Shown here: positions 1 to 38,059 of the stretch, piece after piece | How positions within the stretch are numbered: the first letter of the stretch is position 1 | Layout: every line of letters begins with the position of its first letter | Origin: Thiogranum sp. | GTDB lineage: Bacteria; Pseudomonadota; Gammaproteobacteria; DSM-19610 | Assembly: GCA_030148915.1 (NCBI GenBank) | Contig: JASBSN010000102.1 | Span: 1-38,059, forward strand | Reading direction: 5' to 3' | Length of the DNA: 38,059 bases | The notes under the pieces: generated by a model | What the model saw: the letters and a program-made list of their open reading frames with translations, nothing else | What the model was told of the DNA's origin: nothing | Databases searched by the model: none | Made by a program: the position numbers and the translations under genes

Positions 1-142
1 CGTACGCCTTGAACTCGCCACCCATCTTCTCCGCGCCCACTTTCGTCAGCGCCGCGGTCAGCGTCGTCTTGCCATGGTCCACGTGACCTATCGTTCCCAC
101 ATTGACATGCGGCTTCGTACGTTCAAATTTTTCCTTGGACAT
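1..142 (-). CDS. tuf: Elongation factor Tu, 5' end only (partial)
   Basis: This is the first 47 codons of EF-Tu, the GTPase that carries aminoacyl-tRNA to the ribosome; the rest lies beyond the left edge. The start codon is at 140-142, preceded by a purine-rich GGGGAGAA. The N-terminus reads [20 protein letters not shown] and continues into the P-loop GHVDHGKTT, which is diagnostic for EF-Tu. It lies downstream of tRNA-Tyr, tRNA-Gly and tRNA-Thr on the same strand. This matches the tyrU-glyT-thrT-tufB arrangement of Escherichia coli, so it corresponds to the tRNA-linked tuf copy. Whether the genome has a second copy cannot be seen here. Confidence 0.97.
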
Positions 143-219
143 CGGACGGTTCTCCCCGTGGTGTTCGCCGTGCAGTAGTTACCAATATATACAGGGCCGG
201 TTTAAGTTCCGCCCGCAAC

Positions 220-295
<76 letters not shown>

Positions 296-306
296 AAAAT
301 TCATCA

Positions 307-380
<74 letters not shown>

Positions 381-404
381 AATTCATTCATATTCACTGT
401 GCTC

Positions 405-489
405 TGGTGGAGGGGGGAGGATTCGAACCTCCGAAGGCTGAGCCGTCAGATTTACAGTCTGATCCCTTTGGCCGCTCGGGAACCCCTCC
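405..489 (-). tRNA. tyrU: tRNA-Tyr (GTA)
   Basis: An 85-nt class II tRNA with a long variable arm, as expected for bacterial tRNA-Tyr, and an encoded CCA. The acceptor strand is GGAGGGG; the anticodon stem TCAGA/TCTGA encloses the loop CTGTAAA with anticodon GTA; the T-arm is GGTTCGAATCC. It is the first gene of the unit. The extra threonine tRNA (thrU) that precedes tyrU in E. coli is not present upstream. Confidence 0.97.
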
Positions 490-505
490 GAAACGCAAGC
501 CGCGT

Positions 506-534
506 ATTGTGATCGGGCTGGAAACGCCTGTCAA
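506..534 (-). promoter_or_regulatory. Promoter of the tRNA-tuf operon
   Basis: On the minus strand a consensus -35 TTGACA (529-534) and a -10 CACAAT (506-511) are 17 bp apart. Transcription would begin about 10 nt before tRNA-Tyr. The stretch after the -10 (ACGCGGC) is GC-rich, as in stringently controlled stable-RNA promoters. An AT-rich tract at about 548-572 is a possible UP element or Fis region. The hexamers are seen; the regulation is inferred. Confidence 0.75.
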
Positions 535-710
535 CTCCAGCCAGGCGATTTTTTCTTAATAAATCTGTAACCTTGTGCCGATATAGCCAATTTCCGCCCG
601 GCTTTGCCAGGTGGTAATATCGGCGCGTTTTGACTGGCGTCTGGATCAGACGAATTGACCCGGCGCTCCAACGCATACTGCTCATACCGCAAGATTACTC
701 GGGGAATAGA

Positions 711-2045
711 ATGAAAGTCACAATTTATGGTTCCGGTTATGTTGGCCTGGTCACCGGGGCCTGTCTCGCCCAGGTTGGCAATGATGTCCTCTGCGTCGAT
801 GTAGACCCAGGGAAAATTGATAGGCTGAACAAGGGCGAAAGCCCGATATATGAGCCTGGTCTGAGTGACATGCTGGTCGCCAACCAGGCCGCCGGCCGGC
901 TTAAATTCACCCTGAGCCCGGAAGAAGGGGTCGCTCACGGCCTGTTCCAGTTCATCGCCGTCGGCACGCCCCCCGACGAGGACGGATCGGCCGACTTGCA
1001 ACACGTGCTGGCGGTGGCCCGCTCCATTGGCGAGAACATCAGCGATTACCGTATTATCGTCAATAAATCGACGGTCCCAGTGGGTACCGCGGACCGGGTC
1101 CGCGCGCAGGTCCGGGAGACCCTGGAAAAACGCGGTACGGCGGCGGACTTCGACGTCGTATCCAACCCCGAATTCCTCAAAGAAGGCGCCGCTATCGACG
1201 ATTTTATGCGCCCGGATCGGGTCATTATCGGCACCGATAACCCGCGCACCACGGAATTACTGCGCGCGCTGTACACACCTTTCAACCGTAACCACGAACG
1301 CATAGTGGCGATGGACATCCGTTCGGCCGAACTGACCAAGTATGCCGCCAATTCATTGCTGGCCACCAAGATCAGCTTCATGAACGAGCTGTCGAATATT
1401 GCCGAGCGGCTCGGCGCCAATATCGAGCAGGTGCGTGTCGGCATCGGCGCCGACCCGCGTATCGGCTACCAGTTTATTTACCCCGGCGCCGGCTACGGCG
1501 GCTCCTGCTTCCCCAAGGACGTGCGCGCGCTGGAGCATACCGCGCTGGCCAACGATTACACCCCCGAGTTGCTGCACGCCGTGGAAGCGGTGAATTTCCG
1601 CCAAAAACAGAAACTGTTTGAAAAAATCTCGGCGCACTACAACGGCGAGCTGACCGGAAAAACCTTTGCCCTGTGGGGCCTGGCGTTCAAACCCAATACC
1701 GATGACATGCGCGAAGCCTCCAGCCGGGTATTGATGGAGGCGCTGTGGGAGCAGGGCGCGAAAGTCCGGGCCTTCGACCCTGAGGCGGGCGAGGAAACCG
1801 CGCGTATTTACGGCGAGCGGGACGATTTGACCTTGTGCGATTCACCGGAAAGCGCATTGGAAGGCGCCGACGCGTTAGCGGTCATCACCGAGTGGAACAT
1901 GTTCCGTAGCCCTGACTTTGAGCATATCCGCGCCAGCCTCAAGTCTCCGGTCATTTTCGACGGTCGCAACCTCTACGACCCGGAATTTCTGAGCAAGCAG
2001 GGGTTCACCTACTACTCCATCGGTCGCGCCGTCGCCCGACCCTGA
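711..2045 (+). CDS. ugd: UDP-glucose 6-dehydrogenase
   Basis: A 444-residue enzyme that oxidises UDP-glucose to UDP-glucuronate with two NAD+, supplying uronic acids for exopolysaccharide or lipopolysaccharide. The N-terminal Rossmann motif GSGYVG is at residues 7-12. The central part carries NPEFLKEG, and the catalytic cysteine C266 sits in [12 protein letters not shown]. The C-terminal UDP-binding domain begins near the [14 protein letters not shown] motif. Length is normal for the family. The ATG at 711 starts directly in the Rossmann fold; an in-frame upstream extension lacks homology-like sequence. The gene is monocistronic and divergent from the tRNA-tuf operon, with a large hairpin right after its stop. 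GDP-mannose dehydrogenase is a related alternative, but the motifs fit UDP-glucose dehydrogenase. Confidence 0.95.
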
Positions 2046-2049
2046 GCCG

Positions 2050-2091
2050 GTAGCGGCGGGGTCAGCGACCGAGCGCTGCCCCCGCCGCTAC
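2050..2091. terminator. Strong hairpin between convergent genes
   Basis: A perfect 12-bp inverted repeat (GTAGCGGCGGGG at 2050-2061 and its complement at 2080-2091) encloses a second 5-bp stem (CAGCG/CGCTG). There is no T-run on either side, so it is not a classical intrinsic terminator. It overlaps the stop codon of the minus-strand gene and lies 4 nt after the ugd stop. Its position suggests a bidirectional transcript-end or RNA-stabilising structure. Confidence 0.6.
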
Positions 2092-2558
2092 ATATGACAA
2101 ATAAACTCGGTGTGATGCGCGTCGGCCAGCAGATTTTCGAAGGTTTCGGCGCTGACGTGAACGAGACATTCGTGGTCGCCGGCTTCGAAATAAATGTCCG
2201 ACTGCTCCACCAGGCTCTCGTCGACAATAGTGTCCATATCATAGACGTTGCCGAATGGCGGCACGGCACCGGGCTCACAGTCCTCGAACAACGCACCCAC
2301 CTCCTGCTCGGTGGCCAGACCGAGATTACGGTTGGTCAGACGGTGCAACTCCCCCAGATCCACCCGGCAACTGGCGGGTAGAACGGCCAGCAGATAGCCG
2401 CGCTCATCGCCGAGGACCACCGACTTGGCGATCCGTTGGCCCGCCACATGGGCGAGTTGCGCCGACTCCAGGCTGGTCGAGGAGTGCGGATGGCTGAGAA
2501 TGTCGAAATCCGCACCCTGTTCGGCGAGATACTCCGAGACTCGATTGGCGATAGACAT
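2088..2558 (-). CDS. YbaK/ProX-family aminoacyl-tRNA deacylase
   Basis: A 156-residue single-domain protein of the YbaK/EbsC/ProX trans-editing family, which hydrolyses mischarged aminoacyl-tRNA in the cytosol. Visible family hallmarks are the lysine in AKSVVLGDE (K45) and the loop GAVPPFG. The preferred tRNA (Cys-tRNA-Pro, Ala-tRNA-Pro or other) cannot be decided from motifs. It is preceded by the sulfurtransferase gene on the same strand, 42 bp away, and probably co-transcribed with it. The stop codon lies inside the hairpin at 2050-2091. Confidence 0.85.
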   Translation of the reverse strand: MSIANRVSEYLAEQGADFDILSHPHSSTSLESAQLAHVAGQRIAKSVVLGDERGYLLAVLPASCRVDLGELHRLTNRNLGLATEQEVGALFEDCEPGAVPPFGNVYDMDTIVDESLVEQSDIYFEAGDHECLVHVSAETFENLLADAHHTEFICHM

Positions 2559-2600
2559 GACGATGCCCTCCTCGTCTGCTCAGTTCACCAGAAGTATAGT

Positions 2601-3455
2601 TCAGCCCTCGCCGGTTGCTAGCGGACGGCCCTCGTCGCGAATCCACTCACTCCAGGAGCCGGCGTACAGGCGCGAACCGGGCAGGCCGGCAACCTCCATG
2701 GACAGCAGGTTGTGACAGGCGGTCACCCCGGAGCCGCACATATGGACCACATCCTCGGCGGGCACCTGCGCCAACCCGGCGAGCCAGCGCCGGCGCAAGT
2801 CGGCTGCCGGCAGGAAACGTCCGTCAGGGGCCAGATTGTCTTCAAAAGGAAAGTTCACCGCACCGGGAATATGACCGGCAACCGGATCTATCGGCTCCCG
2901 ACGACCGGCAAACCGTTCCCTGCTGCGTGCATCGATGAGCCGGAACTGCGATGAGCGAAGATTTTTCAGCACCGCGGCGGTGGTGACCCAGCCGCTACCG
3001 GGCGCCAGCGCTACGGGCAGCGAATGACCGGCGGGCAACCGGGCGCTGCCGGGAACGCCGGCATCCTGCCAGGCCGCCCAGCCGCCATCCAGTACCGCCA
3101 CCCGCCGGTGACCGACAGCGCGCAACAACCACCACAGTCGCGCCGCAATTGCCCCGCTCCCCTGATCGTAAACCACCACCTGTCGCTCGGGGCGCAGCCC
3201 CCAGCCACTCAGCCGCTGCGCGAACGAGCGCCAATCCGGCAACGGGTGGCGGCCGTCCGCCTCGGTCGGTGCGCGCGACAACGCCTCCTCGAGGTGGGCG
3301 TAATAGGCTCCCGGAATATGACTTTCCCGATAGACGCCGGGGCCCCAGCCCGGCTCCGCCAGGTCGAACCGGCAGTCGACCAGCAGCCAGTCCAGACGCG
3401 AGTAACGCCGCAGACAAACATCGGCCGCGATCAGCGTCTCGAAATAATCGGACAT
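2601..3455 (-). CDS. Two-domain sulfurtransferase, 3-mercaptopyruvate type
   Basis: A 284-residue protein with tandem rhodanese domains: an inactive N-terminal one (LLVDCRFDLAEPGWG, then HIPGAYYAHL) and a catalytic C-terminal one (RLIDARSRERFAG, then HIPGAVNFPF). The catalytic cysteine is C240 in CGSGVTA. That loop is typical of 3-mercaptopyruvate sulfurtransferases such as SseA; thiosulfate rhodaneses usually have CRKGVT. It would move sulfane sulfur from mercaptopyruvate to a thiol or cyanide acceptor. The start at MSDYFETL is preferred over a 36-codon in-frame extension without domain homology; GAGGG lies upstream. The two genes may connect to the sulfur genes at 15926-17931 only functionally. 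Confidence 0.88.
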   Translation of the reverse strand: MSDYFETLIAADVCLRRYSRLDWLLVDCRFDLAEPGWGPGVYRESHIPGAYYAHLEEALSRAPTEADGRHPLPDWRSFAQRLSGWGLRPERQVVVYDQGSGAIAARLWWLLRAVGHRRVAVLDGGWAAWQDAGVPGSARLPAGHSLPVALAPGSGWVTTAAVLKNLRSSQFRLIDARSRERFAGRREPIDPVAGHIPGAVNFPFEDNLAPDGRFLPAADLRRRWLAGLAQVPAEDVVHMCGSGVTACHNLLSMEVAGLPGSRLYAGSWSEWIRDEGRPLATGEG

Positions 3456-3793
3456 GACAGCCCTCAGCGGGTGATATGGGCGGCTATTCTGGCACTGCCC
3501 CGAGGCCACGGCCAGCGCCGTTTCACCTTGAGCGCGGTGGGAGAGGAAAGCCCGGAAAACCAAAATACAACGCAGGACAACAGCCGCCGCGCACTTAAAG
3601 CGCGTGCCCCTCGGATCAGGGTTTTTGGTGCATGTGCCGCTCGCGGCACCCTAAGCCAAAAACCCTGATCCGAGGGGCACACGCCTGCACCGCCGCTGGT
3701 TAACCCCCGGAGTGCTTAGACGTCGGCGGCTTCCGTCGTTCAAGCACACCGCGGCGACGGCCGATAGCACTCCATCACCCGGTGGAGTCAAAC
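3456..3793. other. Divergent intergenic region
   Basis: 338 bp between the divergently transcribed sulfurtransferase gene and the small secreted-protein gene. Apart from the inverted repeat at 3600-3684 and the ribosome-binding site GGTGGAG at 3781-3787, no gene or convincing promoter pair is visible. Confidence 0.5.
3600..3684. repeat. Long perfect inverted repeat (cruciform-capable palindrome)
   Basis: Arms of 25 bp at 3604-3628 and 3656-3680 are exact reverse complements; the left arm begins GTGCCCCTCGGATCAGGG. Beyond one mismatched pair, three more pairs form (3600-3602 with 3682-3684). The 27-nt loop contains its own 7-bp hairpin GTGCCGC/GCGGCAC at 3634-3649. It lies in the divergent region between the sulfurtransferase gene and the gene at 3794, so it is not at the end of either gene. 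The shape fits a dispersed palindromic repeat, a protein-binding site or a structured RNA. No second copy was noticed in this window. Confidence 0.85.
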
Positions 3794-4213
3794 ATGAAAC
3801 GGATGGTCTGCCTGACTGTCTTCGTCACAATGCTCGCGGCAACAGACGCAACGGCGCGCGATATGGACGACGAGTACGCCGTATTCGGCGTAGGCGCCGA
3901 GGATTGCGCCACTTATCTGGTCGCACGCGACCGGGCCGGGGCCGCCGAGCGCTGGTACCACCACTGGCTGAGCGGCTATCTGACGGCGGTCAACAACGCC
4001 GGGGCCAGCACCTTTAATATTCTCGGCGAAAAAAGCCTGGCAGACATTCTTGACTGGCTGGAAGGCTATTGCGCGGCAAACCCCAATACCAATTTCGCCA
4101 ATGCCGTCGCCGGGATGGTGACATTGCTCTACGCTGACCGACAGAATATTGCGCCTGGGAAAACCGGCGGCTGGAAGAAATTCACCGCGTCTCCGGCCTC
4201 TCCCCAACCCTGA
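3794..4213 (+). CDS. Small secreted protein, HdeA-like or similar helical fold
   Basis: 139 residues with an N-terminal signal peptide (MKRMVCLTVFVTMLAATDATA), so probably periplasmic. After the signal two cysteines remain, in EDCATYL and EGYC, which could form a disulfide as in HdeA-type acid chaperones. The pattern HWLSGYLTAVN ... DWLEGYCAANP ... FANAVAGMVTLL resembles small exported proteins annotated as HdeA/HdeB-like or left hypothetical. No catalytic motif is seen. The ATG at 3794 is chosen because GGTGGAG lies 6 nt upstream; a GTG at 3782 would lie inside that site. The last 32 bp overlap the convergent lipoprotein gene. Confidence 0.75.
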   Translation: MKRMVCLTVFVTMLAATDATARDMDDEYAVFGVGAEDCATYLVARDRAGAAERWYHHWLSGYLTAVNNAGASTFNILGEKSLADILDWLEGYCAANPNTNFANAVAGMVTLLYADRQNIAPGKTGGWKKFTASPASPQP

Positions 4214-4742
4214 CCGTCGCATAGTCGCCAAACGCCTCGCGCATTTCCGGCAAGCGGATCGGCGTCGCTAAGGACGGCACGTCGAACGCCCCCGAGCACA
4301 CCAGCGTTACACGCCGGTGATGTTGAGATGCCAGGGTGATATGGAACTGCCACGCCATCATGGAGGCATCCCCACCGCCCAGCGCCATACGGGCTGCCAC
4401 CCTGCGGGGCAACCCAAGGCTGACGTCGGTCTGGTTCAGCCAGACTCTTTCCACCGCCCACCTCCCCGGCCCGAGCGTTTGCGCCACCGGCAGCGGATCG
4501 CGTAACAGCACATAACAAAAGGGCGCATATTGGTCGGTGGCCGCATAACCGCTGGTTTTTCCGTGTTGCAGGTACACACGGGCCAGGCCAGCCGGTATCA
4601 CCAACTCGCGCAGCACTTCGATTTCATCCCCCGGCCCGACGGGGCTGGAGTAAAAGCCGTCACGCGGCGGCATCGGCTGGCAGGCCGCCAGCAGCACCAG
4701 CCCCAACGCGAGTCCAAGTTTCACGCATATTCTCATACGCAT
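4182..4742 (-). CDS. Putative lipoprotein, unknown function
   Basis: 186 residues with a lipoprotein signal: basic start MRMRICVK, hydrophobic core, and lipobox LLAAC with lipidated cysteine C21. The following Q-P-M lacks aspartate at +2, so outer-membrane sorting is likely. The mature part has a compact beta-rich pattern (IPAGLARVYLQHG, YAPFCYVLLRDP, ARMALGGGDASMMAWQFHITL) seen in uncharacterised gammaproteobacterial lipoproteins; no enzyme motif is visible. AGGG lies 5 nt before the ATG at 4742. Its 3' end overlaps the 3' end of the convergent gene at 3794. Confidence 0.75.
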   Translation of the reverse strand: MRMRICVKLGLALGLVLLAACQPMPPRDGFYSSPVGPGDEIEVLRELVIPAGLARVYLQHGKTSGYAATDQYAPFCYVLLRDPLPVAQTLGPGRWAVERVWLNQTDVSLGLPRRVAARMALGGGDASMMAWQFHITLASQHHRRVTLVCSGAFDVPSLATPIRLPEMREAFGDYATVRVGERPETR

Positions 4743-4767
4743 GTTCGCCCTTTTCGATAACAGCTCC

Positions 4768-4799
4768 GGGAAACTCTGATCAATTCGTCAGACTTTCCC
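4768..4799. terminator. Imperfect hairpin downstream of the EamA gene
   Basis: GGGAAACTCTGA (4768-4779) pairs with TCAGACTTTCCC (4788-4799) with one mismatch and an 8-nt loop. It lies between the EamA gene and the lipoprotein gene, both minus strand. No T-run follows, so a role in ending the EamA transcript is only possible. Confidence 0.3.
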
Positions 4800-4877
4800 T
4801 TCGCTGCTGCAGTGTAACAGCGCACGGTGTGGCCCGGCATACAAGCTTTATTGTGCACCGTACTCCCCGGGGCGCAG

Positions 4878-5768
4878 TCAGCTCAATTCGTCCGAGGCGC
4901 CACGGCCGGCCAGCCCGCCCCATTGATGCAGGGCCAGTCCGCCCAGAATAAAGGTGGTCCCCACCCACACGCTCGGCACAATACGCTCGTCGTTCAACCA
5001 GTGACCCAGCAGCAGCGCCGTGACCGGGGTCACCAGCGTGACCAAATTCACCTTCACCGCCCCTACCCGGCCGAGCAAATAGTAATACCCGAAAAAACCC
5101 AGCACCGAACCGAACAAAGCCAGATAGGCAATGGAAAATCGCGCCCGATCCGGCAACTCAGCCGGCCAGGTGCCATCGAACAGAAACCAGGTCAGGACAA
5201 ACGCCGGCACCGCGACACTCAACCCGCCACCGGTCACCGCCAGCGCCGCCAGCCCGCTCGACAGGCGCTTGACCCACACCGCACTGGCCGCATGCAGGAG
5301 CGCCGATAACAGCACCGCGAGTATGCCCGCACCGAGGTGCGCCCCACCCCCGGCGCTAGCGGAAAAAATCACCGCCAGACCCAGTACCCCGAGCAGCAGA
5401 CCGGCCAGTGCGCGCCCGGAAAGCTTCTGGTCTACCAGCCAGAGCACGGAGAATACACTGGTCAGGAGCGGCGAGAGGCCGAACAGCACCGCGATCCACC
5501 CCGACGGGACATACTGCGCGGCCCAATAGACCAGCCCCATGGCGCCGTAGATCGCAAGGCCGGCGGCCAGATAGGCGCCGCGCGCGCGTGCATGCCAGGG
5601 CATCTCCACACCGCTGATGCGTATGGTCAGCAAACAGAAGATCAGACCGAGCGTCATACGCGCGGTGACACCGAAAAGAAAACCTCCCCCCTCGCTGCTC
5701 CATTGGATCGCCAGCGGTGTGGTCGACCAGATTAAAATGACCCCCAAAAATGCCGCCGGTACCGACAT
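4878..5768 (-). CDS. EamA/DMT-superfamily transporter
   Basis: A 296-residue inner-membrane permease with about ten hydrophobic segments arranged as two EamA repeats (first half from AAFLGVILIWSTTPLAIQ; second half from GILAVLLSALLHAASAVWVK). Proteins of this family export or import amino acids, nucleotides or other small metabolites; the substrate cannot be told from sequence. The start at 5768 (MSVPAAFLG) is chosen because the first membrane segment begins here and GAGG lies upstream. The frame stays open upstream, but that extension would translate through a strong terminator hairpin. The gene therefore has an intrinsic terminator in its own leader, about 24 nt before the start codon, which suggests attenuation control. 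Confidence 0.88.
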   Translation of the reverse strand: MSVPAAFLGVILIWSTTPLAIQWSSEGGGFLFGVTARMTLGLIFCLLTIRISGVEMPWHARARGAYLAAGLAIYGAMGLVYWAAQYVPSGWIAVLFGLSPLLTSVFSVLWLVDQKLSGRALAGLLLGVLGLAVIFSASAGGGAHLGAGILAVLLSALLHAASAVWVKRLSSGLAALAVTGGGLSVAVPAFVLTWFLFDGTWPAELPDRARFSIAYLALFGSVLGFFGYYYLLGRVGAVKVNLVTLVTPVTALLLGHWLNDERIVPSVWVGTTFILGGLALHQWGGLAGRGASDELS

Positions 5769-5792
5769 GCTCTGCGCCTCTGATGGCTGACG

Positions 5793-5832
5793 AAAAAAAA
5801 AGGCCGCAGTCCTTGCGGTCTGCGGCCTTTTT
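5793..5832 (-). terminator. Intrinsic terminator in the EamA leader (attenuator)
   Basis: On the minus strand AGGCCGCAG (5828-5820) pairs with CTGCGGCCT (5809-5801) around a 10-nt loop; flanking A and T residues extend the stem, and nine T follow. This is a textbook Rho-independent terminator. It ends only about 24 nt before the EamA start codon, leaving no space for a promoter downstream. Transcription of the permease must therefore pass through it, unless it merely ends the upstream unit and the permease has an unseen promoter. Confidence 0.85.
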
Positions 5833-5990
5833 GGAAAACTACGGGTGTTCGGATTTAGCGGGTTTCCTCCAGGCCACAGGCGGCTGCAATCAGCCATGCG
5901 CGCATGCGCAGGACGTGCAGACAAAGCGTGAAAGCCGGGTAACCGTTAACGTTCATAGTGACAACGAGTCTGCAACAGGCAGACTCGCGG
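5833..5990 (-). promoter_or_regulatory. EamA leader with antiterminator sequence
   Basis: The minus strand between mug and the attenuator contains CTGTGGCCT (5879-5871). It can pair over 9 bp, with one G-U pair, with the 5' arm of the terminator (AGGCCGCAG, 5828-5820), so the two structures are mutually exclusive. Other local hairpins are GGCTG-ATTG-CAGCC and the palindrome GCGCATGCGC. The layout is that of a transcription attenuator or riboswitch; the signal sensed is unknown, and no known riboswitch class was recognised. Confidence 0.5.
5855..5956 (-). CDS. Possible leader peptide of the EamA attenuator
   Basis: A 33-codon reading frame (starts MNVNGYPAF, ends GLEETR) ending 22 nt before the terminator stem. 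The antiterminator CTGTGGCCT lies inside its codons for Cys-Gly-Leu, so a ribosome translating it would cover that sequence. It has one Trp and two Cys codons but no run of a single regulatory codon. No good ribosome-binding site precedes the ATG. It may equally be a chance frame inside a non-coding leader. Confidence 0.3.
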   Translation of the reverse strand: MNVNGYPAFTLCLHVLRMRAWLIAAACGLEETR

Positions 5991-5996
5991 TGTCAA
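5967..5996 (-). promoter_or_regulatory. Possible promoter with operator-like palindrome
   Basis: A consensus -35 TTGACA (5991-5996) is 18 bp from a weak -10 CAGACT (5967-5972). A perfect 9-bp inverted repeat, CGAGTCTGC with spacer AACAG (5965-5987), sits in and around the spacer and -10, where a repressor could block polymerase. In RNA the same repeat is a hairpin after mug without a good T-run, so it could also be a weak terminator. Confidence 0.4.
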
Positions 5997-6069
5997 CTGC
6001 CCACTGCCGCCGACGCCTGTACCCGGACGTCGCGCCGACGCCAGCGTGCCCGGCGAGGGCCGCTGGCGC

Positions 6070-6663
6070 TCAGCCCGGCATACCCAGATGATCGGCGAGC
6101 AGGTTATACCAGCCGACCAGATCCGCCAGGGAAAAGGCGGCGTTGGCGGGGCTGGAGTTGGGCGTGACAAAGCACTGCGTCGAGCCGATATGCAACCGTT
6201 GCAAACCCCAGTCGTCCCCGCCCCCATGCCCGCCGGTATGGCGGACAAACTGCTTGAAGGCCACCTTGCCGTGAAACCAGGCGCACTGTGGTTGATAGCG
6301 CTCCAACAGCGCCAGCAAGCGCATGGCCCCCACCCGGTAATCGGCGGCGCGCAGTTCGGCGCAGCCGCGGGTGGGGCGTTTGACCAGATCGGTGAAGCCC
6401 ATCGCCCGGTATTTGAACAGCGCATCCATCGCCTGCGGACCGGGCTCGATCGGCTCCGGCAGCAAGCGACTGGCATTGAGCGCCGGCCAGAAACGGTTGC
6501 GCGGGTTGGCAAAGTAGAACCCGGCCGCGACGGATGGCACAGAGGGATTCAGCCCGATGCAAAGCAACCGCAATCCAGGCGCGAGGTAATCGGGGAGCGT
6601 TTTCAGACAACCCTCGCCGGAAGCGCTATAGCGGCATTTCCTCGCCTTTGCGCACCGGTCCAT
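6070..6663 (-). CDS. mug: G/U mismatch-specific DNA glycosylase (Mug/TDG family)
   Basis: A DNA-repair glycosylase that removes uracil or thymine mispaired with guanine. The family motif 1 appears as GLNPS (GINPG in E. coli Mug), followed by AAGFYFANPRNRFWPAL (GTGFPFAHPANRFWK in E. coli); motif 2 appears as TPNSSPAN (PNPSGLS in E. coli). The start is uncertain. The ATG at 6663 gives 197 residues and overlaps gloB by 38 nt. A CTG at 6606 with GAGGG upstream would give MKTLPDYLAPGLR, closer to the usual N-terminus. It is the last gene of a VOC-gloB-mug run. Confidence 0.87.
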   Translation of the reverse strand: MDRCAKARKCRYSASGEGCLKTLPDYLAPGLRLLCIGLNPSVPSVAAGFYFANPRNRFWPALNASRLLPEPIEPGPQAMDALFKYRAMGFTDLVKRPTRGCAELRAADYRVGAMRLLALLERYQPQCAWFHGKVAFKQFVRHTGGHGGGDDWGLQRLHIGSTQCFVTPNSSPANAAFSLADLVGWYNLLADHLGMPG

Positions 6664-7336
6664 AAGGTCCGTGGCGATGCCGGTCGTGATAGTGCATGCG
6701 ATAGCGGACAAACCGGTCGAGCTCGTCGAAATGCATGAAGGGGTTGCCGTCTATCTGTTCGGCCAGCGTCGAGGTGCTTTTCTCGGCGTAGTTATGGCCG
6801 GGTAGGATCAGGGTTTGTGCCGGCAGCTTTTGCTGCATATCGTTGAGCGTTTGGTACATCTGCTCCGGATCACCGCCACGCAAATCACAACGCCCGCAGC
6901 CGAAAACAAATAATGTATCGCCGCTGATCAGTTGATCGCCGATACGGTAACAGGCCGAACCTGGCGTATGACCCGGAGTGTGCAGAACCTCGATAGAAGT
7001 AGCGCCCAACGCAATGCGATCGCCGCCATGGTGAAGCGTGGGGATATCCAGATACGAGCCCCAGAAACGCGCCTCTTCCTTGAGCAGATGCAACTGCGCA
7101 TCGTGGTGCTGCAACACCTCGCCAATGCCGTTGATATGGTCGTGGTGACTGTGCGTCAGCAGTATGTCGGTGATCTGCACGCCGTGCTCGGCCGCCAGGG
7201 CGAGTACGGCCGGTACGTCCCAGGCGGGGTCCACCACCGCCGCCCTGCCACTGGCGCGGTCCTCTATAAGATAAACAAAGTTTTCCATCGGCCCCAGTTC
7301 CAGGGCGTGAATAACGTGCGGGGCGGTCTCAGGCAT
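6626..7336 (-). CDS. gloB: Hydroxyacylglutathione hydrolase (glyoxalase II)
   Basis: A 236-residue metallo-beta-lactamase-fold hydrolase that splits S-lactoylglutathione to lactate and glutathione in methylglyoxal detoxification. The metal-binding motif THSHHDH is at residues 61-67, followed by HTPGHTPGSACY, SGDTLFVFGCGRCD and LPGHNY. The C-terminal region (NPFMHFDELDRFVRYRM) is shorter than in classical GloB but keeps the typical NPF pattern. It begins 14 bp after a VOC-fold gene, which suggests a small aldehyde-detoxification unit. A persulfide dioxygenase role is less likely given the GCGRCD motif. Confidence 0.88.
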   Translation of the reverse strand: MPETAPHVIHALELGPMENFVYLIEDRASGRAAVVDPAWDVPAVLALAAEHGVQITDILLTHSHHDHINGIGEVLQHHDAQLHLLKEEARFWGSYLDIPTLHHGGDRIALGATSIEVLHTPGHTPGSACYRIGDQLISGDTLFVFGCGRCDLRGGDPEQMYQTLNDMQQKLPAQTLILPGHNYAEKSTSTLAEQIDGNPFMHFDELDRFVRYRMHYHDRHRHGPYGPVRKGEEMPL

Positions 7337-7350
7337 GGCGGTATACTCGG

Positions 7351-7779
7351 TCAGCGTAGTTCGCGGGCGAACAACATCTGCGGCTGTCGAAAGGATTTAA
7401 GCTCGATACCGTTGCCGCTGGGGTCGCGCAAAAACAGGGTCGCCTGCTCGCCCGCCAGGCCGGGGAAACGGATATGGGGCTCGATGAGAAACTCGACGCC
7501 CTGCGCGCGTAACGCGGCGACGCGCGCGTGCCACTGATCCCACTCCAGCACCAGGCCGAAATGACTCGACGGCACCTGCTTGCCATCCACCGGATTGCTC
7601 GCGACCAACGGCATTTGCTCGCACAGATGGGCGGTTATCTGATGACCGTAAAAATCGAAATCGATCCAGCGGCTGTCTTCGCGCCCGATGCGACAGCCCA
7701 ACACAGCGGTAAAAAAATCTCGCGTCGCCGCCAGGTCGGTGACCGGGAAGGCGAGATGGAAACTGGGCATGTCCTGCAT
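7351..7779 (-). CDS. VOC-family protein (glyoxalase/dioxygenase fold)
   Basis: 142 residues with two beta-alpha-beta-beta-beta units of the vicinal-oxygen-chelate fold. Likely metal ligands are the histidine in FHLAFPV, the histidine in SHFGLVLE and the glutamate in GIELKSF. The central motif [11 protein letters not shown] is typical of glyoxalase/bleomycin-resistance/dioxygenase proteins. It precedes gloB by 14 bp, so a glyoxalase-I-like role is tempting but not proven, since the sequence fits the broad VOC group better than GloA. Two in-frame ATGs (7779 and 7770) are possible; neither has a strong ribosome-binding site. Confidence 0.82.
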
Positions 7780-7873
7780 CAACTGACCCACTCCGTGCCA
7801 AGTCGCGCGTCCGCATAGACCACCGCAAATACTGTTACCATTGGCTGAACAACTCCAGCAACTGCTATTACCC

Positions 7874-8254
7874 ATGCGCGCAAAGATTATTCAGCAACAG
7901 TCTACACAGGAATACTGGTTCGAGGAAGGATGCTTCATCCGTGAAATCGGCAACCACCCGGACGATCCGCATGTTTCCATTGCCCGGGCGCGGGTGAAAC
8001 CCGGCGAGCGCACCTGCTGGCATCGGTTGGAGGGGATCTCCGAGCGCTATCTGATCACCGAAGGCTGCGCCACCGTGGAAGTCGGCGACCTGCCGGCCGC
8101 CGTGGTCGGCGCCGGCGACCTGGTGCTGATCCCCCCGGGCACCAAACAGCGCATCCGCAATGATGGCGCCGGCGATCTGGTATTTTATGCCATTTGCTGC
8201 CCGCGCTTCAGCGCCGAACGCTACCACCGCATCGAAGCCGCGGATGAGCGCTAG
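7874..8254 (+). CDS. Cupin-domain protein
   Basis: 126 residues with a single beta-barrel cupin domain: [39 protein letters not shown] is the first motif and [16 protein letters not shown] the second. The histidine of motif 2 is replaced by glutamine (KQRI), so metal binding may be altered. Substrate unknown; small cupins include isomerases, dioxygenases and sugar-binding proteins. The ATG at 7874 lacks a clear ribosome-binding site; a TTG at 7841 would add 11 residues. The 3' end overlaps the convergent helix-hairpin-helix gene by 47 bp. Confidence 0.8.
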
Positions 8255-8849
8255 GCTCAGTACAAAATGCCCGGCGCAGCTTACGCACCGTGGCCACGCC
8301 CACGCCGGGTATGGCCGTGAGCTGGCGGTCGCTGGCGTGGCGCAGCTGGCGCGGTGAACGAATCCCGCCCGCCAGCAGAGCGCGAGCCGCCGCCACGTTG
8401 ACACCGCTCGCTTTCACGCCGGAGAAAAACCGTTGCAGTGCCTCGCGTTCGGCTGTTCGCCGGGCAATGGCTTTACGCTCAGCGCTATCCTCTGGCCGTC
8501 GCTCCATGGGACCGGCGAGGCGCCATGGCGCAGACTTAAGCGCAATATGCCGCGGCCAGGCGCCCCGTGCGTGGCGCGACAGCCTGCGCGCGGCGGCCAA
8601 CGCCACCACCAGGGCAATCCCCTCGGCCAGCAACAGATTCCATGCCGGTTGCGCCGGCGAAACAAGATGATGAAAGAGAACCGCCAGCTGCGCTACCGCC
8701 ACCGACGCCAGTAGCGCAGCGGGGATGGCGAAGGCATACACCCAAGCATAAGGGCGCAGCTTGGCGCACAACCTGCGTACCCAGCTGCCGACGCTGCTCT
8801 GCCACTGGTCGAACAGTGTCGGATCGGCATAAAACTCGTGTCTGGACAT
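8208..8849 (-). CDS. Membrane-anchored helix-hairpin-helix protein
   Basis: 213 residues. After a short cytoplasmic N-terminus come two hydrophobic segments (about residues 34-62 and 67-88), then a basic stretch rich in R and K with a possible coiled segment (ERRPEDSAERKAIARRTAEREALQRFF). The C-terminus has a helix-hairpin-helix module (RQLRHASDRQLTAIPGVGVATVRKLRR) of the kind that binds DNA without sequence specificity. The combination would hold a DNA- or RNA-binding domain at the inner membrane; the function is unknown. GGAGGT 8 nt before 8849 supports this start over one 21 nt upstream. It is divergent from uup and overlaps the cupin gene at its 3' end. Confidence 0.72.
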   Translation of the reverse strand: MSRHEFYADPTLFDQWQSSVGSWVRRLCAKLRPYAWVYAFAIPAALLASVAVAQLAVLFHHLVSPAQPAWNLLLAEGIALVVALAAARRLSRHARGAWPRHIALKSAPWRLAGPMERRPEDSAERKAIARRTAEREALQRFFSGVKASGVNVAAARALLAGGIRSPRQLRHASDRQLTAIPGVGVATVRKLRRAFCTEPSAHPRLRCGGSVRR

Positions 8850-9017
8850 GGCAAAATACCTCCATGGCATCCACCTGTGGGACGGAAAGTATGTCAGTCC
8901 CCCGCTCCGGCAGCTGTGAGCGGCTTCACAGATTCCGGCCCTGGTTGCTTACCTAAGGTATCGTCGCGCAGCGAAATCAGTTGAGTCAACCGGAAGGTAT
9001 ACCTATGCTTCGCGCCC

Positions 9018-10892
9018 ATGTCACTGTTGCGCACACGCCGTCTGTCATTGAGCTTCGGTCTCCAGCCCCTGCTCGACGCAGTCGATTTTTCCATCGAACC
9101 CGGCGAGAGAGTTTGCCTGGTAGGCCGTAATGGCTGCGGAAAATCAACATTTTTCAAAGTCCTGGAGGGGAAAGTCAGCGCCGAAGACGGCACTATAGAA
9201 CGTCGCCAGAGCCTGACCATCGCCAGCCTCGACCAGGATTTGCCCAGCGCCGGCGACGGCACGGTGTTCGATTGCGTCGCCGCCGGGCTGGGCGAGCTCG
9301 GAGAGTTGCTGGGCCACTATCACCACCTCAGTCAACAGCTGGCGGAGCAGTCATCCGACTGGCTGCTGGAGCAACTGGAGGACACTCAGCACCGCCTCGA
9401 GGCCCTGGGCGGCTGGACCCTGGAGCGACGGGTGGAAACAGTCCTCTCGCGGCTCGGACTGGATGCCGACGCCCAGGTGAAGACCCTCTCAGGCGGCGTG
9501 CAGCGGCGCGTGCTGCTGGCACGCGCCCTGGTCGCCGGACCCGATCTGCTCCTGCTCGACGAACCTACCAATCATCTGGACATCGCCTCGATCGAGTGGC
9601 TGGAAAAATTCTTGCTCGAGTTCAAGGGCACGCTGCTGTTTATCACCCACGACCGAAGATTCCTCGCCCGGCTGGCCACCCGCATCATCGATCTTGACCG
9701 CGGCATCCTTACCGACTGGCCAGGTGACTACCCGACGTATCTGCGCCACAAGCAGGCGCTGTTGGATACCGAGAACCGCCACCAGGCAGCTTTCGACAAA
9801 AAGCTGGCCGAAGAAGAACGCTGGATCCGTCAGGGCATCAAGGCGCGGCGCACACGCAACGAGGGCCGGGTACGCGCGCTGGAAAAAATGCGTGAGCAAC
9901 GCCGGCAAAGGCGGCAACTGACCGGCACTTCCGGCATGCAAGTCCAGGACGCGGGGCAATCCGGCAAGCTGGTGGCTGAATGCGTCGGTGCCGGCTATTC
10001 GGTGGGCGGGCGCACGCTGATCAGGCAGCTCGACACGCTCATTCTGCGTGGCGACCGGGTCGGCATCATCGGCCCCAACGGCGTCGGTAAAACCACCTTG
10101 CTGCGCCTGCTGCTCGGTGAGCTGGCACCGGACAGCGGCACCATCCGCCACGGCACGAAACTGGAGACGGCCTATTTCGACCAGCGCCGCGCCCAGCTCG
10201 ATCAGCAGCGTTCGGTAATCGACAACCTGGCCGACGGGCGGCAGTTCATCGATATCGGCTCGCAGCAACGCCACGTCATCAGCTATCTACAGGACTTCCT
10301 GTTTTCCCCCGAGCGCTGCCACACCCCGGTGTCCGCCCTCTCCGGTGGTGAGCGCAATCGTCTGCTGTTGGCGAGAATATTCAGCAAACCGAGCAACCTC
10401 CTGGTGCTCGATGAGCCGACCAATGATCTGGACATTGAAACCCTCGATCTGCTCGAAGAGCGGTTGTTGGACTACAGGGGTACTGTGCTGCTGGTCAGCC
10501 ATGATCGTGATTTTCTCGACCGGGTGGTCACCAGTTCGCTCGTGTTCGAGGGCGAGGCCGGGGTCAATGAGTATGTCGGCGGCTACACCGACTGGCTGCG
10601 CCAGCGCGAGCCGCCTGTCGCCGTTCCGACGAACCGAAAATCGACCGGTCTCGCCACCGCGAAACCCACGCCGCGCAAACGCGGCTACAAGCACCAGCGC
10701 GAACTGGAGCAGCTACCCGAAATCATCGAACAGCTTGAAACGCGGATCGCGGCTCTGCACGCGCGCATGGCTGAGCCGGACTTCTATAAGGAGCCCGGGG
10801 AGACCATCTCAGCGACCCAGGAGCAGCTGCAAACGGTACAGGCAGAACTGCTGAGCGCCTATCGACGCTGGGAAGAACTCGAGCAGGCGTAA
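9018..10892 (+). CDS. uup: ABC-F ATPase Uup
   Basis: 624 residues with two ABC ATPase domains and no membrane part. Domain 1 has Walker A GRNGCGKST (36-44), signature LSGGVQRR and Walker B LLLLDEPTNHLD. Domain 2 has GPNGVGKTT, LSGGERNR and LLVLDEPTNDLD. The highly charged C-terminal domain (from about residue 545) is predicted coiled coil, the hallmark of Uup. ABC-F proteins act on the ribosome; Uup also affects precise excision of transposons and replication intermediates in E. coli. The start MSLLRTRRLSLSFG matches the E. coli Uup N-terminus. No intrinsic terminator follows. Confidence 0.94.
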   Translation: MSLLRTRRLSLSFGLQPLLDAVDFSIEPGERVCLVGRNGCGKSTFFKVLEGKVSAEDGTIERRQSLTIASLDQDLPSAGDGTVFDCVAAGLGELGELLGHYHHLSQQLAEQSSDWLLEQLEDTQHRLEALGGWTLERRVETVLSRLGLDADAQVKTLSGGVQRRVLLARALVAGPDLLLLDEPTNHLDIASIEWLEKFLLEFKGTLLFITHDRRFLARLATRIIDLDRGILTDWPGDYPTYLRHKQALLDTENRHQAAFDKKLAEEERWIRQGIKARRTRNEGRVRALEKMREQRRQRRQLTGTSGMQVQDAGQSGKLVAECVGAGYSVGGRTLIRQLDTLILRGDRVGIIGPNGVGKTTLLRLLLGELAPDSGTIRHGTKLETAYFDQRRAQLDQQRSVIDNLADGRQFIDIGSQQRHVISYLQDFLFSPERCHTPVSALSGGERNRLLLARIFSKPSNLLVLDEPTNDLDIETLDLLEERLLDYRGTVLLVSHDRDFLDRVVTSSLVFEGEAGVNEYVGGYTDWLRQREPPVAVPTNRKSTGLATAKPTPRKRGYKHQRELEQLPEIIEQLETRIAALHARMAEPDFYKEPGETISATQEQLQTVQAELLSAYRRWEELEQA

Positions 10893-10996
10893 AAAGAACG
10901 GCGCACAGCGCAAATCCGCGTAAATCCGGGGTAATTTGCCGCCCCCGACCCGGGCTGTGGCACAATAGAGGCTACCGTCGAGCTAGGTAAACCACT

Positions 10997-11293
10997 ATGA
11001 CTGAAGCCGAACTGACCACCGAGGAACGTATCCTGCGGGTGATGAAAAGCGTCTTGACCAGCGTAGCCAAGGACACGGCCACCGAACCCGGCCTCAAGCA
11101 CCCGCTCTCGGAGCCGACCATCAATGACATCCGCGCCTGCCTGATGATGATCACCGCGCGCGAACAGGAACTGGCGAAACAATTCAATCGCGACACCCGT
11201 GCCAGACCGCACTTTGTCGACGAGCCAAAGTCAGAAGTAGTGGTATCGCTGGATGTGGCCGCGATGAAGCGCGGGCCGAATAAAAAAGATTGA
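10997..11293 (+). CDS. Small conserved protein, unknown function
   Basis: 98 residues, soluble, mostly helical, with charged ends (MTEAELTTEERILRVMKSVL ... KRGPNKKD). The core GLKHPLSEPTINDIRACLMMITAREQEL looks like short proteins found in related bacteria, sometimes labelled segregation-and-condensation-related without evidence. No motif allows a functional call. AGGTAA lies about 9 nt before the ATG. It ends about 35 bp before the hairpin that closes the converging repeat-peptide gene. Confidence 0.75.
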   Translation: MTEAELTTEERILRVMKSVLTSVAKDTATEPGLKHPLSEPTINDIRACLMMITAREQELAKQFNRDTRARPHFVDEPKSEVVVSLDVAAMKRGPNKKD

Positions 11294-11326
11294 GCGGAAA
11301 CCCCAAACCACCGCTCGAACCTGCTG

Positions 11327-11359
11327 AAAAAAACGGCGAGCCCTTATGGACTCGCCGTT
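11327..11359 (-). terminator. Intrinsic terminator of the repeat-peptide gene
   Basis: On the minus strand AACGGCGAG (11359-11351) pairs with CTCGCCGTT (11340-11332), with a 10-nt loop, followed by a run of T (11333-11327). It lies 65 nt after the stop of the gene at 11425. On the plus strand the hairpin is followed by TTGTGTTGT, so it may also weakly end transcription of the gene at 10997. Confidence 0.85.
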
Positions 11360-11424
11360 GTGTTGTCCACTTACACCCCGCCGTATGACCAGCTTACCGA
11401 CACGGCCGCGTGTTTGTAGCGGGA

Positions 11425-11694
11425 CTAGCCTCTTTCGTTCTTTGACCCCTTCGAGGCCTTAAACGAAGACTTGAAAGACGATTTGAACGATGACTTAAAG
11501 GATTTTCTAAAGCTCTTCCCTGGCGTACGCGTGTTAACTGACTGGCTGATGGCCGCATAGCCGGGCTTCATCAACATCATCACCGCCGGGGGTGTATACA
11601 CGGCAAATTTGCCGGCCTTTTTCAGAAAGTCTCTGCGAGCACTGTTATTCTCAGACTGAGCAACGCCAGTCTCTTCGTTTGTGTGATCAGACAT
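11425..11694 (-). CDS. Cationic xSFK-repeat peptide with Tat-like N-terminus
   Basis: 89 residues in three parts. Residues 1-20 are a polar, acidic leader (MSDHTNEETGVAQ). Next comes a twin-arginine segment SARRDFLKK followed by a hydrophobic stretch FAVYTPPAVMMLMKPGYAA that resembles a Tat signal. The C-terminal part has five tandem four-residue units (KSFR, KSFK, then SSFK three times), ending ASKGSKNERG. If cleaved near GYA-AIS, the mature peptide is about 42 residues with 11 basic and 1 acidic residue. The repeat codons differ from unit to unit, so the pattern is held at protein level. GAGG 9 nt before 11694 supports this start over the ATG at 11709. The gene has its own promoter and terminator. 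Its function is unknown; an exported antimicrobial, nucleic-acid-binding or modified peptide are guesses. Confidence 0.8.
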   Translation of the reverse strand: MSDHTNEETGVAQSENNSARRDFLKKAGKFAVYTPPAVMMLMKPGYAAISQSVNTRTPGKSFRKSFKSSFKSSFKSSFKASKGSKNERG

Positions 11695-11850
11695 TTGAGT
11701 TAACCTCATTTATAGTTTTCAGTAGTACCATTGCTGTTACCGATTCAATCCCTCGGCGACTGTACGTGGCGTGCAGGTCACCGACCTACATGTTTTCCTG
11801 TCTGCCGGTCTCTGCGGCTCAAAATTCAGCCCCGCAGGCACGCCCACTGG
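11695..11850 (-). promoter_or_regulatory. Long 5' leader with start-stop mini-ORF
   Basis: About 155 nt lie between the predicted transcription start and the ATG at 11694. In the leader, a good ribosome-binding site (CAGGAAAAC) precedes ATG (11791-11789), which is followed at once by TAG (11788-11786). This is a minimal ORF that could hold or release ribosomes. Two hairpins can form nearby: CTGC..GGCT/AGCC..GCAG and AGGTC-GGT-GACCT. These are seen in sequence; a regulatory role is inferred. Confidence 0.45.
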
Positions 11851-11855
11851 AACTC

Positions 11856-11884
11856 AAATTAGTCGGATCTCAAAGGCCTGTCAA
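11856..11884 (-). promoter_or_regulatory. Promoter of the repeat-peptide gene
   Basis: On the minus strand a perfect -35 TTGACA (11879-11884) is 17 bp from a -10 TAATTT (11856-11861). This is one of the two best sigma-70 promoters in the window and faces only the gene at 11425. Confidence 0.75.
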
Positions 11885-12062
11885 GAGTCCGCGCCTAAAA
11901 CGCCGAAGCCTCTTGAGAACAGCAATTTATGCAAAAATTACAACCAGTTGATTTACCTTCAAACAGGTACCGGCAGCCCCAGCGCAGCTGTAAGACAATG
12001 CCGCGCGGTGTTGTCGGAAATTGCCCTCATCGGTTTATGCCGCCGCGCTGGCGCCGCGCGCA
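11885..12062. other. Intergenic stretch without a recognisable gene
   Basis: Together with the leader and promoter, 368 bp separate the repeat-peptide gene from the DUF2007 gene. This upstream part has AT-rich tracts near 11925-11960 that could bind regulators, and GC-rich complementary runs near 12000-12060, but no coding region I would defend. Confidence 0.4.
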
Positions 12063-12284
12063 TCAGGAAGGTTGTGCGCCGTTTTCATAGTGGGCGATCA
12101 GATCACGCGCCTCCCCCGCCTGCTCTGCCGGCACCGACACGCTGGCAAACCCCTGGACGGCCAACTCGCCCACCGCGCCCTGCAGGTAATATCCGCCGAC
12201 ATGGGCGTCGATGCCGTTGGCTTGCAACATACCTCTAACGATATGCGCTTCGGTGATATTACTGGCGTCATAAACCTTTACCAT
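12063..12284 (-). CDS. DUF2007-family small protein
   Basis: 73 residues. The sequence MVKVYDASNITEAHIVRGMLQANGIDAHV followed by FASVSVPAEQAGEARDLIAHYE matches the pattern of DUF2007, a putative signal-transducing ferredoxin-like fold found fused or alone in many bacteria. No biochemical role is established. The start at 12284 begins exactly at the domain; an upstream in-frame extension of 44 codons has no domain-like content. It is divergent from the Kef-type antiporter gene, with 133 bp between the two starts. Confidence 0.8.
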   Translation of the reverse strand: MVKVYDASNITEAHIVRGMLQANGIDAHVGGYYLQGAVGELAVQGFASVSVPAEQAGEARDLIAHYENGAQPS

Positions 12285-12417
12285 GGCGATGTCCCGGTGG
12301 GTTAAACAAAGGGTACCAAGGCTAATGCCGGATGACCACGGGGCACCACCCGGATTATCCGCGGCCAGTGACAATACGGTATATTCGCTACCCTGCAGCG
12401 CGCCAACGGGATGCATC

Positions 12418-13584
12418 GTGGATCAGTCGATCGTATTTTCTGTATTTTTGATTTTTACCGGCGCGGCAATTCTGGCGACCGTGGCGCTCTATGCGCGTCA
12501 GTCGCTGCTGGTGGCCTATATTCTCCTTGGCATGGCCATCGGTCCCTCGGCGCTGGGCCTGGTGAAAGACGTGCAACTGCTGCAGGAGCTCTCTCACGTA
12601 GGCATCGTCTTTCTGCTCTTTCTTCTCGGGCTGAATCTGCACCCGCAGAACCTATGGCACATGTTCCGTAAAGCCACGCTGGTCACCCTGCTCAGCTCCG
12701 CTTTGTTCGCCGCTCTGGGGGCGCTCACCGCGCTGCTGTTTGGCTATGCGCCGCTGGAAGCGGCGGTGGTCGGTGCCGCGTTGATGTTCTCCAGCACGAT
12801 CATCGGCCTCAAACTGCTGCCGAGCACGGTACTGCACCACCAGCACGCGGGCGAGATCATTATCAGCGTGCTGCTGCTGCAGGATCTTATTGCCATCGTC
12901 ATTCTGCTGATTTTGCATGGACAGGGGGGAAATCAGCCGGCCTGGCAAGGCATCGTAACGCTGGCGTTGACCTTGCCGGCATTCATGTTGTTTGCTTTCG
13001 GTTTTTCCCGCTATGTGCTGATCCGCCTGCTGGCGCGCTTCGATACCATTCAGGAGTATATTTTCCTGCTCGCCATAGGTTGGTGCCTGGGAATGGCCGA
13101 GTTATCCGAGGCGCTGGGACTATCGCCTGAGATCGGTGCATTTATCGCCGGTGTTGCCGTGGCCACCGAACCCATTTCCCGCTTTATCGCCGAGAGCCTG
13201 AAGCCGCTGCGCGATTTTTTCCTGGTAGTGTTTTTCTTCAGCCTGGGCGCGGCCTTCGACCTTGCCGCCATGGCGCAGGTGATCCTACCCGCTGCGGTTC
13301 TGGCCGCCATCAGCCTGCTACTCAAACCGCTGGTGTTCAAATGGCTGTGGGTGCATGAAGGAGAAAGTCCCGAGCAAGCCCGGGAAATCGGCGTCAGACT
13401 GGGGCAGATCAGCGAGTTTTCGCTGTTGATCGCCATTCTGGCGACTGAATCGGCCGTCATCAGCATGCAAGCCTCCTATCTGATACAGCTGGCCACCCTG
13501 ATGACGTTCATCGCCTCCTCATACTACATTGTGCTGCGCTATCCGACCCCGATCGCGGTCTCCGACCGCCTGCGTCGCGATTGA
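12418..13584 (+). CDS. Kef-type cation/proton antiporter (CPA2 family)
   Basis: A 388-residue inner-membrane protein with about 12 hydrophobic segments and the Na+/H+ exchanger fold. The motif SSTIIGLKLLP and, later, LSPEIGAFIAGVAVA are typical of KefB/KefC/GerN-type antiporters. The C-terminal TrkA-N nucleotide-binding domain of full KefB/C is absent, so glutathione gating of the classical type is not expected. It would exchange K+ or Na+ for H+. The start is taken as GTG at 12418 (VDQSIVFSVF) because membrane segment 1 follows directly and GGGA lies about 7 nt upstream; the longer frame adds 45 residues without homology. Confidence 0.88.
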   Translation: MDQSIVFSVFLIFTGAAILATVALYARQSLLVAYILLGMAIGPSALGLVKDVQLLQELSHVGIVFLLFLLGLNLHPQNLWHMFRKATLVTLLSSALFAALGALTALLFGYAPLEAAVVGAALMFSSTIIGLKLLPSTVLHHQHAGEIIISVLLLQDLIAIVILLILHGQGGNQPAWQGIVTLALTLPAFMLFAFGFSRYVLIRLLARFDTIQEYIFLLAIGWCLGMAELSEALGLSPEIGAFIAGVAVATEPISRFIAESLKPLRDFFLVVFFFSLGAAFDLAAMAQVILPAAVLAAISLLLKPLVFKWLWVHEGESPEQAREIGVRLGQISEFSLLIAILATESAVISMQASYLIQLATLMTFIASSYYIVLRYPTPIAVSDRLRRD

Positions 13585-13606
13585 GGCCGGAACGACCCAG
13601 TAAATT

Positions 13607-14161
13607 CTAAGTAGTGTAGAAATACCGCCAGGCACTCCCGGAGCAGGCGCTCAACGTCGCCAGCAGCCTGTCAGAGGGCACTGCCTCATGGGGATAGATG
13701 CCGCCAATCTCAACAAAGCAGCGCGCGAACCCGGCCGACTGACGCCAGTCCAGTGCGCTGTATGGCGTGGTTTCTTCGCAGTGGCCGCAGGTGTAGAGTG
13801 CGTCGTGCGCCGGATCCGAGCACAGCGCCGGCGCGCCGACAGCGAGCGTCCGGCAGCGCGGGCAACGTACCCCTACCGTTCCGCCAGCGACTCTAAACCG
13901 AACCTCGGCATGCAGATGCTGTCGCAGGAAACACACCGCTTGTCCGTCGCCGGCCTGATCCGCATCCAGGGCGACCTGGGGCGCACAACCGAGGAAAGTC
14001 ACCAAGCGGAGAAACTGTTCACCGGCGCGAAATGCATCGGTGGCGCCGAGCGTCCCGGCAAGCGGATCGATCAGCCCCACTGCGCCCAGGCGCCGCAGCA
14101 AATGCGTCTGCTCAACGGGAATCCAATGGGGGTCGTCGGCACACAGAAACAGTGACGGCAC
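13607..14161 (-). CDS. Four-cysteine (zinc-ribbon-like) protein, unknown function
   Basis: 184 residues. The N-terminal half (LFLCADDPHWIPVEQTHLLRRLGAVGLIDPL) is followed by a hydrophobic patch around FLRLVTFLGCAPQV. The C-terminal half has CPRC and CGHC pairs about 30 residues apart, a likely zinc site. I do not recognise a named family, though similar uncharacterised proteins occur in Gammaproteobacteria. The GTG at 14161 is preferred; a TTG at 14173 next to the stop of the upstream gene would add four residues. It lies downstream of, and nearly touching, the MbcA/ParS-like gene, so the two are probably co-transcribed. Confidence 0.72.
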   Translation of the reverse strand: MPSLFLCADDPHWIPVEQTHLLRRLGAVGLIDPLAGTLGATDAFRAGEQFLRLVTFLGCAPQVALDADQAGDGQAVCFLRQHLHAEVRFRVAGGTVGVRCPRCRTLAVGAPALCSDPAHDALYTCGHCEETTPYSALDWRQSAGFARCFVEIGGIYPHEAVPSDRLLATLSACSGSAWRYFYTT

Positions 14162-14173
14162 GACGCTCGGCAA

Positions 14174-14572
14174 TCAGGCCTTGGAACCGGAGATATCCCA
14201 GCTGTAGGAGCAATCCAGGTAAGAGCGCACAGAGATCAGCCCGACGATGCCATCTTCGACCATCGTCGCCACCGGCGTGCGCTGGCGAAACTTTCGATTC
14301 GGTTTGTGCATCCACAAACGGCCCATGCGCTTGCTGAACGGGTAGGTAGTGCGTAACGCGTCAGCGATACTGATCAGGTGCTCCACGCGCTGCATGATTT
14401 CCGGTTCTTCCGGCAAGGGCCGACTTTCGCGCAGGCGTTTCACCTCGCGCGCCGGGACATCCTGCATACCGAGCAACGTCAACTGATCCTTGGCATCAAT
14501 CTCCCACTCATCGAGCATATTCAATATGCCCCGGGTCAGCTCCAGCCGCTCGTCGTCACTCATGGTGTCCAT
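14174..14572 (-). CDS. MbcA/ParS/Xre-type C-terminal domain protein
   Basis: 132 residues. The C-terminal part WMHKPNRKFRQRTPVATMVEDGIVGLISVRSYLD fits the toxin-binding domain (DUF2384) of MbcA/ParS/Xre antitoxins, where the pattern is typically PN..F.G.TPL..M..G..GL..VR.YLD. The N-terminal helical part (ELTRGILNMLDEWEIDAKDQLTLLG) could be a degenerate HTH. The usual partner, a RES-domain toxin gene, is not next to it; the downstream neighbour is a four-cysteine protein. It could be a solitary housekeeping regulator. GAGG lies about 9 nt before the ATG at 14572. Confidence 0.78.
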   Translation of the reverse strand: MDTMSDDERLELTRGILNMLDEWEIDAKDQLTLLGMQDVPAREVKRLRESRPLPEEPEIMQRVEHLISIADALRTTYPFSKRMGRLWMHKPNRKFRQRTPVATMVEDGIVGLISVRSYLDCSYSWDISGSKA

Positions 14573-14734
14573 GCCGCAGTCCTCACGAAAATCACCCTAT
14601 CAGTGTAACACGCCGCGCAGCGCTCGCGCCCACGCCCGGGATCGGGTATTTTGCCAACACCGGCACGCGCTTAGGCTGAGCCTATGCAGCCCGGCCCCAG
14701 TACCCGGGCACAGGCCTCAACCAAGAGTGGGAAC

Positions 14735-15031
14735 GTGGACGTCTCAGGACTGCTATTACTGATTGCTCTGGGGCTGGTGCTCTGGTTTTGGCACAATACG
14801 CTGCGGATGCGCGAACTGGCGCTACAGGCGGCCCAAGAGATCTGCCAGCGCCAACAGCTCCAGCTGCTGGACGCCACCGTCACCTTGCGACGGATAACGC
14901 TGCGCCGCGATGCCGCAGGTCGCGCGATCCTGCAGCGAACCTTCCAGTTCACCTACAGCGCGGCGGGCGATGATCGCCACAACGGGTTCATCATCACCGC
15001 CGGAAACCATGTGGAGCAAGTGGGTTTATAG
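14735..15031 (+). CDS. DUF3301-family membrane protein
   Basis: 98 residues. One N-terminal membrane segment (VSGLLLLIALGLVLWFWH) is followed by a soluble part with the family-like pattern RMRELALQAAQEICQRQQLQLLDATVTLRRI...RTFQFTYSAAGDDRHNGFIITAGNHV. DUF3301 proteins are conserved in Gammaproteobacteria and uncharacterised. The GTG at 14735 gives MDVSGLLLLI, the normal family start; an ATG at 14684 would add 17 polar residues before the membrane segment. Confidence 0.8.
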   Translation: MDVSGLLLLIALGLVLWFWHNTLRMRELALQAAQEICQRQQLQLLDATVTLRRITLRRDAAGRAILQRTFQFTYSAAGDDRHNGFIITAGNHVEQVGL

Positions 15032-15089
15032 TAAGCCGGGCCCGCTTGCTATAATTTGCACGCCTTGTCGGATCAATCGGATAACCCCC

Positions 15090-15329
15090 ATGCCCTATTA
15101 CATTTATAAAATTACACTAGGCCCCACCGCTCTGACCAAATCGCTGCAAAAAATTGAGCAACACGAAACCTTCAAGGAAGCCAAACAACGGGCGCGCGGA
15201 ATGCGCGCCGAGGCCGCTGAAAGTGACGCCTCCCATATCAAGGTGATGTTCGCCGACAATGAGCTCGAGGCCGAAGAGAAGCTGATGGAAAAACGCGAAC
15301 AACCGATACTGCGTGAGTGGGAGAAATAA
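15090..15329 (+). CDS. Small conserved protein, unknown function
   Basis: 79 residues, soluble and highly charged. The start MPYYIYKI and the tail HIKVMFADNELEAEEKLMEKREQP match a type of short conserved gammaproteobacterial protein with no known role. The middle is a predicted helix (QKIEQHETFKEAKQRARGMRAEAAES). The ribosome-binding site is weak. It is followed 8 nt later by the gene at 15338 and is probably co-transcribed with it. Confidence 0.75.
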   Translation: MPYYIYKITLGPTALTKSLQKIEQHETFKEAKQRARGMRAEAAESDASHIKVMFADNELEAEEKLMEKREQPILREWEK

Positions 15330-15337
15330 CCGGCTTC

Positions 15338-15796
15338 ATGGTCGAGGAAGACTCTTTTCGCGCAACTTATAAAAGCATTAAGGAGCGCCTGTGTGTGTTC
15401 GAAAAAGCCGTTCTCAGTGGGCGGTGCGCCTGCCAGTGCGCCACCCGCTTTTACCTGGCCGACCGTGAAGGTATCGCCTGTGAGTCGGCCGCGGCGCATC
15501 GTCGCTGCGCGCGCTTGATCGGTCTGCTGCGCGAGAACGCCAAATTTGCCCTCAAAGTTACCGCCATCGATGGCGAACTTCCGCACGCCAAGGAAATCAA
15601 GATACAGAACGGCGGCCTGCTGGGTCTGCAGCGCGTGCTCAGACCTGACCTGAACGCGCAAAATGTGGTCGACGTGGTGGGGCTGACCACACTTGGGGAG
15701 ACCACGTTCGGTTCGCTGGAAGAGTTCCCCTATCGGGAAATTGTCAAGACAATCGTCGCATTTGAAGGCCGTCGCCGCCCGCGCTCCAAACGCTGA
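15338..15796 (+). CDS. Cysteine-rich hypothetical protein
   Basis: 152 residues. The N-terminal third contains a cysteine cluster: C17 region ERLCVFEKAV, then GRCACQC and later ACES and RRC, about six cysteines within 50 residues. This suggests a metal or Fe-S site. The remainder (LLGLQRVLRPDLNAQNVVDVVGLTTLGE) is not recognisable. The ATG at 15338 lies 8 nt after the preceding stop; a GTG at 15317 would overlap that gene. No family was recognised. Confidence 0.65.
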   Translation: MVEEDSFRATYKSIKERLCVFEKAVLSGRCACQCATRFYLADREGIACESAAAHRRCARLIGLLRENAKFALKVTAIDGELPHAKEIKIQNGGLLGLQRVLRPDLNAQNVVDVVGLTTLGETTFGSLEEFPYREIVKTIVAFEGRRRPRSKR

Positions 15797-15925
15797 GCGC
15801 ACGCCGCGGCTCACCTGCGCGGCGATTTATTCTGCATAAACCCCTAAAGGCCGCCTGCCGGCTTCCGACATATCGCTGAACAACTCCGATTAACTACCGC
15901 AGTAATCGCTGTAAGGCTGACACTT

Positions 15926-16783
15926 ATGGAAATCGAGGCATTTGCCGACGAAGGCCGGACATGGACGGTCACTTACGTGGTCTACGACCCGGACAGCAAG
16001 GACGCCGTGGTCATCGATCCGGTCCTCGATCTGGATGTCACGCCTTGGCGCACCTCAATCGAGTCAATCGAGCATATAACTGATTTTATTAAAAATAATG
16101 AGCTCACTGTGCACTGGATTCTGGACACCCACGTACACGCAGACCATATTACCGGCGCCGGCGAACTGAAAAAGCGCCTGCACGCTCCGATGGCCATCGG
16201 CGCCAACATCCGCCGCGTACAGGAAGTCTTCAAACAGGCCTTCAACCTGGACGACAAGTTCCGCGCCGACGGCAGCCAGTTCGACCGTCTGCTCAATGAC
16301 GGCGACCGTCTCAGCGCCGGCAGCCTGACGATCAACGTCCTGCACACGCCCGGACACACGCCGGCCTGCTGCACCTACCATATCGGCGATGCGCTGTTTT
16401 GCGGGGATGTCCTGTTCATGCCGGATATCGGCGTCGCGCGCTGTGATTTCCCCGGCGGCAGCCCGGAAGACCTGTACCGCTCGATTAAAGAGCGTCTTTA
16501 CAGCTTCCCTCACGCCACCCGGGTCATGGTGGGACACGACTACCCCAATAAGCGTGAATTTCAGTACCAGACAACCATCGGCCAGAGCAAGGCGTTCAAT
16601 TGCGATCTGCCCAACAGTATCAACGCCGAGGCCTTTATCGCCCGCATCCGCGAGCGCGACAGCCTGTTACCGGCACCGCGACTATTGTTTCCCAGTCTGC
16701 AGGTGAATATCAACGCCGGTGAGCTGCCGGAACCCGAAAACAACGAGGTCGCCTACCTCAAAGTGCCGCTGAACTATCTGTAA
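15926..16783 (+). CDS. MBL-fold hydrolase, persulfide-dioxygenase-like
   Basis: 285 residues of the metallo-beta-lactamase fold with DTHVHADHITG (metal ligands H69, H71, D73, H74), HTPGHTPACCTYHIGD and FCGDVLFMPDIGVARCDFPGG. The HxHxDH-H...D...H set with the extra loop after GVARCDFPGGS and the C-terminal NKREFQYQTTIG region is characteristic of ETHE1/Blh-type persulfide dioxygenases rather than glyoxalase II. These oxidise glutathione persulfide to sulfite and glutathione. AAGG lies about 9 nt before the ATG. It is followed after 44 bp by a cNMP-binding/rhodanese protein, which supports a role in reactive-sulfur handling. Confidence 0.83.
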   Translation: MEIEAFADEGRTWTVTYVVYDPDSKDAVVIDPVLDLDVTPWRTSIESIEHITDFIKNNELTVHWILDTHVHADHITGAGELKKRLHAPMAIGANIRRVQEVFKQAFNLDDKFRADGSQFDRLLNDGDRLSAGSLTINVLHTPGHTPACCTYHIGDALFCGDVLFMPDIGVARCDFPGGSPEDLYRSIKERLYSFPHATRVMVGHDYPNKREFQYQTTIGQSKAFNCDLPNSINAEAFIARIRERDSLLPAPRLLFPSLQVNINAGELPEPENNEVAYLKVPLNYL

Positions 16784-16827
16784 CAGGCCAACGACCTCAC
16801 ACCGCACCGACAAGAGAGAGCTACACC

Positions 16828-17931
16828 ATGATGAGCGTCAAGCTGGAAAGAGTGCTGAGAAATCTGTCGTCGAACTACATGCCCTTTACGCTGCTCTCGC
16901 CCGAGCGTCTCTCGGAGGTGGTGAATATCGTGCGCTTCATGGAATTGCGCGAAGGGGAAATCATGCAGATTCGCGGCAGCGCGGCCAACGATTACCTGTA
17001 TGTGGTCGAGGGCCACCTCGAAGTGATCCAGCGCGGCTCCATCCGCTCGTTCACCGGACCGGAAGACACCCGCAACCACCCCTTCATCCTGCCCAGTGCA
17101 CCGGCCACCGCGACCATCGTGGCGCGGCAGAACTCGATTGTCTGCCATGCCGATCGCGCCATGTTGGACAATCTCATCGCCTGGGACGAAATGGTCCACC
17201 TCAGCGAAGACAGCGATAGCGAACTGCACACGCGGCTGGATCTGGTGCGCAACTCCCTGGTATTCCGGCGCCTGCCGCTGGAGTTGCTGGAAAGCGCGTT
17301 CAGACGGATGGAAATCCGTACCGTCGCGGCGGGGATGGATATCATTCGCATGGGTGAGGACGGGGATGCCTTTTACATCATCAGCCGGGGCACTGCGGAG
17401 ACCTACCAAATCGGCCTCTATGACGATGAACCGACGAAAATCGCCGACCTGGCCGAGGGCGACGCGTTTGGCTGCGAGGCGCTGATTTCCGGTAACAAAC
17501 GCTGCGAAACCGTGCGCGCCACCACCGATTGCACTCTGCTCGTCCTCAACCGCGAAGCCTTTGAAGATCTGATCAAGAACCCCCTGATCAAGACGGTACA
17601 CCCGAATGTCGCCAGGACCATGGTCGAGACCGGCTACAAAATGCTCGACGTGCGCTACGCTGAGGAATTCGACGACCACCACATCCCCGGCGCCCTGCTC
17701 ATGCCGCTGTACGAATTACGCAACCGCATTAATGAACTGGACAGACAGCAACGGTATATTGTCTACTGCCACGCAGGCGGGCGGGCCGCTGTCGCCACCC
17801 TGATACTCAACCAGAATCAGTTTGACGTCGTCTGTCTCGAGGGCGGCATCCGCGACTGGCCGTTCGAAACCGCTGCGGTGGCGGAAGATTACCTGGAGGA
17901 GCCTGCGAAACAGGCTATTAGCGCCATATAG
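16828..17931 (+). CDS. Double cyclic-nucleotide-binding domain protein with rhodanese domain
   Basis: 367 residues in three domains. Two cNMP-binding/CAP effector-like beta-rolls come first (about 20-125 and 145-255). The second is better conserved, with GDAFYIISRGTAETYQ and GDAFGCEALISGNKRCETVRA. The C-terminal rhodanese domain (about 265-355) has YKMLDVRYAEEFDDHHIPGALLMP and active-site cysteine C314 in YCHAGGRAA. There is no helix-turn-helix, so it is not a transcription factor. It may be a sulfurtransferase controlled by a nucleotide. GAGAGAG lies before the ATG. Its neighbour is the persulfide-dioxygenase-like gene. Confidence 0.87.
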   Translation: MMSVKLERVLRNLSSNYMPFTLLSPERLSEVVNIVRFMELREGEIMQIRGSAANDYLYVVEGHLEVIQRGSIRSFTGPEDTRNHPFILPSAPATATIVARQNSIVCHADRAMLDNLIAWDEMVHLSEDSDSELHTRLDLVRNSLVFRRLPLELLESAFRRMEIRTVAAGMDIIRMGEDGDAFYIISRGTAETYQIGLYDDEPTKIADLAEGDAFGCEALISGNKRCETVRATTDCTLLVLNREAFEDLIKNPLIKTVHPNVARTMVETGYKMLDVRYAEEFDDHHIPGALLMPLYELRNRINELDRQQRYIVYCHAGGRAAVATLILNQNQFDVVCLEGGIRDWPFETAAVAEDYLEEPAKQAISAI

Positions 17932-17933
17932 CC

Positions 17934-17967
17934 CTGCCGGCAGTCGAGCCGTCACGGCTCTCGGCAG
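17934..17967 (+). promoter_or_regulatory. Hairpin that covers the YdcH-like ribosome-binding site
   Basis: CTGCCG (17934-17939) pairs with CGGCAG (17962-17967) and encloses GAGCCG-TCA-CGGCTC (17946-17960). The 3' arm contains part of the ribosome-binding site GGCAGGAG (17963-17970) of the next gene. No T-run follows, so it is not an intrinsic terminator. It could limit translation or stabilise mRNA ends. Confidence 0.5.
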
Positions 17968-17978
17968 GAGTCCCGGCA

Positions 17979-18197
17979 ATTAACAATCAGCTGACACACG
18001 AAGAAACCGAGGCCCTGCGCCTGCAACTCGATGAACTACGCCTGGAGCACCGGGACCTGGATGATGTGATTGATCATCTGACCCACTCCGCTTATCCCGA
18101 CCCGATGCAGATCAGGCGCCTGAAAAAACGCAAATTACGCCTCAAGGATATGATCCAGTTGATCGAAAGCCGACTGATTCCGGATATCGATGCCTGA
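17979..18197 (+). CDS. YdcH-family (DUF465-like) small protein, apparent ATT start
   Basis: 72 residues, a helical hairpin: LRLQLDELRLEHRDLDDVIDHL, then a turn with YPDPMQIRRLKKRKLRLKDMI and QLIESRLIPD. The EHR.LD..I..L and RLKK.KL.LKD.I patterns match the YdcH/DUF465 family (function unknown, SlyX-sized). No ATG, GTG or TTG lies upstream in frame; a strong ribosome-binding site GGCAGGAG (17963-17970) is 8 nt before ATT at 17979, so ATT is the best start, with CTG at 17991 as a poorer one. The stop touches the stop of the convergent gene at 18198. Expected to be co-transcribed with the cNMP-rhodanese gene 47 bp upstream. Confidence 0.65.
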   Translation: MNNQLTHEETEALRLQLDELRLEHRDLDDVIDHLTHSAYPDPMQIRRLKKRKLRLKDMIQLIESRLIPDIDA

Positions 18198-18896
18198 TCA
18201 GCCACCGGCCCGATAAACCACCTGCTTTACCGGCGACAGCACTTCGATACTGGCGCCCTGCGCCTCGGCGACGCGGCGCACCTGCACATACAGCCGTTTC
18301 GCTCCCTTACCGGCACTCAGAGTAAAGGGCACCAGCGCCTTGTACGCCTGCCAGTGCGCGTCGCCGAAGTCCGCCTGCTCGCTGATACGGATCTGATTGA
18401 CCGGTGCCGAAGCGCGCGCTGCCACCAGCACGCTGGCCGACGACGCATTGCCGTTAGCGCGAACACGCACCGCTTCCAAACTCAGACCCGCTGCCGAAGC
18501 GGCCGTGTCGCCAAGCGGTGCATCGCACTGGGCGCCACCGCCACCGGTCGCCAGTTTGATCACCAAAACCCGGCTTTCATAGAGCGGCTCCAGCGCCTGG
18601 CGGTGCCCCTGATAGCCCTTGCCTGAAACCGTGAGAAGCAACGGGTGCGCGCCGATATCGTCAAAGCGCACCACACCCTGGCGGTTACTGCGACGCGCGC
18701 CGAACTGATCCAGGCGCGCATTGGTCCCCAGACAGACGGCCGCCGCGGCCACCGGTGTGCCGGTATTTCGATTCAAAACGCGGACTTCCAGCCAACTTGG
18801 CTGCAACGAAGCGGCCTGGCCCTGCGGCGCCGCCGCCACCATAAAGAGCATAACCGCCAGCGCCGGCAGCCAGTTTTTCAGTGCTTGTTTTCGCAT
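18198..18896 (-). CDS. Exported protein with carboxypeptidase-regulatory-like domain
   Basis: 232 residues with a signal peptide (MRKQALKNWLPALAVMLFMV...AAPQGQA), so periplasmic or outer-surface. Residues 32-100 form an Ig-like/carboxypeptidase-regulatory beta-sandwich (LEVRVLNRNTGTPVAAAAVCLGTN, then RRSNRQGVVRFDDIGAHPLLLTVSGKGYQ). The second half (VRVRANGNASSASVLVAARASAP ... LYVQVRRVAEAQGASIEVLSP) looks like another beta-rich domain. No enzyme motif. The longer upstream frame (40 codons) lacks signal features. The role is unknown; it may bind surface polymers or partners. Confidence 0.72.
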   Translation of the reverse strand: MRKQALKNWLPALAVMLFMVAAAPQGQAASLQPSWLEVRVLNRNTGTPVAAAAVCLGTNARLDQFGARRSNRQGVVRFDDIGAHPLLLTVSGKGYQGHRQALEPLYESRVLVIKLATGGGGAQCDAPLGDTAASAAGLSLEAVRVRANGNASSASVLVAARASAPVNQIRISEQADFGDAHWQAYKALVPFTLSAGKGAKRLYVQVRRVAEAQGASIEVLSPVKQVVYRAGG

Positions 18897-19229
18897 TATC
18901 GTCGCCCCGCATAGCTTATCTTGGTCACTTGTTTCAGTGTAAAGCCGCGGTCGGGCCAGGTACAGCAGCGCCGAGGCCGGTCGTCCACCGGGAAATGCGT
19001 CGACGGCGCGGTCCACGAGGGGCCGGCAGCGGCGGCGGAAACATTATTATCCCTTTGATATTTATAGGTATGCTGAACAGATGACGGGTATGCCGAGGTA
19101 TCGGCCGCCGCTGCGGCGCCCCTGTTCTGAGCGCCTCAAACGCTGCGTGAATCGACAATATCTGCAATTTGTCCTCAATGAATCTGCGCCGCCGACGCTA
19201 ACCCGAGTTGGGTGGAAACAGCATCAGTT
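18897..19229. other. Divergent intergenic region, AT-rich in the middle
   Basis: 333 bp between two divergent envelope-protein genes. An AT-rich stretch at about 19040-19075 (TTATTATCCCTTTGATATTTATAGG) could hold promoters, but no hexamer pair with a good spacing is convincing. No other feature is seen. Confidence 0.45.
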
Positions 19230-20267
19230 ATGGAAAGTCGTAAAGCAAAATACAAGCATTCTCCGGCGCTGCCGGGTGAGCCCGCAGCGGCGGTCAGGCG
19301 CGACCAGGTCGAGGCCGTGCAGCGCCGCGCAGGCAAATTAACCGATGCAATTGAAAACCGTGCACAGACAGACACAGGACATACGCTTGCCCGACACCGG
19401 CAACAGAAGATCCAGCGACAGCTGGCGCACCTGCGCAGCGAAGCCATGCAGGCCCGTCGCCTCGCCGAGCAGATCAGTAATCTGTCGCAGGACAATCTGA
19501 TGAACGATGCGCCCACGATCGAGCACAAACGCGCCCGGCAACCTGAGCGGCGGGTGGCAGGCAAACCGCGCGCCACCGGCAGCCAGTCCAGATTCAACCC
19601 CCTGCACCCTTCCATGGAACTGCCACCGGAACAGTTGATCCGGTTGCTGGGCCTGGAGGACAAGCCGGCGCGCAAACAGCACAAAGCCGCAACCGCGGCG
19701 GCGGCCAGGAACAAGGACGGCGCCGGCGCGCTGGTCGCCAAGCGCGTAGCGCCTGTGACGGTCGCCGACATACCCAGCATAAACATGGCCGCCGAGCAGC
19801 GCACCCGCCCGGCGTCCCGGCGACGCGCCACGGATCTGCGCGGCTCTTCCAGGCGTCGCCCGAGTCTGCTGTTGAGCGCAGGCGGAATCGGACTCGCCGC
19901 GGGAATCATCCTCTCGGCCTATTTTTTCTGGTGGCAACCCTCGGCGTTGCGCGCGCCCGCGCTCGCCGCGCATCCGGCAACGGCAACGCTATCCGCTCCT
20001 CGCGCTCAACCCGCCTCCACACCGCCTGCGGCTAAGGCCGCGGACAAGCCACCCAGCGCACCGGGCACCGGCGCCCCCGCCCCTGCCCCGCTTGCCGCCA
20101 ACCCGCAATGGCGCAAAGCGGTGGCCACCGAGGAACAACGCTTGCTGAACGACGCCAAGCGGCGATTGAGCCAACGCCTGAAAGCCGGTCCCGTAGCCGC
20201 GGGCGCGCTGGCGCGACCCAACCCCGTGACCCGACCGGACCCTGAGGGCGACAAGACGCTTTTCTGA
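19230..20267 (+). CDS. Bitopic membrane protein with basic N-terminus and Pro/Ala-rich tail
   Basis: 345 residues. The cytoplasmic N-terminal 210 residues are basic and largely disordered, with a helical region (ARHRQQKIQRQLAHLRSEAMQARRLAEQISNLSQ) and MELPPEQLIRLLGLEDK. One membrane segment (LLLSAGGIGLAAGIILSAYFF, about 213-236) is followed by a Pro/Ala-rich stretch (AHPATATLSAPRAQPASTPPAAK) and a charged C-terminal helix. This topology fits envelope-spanning linkers such as secretion or division adaptors, but no family is recognised. A GTG at 19212 would add six residues. Confidence 0.7.
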   Translation: MESRKAKYKHSPALPGEPAAAVRRDQVEAVQRRAGKLTDAIENRAQTDTGHTLARHRQQKIQRQLAHLRSEAMQARRLAEQISNLSQDNLMNDAPTIEHKRARQPERRVAGKPRATGSQSRFNPLHPSMELPPEQLIRLLGLEDKPARKQHKAATAAAARNKDGAGALVAKRVAPVTVADIPSINMAAEQRTRPASRRRATDLRGSSRRRPSLLLSAGGIGLAAGIILSAYFFWWQPSALRAPALAAHPATATLSAPRAQPASTPPAAKAADKPPSAPGTGAPAPAPLAANPQWRKAVATEEQRLLNDAKRRLSQRLKAGPVAAGALARPNPVTRPDPEGDKTLF

Positions 20268-20282
20268 GCCGAGCCGGGTGCC

Positions 20283-20831
20283 TCAGCGGGCGCCAAGCGG
20301 CGCTGGCGACAAACCGTTCGCAGACGGCGCACTTAGTACCGACCCCCCAACCCCGCCGGAAGCCGCGCCGGTACCGACTCCCTGGCGCGATCCGCCGCTC
20401 AGCGCCGGTAACAGCAACGGGGCGCCGTCGGCGAAGCGGAACATCTCGGTATACAGCGGCCAACCACTCTCGTCGACTACCGTCACCGACCACTCGCCCA
20501 CCTGGTCCGGCTCTATATCTTTCCTTGAATAGACCCGCCAGCGCGGCCCGCCAACCTTGAACGGTACCAGCGACTCGAGCCGGCCGCGGTACATCCAGCG
20601 ATGCGTTACGGTCCGGCCACCGAGGTGACGCAAGTCAGTGAAAAAATACACCGAGCTGACCCGCGGCGTCGCCACCACCAGCCGATCGATGGGCTCACGA
20701 TTTTTTATCCCGGAGGTAAACTGCGCGCGCGCCACTTGCCACTGGGGATCCGCGACGGGCGCTTGTTCGGCGGCGAGGGACAGCGGTCGCAACAACACAA
20801 GGCCGACGGCCAGCCAGGGCCACATCTGCAT
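20283..20831 (-). CDS. DUF2914-domain exported protein
   Basis: 182 residues with a signal peptide (MQMWPWLAVGLVLLRPLSLAA). The domain at about 30-125 shows the DUF2914 pattern: ARAQFTSGIKNREPIDRL, VYFFTDLRHLGGRTVTHRWMYRGR, GPRWRVYSRKDI and GEWSVTVVDESGWPLY. The C-terminal 40 residues are Gly/Ser/Ala-rich and variable. Function unknown; DUF2914 proteins are envelope proteins of Gammaproteobacteria and Deltaproteobacteria. Convergent with the bitopic gene, 15 bp apart. It lies 27 bp downstream of zapE on the same strand. Confidence 0.82.
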   Translation of the reverse strand: MQMWPWLAVGLVLLRPLSLAAEQAPVADPQWQVARAQFTSGIKNREPIDRLVVATPRVSSVYFFTDLRHLGGRTVTHRWMYRGRLESLVPFKVGGPRWRVYSRKDIEPDQVGEWSVTVVDESGWPLYTEMFRFADGAPLLLPALSGGSRQGVGTGAASGGVGGSVLSAPSANGLSPAPLGAR

Positions 20832-20858
20832 GCCTGGTTCTCCTTATCTATAGGTGTT

Positions 20859-21941
20859 TCAGTCAATTCGGTGCGCCCGCGCCAGATAGCCGGCGCCCGA
20901 CATTTCGCTGAGACGGCTCGCCGTACGCCGGAACAGCTCACGCAAGCGCGTGCCCGTGTACAGCCGCTCCGGCTCGGCCGCCGCCGTCATCACCAGCTTT
21001 ACGCCGTGATCGTACAGTGCGTCGATCAGATGGATAAAGCGGCGTACTGCCTCATCTTGCTCGTCGCCCAGCTGCGGCACAGCCTGCAACAGCAGGGTTT
21101 GAAATTCGCATGCCAGTTGCAGATAGTCGCCCGCCGAACGCGGACTGTGGCAGAGCTCGGCAAAACCGAACCATACCGCGTGTTCTGTCCGCCCGCGTGC
21201 CAGCAACGTGCGCCCGGCTATCTGCAAAGCGGTCTCCACCTGCTCCTGCCCGGCCGCCAGTTGTCGCCAGCGCAACTGTAACCAAGCCCCCGCTTGCGCC
21301 GGTTCAACCACGCGGTAATTACTCCCCGCCTCGAACTGCGCACAGCGGAAATCAAGGTCACCGGCCAGCCATACCACCTGCGTGCAGCGCTTGAGCAAAC
21401 CGATGGCCGGCAGAAACCGCTCTCTTTGCAAACCGTCGCAATACAGATCATCCGGAGCCGCATTGGAAGTGGCAATCAGCACCAGTCCGTGTTTGAACAT
21501 TTCTTCCAGCAGTCCGGCGAGCAACATGGCGTCGGCCACGTCGGTGACATGAAACTCATCGAGACACAACACTCGCTGACCGGCGACCATTTGCGCGGCG
21601 ACAATTTTCAACGGATCGCGCGTGCTCGCCAGGGCGCTCAGTCGGTGGTGCACTTCGAGCATGAATCGGTGAAAGTGCACACGGCGCTTTTCGGCAAATG
21701 GCAGGCTGGCGTAAAAACTGTCCATCAGGTAGGTCTTGCCGCGACCGGGAGCCCCCCACAGATACACACCTCGCGGTGCCTCGGCACGCCGCGTCAGGCG
21801 CCGCCACCAGGAAACCGGCGACGGGGTTTTCTGCAGCGCCGCAAAAACGGTTTGCAACGCTTGGACACTGTGCAGCTGTGCGTTATCGGCGTGAAAATTC
21901 TCACGCAGCAGGTCGGCCCGGTAACGCTCCAACGGTGTCAT
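20859..21941 (-). CDS. zapE: Cell division protein ZapE (AFG1-like ATPase)
   Basis: 360 residues, an AFG1-like P-loop ATPase. Walker A is GAPGRGKT (63-70), Walker B VLCLDEFHVTD, sensor region VLIATSNAAPDDLYCDGLQRERFLPAI. ZapE works with the FtsZ ring during late division and stress in E. coli. Length and motifs fit the bacterial family. It follows the M16C peptidase gene on the minus strand after 39 bp and is probably co-transcribed with it. Confidence 0.93.
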   Translation of the reverse strand: MTPLERYRADLLRENFHADNAQLHSVQALQTVFAALQKTPSPVSWWRRLTRRAEAPRGVYLWGAPGRGKTYLMDSFYASLPFAEKRRVHFHRFMLEVHHRLSALASTRDPLKIVAAQMVAGQRVLCLDEFHVTDVADAMLLAGLLEEMFKHGLVLIATSNAAPDDLYCDGLQRERFLPAIGLLKRCTQVVWLAGDLDFRCAQFEAGSNYRVVEPAQAGAWLQLRWRQLAAGQEQVETALQIAGRTLLARGRTEHAVWFGFAELCHSPRSAGDYLQLACEFQTLLLQAVPQLGDEQDEAVRRFIHLIDALYDHGVKLVMTAAAEPERLYTGTRLRELFRRTASRLSEMSGAGYLARAHRID

Positions 21942-21980
21942 ACCGTTAAACCCGTCTCGCTACCTGCATACAAAACCACC

Positions 21981-24944
21981 CTAAAGCGTTTTCACCTCAA
22001 GCCCCAACGCTTCACACCGCTCCCGCGCCGTCGAGCCGCTGATCACCGCCACGCTGGCCCGCTGCGCTTCGAGATAGGTTTTGCCGACCCGCCGCAGGTC
22101 CTCCAGCGAGACCTGCAGGACGCGCTGGCGGAAATGCCTGCGCAGTGGCGGCGTGCGGCCGTAGAGCGCATTGTAAAAAGCATCTTTGGCTTCGCCGGCC
22201 GGCGACCCCGGCTTATCGATACTGCTGATGACGCCAAGAATCGCTTCCTCCACGGCGCGCCACTCGTGCTGCTCTTCCATAAGCCAGACCACAGCCCGAT
22301 CGAAATCGTGCAGTGTCTCCTCGAGGCGCGGGTCGCGATAGGAAAAAAAACGGAACGCGGCGTTATCGCTGTCGTAACTGGCCCCGCCGCCGTAGGCGCC
22401 ACCTTGTTCGCGGATCGTGCGGTGCAGATAGCCGTTGCGTAGAAAGCCCGCCAGCACGCTCAGAGCGGCGGCATCCTCATGTTCCAGCGCCACCGCGGGG
22501 AATGCCTTGGCGCAAAAATTTACCTGCGAGTTGGTCAGCCAGGCTTCACGCACCTGGTGTTGCACCGGCTGGCGAGCAAAAGGGGTGTAGGCGCTCGAAG
22601 CGCCTTGTTGCCCCGACCAGGCCTCGTGGAGCTCCTCGCGCGCCTGTTCCAGGCGCTCGGCTTCGGCGATCAACAGGAACTGGCGCGGCGCGTCGAGGAC
22701 CCGCTGGTGAATGGCGGCAAACCGTTCGGCGAGCGCCTGCAGGGAGGCCGTCTCACCGAGGCTGTCATCCAACTGCTTGAGTGCTTTGATACCGGCCAGG
22801 CCGCGCAGCCGGTGCGACAACGCTGCGCCGCTGCTCAGCCCCGAACTTGCCGCCAGCATCGCCAGGGCGTGGCCGTTACCGGTGACACTCTGCTCGCGGC
22901 GGGCGCGCTGCTGGGCGATCAACTCGCGTATCCGCCCCAGTTCGTCAAAACGTGGTGCCGCGAGGGTATCTCGCATGAGCTTGGAAAGTGCGCCGTGATT
23001 GCGCACCAGCGCCTTGCCGGAAAGCACAAAGCAACCTTTCAGCGCCTGCACATCGGCGACGCCACCGCGCAGACTGCTGGAAGCACTGAGGCCGCCGGAG
23101 ACACTCGTCTGCAGCGCCTGGACGCTCAGATAGTCCTGGCCGGCACAGCCCAGTTGAGTCAGCGCGTGGGTGTAGAGCGGCAAGGTATCCAACGCCGGAC
23201 CTTCCAGTTGCGGCAAATCCACCACCACCTGCTGGTAGATCAGGCCGTTGGTGCCCTGTGGGTAGAAGCTGGCGGGAGAATCGGCCGCGCTGCCCTGCTC
23301 GCCCTCGGCGATGTGCATATCCACGGGGATATCTTCGAGACCCACCTTGGGCAGCACCCCGGGGTCGTCCACCTGCTGCTGTCGTTGCGCCAGCGCTTCG
23401 GCCTGCTGCACTACCTGCAGCCGCTGGGCGTCATCCAGTCGGGCGCGCAGCGCTGCAAGGCGTTCGGCTTCGGCCTGATCCCGACGCGCGGCGAGCCCCG
23501 CATCGGGCACCAGGGTCACGCGTACACGATGCTGGTTATCGAGCAGCCGCTCTCGGACCAGACGGGGAATGTAATCGGGGTCGCGGATCAGCTCGCGCAG
23601 CTCCTCCAACACCGGATCCAAATCCAGCACCGCCGCCGGATCACCCCGGTGGACCGCACTCGACAGGCCCTCGAGTATCAGCTGCAGGCCATAGGGATAA
23701 CCGTCGCCGGAAATTTCCCGCTGGCTGAGTTCCAGCTGATGCAGCACGGCTTCGACGCGATCGGGCGCGATGCCCTCATCGGCCACCTTATGCAACACCT
23801 CGAGCACCAAACGCTCAAGCGCATCGGCATGCTCGGCGCGGCTACCCTCCAGACCACAGACAAAGCTCATTTCTCGGTTTGAGGGCTCGAGCCCGCACAG
23901 TGGCGACGGCGCACTGCCAAGATCGGTGGTTTCCAGCGCATGGCGCAACGGCGAGGCGCTGTCATCCAGCAGCACGCCCTCCAGCAGGTGCGCTTCCAGT
24001 TGTTCTTTGAGATGCGTGCTGCGACCGAGCAGCCAGCCGATGACAATGTGGGTCTTGTTGTCGATTTCGCCCGGCTCGTCGAGGGCATAACTTTCCTCGA
24101 CACGCAGCGGCGCGTGGTAGCGTTTTTCGTCGGCGACGGCGATATTCACCTCGAGCCGGTCGAAACGCGACAGGGCCAGATCGTGTATGCGCTGTTGATG
24201 TTCCGCGGCCGGAATGTCGCCGTATGTCATGAATACGGCGTTGGAGGGATGATAGTGGGAATGGTAGAACTCTTTAAGCTGCCGGTAGCTAAGATCTGGG
24301 ATCTGTTCGGGTTCGCCGCCGCTGTTGTAATGATAGGTGGTGGTGGGAAACAGGTATTTGGTCAGCGTCTGCCACAAGGTGCTGGTCGGAGAACTCATTG
24401 CCCCTTTCATTTCGTTGAACACCACGCCTTTAAACTGCAACTCCGACTGCGGATTATCCGCTTCGACGAATTCGACGCGGTGCCCCTCCTGGGCAAAGTC
24501 CAGCTCGTGCAGGCGTGAGAAAAACACCGCATCCAGGTACACGTCCATCAGATTATTGAAATCTTTGCGGTTCTGGCTGGCAAACGGGTAGGCGGTCCAG
24601 TCGCTGCTGGTGAAGGCGTTCATGAAGGTATTCAGGGAGCGGCGTATCATCATGAAAAACGGGTCGCGCACCGGGTAACGCTCGCTGCCGCACAACACCG
24701 TGTGTTCGAGGATATGCGCCACCCCGGTGGAATCCGTAGGCACGGTACGCAGGGCCACCAGAAATACGTTCTCCGGATCCTCGGACGCCAGATGATAATA
24801 AGCAGCGCCAGTCTTGCCGTGCCGGTACTGCTCGACCACCAGATTGAGCGACTCGATCGGTTTACTGCTCACCCATTCAAAAGCCGGATGCACGCGGGGG
24901 GGCGAAGTGCTGCTGACCGGTTTACCGGCGACTGCGCTGCTCAT
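21981..24944 (-). CDS. M16C-family metallopeptidase, presequence-protease-like
   Basis: 987 residues with the inverted zinc motif HILEH (H77, E80, H81) and downstream helices FMNAFTSSDWTAYPFASQN and ELQFKGVVFNEMKGAMSSP. The size and order, with two homologous halves joined by a helical linker and a C-terminal half carrying GGAYGGGASYDSDNAAFRFFSYRDPR, are those of mitochondrial/bacterial presequence proteases (PreP/Cym1). These degrade short unfolded peptides. It has no signal peptide, so cytosolic. AGG precedes the start at some distance. Divergent from xthA. Confidence 0.92.
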   Translation of the reverse strand: MSSAVAGKPVSSTSPPRVHPAFEWVSSKPIESLNLVVEQYRHGKTGAAYYHLASEDPENVFLVALRTVPTDSTGVAHILEHTVLCGSERYPVRDPFFMMIRRSLNTFMNAFTSSDWTAYPFASQNRKDFNNLMDVYLDAVFFSRLHELDFAQEGHRVEFVEADNPQSELQFKGVVFNEMKGAMSSPTSTLWQTLTKYLFPTTTYHYNSGGEPEQIPDLSYRQLKEFYHSHYHPSNAVFMTYGDIPAAEHQQRIHDLALSRFDRLEVNIAVADEKRYHAPLRVEESYALDEPGEIDNKTHIVIGWLLGRSTHLKEQLEAHLLEGVLLDDSASPLRHALETTDLGSAPSPLCGLEPSNREMSFVCGLEGSRAEHADALERLVLEVLHKVADEGIAPDRVEAVLHQLELSQREISGDGYPYGLQLILEGLSSAVHRGDPAAVLDLDPVLEELRELIRDPDYIPRLVRERLLDNQHRVRVTLVPDAGLAARRDQAEAERLAALRARLDDAQRLQVVQQAEALAQRQQQVDDPGVLPKVGLEDIPVDMHIAEGEQGSAADSPASFYPQGTNGLIYQQVVVDLPQLEGPALDTLPLYTHALTQLGCAGQDYLSVQALQTSVSGGLSASSSLRGGVADVQALKGCFVLSGKALVRNHGALSKLMRDTLAAPRFDELGRIRELIAQQRARREQSVTGNGHALAMLAASSGLSSGAALSHRLRGLAGIKALKQLDDSLGETASLQALAERFAAIHQRVLDAPRQFLLIAEAERLEQAREELHEAWSGQQGASSAYTPFARQPVQHQVREAWLTNSQVNFCAKAFPAVALEHEDAAALSVLAGFLRNGYLHRTIREQGGAYGGGASYDSDNAAFRFFSYRDPRLEETLHDFDRAVVWLMEEQHEWRAVEEAILGVISSIDKPGSPAGEAKDAFYNALYGRTPPLRRHFRQRVLQVSLEDLRRVGKTYLEAQRASVAVISGSTARERCEALGLEVKTL

Positions 24945-25035
24945 AATAATATAAGTACCTGCTGCTGTGAGGTCGTTAGCGTGGCGATTGTACCGTGCCC
25001 GGCGGTCGTTGTGCCATGCCGGCGCCGGGAGCGCG

Positions 25036-25065
25036 TTGCTGCATTGGCGACCTAACCGCTAGAAT
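25036..25065 (+). promoter_or_regulatory. Probable xthA promoter
   Basis: TTGCTG (25036-25041) and TAGAAT (25060-25065) are 18 bp apart, with transcription predicted near 25072 and a short leader to the ATG at 25094. The minus strand of the same divergent region holds a TACAAT (24987-24992) that may serve the M16C gene, with a poor -35. Confidence 0.6.
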
Positions 25066-25093
25066 GCGGGCTGCTGAAGGCAAATTAAACCCT

Positions 25094-25912
25094 ATGAAAA
25101 TCGTCTCATTTAATACCAATGGCATTCGCGCCCGTGCGCACCAACTGCAGGCGCTGATCGAACACCAGCGACCGGACATCATCGGCATCCAGGAAACCAA
25201 GGTCCAGGATAAGGATTTTCCATGCGAAATTGTCGAAGCGCTGGGATATCACGTCATCTACCACGGCCAGAAATCGCACTACGGCGTGGCGCTCATGTCC
25301 CGAGCGGCCCCGGTCGAGGTCAGCCGCGGCTTCATGCACGACGATGAGCACGCCCAGCGGCGCCTGATCAGCGCCCGGTTTGCGCTTGCCGACGGTCGCC
25401 TGCTGACGGTGCTCAACGGCTATTTCCCCCAGGGCGAGAGCCGCGAGCACCCGACAAAGTTTCCCGCCAAACGCCGCTTTTACAACGATCTGCTCGAGCT
25501 GTTGCAACAACAGCATGACCCTAATCAGCCGCTGGCGGTGCTTGGTGATATGAATGTCGCGCCGCTGGAGGCCGATATCGGCATCGGTGAAGACAATGCC
25601 CGGCGCTGGCTGCGCTCCGGCAAGTGCAGCTTTCTGCCCGAGGAGCGTGAATGGCTGCGAAATCTGATGGACTGGGGGCTGGTAGACACCTTTCGGCAGT
25701 GCCATGGTGGGCAGACCGATCGTTACAGTTGGTTCGATTACCGTAGCCGCGGCTTTGAGCGCGAGCCCCGGCGTGGGTTACGCATCGACATGATTCTGGC
25801 CACCCCGGTGCTCGCCGAGACCTGCCGCGATGCGGGTATCGATTACACTATCCGGGGGATGGAGAAGCCCTCCGATCACTGCCCGGTGTGGGCCGATTTC
25901 GCCATTGAATAA
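25094..25912 (+). CDS. xthA: Exodeoxyribonuclease III
   Basis: 272 residues of the AP-endonuclease/exonuclease III fold. Motifs are [14 protein letters not shown] (metal-site Asn), [10 protein letters not shown] (catalytic Glu), [19 protein letters not shown] and [10 protein letters not shown] with the catalytic His. It cuts at abasic sites and digests DNA from 3' ends in base-excision repair. The ATG at 25094 fits the conserved N-terminus; the frame is open 33 codons further upstream without homology. No AAGGAG-like site lies close; GAAGG is about 15 nt upstream. Confidence 0.95.
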
Positions 25913-25924
25913 GCCCCCCGGCCT

Positions 25925-25953
25925 TTGTTACTCGCCGGCTGTGGCGCTACAAT
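25925..25953 (+). promoter_or_regulatory. Promoter directly before the mlaC-like gene
   Basis: TTGTTA (25925-25930) and TACAAT (25948-25953) are 17 bp apart. Transcription would start about 7 nt after the -10, which is the ATG at 25960, so the message could be leaderless. Confidence 0.6.
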
Positions 25954-25959
25954 GAGCGC

Positions 25960-26655
25960 ATGAGAGGACTTATCACACGCGAGTTCAGATTCTGGCACCT
26001 GGCGGCCTGCCTGGTCATCGCATTTGCCGGGCCCTCGGTCGCCGCCGCGGCTATCGCCAGCAACACCTCCGCCAGCGACCCCCAGCCGCTCGTGGAACAA
26101 CGCATTCATGAACTGCTGGTGCAATTGCGCGACAATTCCGAGGCCATCCGTCACGATAAAAGTATCGCCTACCGGATCAGCGACCAACTGATCGTGCCAA
26201 TTATCGATTTTCCCCGTATCGCGCGCCTGGTGATCGGCAAATACTGGCGCCAGGCCAGCGACAAACAGCGCGACGACATCACCCGCGAGATCCGGGAGTT
26301 GCTGGTGCGCTCTTACGTCACTGCCATGAGCAGCTATATTGATGACTTGGTGTCGGACAAAAACATGATCAGCTTCCAGCCGTCTCACTACCAGCCGGGC
26401 GACCGCAAGGCTTCGGTGCGCGCCAACATCGCGCTGGGGGGCAGGGCGCCGGCCGAAGTCCGCTACCAGCTCTACTACACCGGGCAATGGAAAATCTACG
26501 ATATCAGCATCGAAGGTATCAGCCTCGCCCTGACCTACCGCACCAGCTTTGGCGAGCAGATCAAGCGCGAGGGGCTGGACCACCTGATCGCCCAGCTCGC
26601 CGAGCGCAATCGCCGCGGCGACGTCGAAATCCCCAAGACCAAACTCTCACAGTAA
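25960..26655 (+). CDS. MlaC/Tgt2-family phospholipid-binding periplasmic protein
   Basis: 231 residues with a signal peptide (FWHLAACLVIAFAGPSVAAAA). The rest fits MlaC/Ttg2D: SDQLIVPIIDFPRIARLVIGKYWRQASDKQRDDITREIRELLVRSYVTAM and, in the second half, VRYQLYYTGQWKIYDISIEGISLALTYRTSF. MlaC shuttles phospholipids between the outer membrane and the MlaFEDB complex. None of mlaA, B, D, E or F is next to it, so it is an isolated copy here. AAGG-like ribosome-binding sequence is absent; see the promoter for a leaderless option. Confidence 0.85.
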   Translation: MRGLITREFRFWHLAACLVIAFAGPSVAAAAIASNTSASDPQPLVEQRIHELLVQLRDNSEAIRHDKSIAYRISDQLIVPIIDFPRIARLVIGKYWRQASDKQRDDITREIRELLVRSYVTAMSSYIDDLVSDKNMISFQPSHYQPGDRKASVRANIALGGRAPAEVRYQLYYTGQWKIYDISIEGISLALTYRTSFGEQIKREGLDHLIAQLAERNRRGDVEIPKTKLSQ

Positions 26656-26784
26656 ACCACGCCGAGCACCCTGCTTCGGGCCGCTCTCTCGTGACGGCGG
26701 AAATTGCCGTACAATCAAAAGGCTATAATCCGTCTCCGGGGAATAACGGCGGCTTACGCTGGCGGGCGCTGCGCTTGGCGCTCA

Positions 26785-27039
26785 CTACGAGTGCAGAGGA
26801 AGGCTGCCGGAACCGGGCGGCATTTGCAGAAAATAACCTTGCGCTTCGAGCTGGCGCAACACGTCGCGGACGTCGGCCTGAGCCAGGTTACGCTGCGGAT
26901 GCAGCTCCAACTCGATCACCTTTTCCAGTTTACCGAGCAACTGGCGCAGCCCCGTCGGCACGCGCGAAAATTCATCGGCGGTAGGTACGAATAAAAAATA
27001 ATCGTACTGGCGGAGGCTTTTATAGACGCTGCATTGCAC
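26785..27039 (-). CDS. ycgL: YcgL-domain protein
   Basis: 84 residues. The sequence CSVYKSLRQYDYFLFVPTADEFSRVPTGLRQLLGKLEKVIELELHPQRNLAQADVRDVLRQLEAQGYFLQMPP matches YcgL (E. coli: [26 protein letters not shown] ... QGYYLQLPP). It is a small cytosolic alpha/beta protein of unknown function. It follows the hypothetical gene at 27052 after 12 bp. Its 3' end faces the mlaC-like gene. Confidence 0.9.
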   Translation of the reverse strand: MQCSVYKSLRQYDYFLFVPTADEFSRVPTGLRQLLGKLEKVIELELHPQRNLAQADVRDVLRQLEAQGYFLQMPPGSGSLPLHS

Positions 27040-27051
27040 CGGCCGAAGTTC

Positions 27052-27459
27052 TCAGGAGAGCCGCCGCGGTGAGAAATCGACCGCCACCTCATGGACAAAC
27101 GGCTGGTTGAAAACCAGTTCGGCGGAGAACGCGCCGTCCACCAGGCTGGCCTTGATCTGCGTCAGCTCGGGCAGGCGACTGGCCAGGTAAGCGCAACCGG
27201 CGGCGATCAGCGCCTCGTTGTCGCTGCGCAGCGCCTCGATCACCTGGATAGCGACAAACTGCGCGCGCTGCAGGCTATCCGGCTGCGCCACCCACTGATC
27301 ACCAAGTTGCACACCACCGCTCATTCGTTCGTCCATGCGCTCAAGACAGGCTCTCTGACCCTCAGCCAGCGGCCTGCCGCGATGATACTCAATATGCACT
27401 TCGCCGTTGACCAGCACGGTCAGGGCCAAGTGCGCTTGATTGTCCGCTGTAGCACTCAT
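27052..27459 (-). CDS. Hypothetical protein upstream of ycgL
   Basis: 135 residues, no signal peptide. The first half (HLALTVLVNGEVHIEYHRGRPLAEGQRACLERMDERMSGGVQLG) and second half (ARFAQFVAIQVIEALRSDNEALIAAGCAYLASRLPELTQIKASLVDGAFSAELVFNQP, approximately) show alternating strands and helices but no recognised motif. The start at 27459 (MSATADNQ) is chosen because upstream codons lack similarity to anything; the ribosome-binding site is weak. It lies between the HIT-like gene (64 bp) and ycgL (12 bp). Confidence 0.65.
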   Translation of the reverse strand: MSATADNQAHLALTVLVNGEVHIEYHRGRPLAEGQRACLERMDERMSGGVQLGDQWVAQPDSLQRAQFVAIQVIEALRSDNEALIAAGCAYLASRLPELTQIKASLVDGAFSAELVFNQPFVHEVAVDFSPRRLS

Positions 27460-27523
27460 AGGGCGTATTATCGCTGTAAGGTCGCCGGCAAAAAAGCAGT
27501 AAATTCCGCCCTGTGCGATCTCT

Positions 27524-28585
27524 TCATGGGATCGGCGCACCGGGCAGGCGGGCGGCGGTCAGGGCGGTGCTGATGCACGCCTCGGTGAGCACCGTATAGT
27601 CCTGACGATTGAAGGTGATGATGCCGCCGGCCATTTCATACCAGGACAAACCGCTGGACCAGGGCGCAAGCGAAAAAGCGCCCTGTTTGCGCCGCGGCAT
27701 ACAGTACAGGCGCCCAGGTGTGTAGAGCAGGTTGTAGGCCTCATCGGCCGCCTGCAGATGCTCGATAAACTGCCAGGCCGTATCAATTGAGTCAAAACAG
27801 TGGCAATCGACCGGATAGGCTTCTGCTCCGCCGTTGTGCTGCCAACCGCCCAGTTCGACGGCTAGGGGCGCCTCGCGCACGAACAGATGATAGTGTAAAT
27901 GATTGACCGAAGCGTAGGCGCCCAATGCATTGTAGCCGACCCGAATTCCCGGCATCGTCGCGGCTAGTTGCTGCACCTGCTGCCAGATAAACGCGTGCAT
28001 CTCCTGACGGTGAAACTGCGCCAGCGCGTCCTCTCTCTGTGGCACCAGTAGGCAATGCAGATCCACGAAGGGGTATTTGTTGTAATACAGATCGACACGC
28101 CGCCCCTGCCATTCGCCCGACCACAACGCTTCTCGCTGCATAAACGGTTTATTGAAATTGAAATCCTGGGCGTCGAACGGTGCCCGAATGGTACTCATCG
28201 GTCGCTGAGCGCTGCGCAGCGGCCGGAAAGAACGCAGGTGATTGAACTGCACCTCCCAGACTCCGGCCCGGCGCTGTTCGGTCAACGCCAGCGCATCGAA
28301 TCCGATAGAGACGATTTTCAGAAACACCAGCAGGTCGTCGTCCGCCTCGGCCAGCCGGCCGCCCCGGACAAACGCCTCGCGCAACCGCTCGGCATGCGCC
28401 TGGCAGTGCTGCTGCAGACGCTCTCGCAAGCTGCCAAACAGCGCGGCGTGAAATTCGGCGTTAGCCGCTACAAGGATAAACAGGTTCAGCGCATCGGCCT
28501 GGAGTAAACGCTCAAGGCCCTGTTCGAAACCCCGACGAAAAGCCGCGGTAGAGGCAAATAATGCCATGTCGGAGGCGCCGCTCAT
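27524..28585 (-). CDS. HIT-like nucleotidylyltransferase/phosphorylase
   Basis: 353 residues. A histidine triad-type motif SVNHLHYHLFV is near residue 228, preceded by FNKPFMQREALWSG and YPFVDLHCLLVPQRED. This arrangement resembles the GDP-L-galactose/GDP-glucose phosphorylase and Ap4A-phosphorylase branch of the HIT superfamily, which cleave nucleoside-diphosphate sugars or dinucleotides. The first 125 residues form a separate helical domain. The start overlaps the stop of the glycosyltransferase gene by 4 bp (ATGA), so the two are tightly coupled. The substrate is unknown. Confidence 0.75.
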   Translation of the reverse strand: MSGASDMALFASTAAFRRGFEQGLERLLQADALNLFILVAANAEFHAALFGSLRERLQQHCQAHAERLREAFVRGGRLAEADDDLLVFLKIVSIGFDALALTEQRRAGVWEVQFNHLRSFRPLRSAQRPMSTIRAPFDAQDFNFNKPFMQREALWSGEWQGRRVDLYYNKYPFVDLHCLLVPQREDALAQFHRQEMHAFIWQQVQQLAATMPGIRVGYNALGAYASVNHLHYHLFVREAPLAVELGGWQHNGGAEAYPVDCHCFDSIDTAWQFIEHLQAADEAYNLLYTPGRLYCMPRRKQGAFSLAPWSSGLSWYEMAGGIITFNRQDYTVLTEACISTALTAARLPGAPIP

Positions 28586-29670
28586 ATCGCCGTTAGCCGC
28601 CGCTTAAGGCAAGCGACGATCCACTGTGCGGCCTGGTCCGCACCCACAGGTGGGCACGGGCGCACCTGCAAAGACGCCAGTGGCTCCAGCAGATTGGCGA
28701 AGCAGCCGGTGTCCAGCCGCCGCGCCTGCACCGCCAACCCCGCCTGATGCGCGTGCAACCACTCCAGTAAAATGGCTTCCTCCGGCCAGTCCGGACGCGG
28801 TACATACAGCAGGGGGGTGGCATTGACGACGCACTCGGTGACGGTTCCATAACCGCATTTACCCAGCACGGCATCACACGAAGCCACCAGGTCGGTAAAC
28901 CCCAGACCGGTGCATTGATAACTGCTGACATCGGGGTGGGCCACCCGCCAGTCGGCATCGACCAGCCAGTGGATGCCCTGATCCCGCGGCCAGCTCTCCA
29001 TCGGGAAGCGCGCTTGGACCCCCCCCGGAGCCACCAGAATCAGTCGCTGATCGGCTGCCGTGACCGGCAGCCGATCGCGCAAACGCCCACTCTGTGCCTT
29101 ACCGCTGGCGGCAATGGGCCCGATGGCGATGCGATTGTCCAGCCAGTCCATGGGCATGGAGGGCGTCGGACACAAAAACGCCTGGGCACTGCGGTAGGCG
29201 GCTTCCATCTGCGCCAACACGGCCGGCGCTTCCGCGCGCGCGGAAAAATAACACCGATAAATATCCGCCCAGTTAAGCGAACATAGCGCAAGCGTCGCAA
29301 TGCCGGCCAGCTCCGCCGCGGCCAGCGTCAGGTACGGCACGTCCGCCAGCACCAGATCCGGGGCCAGGCGGCGCAGCCGTTCGGCCTCGCGATCGACCTG
29401 GCGGTCCCAGTCGCGGTGCAACTGCCGGTAAGCCTCGGCGCTGGCCTCGAGGTCGATAGCGAACGCGGATTTCATCACCAGACCAATATCGGCCGCCGCT
29501 TCGACAAGCGCGAACTCGCCGTGAACACGCCCGCGCAGGAAAGCCCGCGGCAGACTGCTCGACAGCGTCAGGCGCAAATCGGGCTCTCGTTGCCGCAGGG
29601 CGTTGAGCACAGACGATGCCTGGGCGGCATGGCCGTAACCGTGCGCCGTAATAGCCGTCAGCAGATGCAC
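28582..29670 (-). CDS. GT-B-fold glycosyltransferase
   Basis: 362 residues. The N-terminal HGYGHAAQ (10-17) is the acceptor-side glycine loop seen in MurG/GT28-like proteins and in the N-terminal region of plant arabinokinase. The C-terminal donor site has GKCGYGTVTECVVNATPLLYVPR. No membrane segment or signal. The gene starts 15 bp after the lipA stop and overlaps the HIT-like gene by 4 bp at its end. The acceptor and sugar are unknown. The pair looks like a nucleotide-sugar handling unit. Confidence 0.8.
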   Translation of the reverse strand: MHLLTAITAHGYGHAAQASSVLNALRQREPDLRLTLSSSLPRAFLRGRVHGEFALVEAAADIGLVMKSAFAIDLEASAEAYRQLHRDWDRQVDREAERLRRLAPDLVLADVPYLTLAAAELAGIATLALCSLNWADIYRCYFSARAEAPAVLAQMEAAYRSAQAFLCPTPSMPMDWLDNRIAIGPIAASGKAQSGRLRDRLPVTAADQRLILVAPGGVQARFPMESWPRDQGIHWLVDADWRVAHPDVSSYQCTGLGFTDLVASCDAVLGKCGYGTVTECVVNATPLLYVPRPDWPEEAILLEWLHAHQAGLAVQARRLDTGCFANLLEPLASLQVRPCPPVGADQAAQWIVACLKRRLTAI

Positions 29671-29685
29671 AGACAGTCCGTAGCG

Positions 29686-30624
29686 CTACACCAGACCCGC
29701 CGCCTGCTGGTCGGCATGGTAAGAAGAACGCACCATCGGGCCGCTGGCGACCTGATTGAATCCCAAGGCCTCGCCCAACTCACGCAATTGTTCGAACTCG
29801 TCCGGGTGGACGAAACGCGCCACCGGTAAATGGTGTTTGCTCGGCTGCAGGTACTGCCCCAGGGTGAGCATCTCCACATCGTGGGCGCGCAGATCACGCA
29901 TCACTTCACCGACCTCGGCCAGCGTTTCGCCCAAGCCGAGCATCAGACCCGACTTGGAGGGCACGCCGGGGTGCTCCTGTTTGAAACGTTTCAGCAGCTC
30001 CAGCGACCACTGATAATCAGAGCCGGGACGGGCCTGCTTATACAGCCTCGGCACGGTCTCCAGGTTATGGTTAAACACATCCGGCGGCGCCGCGCGCAGG
30101 ATATCCAGCGCCCGATCCCTGCGACCGCGAAAATCCGGCACCAGCACTTCGATGCGAATCGTCGGACTGGCCTCGCGCACCGCCTGGATGCAGGCGACGA
30201 AATGCCCCGCGCCACCGTCGCGCAGATCGTCCCGATCGACCGAGGTAATCACCACATAGCGCAAGCCCATGGACTCGATGGTCCGCGCCAGACTGCGCGG
30301 TTCGTCTGCATCAAGCGGATCGGGACGCCCGTGGGCGACATCGCAGAACGGACAGCGGCGGGTACAAATATCGCCCATAATCATGAACGTCGCCGTTCCG
30401 TGAGCGAAACACTCGCCAAGGTTTGGGCACGAAGCCTCTTCGCACACCGTGTGCAGGCGGTTTTCCCGCAAGATGCTCTTGAGGCGCTGCACCTCGGGGC
30501 CCGCCGGCGATCGGGCGCGAATCCATGCCGGCTTACGCAACGGCGTATGGGTCGGCTCGATCCTGATCGGGATGCGTGCCATTTTGGCGGCGCCGCGTTG
30601 ATGCTTGGGTTGTTCATTCGACAT
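29686..30624 (-). CDS. lipA: Lipoyl synthase
   Basis: 312 residues of the radical SAM superfamily. The auxiliary cluster is bound by C61, C66 and C72 ([12 protein letters not shown]), and the SAM cluster by C87, C91 and C94 (CTRRCPFC). The C-terminal motif VRSSYHA supplies the serine ligand of the auxiliary cluster. LipA inserts two sulfurs into protein-bound octanoyl groups to make lipoate. The start MSNEQPKHQ is at 30624; upstream in-frame codons lie in the intergenic space after lipB. Downstream of lipB by 35 bp. Confidence 0.96.
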
Positions 30625-30659
30625 AAGTATGTATTTCCAGCAGCGTGTTGCTAAGTGCG

Positions 30660-31313
30660 TTAGCGCACAAGGTAAGCGAATCGTGCGGCAAAATGGCTCA
30701 GCCATTGCTGCCCCGCCTCGACCACACCCACATTGACGCCAAGATCGCGCGCCTGCGTGACCGGCAGGTCAGCGTACCCGCAAGGGTTGATCATAGCGAA
30801 CGGCGCAAGATCCATGTCCAGGTTCAACGCCAACCCATGGTAACTGCAGCCACGCCGCACACGCAGGCCGAGCGCGGCGATCTTGGCGCCTTCGACATAC
30901 ACACCGGGCGCATCGGCGCGCGTGGTGGCGGTGATGCCAAAAGAGTGCAGCCAGTCGATCACCGACTGCTCCAAGGCGCTGACCAGCCCGCGCACGCCGA
31001 TGCCAAGACGGCGCAGATCAAGCAACACATAGGCGACCAGCTGCCCGGGGCCATGATACGTGACCTGGCCGCCGCGATCAGTCTCCACAATCGAAATGTC
31101 ACCGCTGGCCAGCAGATGCTCACGCTTGCCGTTCATGCCCAGGGTAAATACCGGCGCGTGCTGCAACAACCAGACTTGGTCCGCGTCGCCGGCGTGACGC
31201 CGCTGGGTGAACGCCTGCATGTCGCGCCACACCGGCGTGTAGTCGCACACTCCGAGCCGCCTGACCTGCAACAACGGCGCTTGCCTCGCCCCGACCGCGC
31301 GGGACGCGCTCAA
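30660..31313 (-). CDS. lipB: Octanoyltransferase
   Basis: 217 residues with TTG at 31313 as the start; a GTG at 31337 would add eight. Motifs are [52 protein letters not shown] (catalytic Lys) and [12 protein letters not shown] (catalytic Cys). It moves octanoyl groups from acyl carrier protein to lipoate-dependent enzymes, the step before LipA. The TTG overlaps the ybeD stop (TTGA, 4 bp), as expected for a coupled operon. Start uncertain. Confidence 0.93.
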
Positions 31314-31576
31314 ATCACCATCAGCATTTGCTCGCACGCGGTCAGCTCCCGGTAAAGATCATCCAGCTGTGCGCGACTGGTCGCCTGTAGGGTGAACGTC
31401 ACCGACAGGTATTTGCCTTGGCGGCTGGCCACGGCGCGCATGGCCTCGGTGTCAAAATCCGGCACGTGATGGCGGACTATCTCCAGCGCAGTGGCCTCGA
31501 AACCGCTGTCGCTGCGCCCCATCACCTTGAGAGGGAAACTGCAGGGAAACTCCAGCAGACTGTCTTGTTCGCACAT
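31310..31576 (-). CDS. ybeD: YbeD-family (DUF493) protein
   Basis: 88 residues. LLEFPCSFPLKVMGRSDSGFEATALEIVRHHVPDF and [38 protein letters not shown] match YbeD of E. coli (LLEFPTPFTYKVMGQ). It is a small ferredoxin-like-fold protein of unclear regulatory role, placed upstream of lipB in many Gammaproteobacteria, as here. The start at 31576 (MCEQDSLLEF) fits the family length. Confidence 0.92.
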   Translation of the reverse strand: MCEQDSLLEFPCSFPLKVMGRSDSGFEATALEIVRHHVPDFDTEAMRAVASRQGKYLSVTFTLQATSRAQLDDLYRELTACEQMLMVI

Positions 31577-31658
31577 CCGACCATAATAAAACATGTGCCC
31601 GGGATTTACCCCTGCCGACCGATCAGGAAATGCCCGCCTATCAGACCGAAGCCCTTTT

Positions 31659-32264
31659 TTACGCCCCTGACCCGCCTAATAAGGCTTTCACCCGTTGGCG
31701 CAGCGCAGGGACGGCGTCCCGCTCGAACCAGGGATTACGCCGCAGCCACAACAGGTTGCGCGGCGATGGGTGTGGGGTGGGGAAATACGCCGGCATCAGC
31801 TCGCGCCAGCCGCGTACCGCTTCAGTTACCGTTTTTCCCGCTTGCGGGATGTGGTATTGCTGGGCGTAACGCCCCACCAGCAGGGTCAACTCGATCTCCG
31901 GAAGACACGCCAGGAGGCGCTGGCGCCACAGCCGAGCGCACTCGGGCCGGGGCGGCAAGTCACCCGACGCGCCCTTGCCGGGATAACACAAACCCATGGG
32001 AACGATCGCCACACGACTGTCATCGTAAAAGGTCGCGCTGTCCATATCCAACCAGCGGCGCAAACGATCACCACTGGGGTCATCCCAGGGAATACCGCTG
32101 TGCTGCACGCGTGTACCGGGAGCCTGGCCCACAATCAGCAGCCTGGCGCTGGCGGCGGCGCGCAGCACAGGTCGGGGGGGAAAGGGCAAGTGTGGCGCAC
32201 AACTGCGACAAGCTCGCACTTCCCGCAACAAAGACGTGAGGCGGCGCTGAGTAGTGCCGCTCAC
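31659..32264 (-). CDS. Uracil-DNA-glycosylase-family protein
   Basis: 201 residues. The superfamily motifs are GQAPG (in LLIVGQAPGTRVQHSGIPWDDPSGDRLR) and TPHPSPRN, with LLVGRYAQQYH between. The N-terminal CRSC pair lacks the other two cysteines of the Fe-S type 4 glycosylases. It probably excises uracil or acts on a modified base. Two nucleotides separate it from the upstream SEC14/STAS-like gene, and 82 bp separate it from ybeD. It is the second glycosylase of this superfamily in the window (see mug). Confidence 0.86.
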   Translation of the reverse strand: MSGTTQRRLTSLLREVRACRSCAPHLPFPPRPVLRAAASARLLIVGQAPGTRVQHSGIPWDDPSGDRLRRWLDMDSATFYDDSRVAIVPMGLCYPGKGASGDLPPRPECARLWRQRLLACLPEIELTLLVGRYAQQYHIPQAGKTVTEAVRGWRELMPAYFPTPHPSPRNLLWLRRNPWFERDAVPALRQRVKALLGGSGA

Positions 32265-32266
32265 GG

Positions 32267-32683
32267 TCAGGCGCCCTCAGACCGGCCTTTTACCGGCACC
32301 GGGCGGACCTCGTGCGGGTGACGGAATTGGGCAAGCCAATCAAGCGCGGCGCGCTCGTCGTTGAACACCCGCGTCGGATAGGGAGGTTGGTGAAAGCGCA
32401 TGAACAACTCGGCCATGGCACGGCTGAAAGCCGATTTGACCACAATCCCCATAGCACTGATGAGCGCCACCACCTCCTGACGCGAGGCGAACTGCTGCGC
32501 CTCGTACTCTGCGGCGGCCACCGTGTCGGCGTGGATCAGCAGCGGACAGAGCTGGCGGGTAATCTCCAGGTGCCGCCGGTGAACGCATTCCATAATCGCC
32601 AAGGTCAGGTGACAGTCCTGCGGGTAGCGGACACGCAGAATACCGTCTTCGCCCAACCAGACCTGCACCTCGGCATCAGACAT
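32267..32683 (-). CDS. SEC14/STAS-like small protein
   Basis: 138 residues, soluble. The order of elements (ILRVRYPQDCHLTLAIMECV, LCPLLIHADTVAAAEYEAQQFASRQEVVALISAMGIVVKSAFSRAMAELFMRF, then RVFNDERAALDWLAQF) follows the pattern of small alpha/beta STAS/SEC14-like proteins in bacteria. No enzymatic residues are evident. It probably belongs with the glycosylase gene 2 bp downstream; gspF ends 49 bp upstream. Confidence 0.65.
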   Translation of the reverse strand: MSDAEVQVWLGEDGILRVRYPQDCHLTLAIMECVHRRHLEITRQLCPLLIHADTVAAAEYEAQQFASRQEVVALISAMGIVVKSAFSRAMAELFMRFHQPPYPTRVFNDERAALDWLAQFRHPHEVRPVPVKGRSEGA

Positions 32684-32732
32684 ATTCTCGTCCTCGCGTC
32701 ATCACGCGTATCCGCTCAGGGACGCGTGTCTC

Positions 32733-33953
32733 TCAGCTAACCAATTGATTGAGATTGAATATAGGCAGCAGAATGGCCAGCACGATGATCAGCACCAGCG
32801 CGCCCATAACCAGAATCAATATCGGTTCGAACAACCCCATAACGGCGGAAATAAGCGTTTCGATCTCGCGCTCCTGATTGACCGCGGCGCGCTCCAGCAT
32901 CTCTTCGAGTTTGCCACTGGCTTCACCGCTGGCGATGAGATGCACCGTCATCGGCGGAAAGTGACCACTTTTTTCCAGGGCAGCGTGGATACTGGCGCCC
33001 TCTCTGACCTTGCGCGTGGCCTCTTCGACGGCCTCGCGCATGGGGAGATTCGACATCACCTCCGAGGCGATGCGTAAACCGTCCAATACCGGTACACCAC
33101 TCGCGGTGACAATACTGAACGTGCGCGCAAAACGTCCGGCATTCACGCCACGCACCAGGCGTCCGAGTAACGGCATGCGTAACAGCGCGGCGTGAAACCG
33201 CCGTTTAGGCCCTTCTTTACGCAATACCCAGAGGCTGACACCCACCGCCACACCGAGCATCAGCAGCAGCAGTAAACCGTAGCCGCGCATGAAATCGCTC
33301 ACCGCGATCAGGCTGCGCGTGAGCAGCGGCAGCTCCTGACCGATGTTGTCAAACACCTGCACCACCTGCGGCACGACGTAGGTCATCAGACCGATCACCA
33401 CGCCGATGGCCACCAGCGTCAGCAGAGCAGGATAAAACAGCGCCAGCTGAATTTTCTGCTGCAGTTGCTGGCGGCTTTCGGTGTAATCGGCAAGCCGCTC
33501 CAGTACCAGATCGAGATGCCCGGACTGTTCCCCGGCCGACACGGTGGTGCGATACAGCTCGGGAAACACGTGGGGAAAATCGCCGAGCCCGGTAGCCAGC
33601 GTGTGACCTTCCATGACCCGGGAGCGCACCGCCAGCATCATGCTTTTAAGACGTGCTTTGTCGGTCTGCTGACAGGTGGCCTGCAGAGACTCCTCCAGCG
33701 GCAGACCGGAGCGAACCAGGGTGGCCAACTGACGGGTGATCAGCGACAGGTCGGTGGAGCTGACACCGCGGCGCAGTCTGACCCGGTTGCCTGCGCGGGT
33801 ACCCGATTCACGCTGCGTGGTTTCCTCGACCTCAACCGGAATCCAGCCTTTGTCGCGCAACAATTGGCGCACCTGGCGCGCGGTGTCGCCCTCCAGCACG
33901 CCCTTTTTTTCTCTACCGCCGGTATCCAGCGCAACGTATTCAAAGGCACCCAT
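32733..33953 (-). CDS. gspF: Type II secretion inner-membrane protein GspF
   Basis: 406 residues with the two T2SSF repeats (LITRQLATLVRSGLPLEESL and RFARTFSIVTASGVPVLDGL), three membrane segments (around KIQLALFYPALLTLVAIGVV, GLLLLLMLGVAVGVSLWVL and the C-terminal LILVMGALVLIIVLAILLP). It is the platform protein of the secretion machine and contacts GspE. It starts 13 bp after the gspE stop. gspG-type pseudopilin genes do not follow; the next gene is unrelated. Confidence 0.96.
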   Translation of the reverse strand: MGAFEYVALDTGGREKKGVLEGDTARQVRQLLRDKGWIPVEVEETTQRESGTRAGNRVRLRRGVSSTDLSLITRQLATLVRSGLPLEESLQATCQQTDKARLKSMMLAVRSRVMEGHTLATGLGDFPHVFPELYRTTVSAGEQSGHLDLVLERLADYTESRQQLQQKIQLALFYPALLTLVAIGVVIGLMTYVVPQVVQVFDNIGQELPLLTRSLIAVSDFMRGYGLLLLLMLGVAVGVSLWVLRKEGPKRRFHAALLRMPLLGRLVRGVNAGRFARTFSIVTASGVPVLDGLRIASEVMSNLPMREAVEEATRKVREGASIHAALEKSGHFPPMTVHLIASGEASGKLEEMLERAAVNQEREIETLISAVMGLFEPILILVMGALVLIIVLAILLPIFNLNQLVS

Positions 33954-33966
33954 ATGTGTTCAGCGT

Positions 33967-35511
33967 TCAGTCTTCGCGGGTGACGCGCAAGACTTCCTCC
34001 AGCGTGGTTTCTCCGGCCAGCACCCGACGCCAGCCATCATGGCGCATGCTGGTGGAGAACTGGCGCGCATGCGTTTCGAGTTCGTGTTCGCCGGCACCGT
34101 CATGGATGCGAGTACGCATGTCGTCGTCGATTTCGATCAGTTCATAGATGCCGGTGCGGCCCTTGTAGCCCAGTTGGTTGCATTCACCGCAGCCGGTCGC
34201 CCGATACAGCGTCGGCGGGTCGGCAGGATCCTGGCCGATCAGTTCGCAGTCACCGGACTGAGCGGTATAGCCCTCCTTGCACTGATCGCAGAGCACCCGC
34301 ACCAACCGCTGCGCCAGCACCGCCACCAGACTCGAAGAGAGCAAAAAAGGCTCGACGCCCATGTCGCGCAGGCGGGTGACCGCGCCGACTGCACTGTTGG
34401 TATGCAGCGTGGAGAACACCAGGTGGCCGGTGAGACTGGCCTGCACGGCGATTTCGGCGGTTTCCAGATCGCGTATTTCGCCCACCATCACCACATCGGG
34501 GTCCTGGCGCAGAATCGCCCGCAAGCCGCGCGCAAAACTCATCTCCACTTTGGTGTTGACCTGGGTCTGGCCGATGCCGTCCAGGTAGTACTCGATAGGA
34601 TCCTCGACAGTCATGATGTTGCGACGTTTGTTGTTCAGCCGTTCGAGCGCAGCATACAGGGTGGTGGTCTTGCCCGAACCGGTCGGGCCGGTGACCAGAA
34701 TGATGCCGTGGGGTTTCTGGATCGCCCGGTCCATGACCTGCTGGTCGTACCGGGCCATGCCCAGGTGATTGAGATCCAGGCGCCCGGCCTGTTTGTCGAG
34801 CAGGCGCAGCACCACACGCTCGCCGTGCCCGGACGGTAGCGTGGAGACACGGACGTCGACGGCGCGGCCCGCTACGCGCAGGGAGATACGTCCATCCTGG
34901 GGCACGCGTTTCTCGGCGATATCCAGCTTGGCCATGACCTTGATGCGAGATACCAGCAGCGGCGCCAGCACGCGCTGCGGCTGGAGCACCTCGCGCATCA
35001 CACCGTCGACGCGAAAGCGCACCACCAGACGGTTTTCAAACGGCTCGATATGGATATCGGAAGCGTTTTCCTTGATCGCCTCGGTCAGCAGCGCGTTAAT
35101 GAGGCGGATGATCGGCGCGTCGTCTTCGCTTTCCAGGAGGTCCTCGGTCTCAGGCAAGGCCTGGGCGATCTGAAACAGATCCATGTCATCGCCGATGCCC
35201 TCCATCATCTGCATCGCTTCGTTGGAACCTTGCTCGTAGGTCGAGGACAGCAGCGAGTTGAACTCCTCACCGCCTACCTGACGGAAATGCAAATGACAGC
35301 CGAGAAAGCGGCGCAATTCGCCCAGCGCGCTGGCCGCCGCGTTCGGTCCCAGCACTACCTCGGCTTCATGCTCGTCGATGCGCGTCACCAGCAAGCTGTG
35401 GCGCTTGGCGAACAGAAACGGCAAGCGCCGCTGCGCCTTCGCCACTTCCACGCCATCACCCGCGGCGTCGAGCATGACAATGTTTTCGCTTTCGCTCTCA
35501 GCGATGGTCAT
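33967..35511 (-). CDS. gspE: Type II secretion ATPase GspE
   Basis: 514 residues. Domains in order: an N-terminal GspL/M-binding part, then N2E and the ATPase core with Walker [11 protein letters not shown], Asp box [12 protein letters not shown], Walker [15 protein letters not shown] and His box [15 protein letters not shown] four-cysteine zinc module (CDQCKEG ... CGECNQLG) follows, as in true GspE. The start at 35511 ([10 protein letters not shown]) overlaps gspD by 14 bp. It powers pseudopilus assembly. Confidence 0.96.
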
Positions 35512-37498
35512 CGGTTTTGACCGCTCCTTGCGAAGCGCCTTCCGGGGTCGAGTCGAACGGCGGGGGCAGTTCCAGCAGCTCGCGCATTTCCGGCAACTCG
35601 GGCCGTGGAACGTCGGGGGTAAGAAAGACGCCGTTTTCGAACGATTGCGCCTGAACACCGCGAATCAGATTGTACTTGCTGGCGGTGTAGCTGTCGGAGA
35701 CACCCGGGGCGCGCAGGATCGTGGGATGGATGAACACCATGAGATTGGATTTGTCGACATTGCTTCCCTTGGAACGAAACAAGGCGCCCAGCAAGGGAAT
35801 ATCCCCCAACAGCGGCACTCTCTGTTCGGACTGTCGCACACGATTCTCGATAAGCCCGCCGAGCACGACGATTTGGCCATCCTGCGCCATGACATTGGTC
35901 TTGATCGAGCGCTTGTTGGTGATCAGGTCGGAGGCCTGCGCATCGTTGGCGATGGATGAGACTTCCTGCTCTATCTGCAGCACCACTGCATCGCCTTCAT
36001 TGATCTGCGGTTTGATCTTCAGCGTAATGCCCACATCCTGGCGCCGGATGGTCTGGAACGGATTCACCGAGGAATTGGCAGCGCCTGTGTTGGCAAACGA
36101 ACCGGTCAAAAAGGGCACATTCTGACCGACGACAATTTCAGCTTCTTCATTATCCAGGGTGACCAGCGAGGGAGTGGAGAGAATATTCGAATCACCGTCG
36201 GAGGCGAGCGCCTGCAGCACCGCGCCAAAACTCACACCATTCTTGTTAAACCGGCCGGCGCCGAACAGCAGCCCAGTAGCCAGAGAGGGTACCGTGTTAC
36301 TGACGATGCCCTGGGCGATATCGGACAGACTGGTGCCGCCGTTGGTAAAGTTGGTGCCACCGACCGGCGCGGTCTGGCCGCTCAGATCGAACACCGCCCA
36401 CTGAATACCCAGCTGACGCGCCTTGTTCTCGCCGACCTCGGCGATAATCGCATCGACCAGCACCTGCGCGCGACGGATATCCAATTGCCGGATGACGCTT
36501 TCCAGCGACCGCATGAGCGACGGAGGGGCGGAAATGACCAGCGAGTTGGTCGCCTCATCGGCGTGAATATCCAACTGTTTGTCGACATTGCTCGCCGCTT
36601 TGGCCTTTTTAGCTTCCTCGCCCTGCGACTTGCCCACGCCCTGCAACACCTCCACCAGGTCCGCCGCCTTGGCGTATTTAAGATAGATAACCTTGGTATT
36701 GCCTTCTGATTCGAGCGGCGTATCCAGATGGGAGATAATCGCCCGCAGGCGCAAGCGGTCGGCGCGATCGCCGCCGAGCAGGACGCTGTTGGTGCGTTCA
36801 TCGGCCACCAACGCCTCGGGCCCCGCACCCGGCGTTTTGCCCTGAGCGCTGCCCGCCCGACTGATTGCATTGAGAATCCGCACCACCTCGGCGGCCGAGG
36901 CGTGTTGCAGCCGAATCACTTCGACTTCGCTGTCGCTGACCGTATCGATACGGTGGATGATGCTGACCAGGCGGCTGACGTTCTCGGCGCGGTCGGAAAT
37001 AATCAGCACATTGGTGTTCGGGTAGGCGGCCAGATGTCCCTGCTGGGGCACCAGCGGGCGCAGAATCGGCACCAGCTGCGCGGCGGCCACATGGTCGACC
37101 TGTATCACCCGCGTGACCATTTCATCGCCCACGCCCGGCTCCTTGCCGGTGGCATTGGGAATACTGTCCTGCTTGGCGCTCACGTCGGGGACGATTTTTT
37201 CAACTGCACCGCTCGGCACCACCGCAAACCCGTGCACTTTCAGAATCGACAGGAACACCTGGTAGACTTCATCGCTGTTCATCGGTCGCGAGGAAATCAC
37301 TGTCACCTTGCCCTTGACCCGCGGATCGACGATGAAGTTTTTCCCGGTGACCTCGGCCACGGTGCCGATAAGCGCGTTGATGTCGGCGTCTTTCAGGTTC
37401 AGGGTAATGGTCTGGGCGAACAGGGGCGCGGCCCAGAACAGGCACAGCAGCCAGAGGGAACGCAGCCATTGCCTGCGGTTGTTAACCGGTGTTGTCAC
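35498..37498 (-). CDS. gspD: Type II secretion secretin GspD
   Basis: 666 residues with a signal peptide ([16 protein letters not shown]). The N0 domain ([28 protein letters not shown]) and three N domains are followed by the secretin core ([22 protein letters not shown], then [29 protein letters not shown] and [32 protein letters not shown]). It forms the outer-membrane gate. The C-terminus (about 60 residues) extends past the core and may bind a pilotin. Follows gspC by 33 bp. Confidence 0.96.
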
Positions 37499-37531
37499 TT
37501 GAAATCTGCTCCTGCATTTCGCTGAATGCTT

Positions 37532-38059
37532 CTAGTTACCGCTCGATGGCAGGACCAGGCTCATAGAGGTTTCCTGGCCGCCACGCAGCAGCGTTACGTT
37601 AACGTTCTCGCCCTCACCGAGGGCCTGCATCGCCTGCATACCCTTGGCCGGCGAATCGATCTGCACACCGTTGATCGCCGTGACGATATCACCGGGCTGG
37701 AGCCCGAGCTCCTTGAGCGCACCGCGCTCTCGACCGGCCTGCAAACGGAAGCCGATAAACTTGCCATTCTCCCGCGCCGGTGTCGCTCGAACGTAGTTCA
37801 GAAAGGTCGACGGGTTCTGCTTGATCTCATTACGGTAGCGCGAAAATGCCGCCGCCTGACTTGCATTACCGCCCCGGCGCGGCGCGCCACCGCGCGCAGC
37901 GGCGTTGCTTTGCGCCGACGTCAACTCACGCGGCAGGCGCAGTGTTTCGTAACGACCGTTGCGCTCGAGAATGATCCGGTCGGGATAAATCTCTTTCAGA
38001 CTGGCGTTGCCCGGCAGCGTACCGCCTACCGAATAGTGTTCTTCCTGCCCGCGCGGGTC
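37532..38059 (-). CDS. gspC: Type II secretion protein GspC, C-terminal part (partial)
   Basis: The last 175 residues of GspC; the 5' end lies beyond the right edge and the frame is open to position 38059. The visible part begins in the homology region (HYSVGGTLPGNASLKEIYPDRIILERNGRYETLRLP), then a Gly/Ala-rich linker, then a PDZ domain (FIGFRLQAGRERGALKELGLQPGDIVTAINGVQIDSPAKGMQAMQAL). GspC connects the inner-membrane platform to GspD. The order gspC-gspD-gspE-gspF is canonical. Confidence 0.93.
   Translation of the reverse strand, partial: DPRGQEEHYSVGGTLPGNASLKEIYPDRIILERNGRYETLRLPRELTSAQSNAAARGGAPRRGGNASQAAAFSRYRNEIKQNPSTFLNYVRATPARENGKFIGFRLQAGRERGALKELGLQPGDIVTAINGVQIDSPAKGMQAMQALGEGENVNVTLLRGGQETSMSLVLPSSGN

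Follow-up and report, generated by a model that had tools for sequence, protein, structure and literature searches.

Ribosome-mediated transcription attenuators are best known from the trp and his operons of enteric bacteria, where a control codon lies just upstream of the antiterminator arm, antiterminator and terminator exclude each other, and the stop codon is placed so that a ribosome that has finished translation blocks the antiterminator. In Sinorhizobium meliloti, the transcript of the trpL leader (rnTrpL) begins with the ATG of its upstream open reading frame (uORF), and the leader holds Trp codons and a terminator (PMC7298713). That leader controls trpE(G), and its uORF, of 14 codons, includes several Trp codons in a row. 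A different principle is represented by TnaC, which works through Rho and for which Asp16 and Pro24 matter as well. Its short leader peptide contains a single important Trp (PMC8429421). Finally, antibiotic-induced attenuators (leaders of the ermD, yxjB, and msrD type) also combine a uORF with a premature terminator, before a resistance or export gene.

Here we describe the leader of an EamA-family transporter gene (eamA) in a 38,059-nucleotide stretch of Thiogranum sp. DNA, called the window below. Among the numerous EamA pumps, few have been assigned a substrate. On the evidence of the sequence comparisons, we favor the reading, with a probability of roughly 0.77, that this leader is a ribosome-dependent transcription attenuator built like those of trp and his but leaderless, standing before a putative exporter. 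With the enteric attenuators it shares the three properties named above; it differs from them in its leaderless uORF, in a Trp codon that is usually single and lies in an Arg-rich stretch, in a weak protector hairpin, in a stop codon placed inside the antiterminator loop, and in controlling a putative exporter rather than a biosynthetic operon. It resembles S. meliloti trpL, from a different class of bacteria, in its Trp codon, its terminator, and an ATG predicted to lie at the 5' end. A single important Trp is common to TnaC and the eamA uORFs; the latter, however, are nearly devoid of acidic residues around Trp, have variable C-termini, and lack the conserved Asp and Pro downstream of Trp. 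The likeness to the antibiotic-induced leaders is one of layout. In the open literature searched, we found no description of EamA/DMT leaders or of leaderless attenuators on exporters; to the extent of that search, no earlier account covers the type of gene controlled, the one Trp that most of these uORFs carry among Arg residues, a stop codon in the loop of the antiterminator, or the recurrence on a single transporter family.

Elements of the eamA leader in the window

The initial annotation of this DNA had placed a hairpin with nine T about 24 nt before the eamA start codon, a 9-bp alternative pairing with the 5' arm of this hairpin, and a 33-codon frame containing the pairing segment, and each of these proved to be present at the positions given. 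The predicted intrinsic terminator, AAAAAGGCCGCAG-ACCGCAAGGA-CTGCGGCCTTTTTTTTT, consists of 13 unbroken pairs, A-T included, and nine T, and its T run ends 24 nt upstream of the eamA ATG (5768-5766). The segment CTGTGGCCT forms nine pairs, one of them G-U, with AGGCCGCAG (5828-5820). The complementarity between uORF and terminator arm in the window has a z of -2.6 against dinucleotide shuffles and -2.5 against codon shuffles, and the fold of 5793-5900 reaches -41.6 kcal/mol (z -3.2 versus shuffles). One arm is common to the terminator and the antiterminator helix, so that the two structures are mutually exclusive. The initial annotation did not contain the promoter-like site, the in-frame Trp codon, and a second helix, P1, which flanks the stop codon of the uORF (Table 1). 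When the window leader and others are folded, P1 stacks on the antiterminator helix, and the stop codon falls in the loop of the resulting hairpin.

Table 1. Features of the eamA leader and the adjoining gene in the window.
Feature	Positions	Strand	Details and basis
Promoter-like site	5967..5996	-	TTGACA 5996-5991, 18-nt spacer, CAGACT 5972-5967
uORF, predicted leaderless or with a 3-nt UTR, 33 codons, MNVNGYPAFTLCLHVLRMRAWLIAAACGLEETR	5855..5956	-	ATG frame; layout in relatives; coding signal
In-frame Trp codon, candidate pause codon	5894..5896	-	W in 68/73 leaders; kept also in the second class
Antiterminator 5' arm CTGTGGCCT	5871..5879	-	pairs with 5828-5820
Apical helix P1, 5' arm GGAAAC, final uORF codons	5862..5867	-	partner 5839-5833; z -6.4 in the swap test
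Apical helix P1, 3' arm GTTTTCC	5833..5839	-	swap test of P1
Possible protector hairpin over Trp codon and antiterminator 5' arm	5875..5900	-	MFE fold of 5793-5900; weak average effect in relatives
Predicted intrinsic terminator hairpin and T9	5793..5832	-	fold; sequence kept in genus and class
EamA-family transporter gene, 296 aa, putative regulated gene	4878..5768	-	Pfam PF00892, E 8e-31

An Rfam search of the window leader returned no family at gathering score and only sub-threshold matches, to terminators. For the eamA product, NCBIfam gave no equivalog over the cut-off, and no relative was found in the PDB by sequence. Upstream of the leader lie a UDG-superfamily (mug-like) gene and then a gene with a metallo-beta-lactamase fold.

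Some further observations were made in this region. A perfect 9-bp inverted repeat, CGAGTCTGC-CTGTT-GCAGACTCG (5987-5965, minus strand), lies between and over the -35 and -10 elements of the putative uORF promoter; the nearest relatives keep part of it only, and it may be a chance repeat or perhaps an operator. A 113-codon frame opposite the leader (5750-6091, plus strand) has no family match and is probably spurious. Downstream of eamA, a lipoprotein-like gene (4182-4742, minus strand) gave no match to Pfam or NCBIfam; it adjoins eamA in eight related loci too.

Recurrence of the layout and coevolution of its helices

EamA has orthologues in 103 of 369 genomes, scattered over Gammaproteobacteria. 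Upstream DNA was taken from 125 eamA copies and screened by a script for a terminator hairpin together with an ORF of 18-50 codons ending at most 70 nt from it. One layout, with the order promoter-uORF-terminator-eamA, was present in 113 of these 125 regions, the putative promoter being of the TTGACA type and the predicted terminator carrying GGCCRCAG. As some genomes occur in two collections, identical leaders were removed for statistics; the non-redundant set comprises 73 leaders with uORF identity below 68%. The uORFs are mostly 26-38 codons long, and their stop codons lie mostly 19-35 nt before the terminator stem. In 67 of the 73 leaders, the uORF ATG follows the start of a TTGACA-like hexamer by 35-37 nt, a spacing not forced by the search, which allowed 25-50 nt. 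With this spacing the start codon should coincide approximately with the first transcribed base, making the uORF leaderless; in the window the spacing is 40 nt, and the predicted 5' UTR is therefore about 3 nt.

A phylum-wide search, in which 29 loci were read, reached a second class of Pseudomonadota. The same layout was seen in 19 of the 27 loci from this class and in both remaining loci (L189 and L202), which are gammaproteobacterial. In the second class, the terminator arm ACGGCCAYGGG and the antiterminator CCTGTGCGCCGG differ from their gammaproteobacterial counterparts in matching fashion. The leader accompanies eamA while the upstream neighbor gene changes between groups. As a hint to the substrate, the gene neighborhood offered no neighbor conserved across groups and no adjacent trp genes. 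The genome of the window was scanned for further TTGAC-N-ATG leaders; of the 35 matches, 30 were inspected, and none was a second copy with a terminator.

The uORF contains a segment, mostly 10-30 nt before its stop codon, that complements the terminator 5' arm. Over 99 leaders, the duplex energy of the arms gave a mean z of -1.21 (s.e.m. 0.11; dinucleotide and codon shuffles). Because relatedness could inflate this mean, we used a species-swap test in which, once row and column means had been subtracted, each uORF with its own arm was set against every mismatched pair; it covered the 73 leaders with uORF identity below 68%. The pairing of antiterminator and terminator arm gave z -6.3, and P1, formed by the uORF end and the bases just before the terminator, z -6.4, both without tree correction. 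Of the 20 cases in which the arm is not CRCAG, 14 show a corresponding change in the partner (expected, 8.5 by swapping and 5.0 by shuffling). The arms of P1 change together, from GGAAAC/GTTTTCC in the window to GAATTC/GAATTC or TTGATG/CATCAA in other loci. The alternative pairing proposed by the initial annotation accordingly covaries in homologous leaders, within Gammaproteobacteria and between classes. As in other ribosome-mediated attenuators, a predicted intrinsic terminator stands between uORF and gene, and the conserved putative antiterminator excludes it. GGAG- or GAGG-like purine runs occur in the last 24 nt of the uORF in 51 of the 73 leaders, against 28.6 in shuffles; these runs, at 5870-5864 (minus strand) in the window, are part of P1 and possibly also a ribosome pause signal.

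Trp codon and coding signal of the uORF

A Trp codon is found in 68 of the 73 uORFs: one in 44, two in 22, and three in 2, with none in 5. Several Trp codons beside a Trp-related gene, as expected of a Trp leader, are not the pattern of this family. When TGG was counted 33-60 nt before the stop codon, 63 occurrences were in frame, and 18 and 2 in the other frames. Between the start of the Trp codon and the antiterminator arm downstream lie a median of 15 nt (IQR 12-22), roughly what separates the A site of a ribosome from its leading edge. The distance from Trp to stop varies, being mostly 11-19 codons.

We simulated the folding of the RNA before the 3' arm of the terminator emerges, removing the bases covered by a ribosome. 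In this simulation, the terminator 5' arm was paired upstream at 0.65 with a ribosome at Trp (0.49 for a shuffled leader), at 0.19 with a ribosome at the stop codon, and at 0.57 with no ribosome. According to the model, the control codon would thus be spaced, as in an attenuator, so that a ribosome on it frees the antiterminator. The real upstream region lowers pairing in the ribosome-free state by 0.09 (s.e.m. 0.02) relative to shuffled sequence, which hints at a weak protector hairpin; given this weakness, untranslated leaders would also be expected to read through.

Translation of a short uORF in the leader, another property of attenuators, is predicted from its pattern of substitution. The synonymous fraction in close gammaproteobacterial pairs is 0.32 in frame versus 0.28 and 0.26 in the other frames, and in the second class 0.49 versus 0.23 and 0.17 (11 pairs), so that the coding signal is clear in the second class and weak in Gammaproteobacteria. 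The second-class uORFs keep a GWLVARR core, and the peptides diverge freely between gammaproteobacterial families. Around Trp, Arg occupies positions -4, -3, and -2 in 34%, 26%, and 26% of cases, position -1 is hydrophobic in 74%, position +1 is Arg or Leu in 47%, and acidic residues make up 0-4% from -12 to +7. The excess of Arg is confined to the reading frame and extends over about nine codons before the antiterminator. Rare codons (CGA and CTA) were enriched near Trp in 34 loci, a lead only. Cys sensing, considered from the CGLEET ending of the uORF in the genus, was rejected, as the Cys codon is a by-product of the antiterminator sequence TGYGGCCT and close relatives have Arg in place of Cys.

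Proposed mechanism and its alternatives

In the mechanism that we propose, the transcript would begin at about the first base of the uORF of about 33 codons, which would be translated as a leaderless message. A ribosome would pass an Arg-rich stretch with the Trp codon, then the antiterminator 5' arm, and then the stop codon in the loop of the antiterminator hairpin. If it paused around Trp, its front edge would stop just short of the antiterminator arm, and this arm would remain free to pair with the 5' arm of the terminator, with P1 stacked on top, so that RNA polymerase would continue into eamA. A ribosome at the stop codon would instead cover part of the antiterminator arm and of P1, the terminator would fold, and transcription would end before eamA. 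The pause may be caused by low levels of charged tRNA-Trp (or tRNA-Arg) or by a stall dependent on the nascent chain or on an inhibitor.

Some features count against an attenuator. Amino-acid attenuators usually carry several control codons, whereas here there is mostly one, and 5 of the 73 leaders have no Trp. Modeling of attenuators indicates low sensitivity where control codons form a low fraction (PMC1183508). The weak amino-acid constraint on the gammaproteobacterial uORFs and the weak protector hairpin also argue in the same direction, and inducing an exporter during amino-acid shortage has no obvious logic. As there is mostly one Trp, with an excess of Arg and a loosely constrained peptide, we favor the class of mechanism and, for its signal, leave the choice between charging of a tRNA and a stall through the nascent chain or an inhibitor. 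These two options differ only in the sensor, and for this reason our estimates for them overlap with that for the attenuator as a whole. For classical attenuation by charging of tRNA-Trp (or tRNA-Arg), in which shortage would induce eamA, for example if EamA imports the amino acid or a precursor, speak the layout, equal to the trp/his scheme, and the one nearly invariant codon, rightly spaced and kept in the second class; the single Trp codon of most leaders and the lack of trp genes nearby weigh against it, as does an ordinary-looking Trp leader, with a uORF ending in DWRWW, that precedes trpE in this genome. We consider it a real but minority possibility. We give the same standing to an arrest peptide, whereby the Arg-rich, Trp-containing nascent chain and a small molecule (the exporter substrate or a ribosome inhibitor) would stall the ribosome and induce eamA through an unchanged RNA switch. 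The non-random residues around Trp, with almost no acidic ones before it, the Arg excess in frame only, and the strong conservation around GWLVARR are consistent with this idea, and for an efflux pump, control by an inducer-dependent stall would make sense; the free divergence and weak synonymous bias in Gammaproteobacteria and a variable Trp-to-stop distance unlike that of TnaC-type peptides count against it. A wider version of this idea, in which the leaderless uORF encodes a new type of nascent-chain sensor, is tentative; in at least two classes of Pseudomonadota, this sensor would detect what the EamA pump transports (a metabolite or ribosome inhibitor) directly within the ribosome and switch on the pump gene through antitermination.

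The explanations that dispense with a ribosome-operated switch fare worse. That the uORF is a gene for a small functional protein, followed by a terminator of its own, with eamA expressed by constant leakage only, is improbable: the uORF is conserved and coding in the second class, but the peptide is loosely kept in Gammaproteobacteria, and a plain terminator would not require antiterminator arms in and after the uORF to coevolve with it. The suggestion of the initial annotation that a ribosome or a ligand could choose between the structures held for the ribosome, with the uORF running through the antiterminator; a small-molecule riboswitch working without translation would account for the terminator/antiterminator pair, but start codon, reading frame, Trp codon, and alternative arms are what is conserved, with neither a conserved unpaired, aptamer-like core nor an Rfam match, making it very unlikely. 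Equally remote is the reading that the hairpin simply terminates the upstream mug/UDG operon, an objection raised at the outset, and that its alternative pairing is due to chance. The genes are co-directional and the terminator is strong, but the promoter-like site lies downstream of mug, the leader follows eamA rather than mug, and the alternative arms coevolve.

Through a conserved attenuator that reports ribosome behavior, the signal could be sought directly by genetics, and the signal would in turn hint at what EamA transports. If the proposed attenuator is correct, these leaders would also make up an extensive natural family of attenuators with leaderless uORFs, in which the coupling of leaderless translation to transcription could be studied.

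Two side observations concern single loci. The 17-codon frame ending in DWRWW (MIFLVETQQNDHDWRWW), which lies about 195 nt upstream of trpE (L149, G000:C8) and overlaps the end of the gene before it, resembles an ordinary trp leader peptide. In a member of the genus (G011), the regions upstream of eamA at L030 and L019 keep the terminator without a recognizable uORF of the usual type and constitute a natural test of the terminator acting alone.

Follow-up and report, generated by a model that had tools for sequence, protein, structure and literature searches.

An orphan Thiogranum gene from a family of precursor-like peptides with Tat-like leaders, encoded in some relatives beside HprK-like kinases

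Introduction

What does a solitary gene for a small, strongly basic repeat peptide make in a genome that shows none of the enzymes encoded beside its relatives? The question is raised by a locus near the first third of the window, the whole stretch of DNA that was analysed (38,059 nucleotides, contig JASBSN010000102.1 of Thiogranum sp.). The original prediction, made from the letters alone, had offered an exported antimicrobial, a polyanion- or DNA-binding peptide, or a precursor whose modifying enzymes are encoded at another locus. The last of these comes closest, because the genes of related peptides have kinase and nucleotidyltransferase genes as neighbours; such enzymes were not, however, found elsewhere in the window genome. 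On balance, we consider it probable that the gene is an orphan member of a Tat-leader precursor family. Relatives link this family to an RRE(PqqD)-HprK kinase and an NTP_transf_5 protein, and we read it as working like the linear polyphosphorylated peptides (LPPs) of Bacillota.

Results

The gene, its frame and its repeat

The features of the peptide gene are as follows.

11425–11694, minus strand: coding sequence of the 89-residue orphan precursor-like peptide (ATG at 11694; stop codon 11427–11425)
11617–11637, minus strand: Tat-like motif RRDFLKK, residues 20–26, read from the sequence and conserved in alignments
11581–11598, minus strand: YTPPAV, residues 33–38, which fits the RRE-binding leader motif [Y/W]xxPx[LVIAFY] given in PMC13381572
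11554–11562, minus strand: predicted signal-peptidase cleavage between residues 47 and 48 (GYA↓A), read from the sequence; relatives repeatedly show a site ending in Ala
11545–11547, minus strand: Ser50, residue 3 of the predicted mature peptide and candidate phospho-acceptor by analogy with Ser3 of LppA (PMC13381572)
11458–11517, minus strand: repeat KSFR-KSFK-SSFK-SSFK-SSFK, five units, residues 60–79, assessed by shuffles and codon comparison

The predicted 89-residue product with an acidic leader, RRDFLKK, a hydrophobic stretch and five xSF(K/R) units, for which no strand had been given, was confirmed on the minus strand. From its acidic N-terminus the peptide runs through RRDFLKK and a hydrophobic stretch containing YTPPAV to GYA↓A, beyond which the tail is basic and rich in Ser, and the sequence GAGG is found 9 nt upstream of the ATG. 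Past residue 45 there are 11 K/R and one D/E, a net charge of +10, in agreement with the value of about +10 expected for the mature part. Five consecutive SF(K/R) units with a period of four were obtained in none of 100,000 composition-preserving shuffles of residues 46–89, the shuffle maximum being three. The SFK codons of the three SSFK units, compared pairwise, show two synonymous and no non-synonymous changes, and TRF detected no DNA tandem repeat at these units, which bears out the synonymous variation that had been noticed in the repeat codons. The window gene is real: its leader is conserved, as described below, and its repeats are statistically odd.

Promoter, terminator and surrounding DNA

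Three further features concern the DNA around the gene.

11332–11359, minus strand: intrinsic terminator, strong, with a 12-bp stem, a 4-nt loop and a T tail, about 65 nt past the stop codon
11856–11884, minus strand: weak promoter candidate TTGACA-17-TAATTT, 9/12, found by eye and absent from the scan's output
11300–12062, no strand: AT-richer stretch at the site of a DUF815-type ATPase gene in three relatives, defined by GC windows and synteny

The intrinsic terminator was thus upheld, in the form of its strong 12-bp stem and T tail, whereas the near-consensus promoter of the original prediction was not: the −35 element TTGACA (11884–11879) is perfect, but the −10 element TAATTT, read by eye, matches at only 3/6 positions, and the consensus scan gave no promoter on the minus strand. 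No known RNA family (Rfam) matched between 10900 and 12500. The GC content of 200-base windows at the peptide locus, up to 12099, is 46–55%, against 54–69% in flanking windows. At the syntenic place in three relatives (G009, G015 and G016), a gene of 258–274 aa lies between a 98-aa gene and a DUF2007 gene; the G016 copy is a DUF815 gene, and a search of the window genome, run without a separate positive control, found no DUF815 gene. The peptide locus looks like a local replacement at the DUF815 place.

A phage origin of the window gene was considered and set aside; the phage collection gave no match, and the window's three tRNA genes (Thr, Gly and Tyr) lie at its start, at 220–489. Family peptides are present on ten contigs of a viral collection, with no kinase or NTP gene in the stretches of those contigs that were examined.

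Conserved leaders and divergent cores among relatives

The window genome (G000) is a draft of 135 contigs, 99% complete, with about 1% missing. Queried with the whole peptide, 4 of the 20 genomes of its bacterial family gave matches. A leader profile matched in 9 of 369 genomes of the class, seven of them in short frames that were kept and two (G377 and G254) in long open frames that were set aside; a wider profile matched in 10 of 398 genomes of the phylum, eight with short frames, the long-frame matches in G408 and G478 not being counted. A protein scan of a genome collection recovered at least 24 loci, with 22 from Mesorhizobium, one from Thiohalobacter and one from Aureimonas among the matches listed.

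Alignment of the leaders of four peptides from the window's genus revealed 15 invariant columns out of 38. Between G000 and its nearest relative, G012, the leader (26 codons) has accumulated 12 changes at 17.7 synonymous sites and two at 60.3 non-synonymous sites (pS 0.68, pN 0.03), and by this measure is under purifying selection. A profile search with the Tat-like segment and a comparison of the cores had been proposed as a check of the original prediction: the leaders of relatives align well, but most of their cores do not. Judged by these alignments, the window peptide belongs to a family in which the leader stays constant and the core varies. HprK-like kinases adjoin a second type of leader (RRDFLKKAGYVAPVI...) in five genomes (G007, G010, G015, G016 and G334), while no such kinase was found within the stretch examined near the second-type leader of G202. 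Four second-type loci (L034, L035, L037 and L044) share a common core, GNNGIGQEKRG...DGPPPGLAKK..., with an adjoining HprK-like kinase in three of the four.

In the G000 core all five aromatic residues come immediately after a Ser or Thr, as do five of the six in the core of G012 (shuffle P 0.0026 and 0.00014, respectively, for a pattern that was tested post hoc, having been spotted before it was shuffled), and both cores are strongly basic, with 12 K/R and one D/E in G012 and 11 K/R and one D/E in G000. Elsewhere in the family most cores are rich in Gly, several being of the GNNGxGNG type, and net charge lies between −4 and +7; the exception is G008, whose peptide (L005:1279–1647) has a Lys-rich, partly masked core of KKVA units with a period of four. 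In the rhizobial copies on viral-collection contigs, the cores contain GGNSTKGGK units. With the KKVA and GGNSTKGGK cores, repeated basic cores are thus seen more than once in the family. The claim that the repeats are selected is accordingly upheld in part: the five Ser/Thr-aromatic pairs and the equally basic core of G012 speak for it, but the cores of most relatives are quite different. Decay of the repeats in relatives, named beforehand as evidence against the original prediction, is close to what was found, with G012 as the exception.

GGNSTKGGK repeat cores were read in the solo peptides at L116–L119. A copy on Sinorhizobium meliloti pSymB (L120:5001–5276), likewise solo, is identical over residues 1–48 to the peptide of L118, and lies near genes for an O-antigen ligase and an undecaprenyl-phosphate glucose phosphotransferase.

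Tat features and a candidate docking motif in the leader

The features of a Tat signal are present in the window peptide (ARRDFLKK, a hydrophobic stretch and the AxA-type site GYA) and likewise in its relatives; the residue preceding RR is Ala in the window peptide and Ser in G012. The window peptide was reported by neither TIGR01409 nor PF10518, and the best scores among relatives were 15.5 bits with the former (cut-off 16.7) and 11.2 bits with the latter (cut-off 22.7). The description of the N-terminus as Tat-like is supported by conservation in the alignments of relatives, though no Tat model reached its cut-off in any peptide tested. The Ala-ended cleavage site, present in 46/46 peptides, was not counted as evidence, since the core search pattern itself required Ala. 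In 16 of 17 peptides chosen for closer comparison, the first Ser falls within residues 1–5 of the predicted mature part.

These 17 peptides, hand-picked to span the family, were also compared for the RRE-binding motif [Y/W]xxPx[LVIAFY], which is present in eight leaders, including YTPPAV of the window peptide and all six type-2 leaders. All eight come from the 11 leaders of the window's class; none of the six leaders from outside the class has the motif, the Tyr being replaced by Val, Thr or Phe. For the 11 leaders of the class, the chance of a match in shuffled sequence ranges from 0 to 0.11 per leader; because of these values a match in a single leader is weak evidence, and its recurrence is better evidence, though from leaders that are related to one another. 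Tat signals are not known to require a YTPPAV-type segment.

Kinase and nucleotidyltransferase genes beside relatives

In G012 and G013, the peptide gene is followed by a gene for a PqqD-HprK-like kinase fusion and then by an NTP_transf_5 gene. In G212 the fusion gene adjoins the peptide gene, and NTP_transf_5 lies elsewhere on that contig. The order on S. meliloti pSymB is serine kinase, nucleotidyltransferase, peptide, and is identical in Ensifer canadensis. Among the 24 loci listed by the protein scan, kinase and NTP_transf_5 are both present at 11 (0/13 at control loci), and a kinase was not seen at 13. A kinase or NTP gene was found at 7 of 19 short-frame loci of the phylum search (the window's own locus excluded; flanks of about 1.5 kb). 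At the level of whole genomes, a tally of the 14 that carry type-1 peptides showed NTP_transf_5 in 12, the exceptions being G000 and G008 (71% complete); matches to the G012 protein occur in 8 of 20 genomes of the bacterial family, where it is not rare.

Linkage is not uniform. Mesorhizobium amorphae CCBAU 01570 has one enzyme-linked peptide (L017) and two solo peptides (L012 and L015). In strains of this kind, the enzymes could plausibly act in trans. The protein query for the kinase found relatives in 9 of 20 genomes, three of the nine loci (L032, L033 and L036) being without a pattern-matching peptide. A protein of 196–235 aa is encoded divergently from the peptide at L006:1125–1832, L031:3319–4020 and L040:1963–2553, in the genomes G012, G013 and G212; its G012 copy matched no Pfam or NCBIfam model. 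Downstream of the G012 genes, at L006:5057–7190, lie acyltransferase-like (HGSNAT/OpgC) and sulfotransferase genes, hinting at a surface-glycan setting.

The peptide-linked kinases are similar to TIGR04352, with scores below the cut-off, and PF05402 (PqqD/RRE) was detected in the kinase fusions. Lasso-peptide kinases are described in a review (PMC9266682) as having a His-Lys-Asp-Asp motif. The His, the P-loop Lys and the Asp are kept in 13/13 kinases chosen for alignment, the next position being Asp in eight and Glu in five, so that by sequence the catalytic residues are kept in the peptide-linked kinases. In eight aligned NTP_transf_5 proteins, KG and a later SDxD are kept in 8/8. The structure predicted for the G012 fusion is of low confidence overall (mean pLDDT 59), the kinase half being a low-confidence region; residues 6–90 match leader-bound lasso B1 structures (6jx3, Z 11.4; 5v1u, Z 11.3) as well as PqqD, and the N-terminus of the fusion is thus modelled as a lasso B1/RRE domain. 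The C-terminal part matched PEPCK entries only (Z 5.4–7.1, 4.4–5.3 Å), and these were not relied on. The model of one NTP_transf_5 protein gave weak nucleotidyltransferase matches, the best, counting the top row, having E 0.0028 (a MenAT toxin-antitoxin complex). A sequence search of solved structures with the fusion and the NTP protein gave no match.

Enzymes not found in the window genome

As originally predicted, no maturation gene adjoins the peptide gene, and the kinase, PqqD and NTP genes of relatives have no match anywhere within the window. In the rest of G000, PqqD was not found by a profile search that was positive in 3 of 14 control genomes, and NTP_transf_5 was not found by a search positive in 2 of 14. 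An HprK-A-like kinase was found neither with the TIGR04352 profile, a negative that is weak taken alone because the profile found nothing in any control genome, nor with a protein query that was positive in 9 of 20 genomes. Neither kinase nor NTP_transf_5 was found in G008, a genome 71% complete. Since the 99%-complete window genome shows no PqqD, HprK-like kinase or NTP_transf_5, modification of the peptide in the window organism is unproven.

Discussion

Leader conservation, gene linkage and enzyme absence were observed directly, within the limits of the searches; beyond them, we infer docking, phosphorylation, Tat export and any role of the product. In the mechanism proposed for relatives, the PqqD/RRE portion of the kinase would hold a YxxPx[V/I]-type motif within the signal peptide, and the kinase would phosphorylate a Ser of the core. 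The NTP_transf_5 protein may attach a sugar or a nucleotide. The finished peptide would be exported by Tat, with signal peptidase cutting after the Ala-ended site. The SFK repeats of the window peptide may represent a multiplied form of the Ser-aromatic-basic core of G012. As the leader is intact and no family enzyme was found, the window product itself is most likely a Tat-exported 42-residue peptide of charge +10, either unmodified or modified by an enzyme that belongs to other families or is missing from the assembly.

How far the window gene departs from this scheme can be read in several ways. The peptide could be an exported cationic peptide that is active unmodified, as an antimicrobial or by binding polyanions of the envelope or matrix, with the kinase link being ancestral only. 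We regard this as rather unlikely overall, and as a fair rival where the window gene itself is concerned. Its net charge of +10, the lack of any modification enzyme in the searches of the genome, and the Lys-rich period-4 core of G008, likewise found with neither kinase nor NTP_transf_5 (71% complete, core partly masked), are all in line with it; yet conservation extends to the YTPPAV segment of the leader, for which Tat signals have no recognised use, and G012, whose core is cationic and Ser-aromatic in a similar way, is linked to a kinase. Presence in only 4 of 20 genomes of the bacterial family, an AT-rich locus where relatives carry DUF815 and a core that is not conserved across the family could instead mark a relic that has lost its operon enzymes and whose peptide and repeat now drift. 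The intact frame, the good terminator, purifying selection on the leader relative to G012 and the purely synonymous differences among the SSFK units make this improbable. Slightly less probable again is that the maturation enzymes are encoded in an unassembled part of the draft: 135 contigs and about 1% of missing sequence leave room for them, and distance from the enzymes is not odd given that some rhizobial genomes hold both solo and kinase-linked peptides, but three independent markers (PqqD, kinase and NTP_transf_5) would all have to be missing.

The preferred reading, an orphan member of a kinase-linked Tat-leader family, allows a further suggestion, which we offer tentatively and hold to be somewhat less likely true than false. 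One leader may do two jobs, with an RRE-docking YxxPx[V/I] motif placed inside the Tat signal of a Gram-negative phosphopeptide family, such that the peptide would be decorated by the kinase, and possibly glycosylated, in the cytoplasm and then exported by Tat. Multi-Ser cores, the SFK repeat among them, would then offer rows of acceptor sites on a positively charged carrier, which might serve surface polysaccharide.

With these assignments, genes annotated as 'hypothetical protein', including the S. meliloti pSymB copies, are linked to a class of kinase-modified peptides that came to light only recently. The family suggests the Tat pathway, rather than a dedicated ABC exporter, as the route of export, and raises the question of what role such a leader plays when searches of its genome find none of the enzymes.

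Comparison with known systems

For the enzyme-linked relatives, by analogy, "works like an LPP precursor" is the best fit. As described in PMC13381572 (Nat Commun 2026), LPPs of Bacillota have constant YxxPxV leaders and variable cores and are associated with an RRE and an HprK-like kinase, which phosphorylates Ser3 of the linear LppA core; the LPP NTP transferase was inactive in the heterologous host. The YTPPAV of the window leader is of the YxxPx[V/L] type of RRE motif, but the fuller consensus given there, YxxPxVLxHQxIxFETxxS, differs from the window sequence, which reads YTPPAVMMLMKPGYAAISQS. An HprK-like kinase, an RRE and an NTP transferase are encoded beside the peptide in relatives, as in the LPP clusters described there, whereas none was found in the window or its genome. 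LPP clusters, as the same paper describes them, include an archaeal-type SpI signal peptidase and an MsbA-like transporter, neither of which is among the annotated neighbours at L048 and L049 (S. meliloti and Ensifer). Against that description, the present family also differs in its Tat-like leader, the fusion of RRE to kinase in relatives and its Pseudomonadota hosts, and the window gene in having no cluster. Because the cluster genes are missing and the full consensus is absent, LPP membership is not claimed for the window gene. No description of a Tat-leader version of such phosphopeptides was recognised in the literature searched.

Lasso peptides of the paeninodin and pseudomycoidin type (PadeK, ThcoK, PsmK and PsmN) likewise combine a Ser-tailoring HprK-like kinase with a nucleotidyltransferase, PsmN being required for addition of hexose to phospho-Ser, and have a B1/PqqD-type protein that reads the leader, according to PMC9266682. 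The annotation near the S. meliloti and Ensifer peptides (L048 and L049) shows no macrolactam cyclase C or B2 peptidase, however, and the family has a Tat-like leader and a core that is not lasso-like. TIGR04117, a model for a Cys-Xaa-Xaa-Xaa repeat radical SAM target, has a four-residue repeat in its title and shows a weak leader similarity to three relatives (L040, L048 and L024; E 0.026–0.054), but these scores are far under its cut-off, there is no Cys repeat, and the window peptide was not reported. In the HPr-rel-A system (TIGR04352 kinase, TIGR04353 PqqD), both proteins are akin to the peptide-linked ones, which fall under the curated cut-offs; among those tested, only the protein at L032 passes, at a locus with no pattern-matching peptide.
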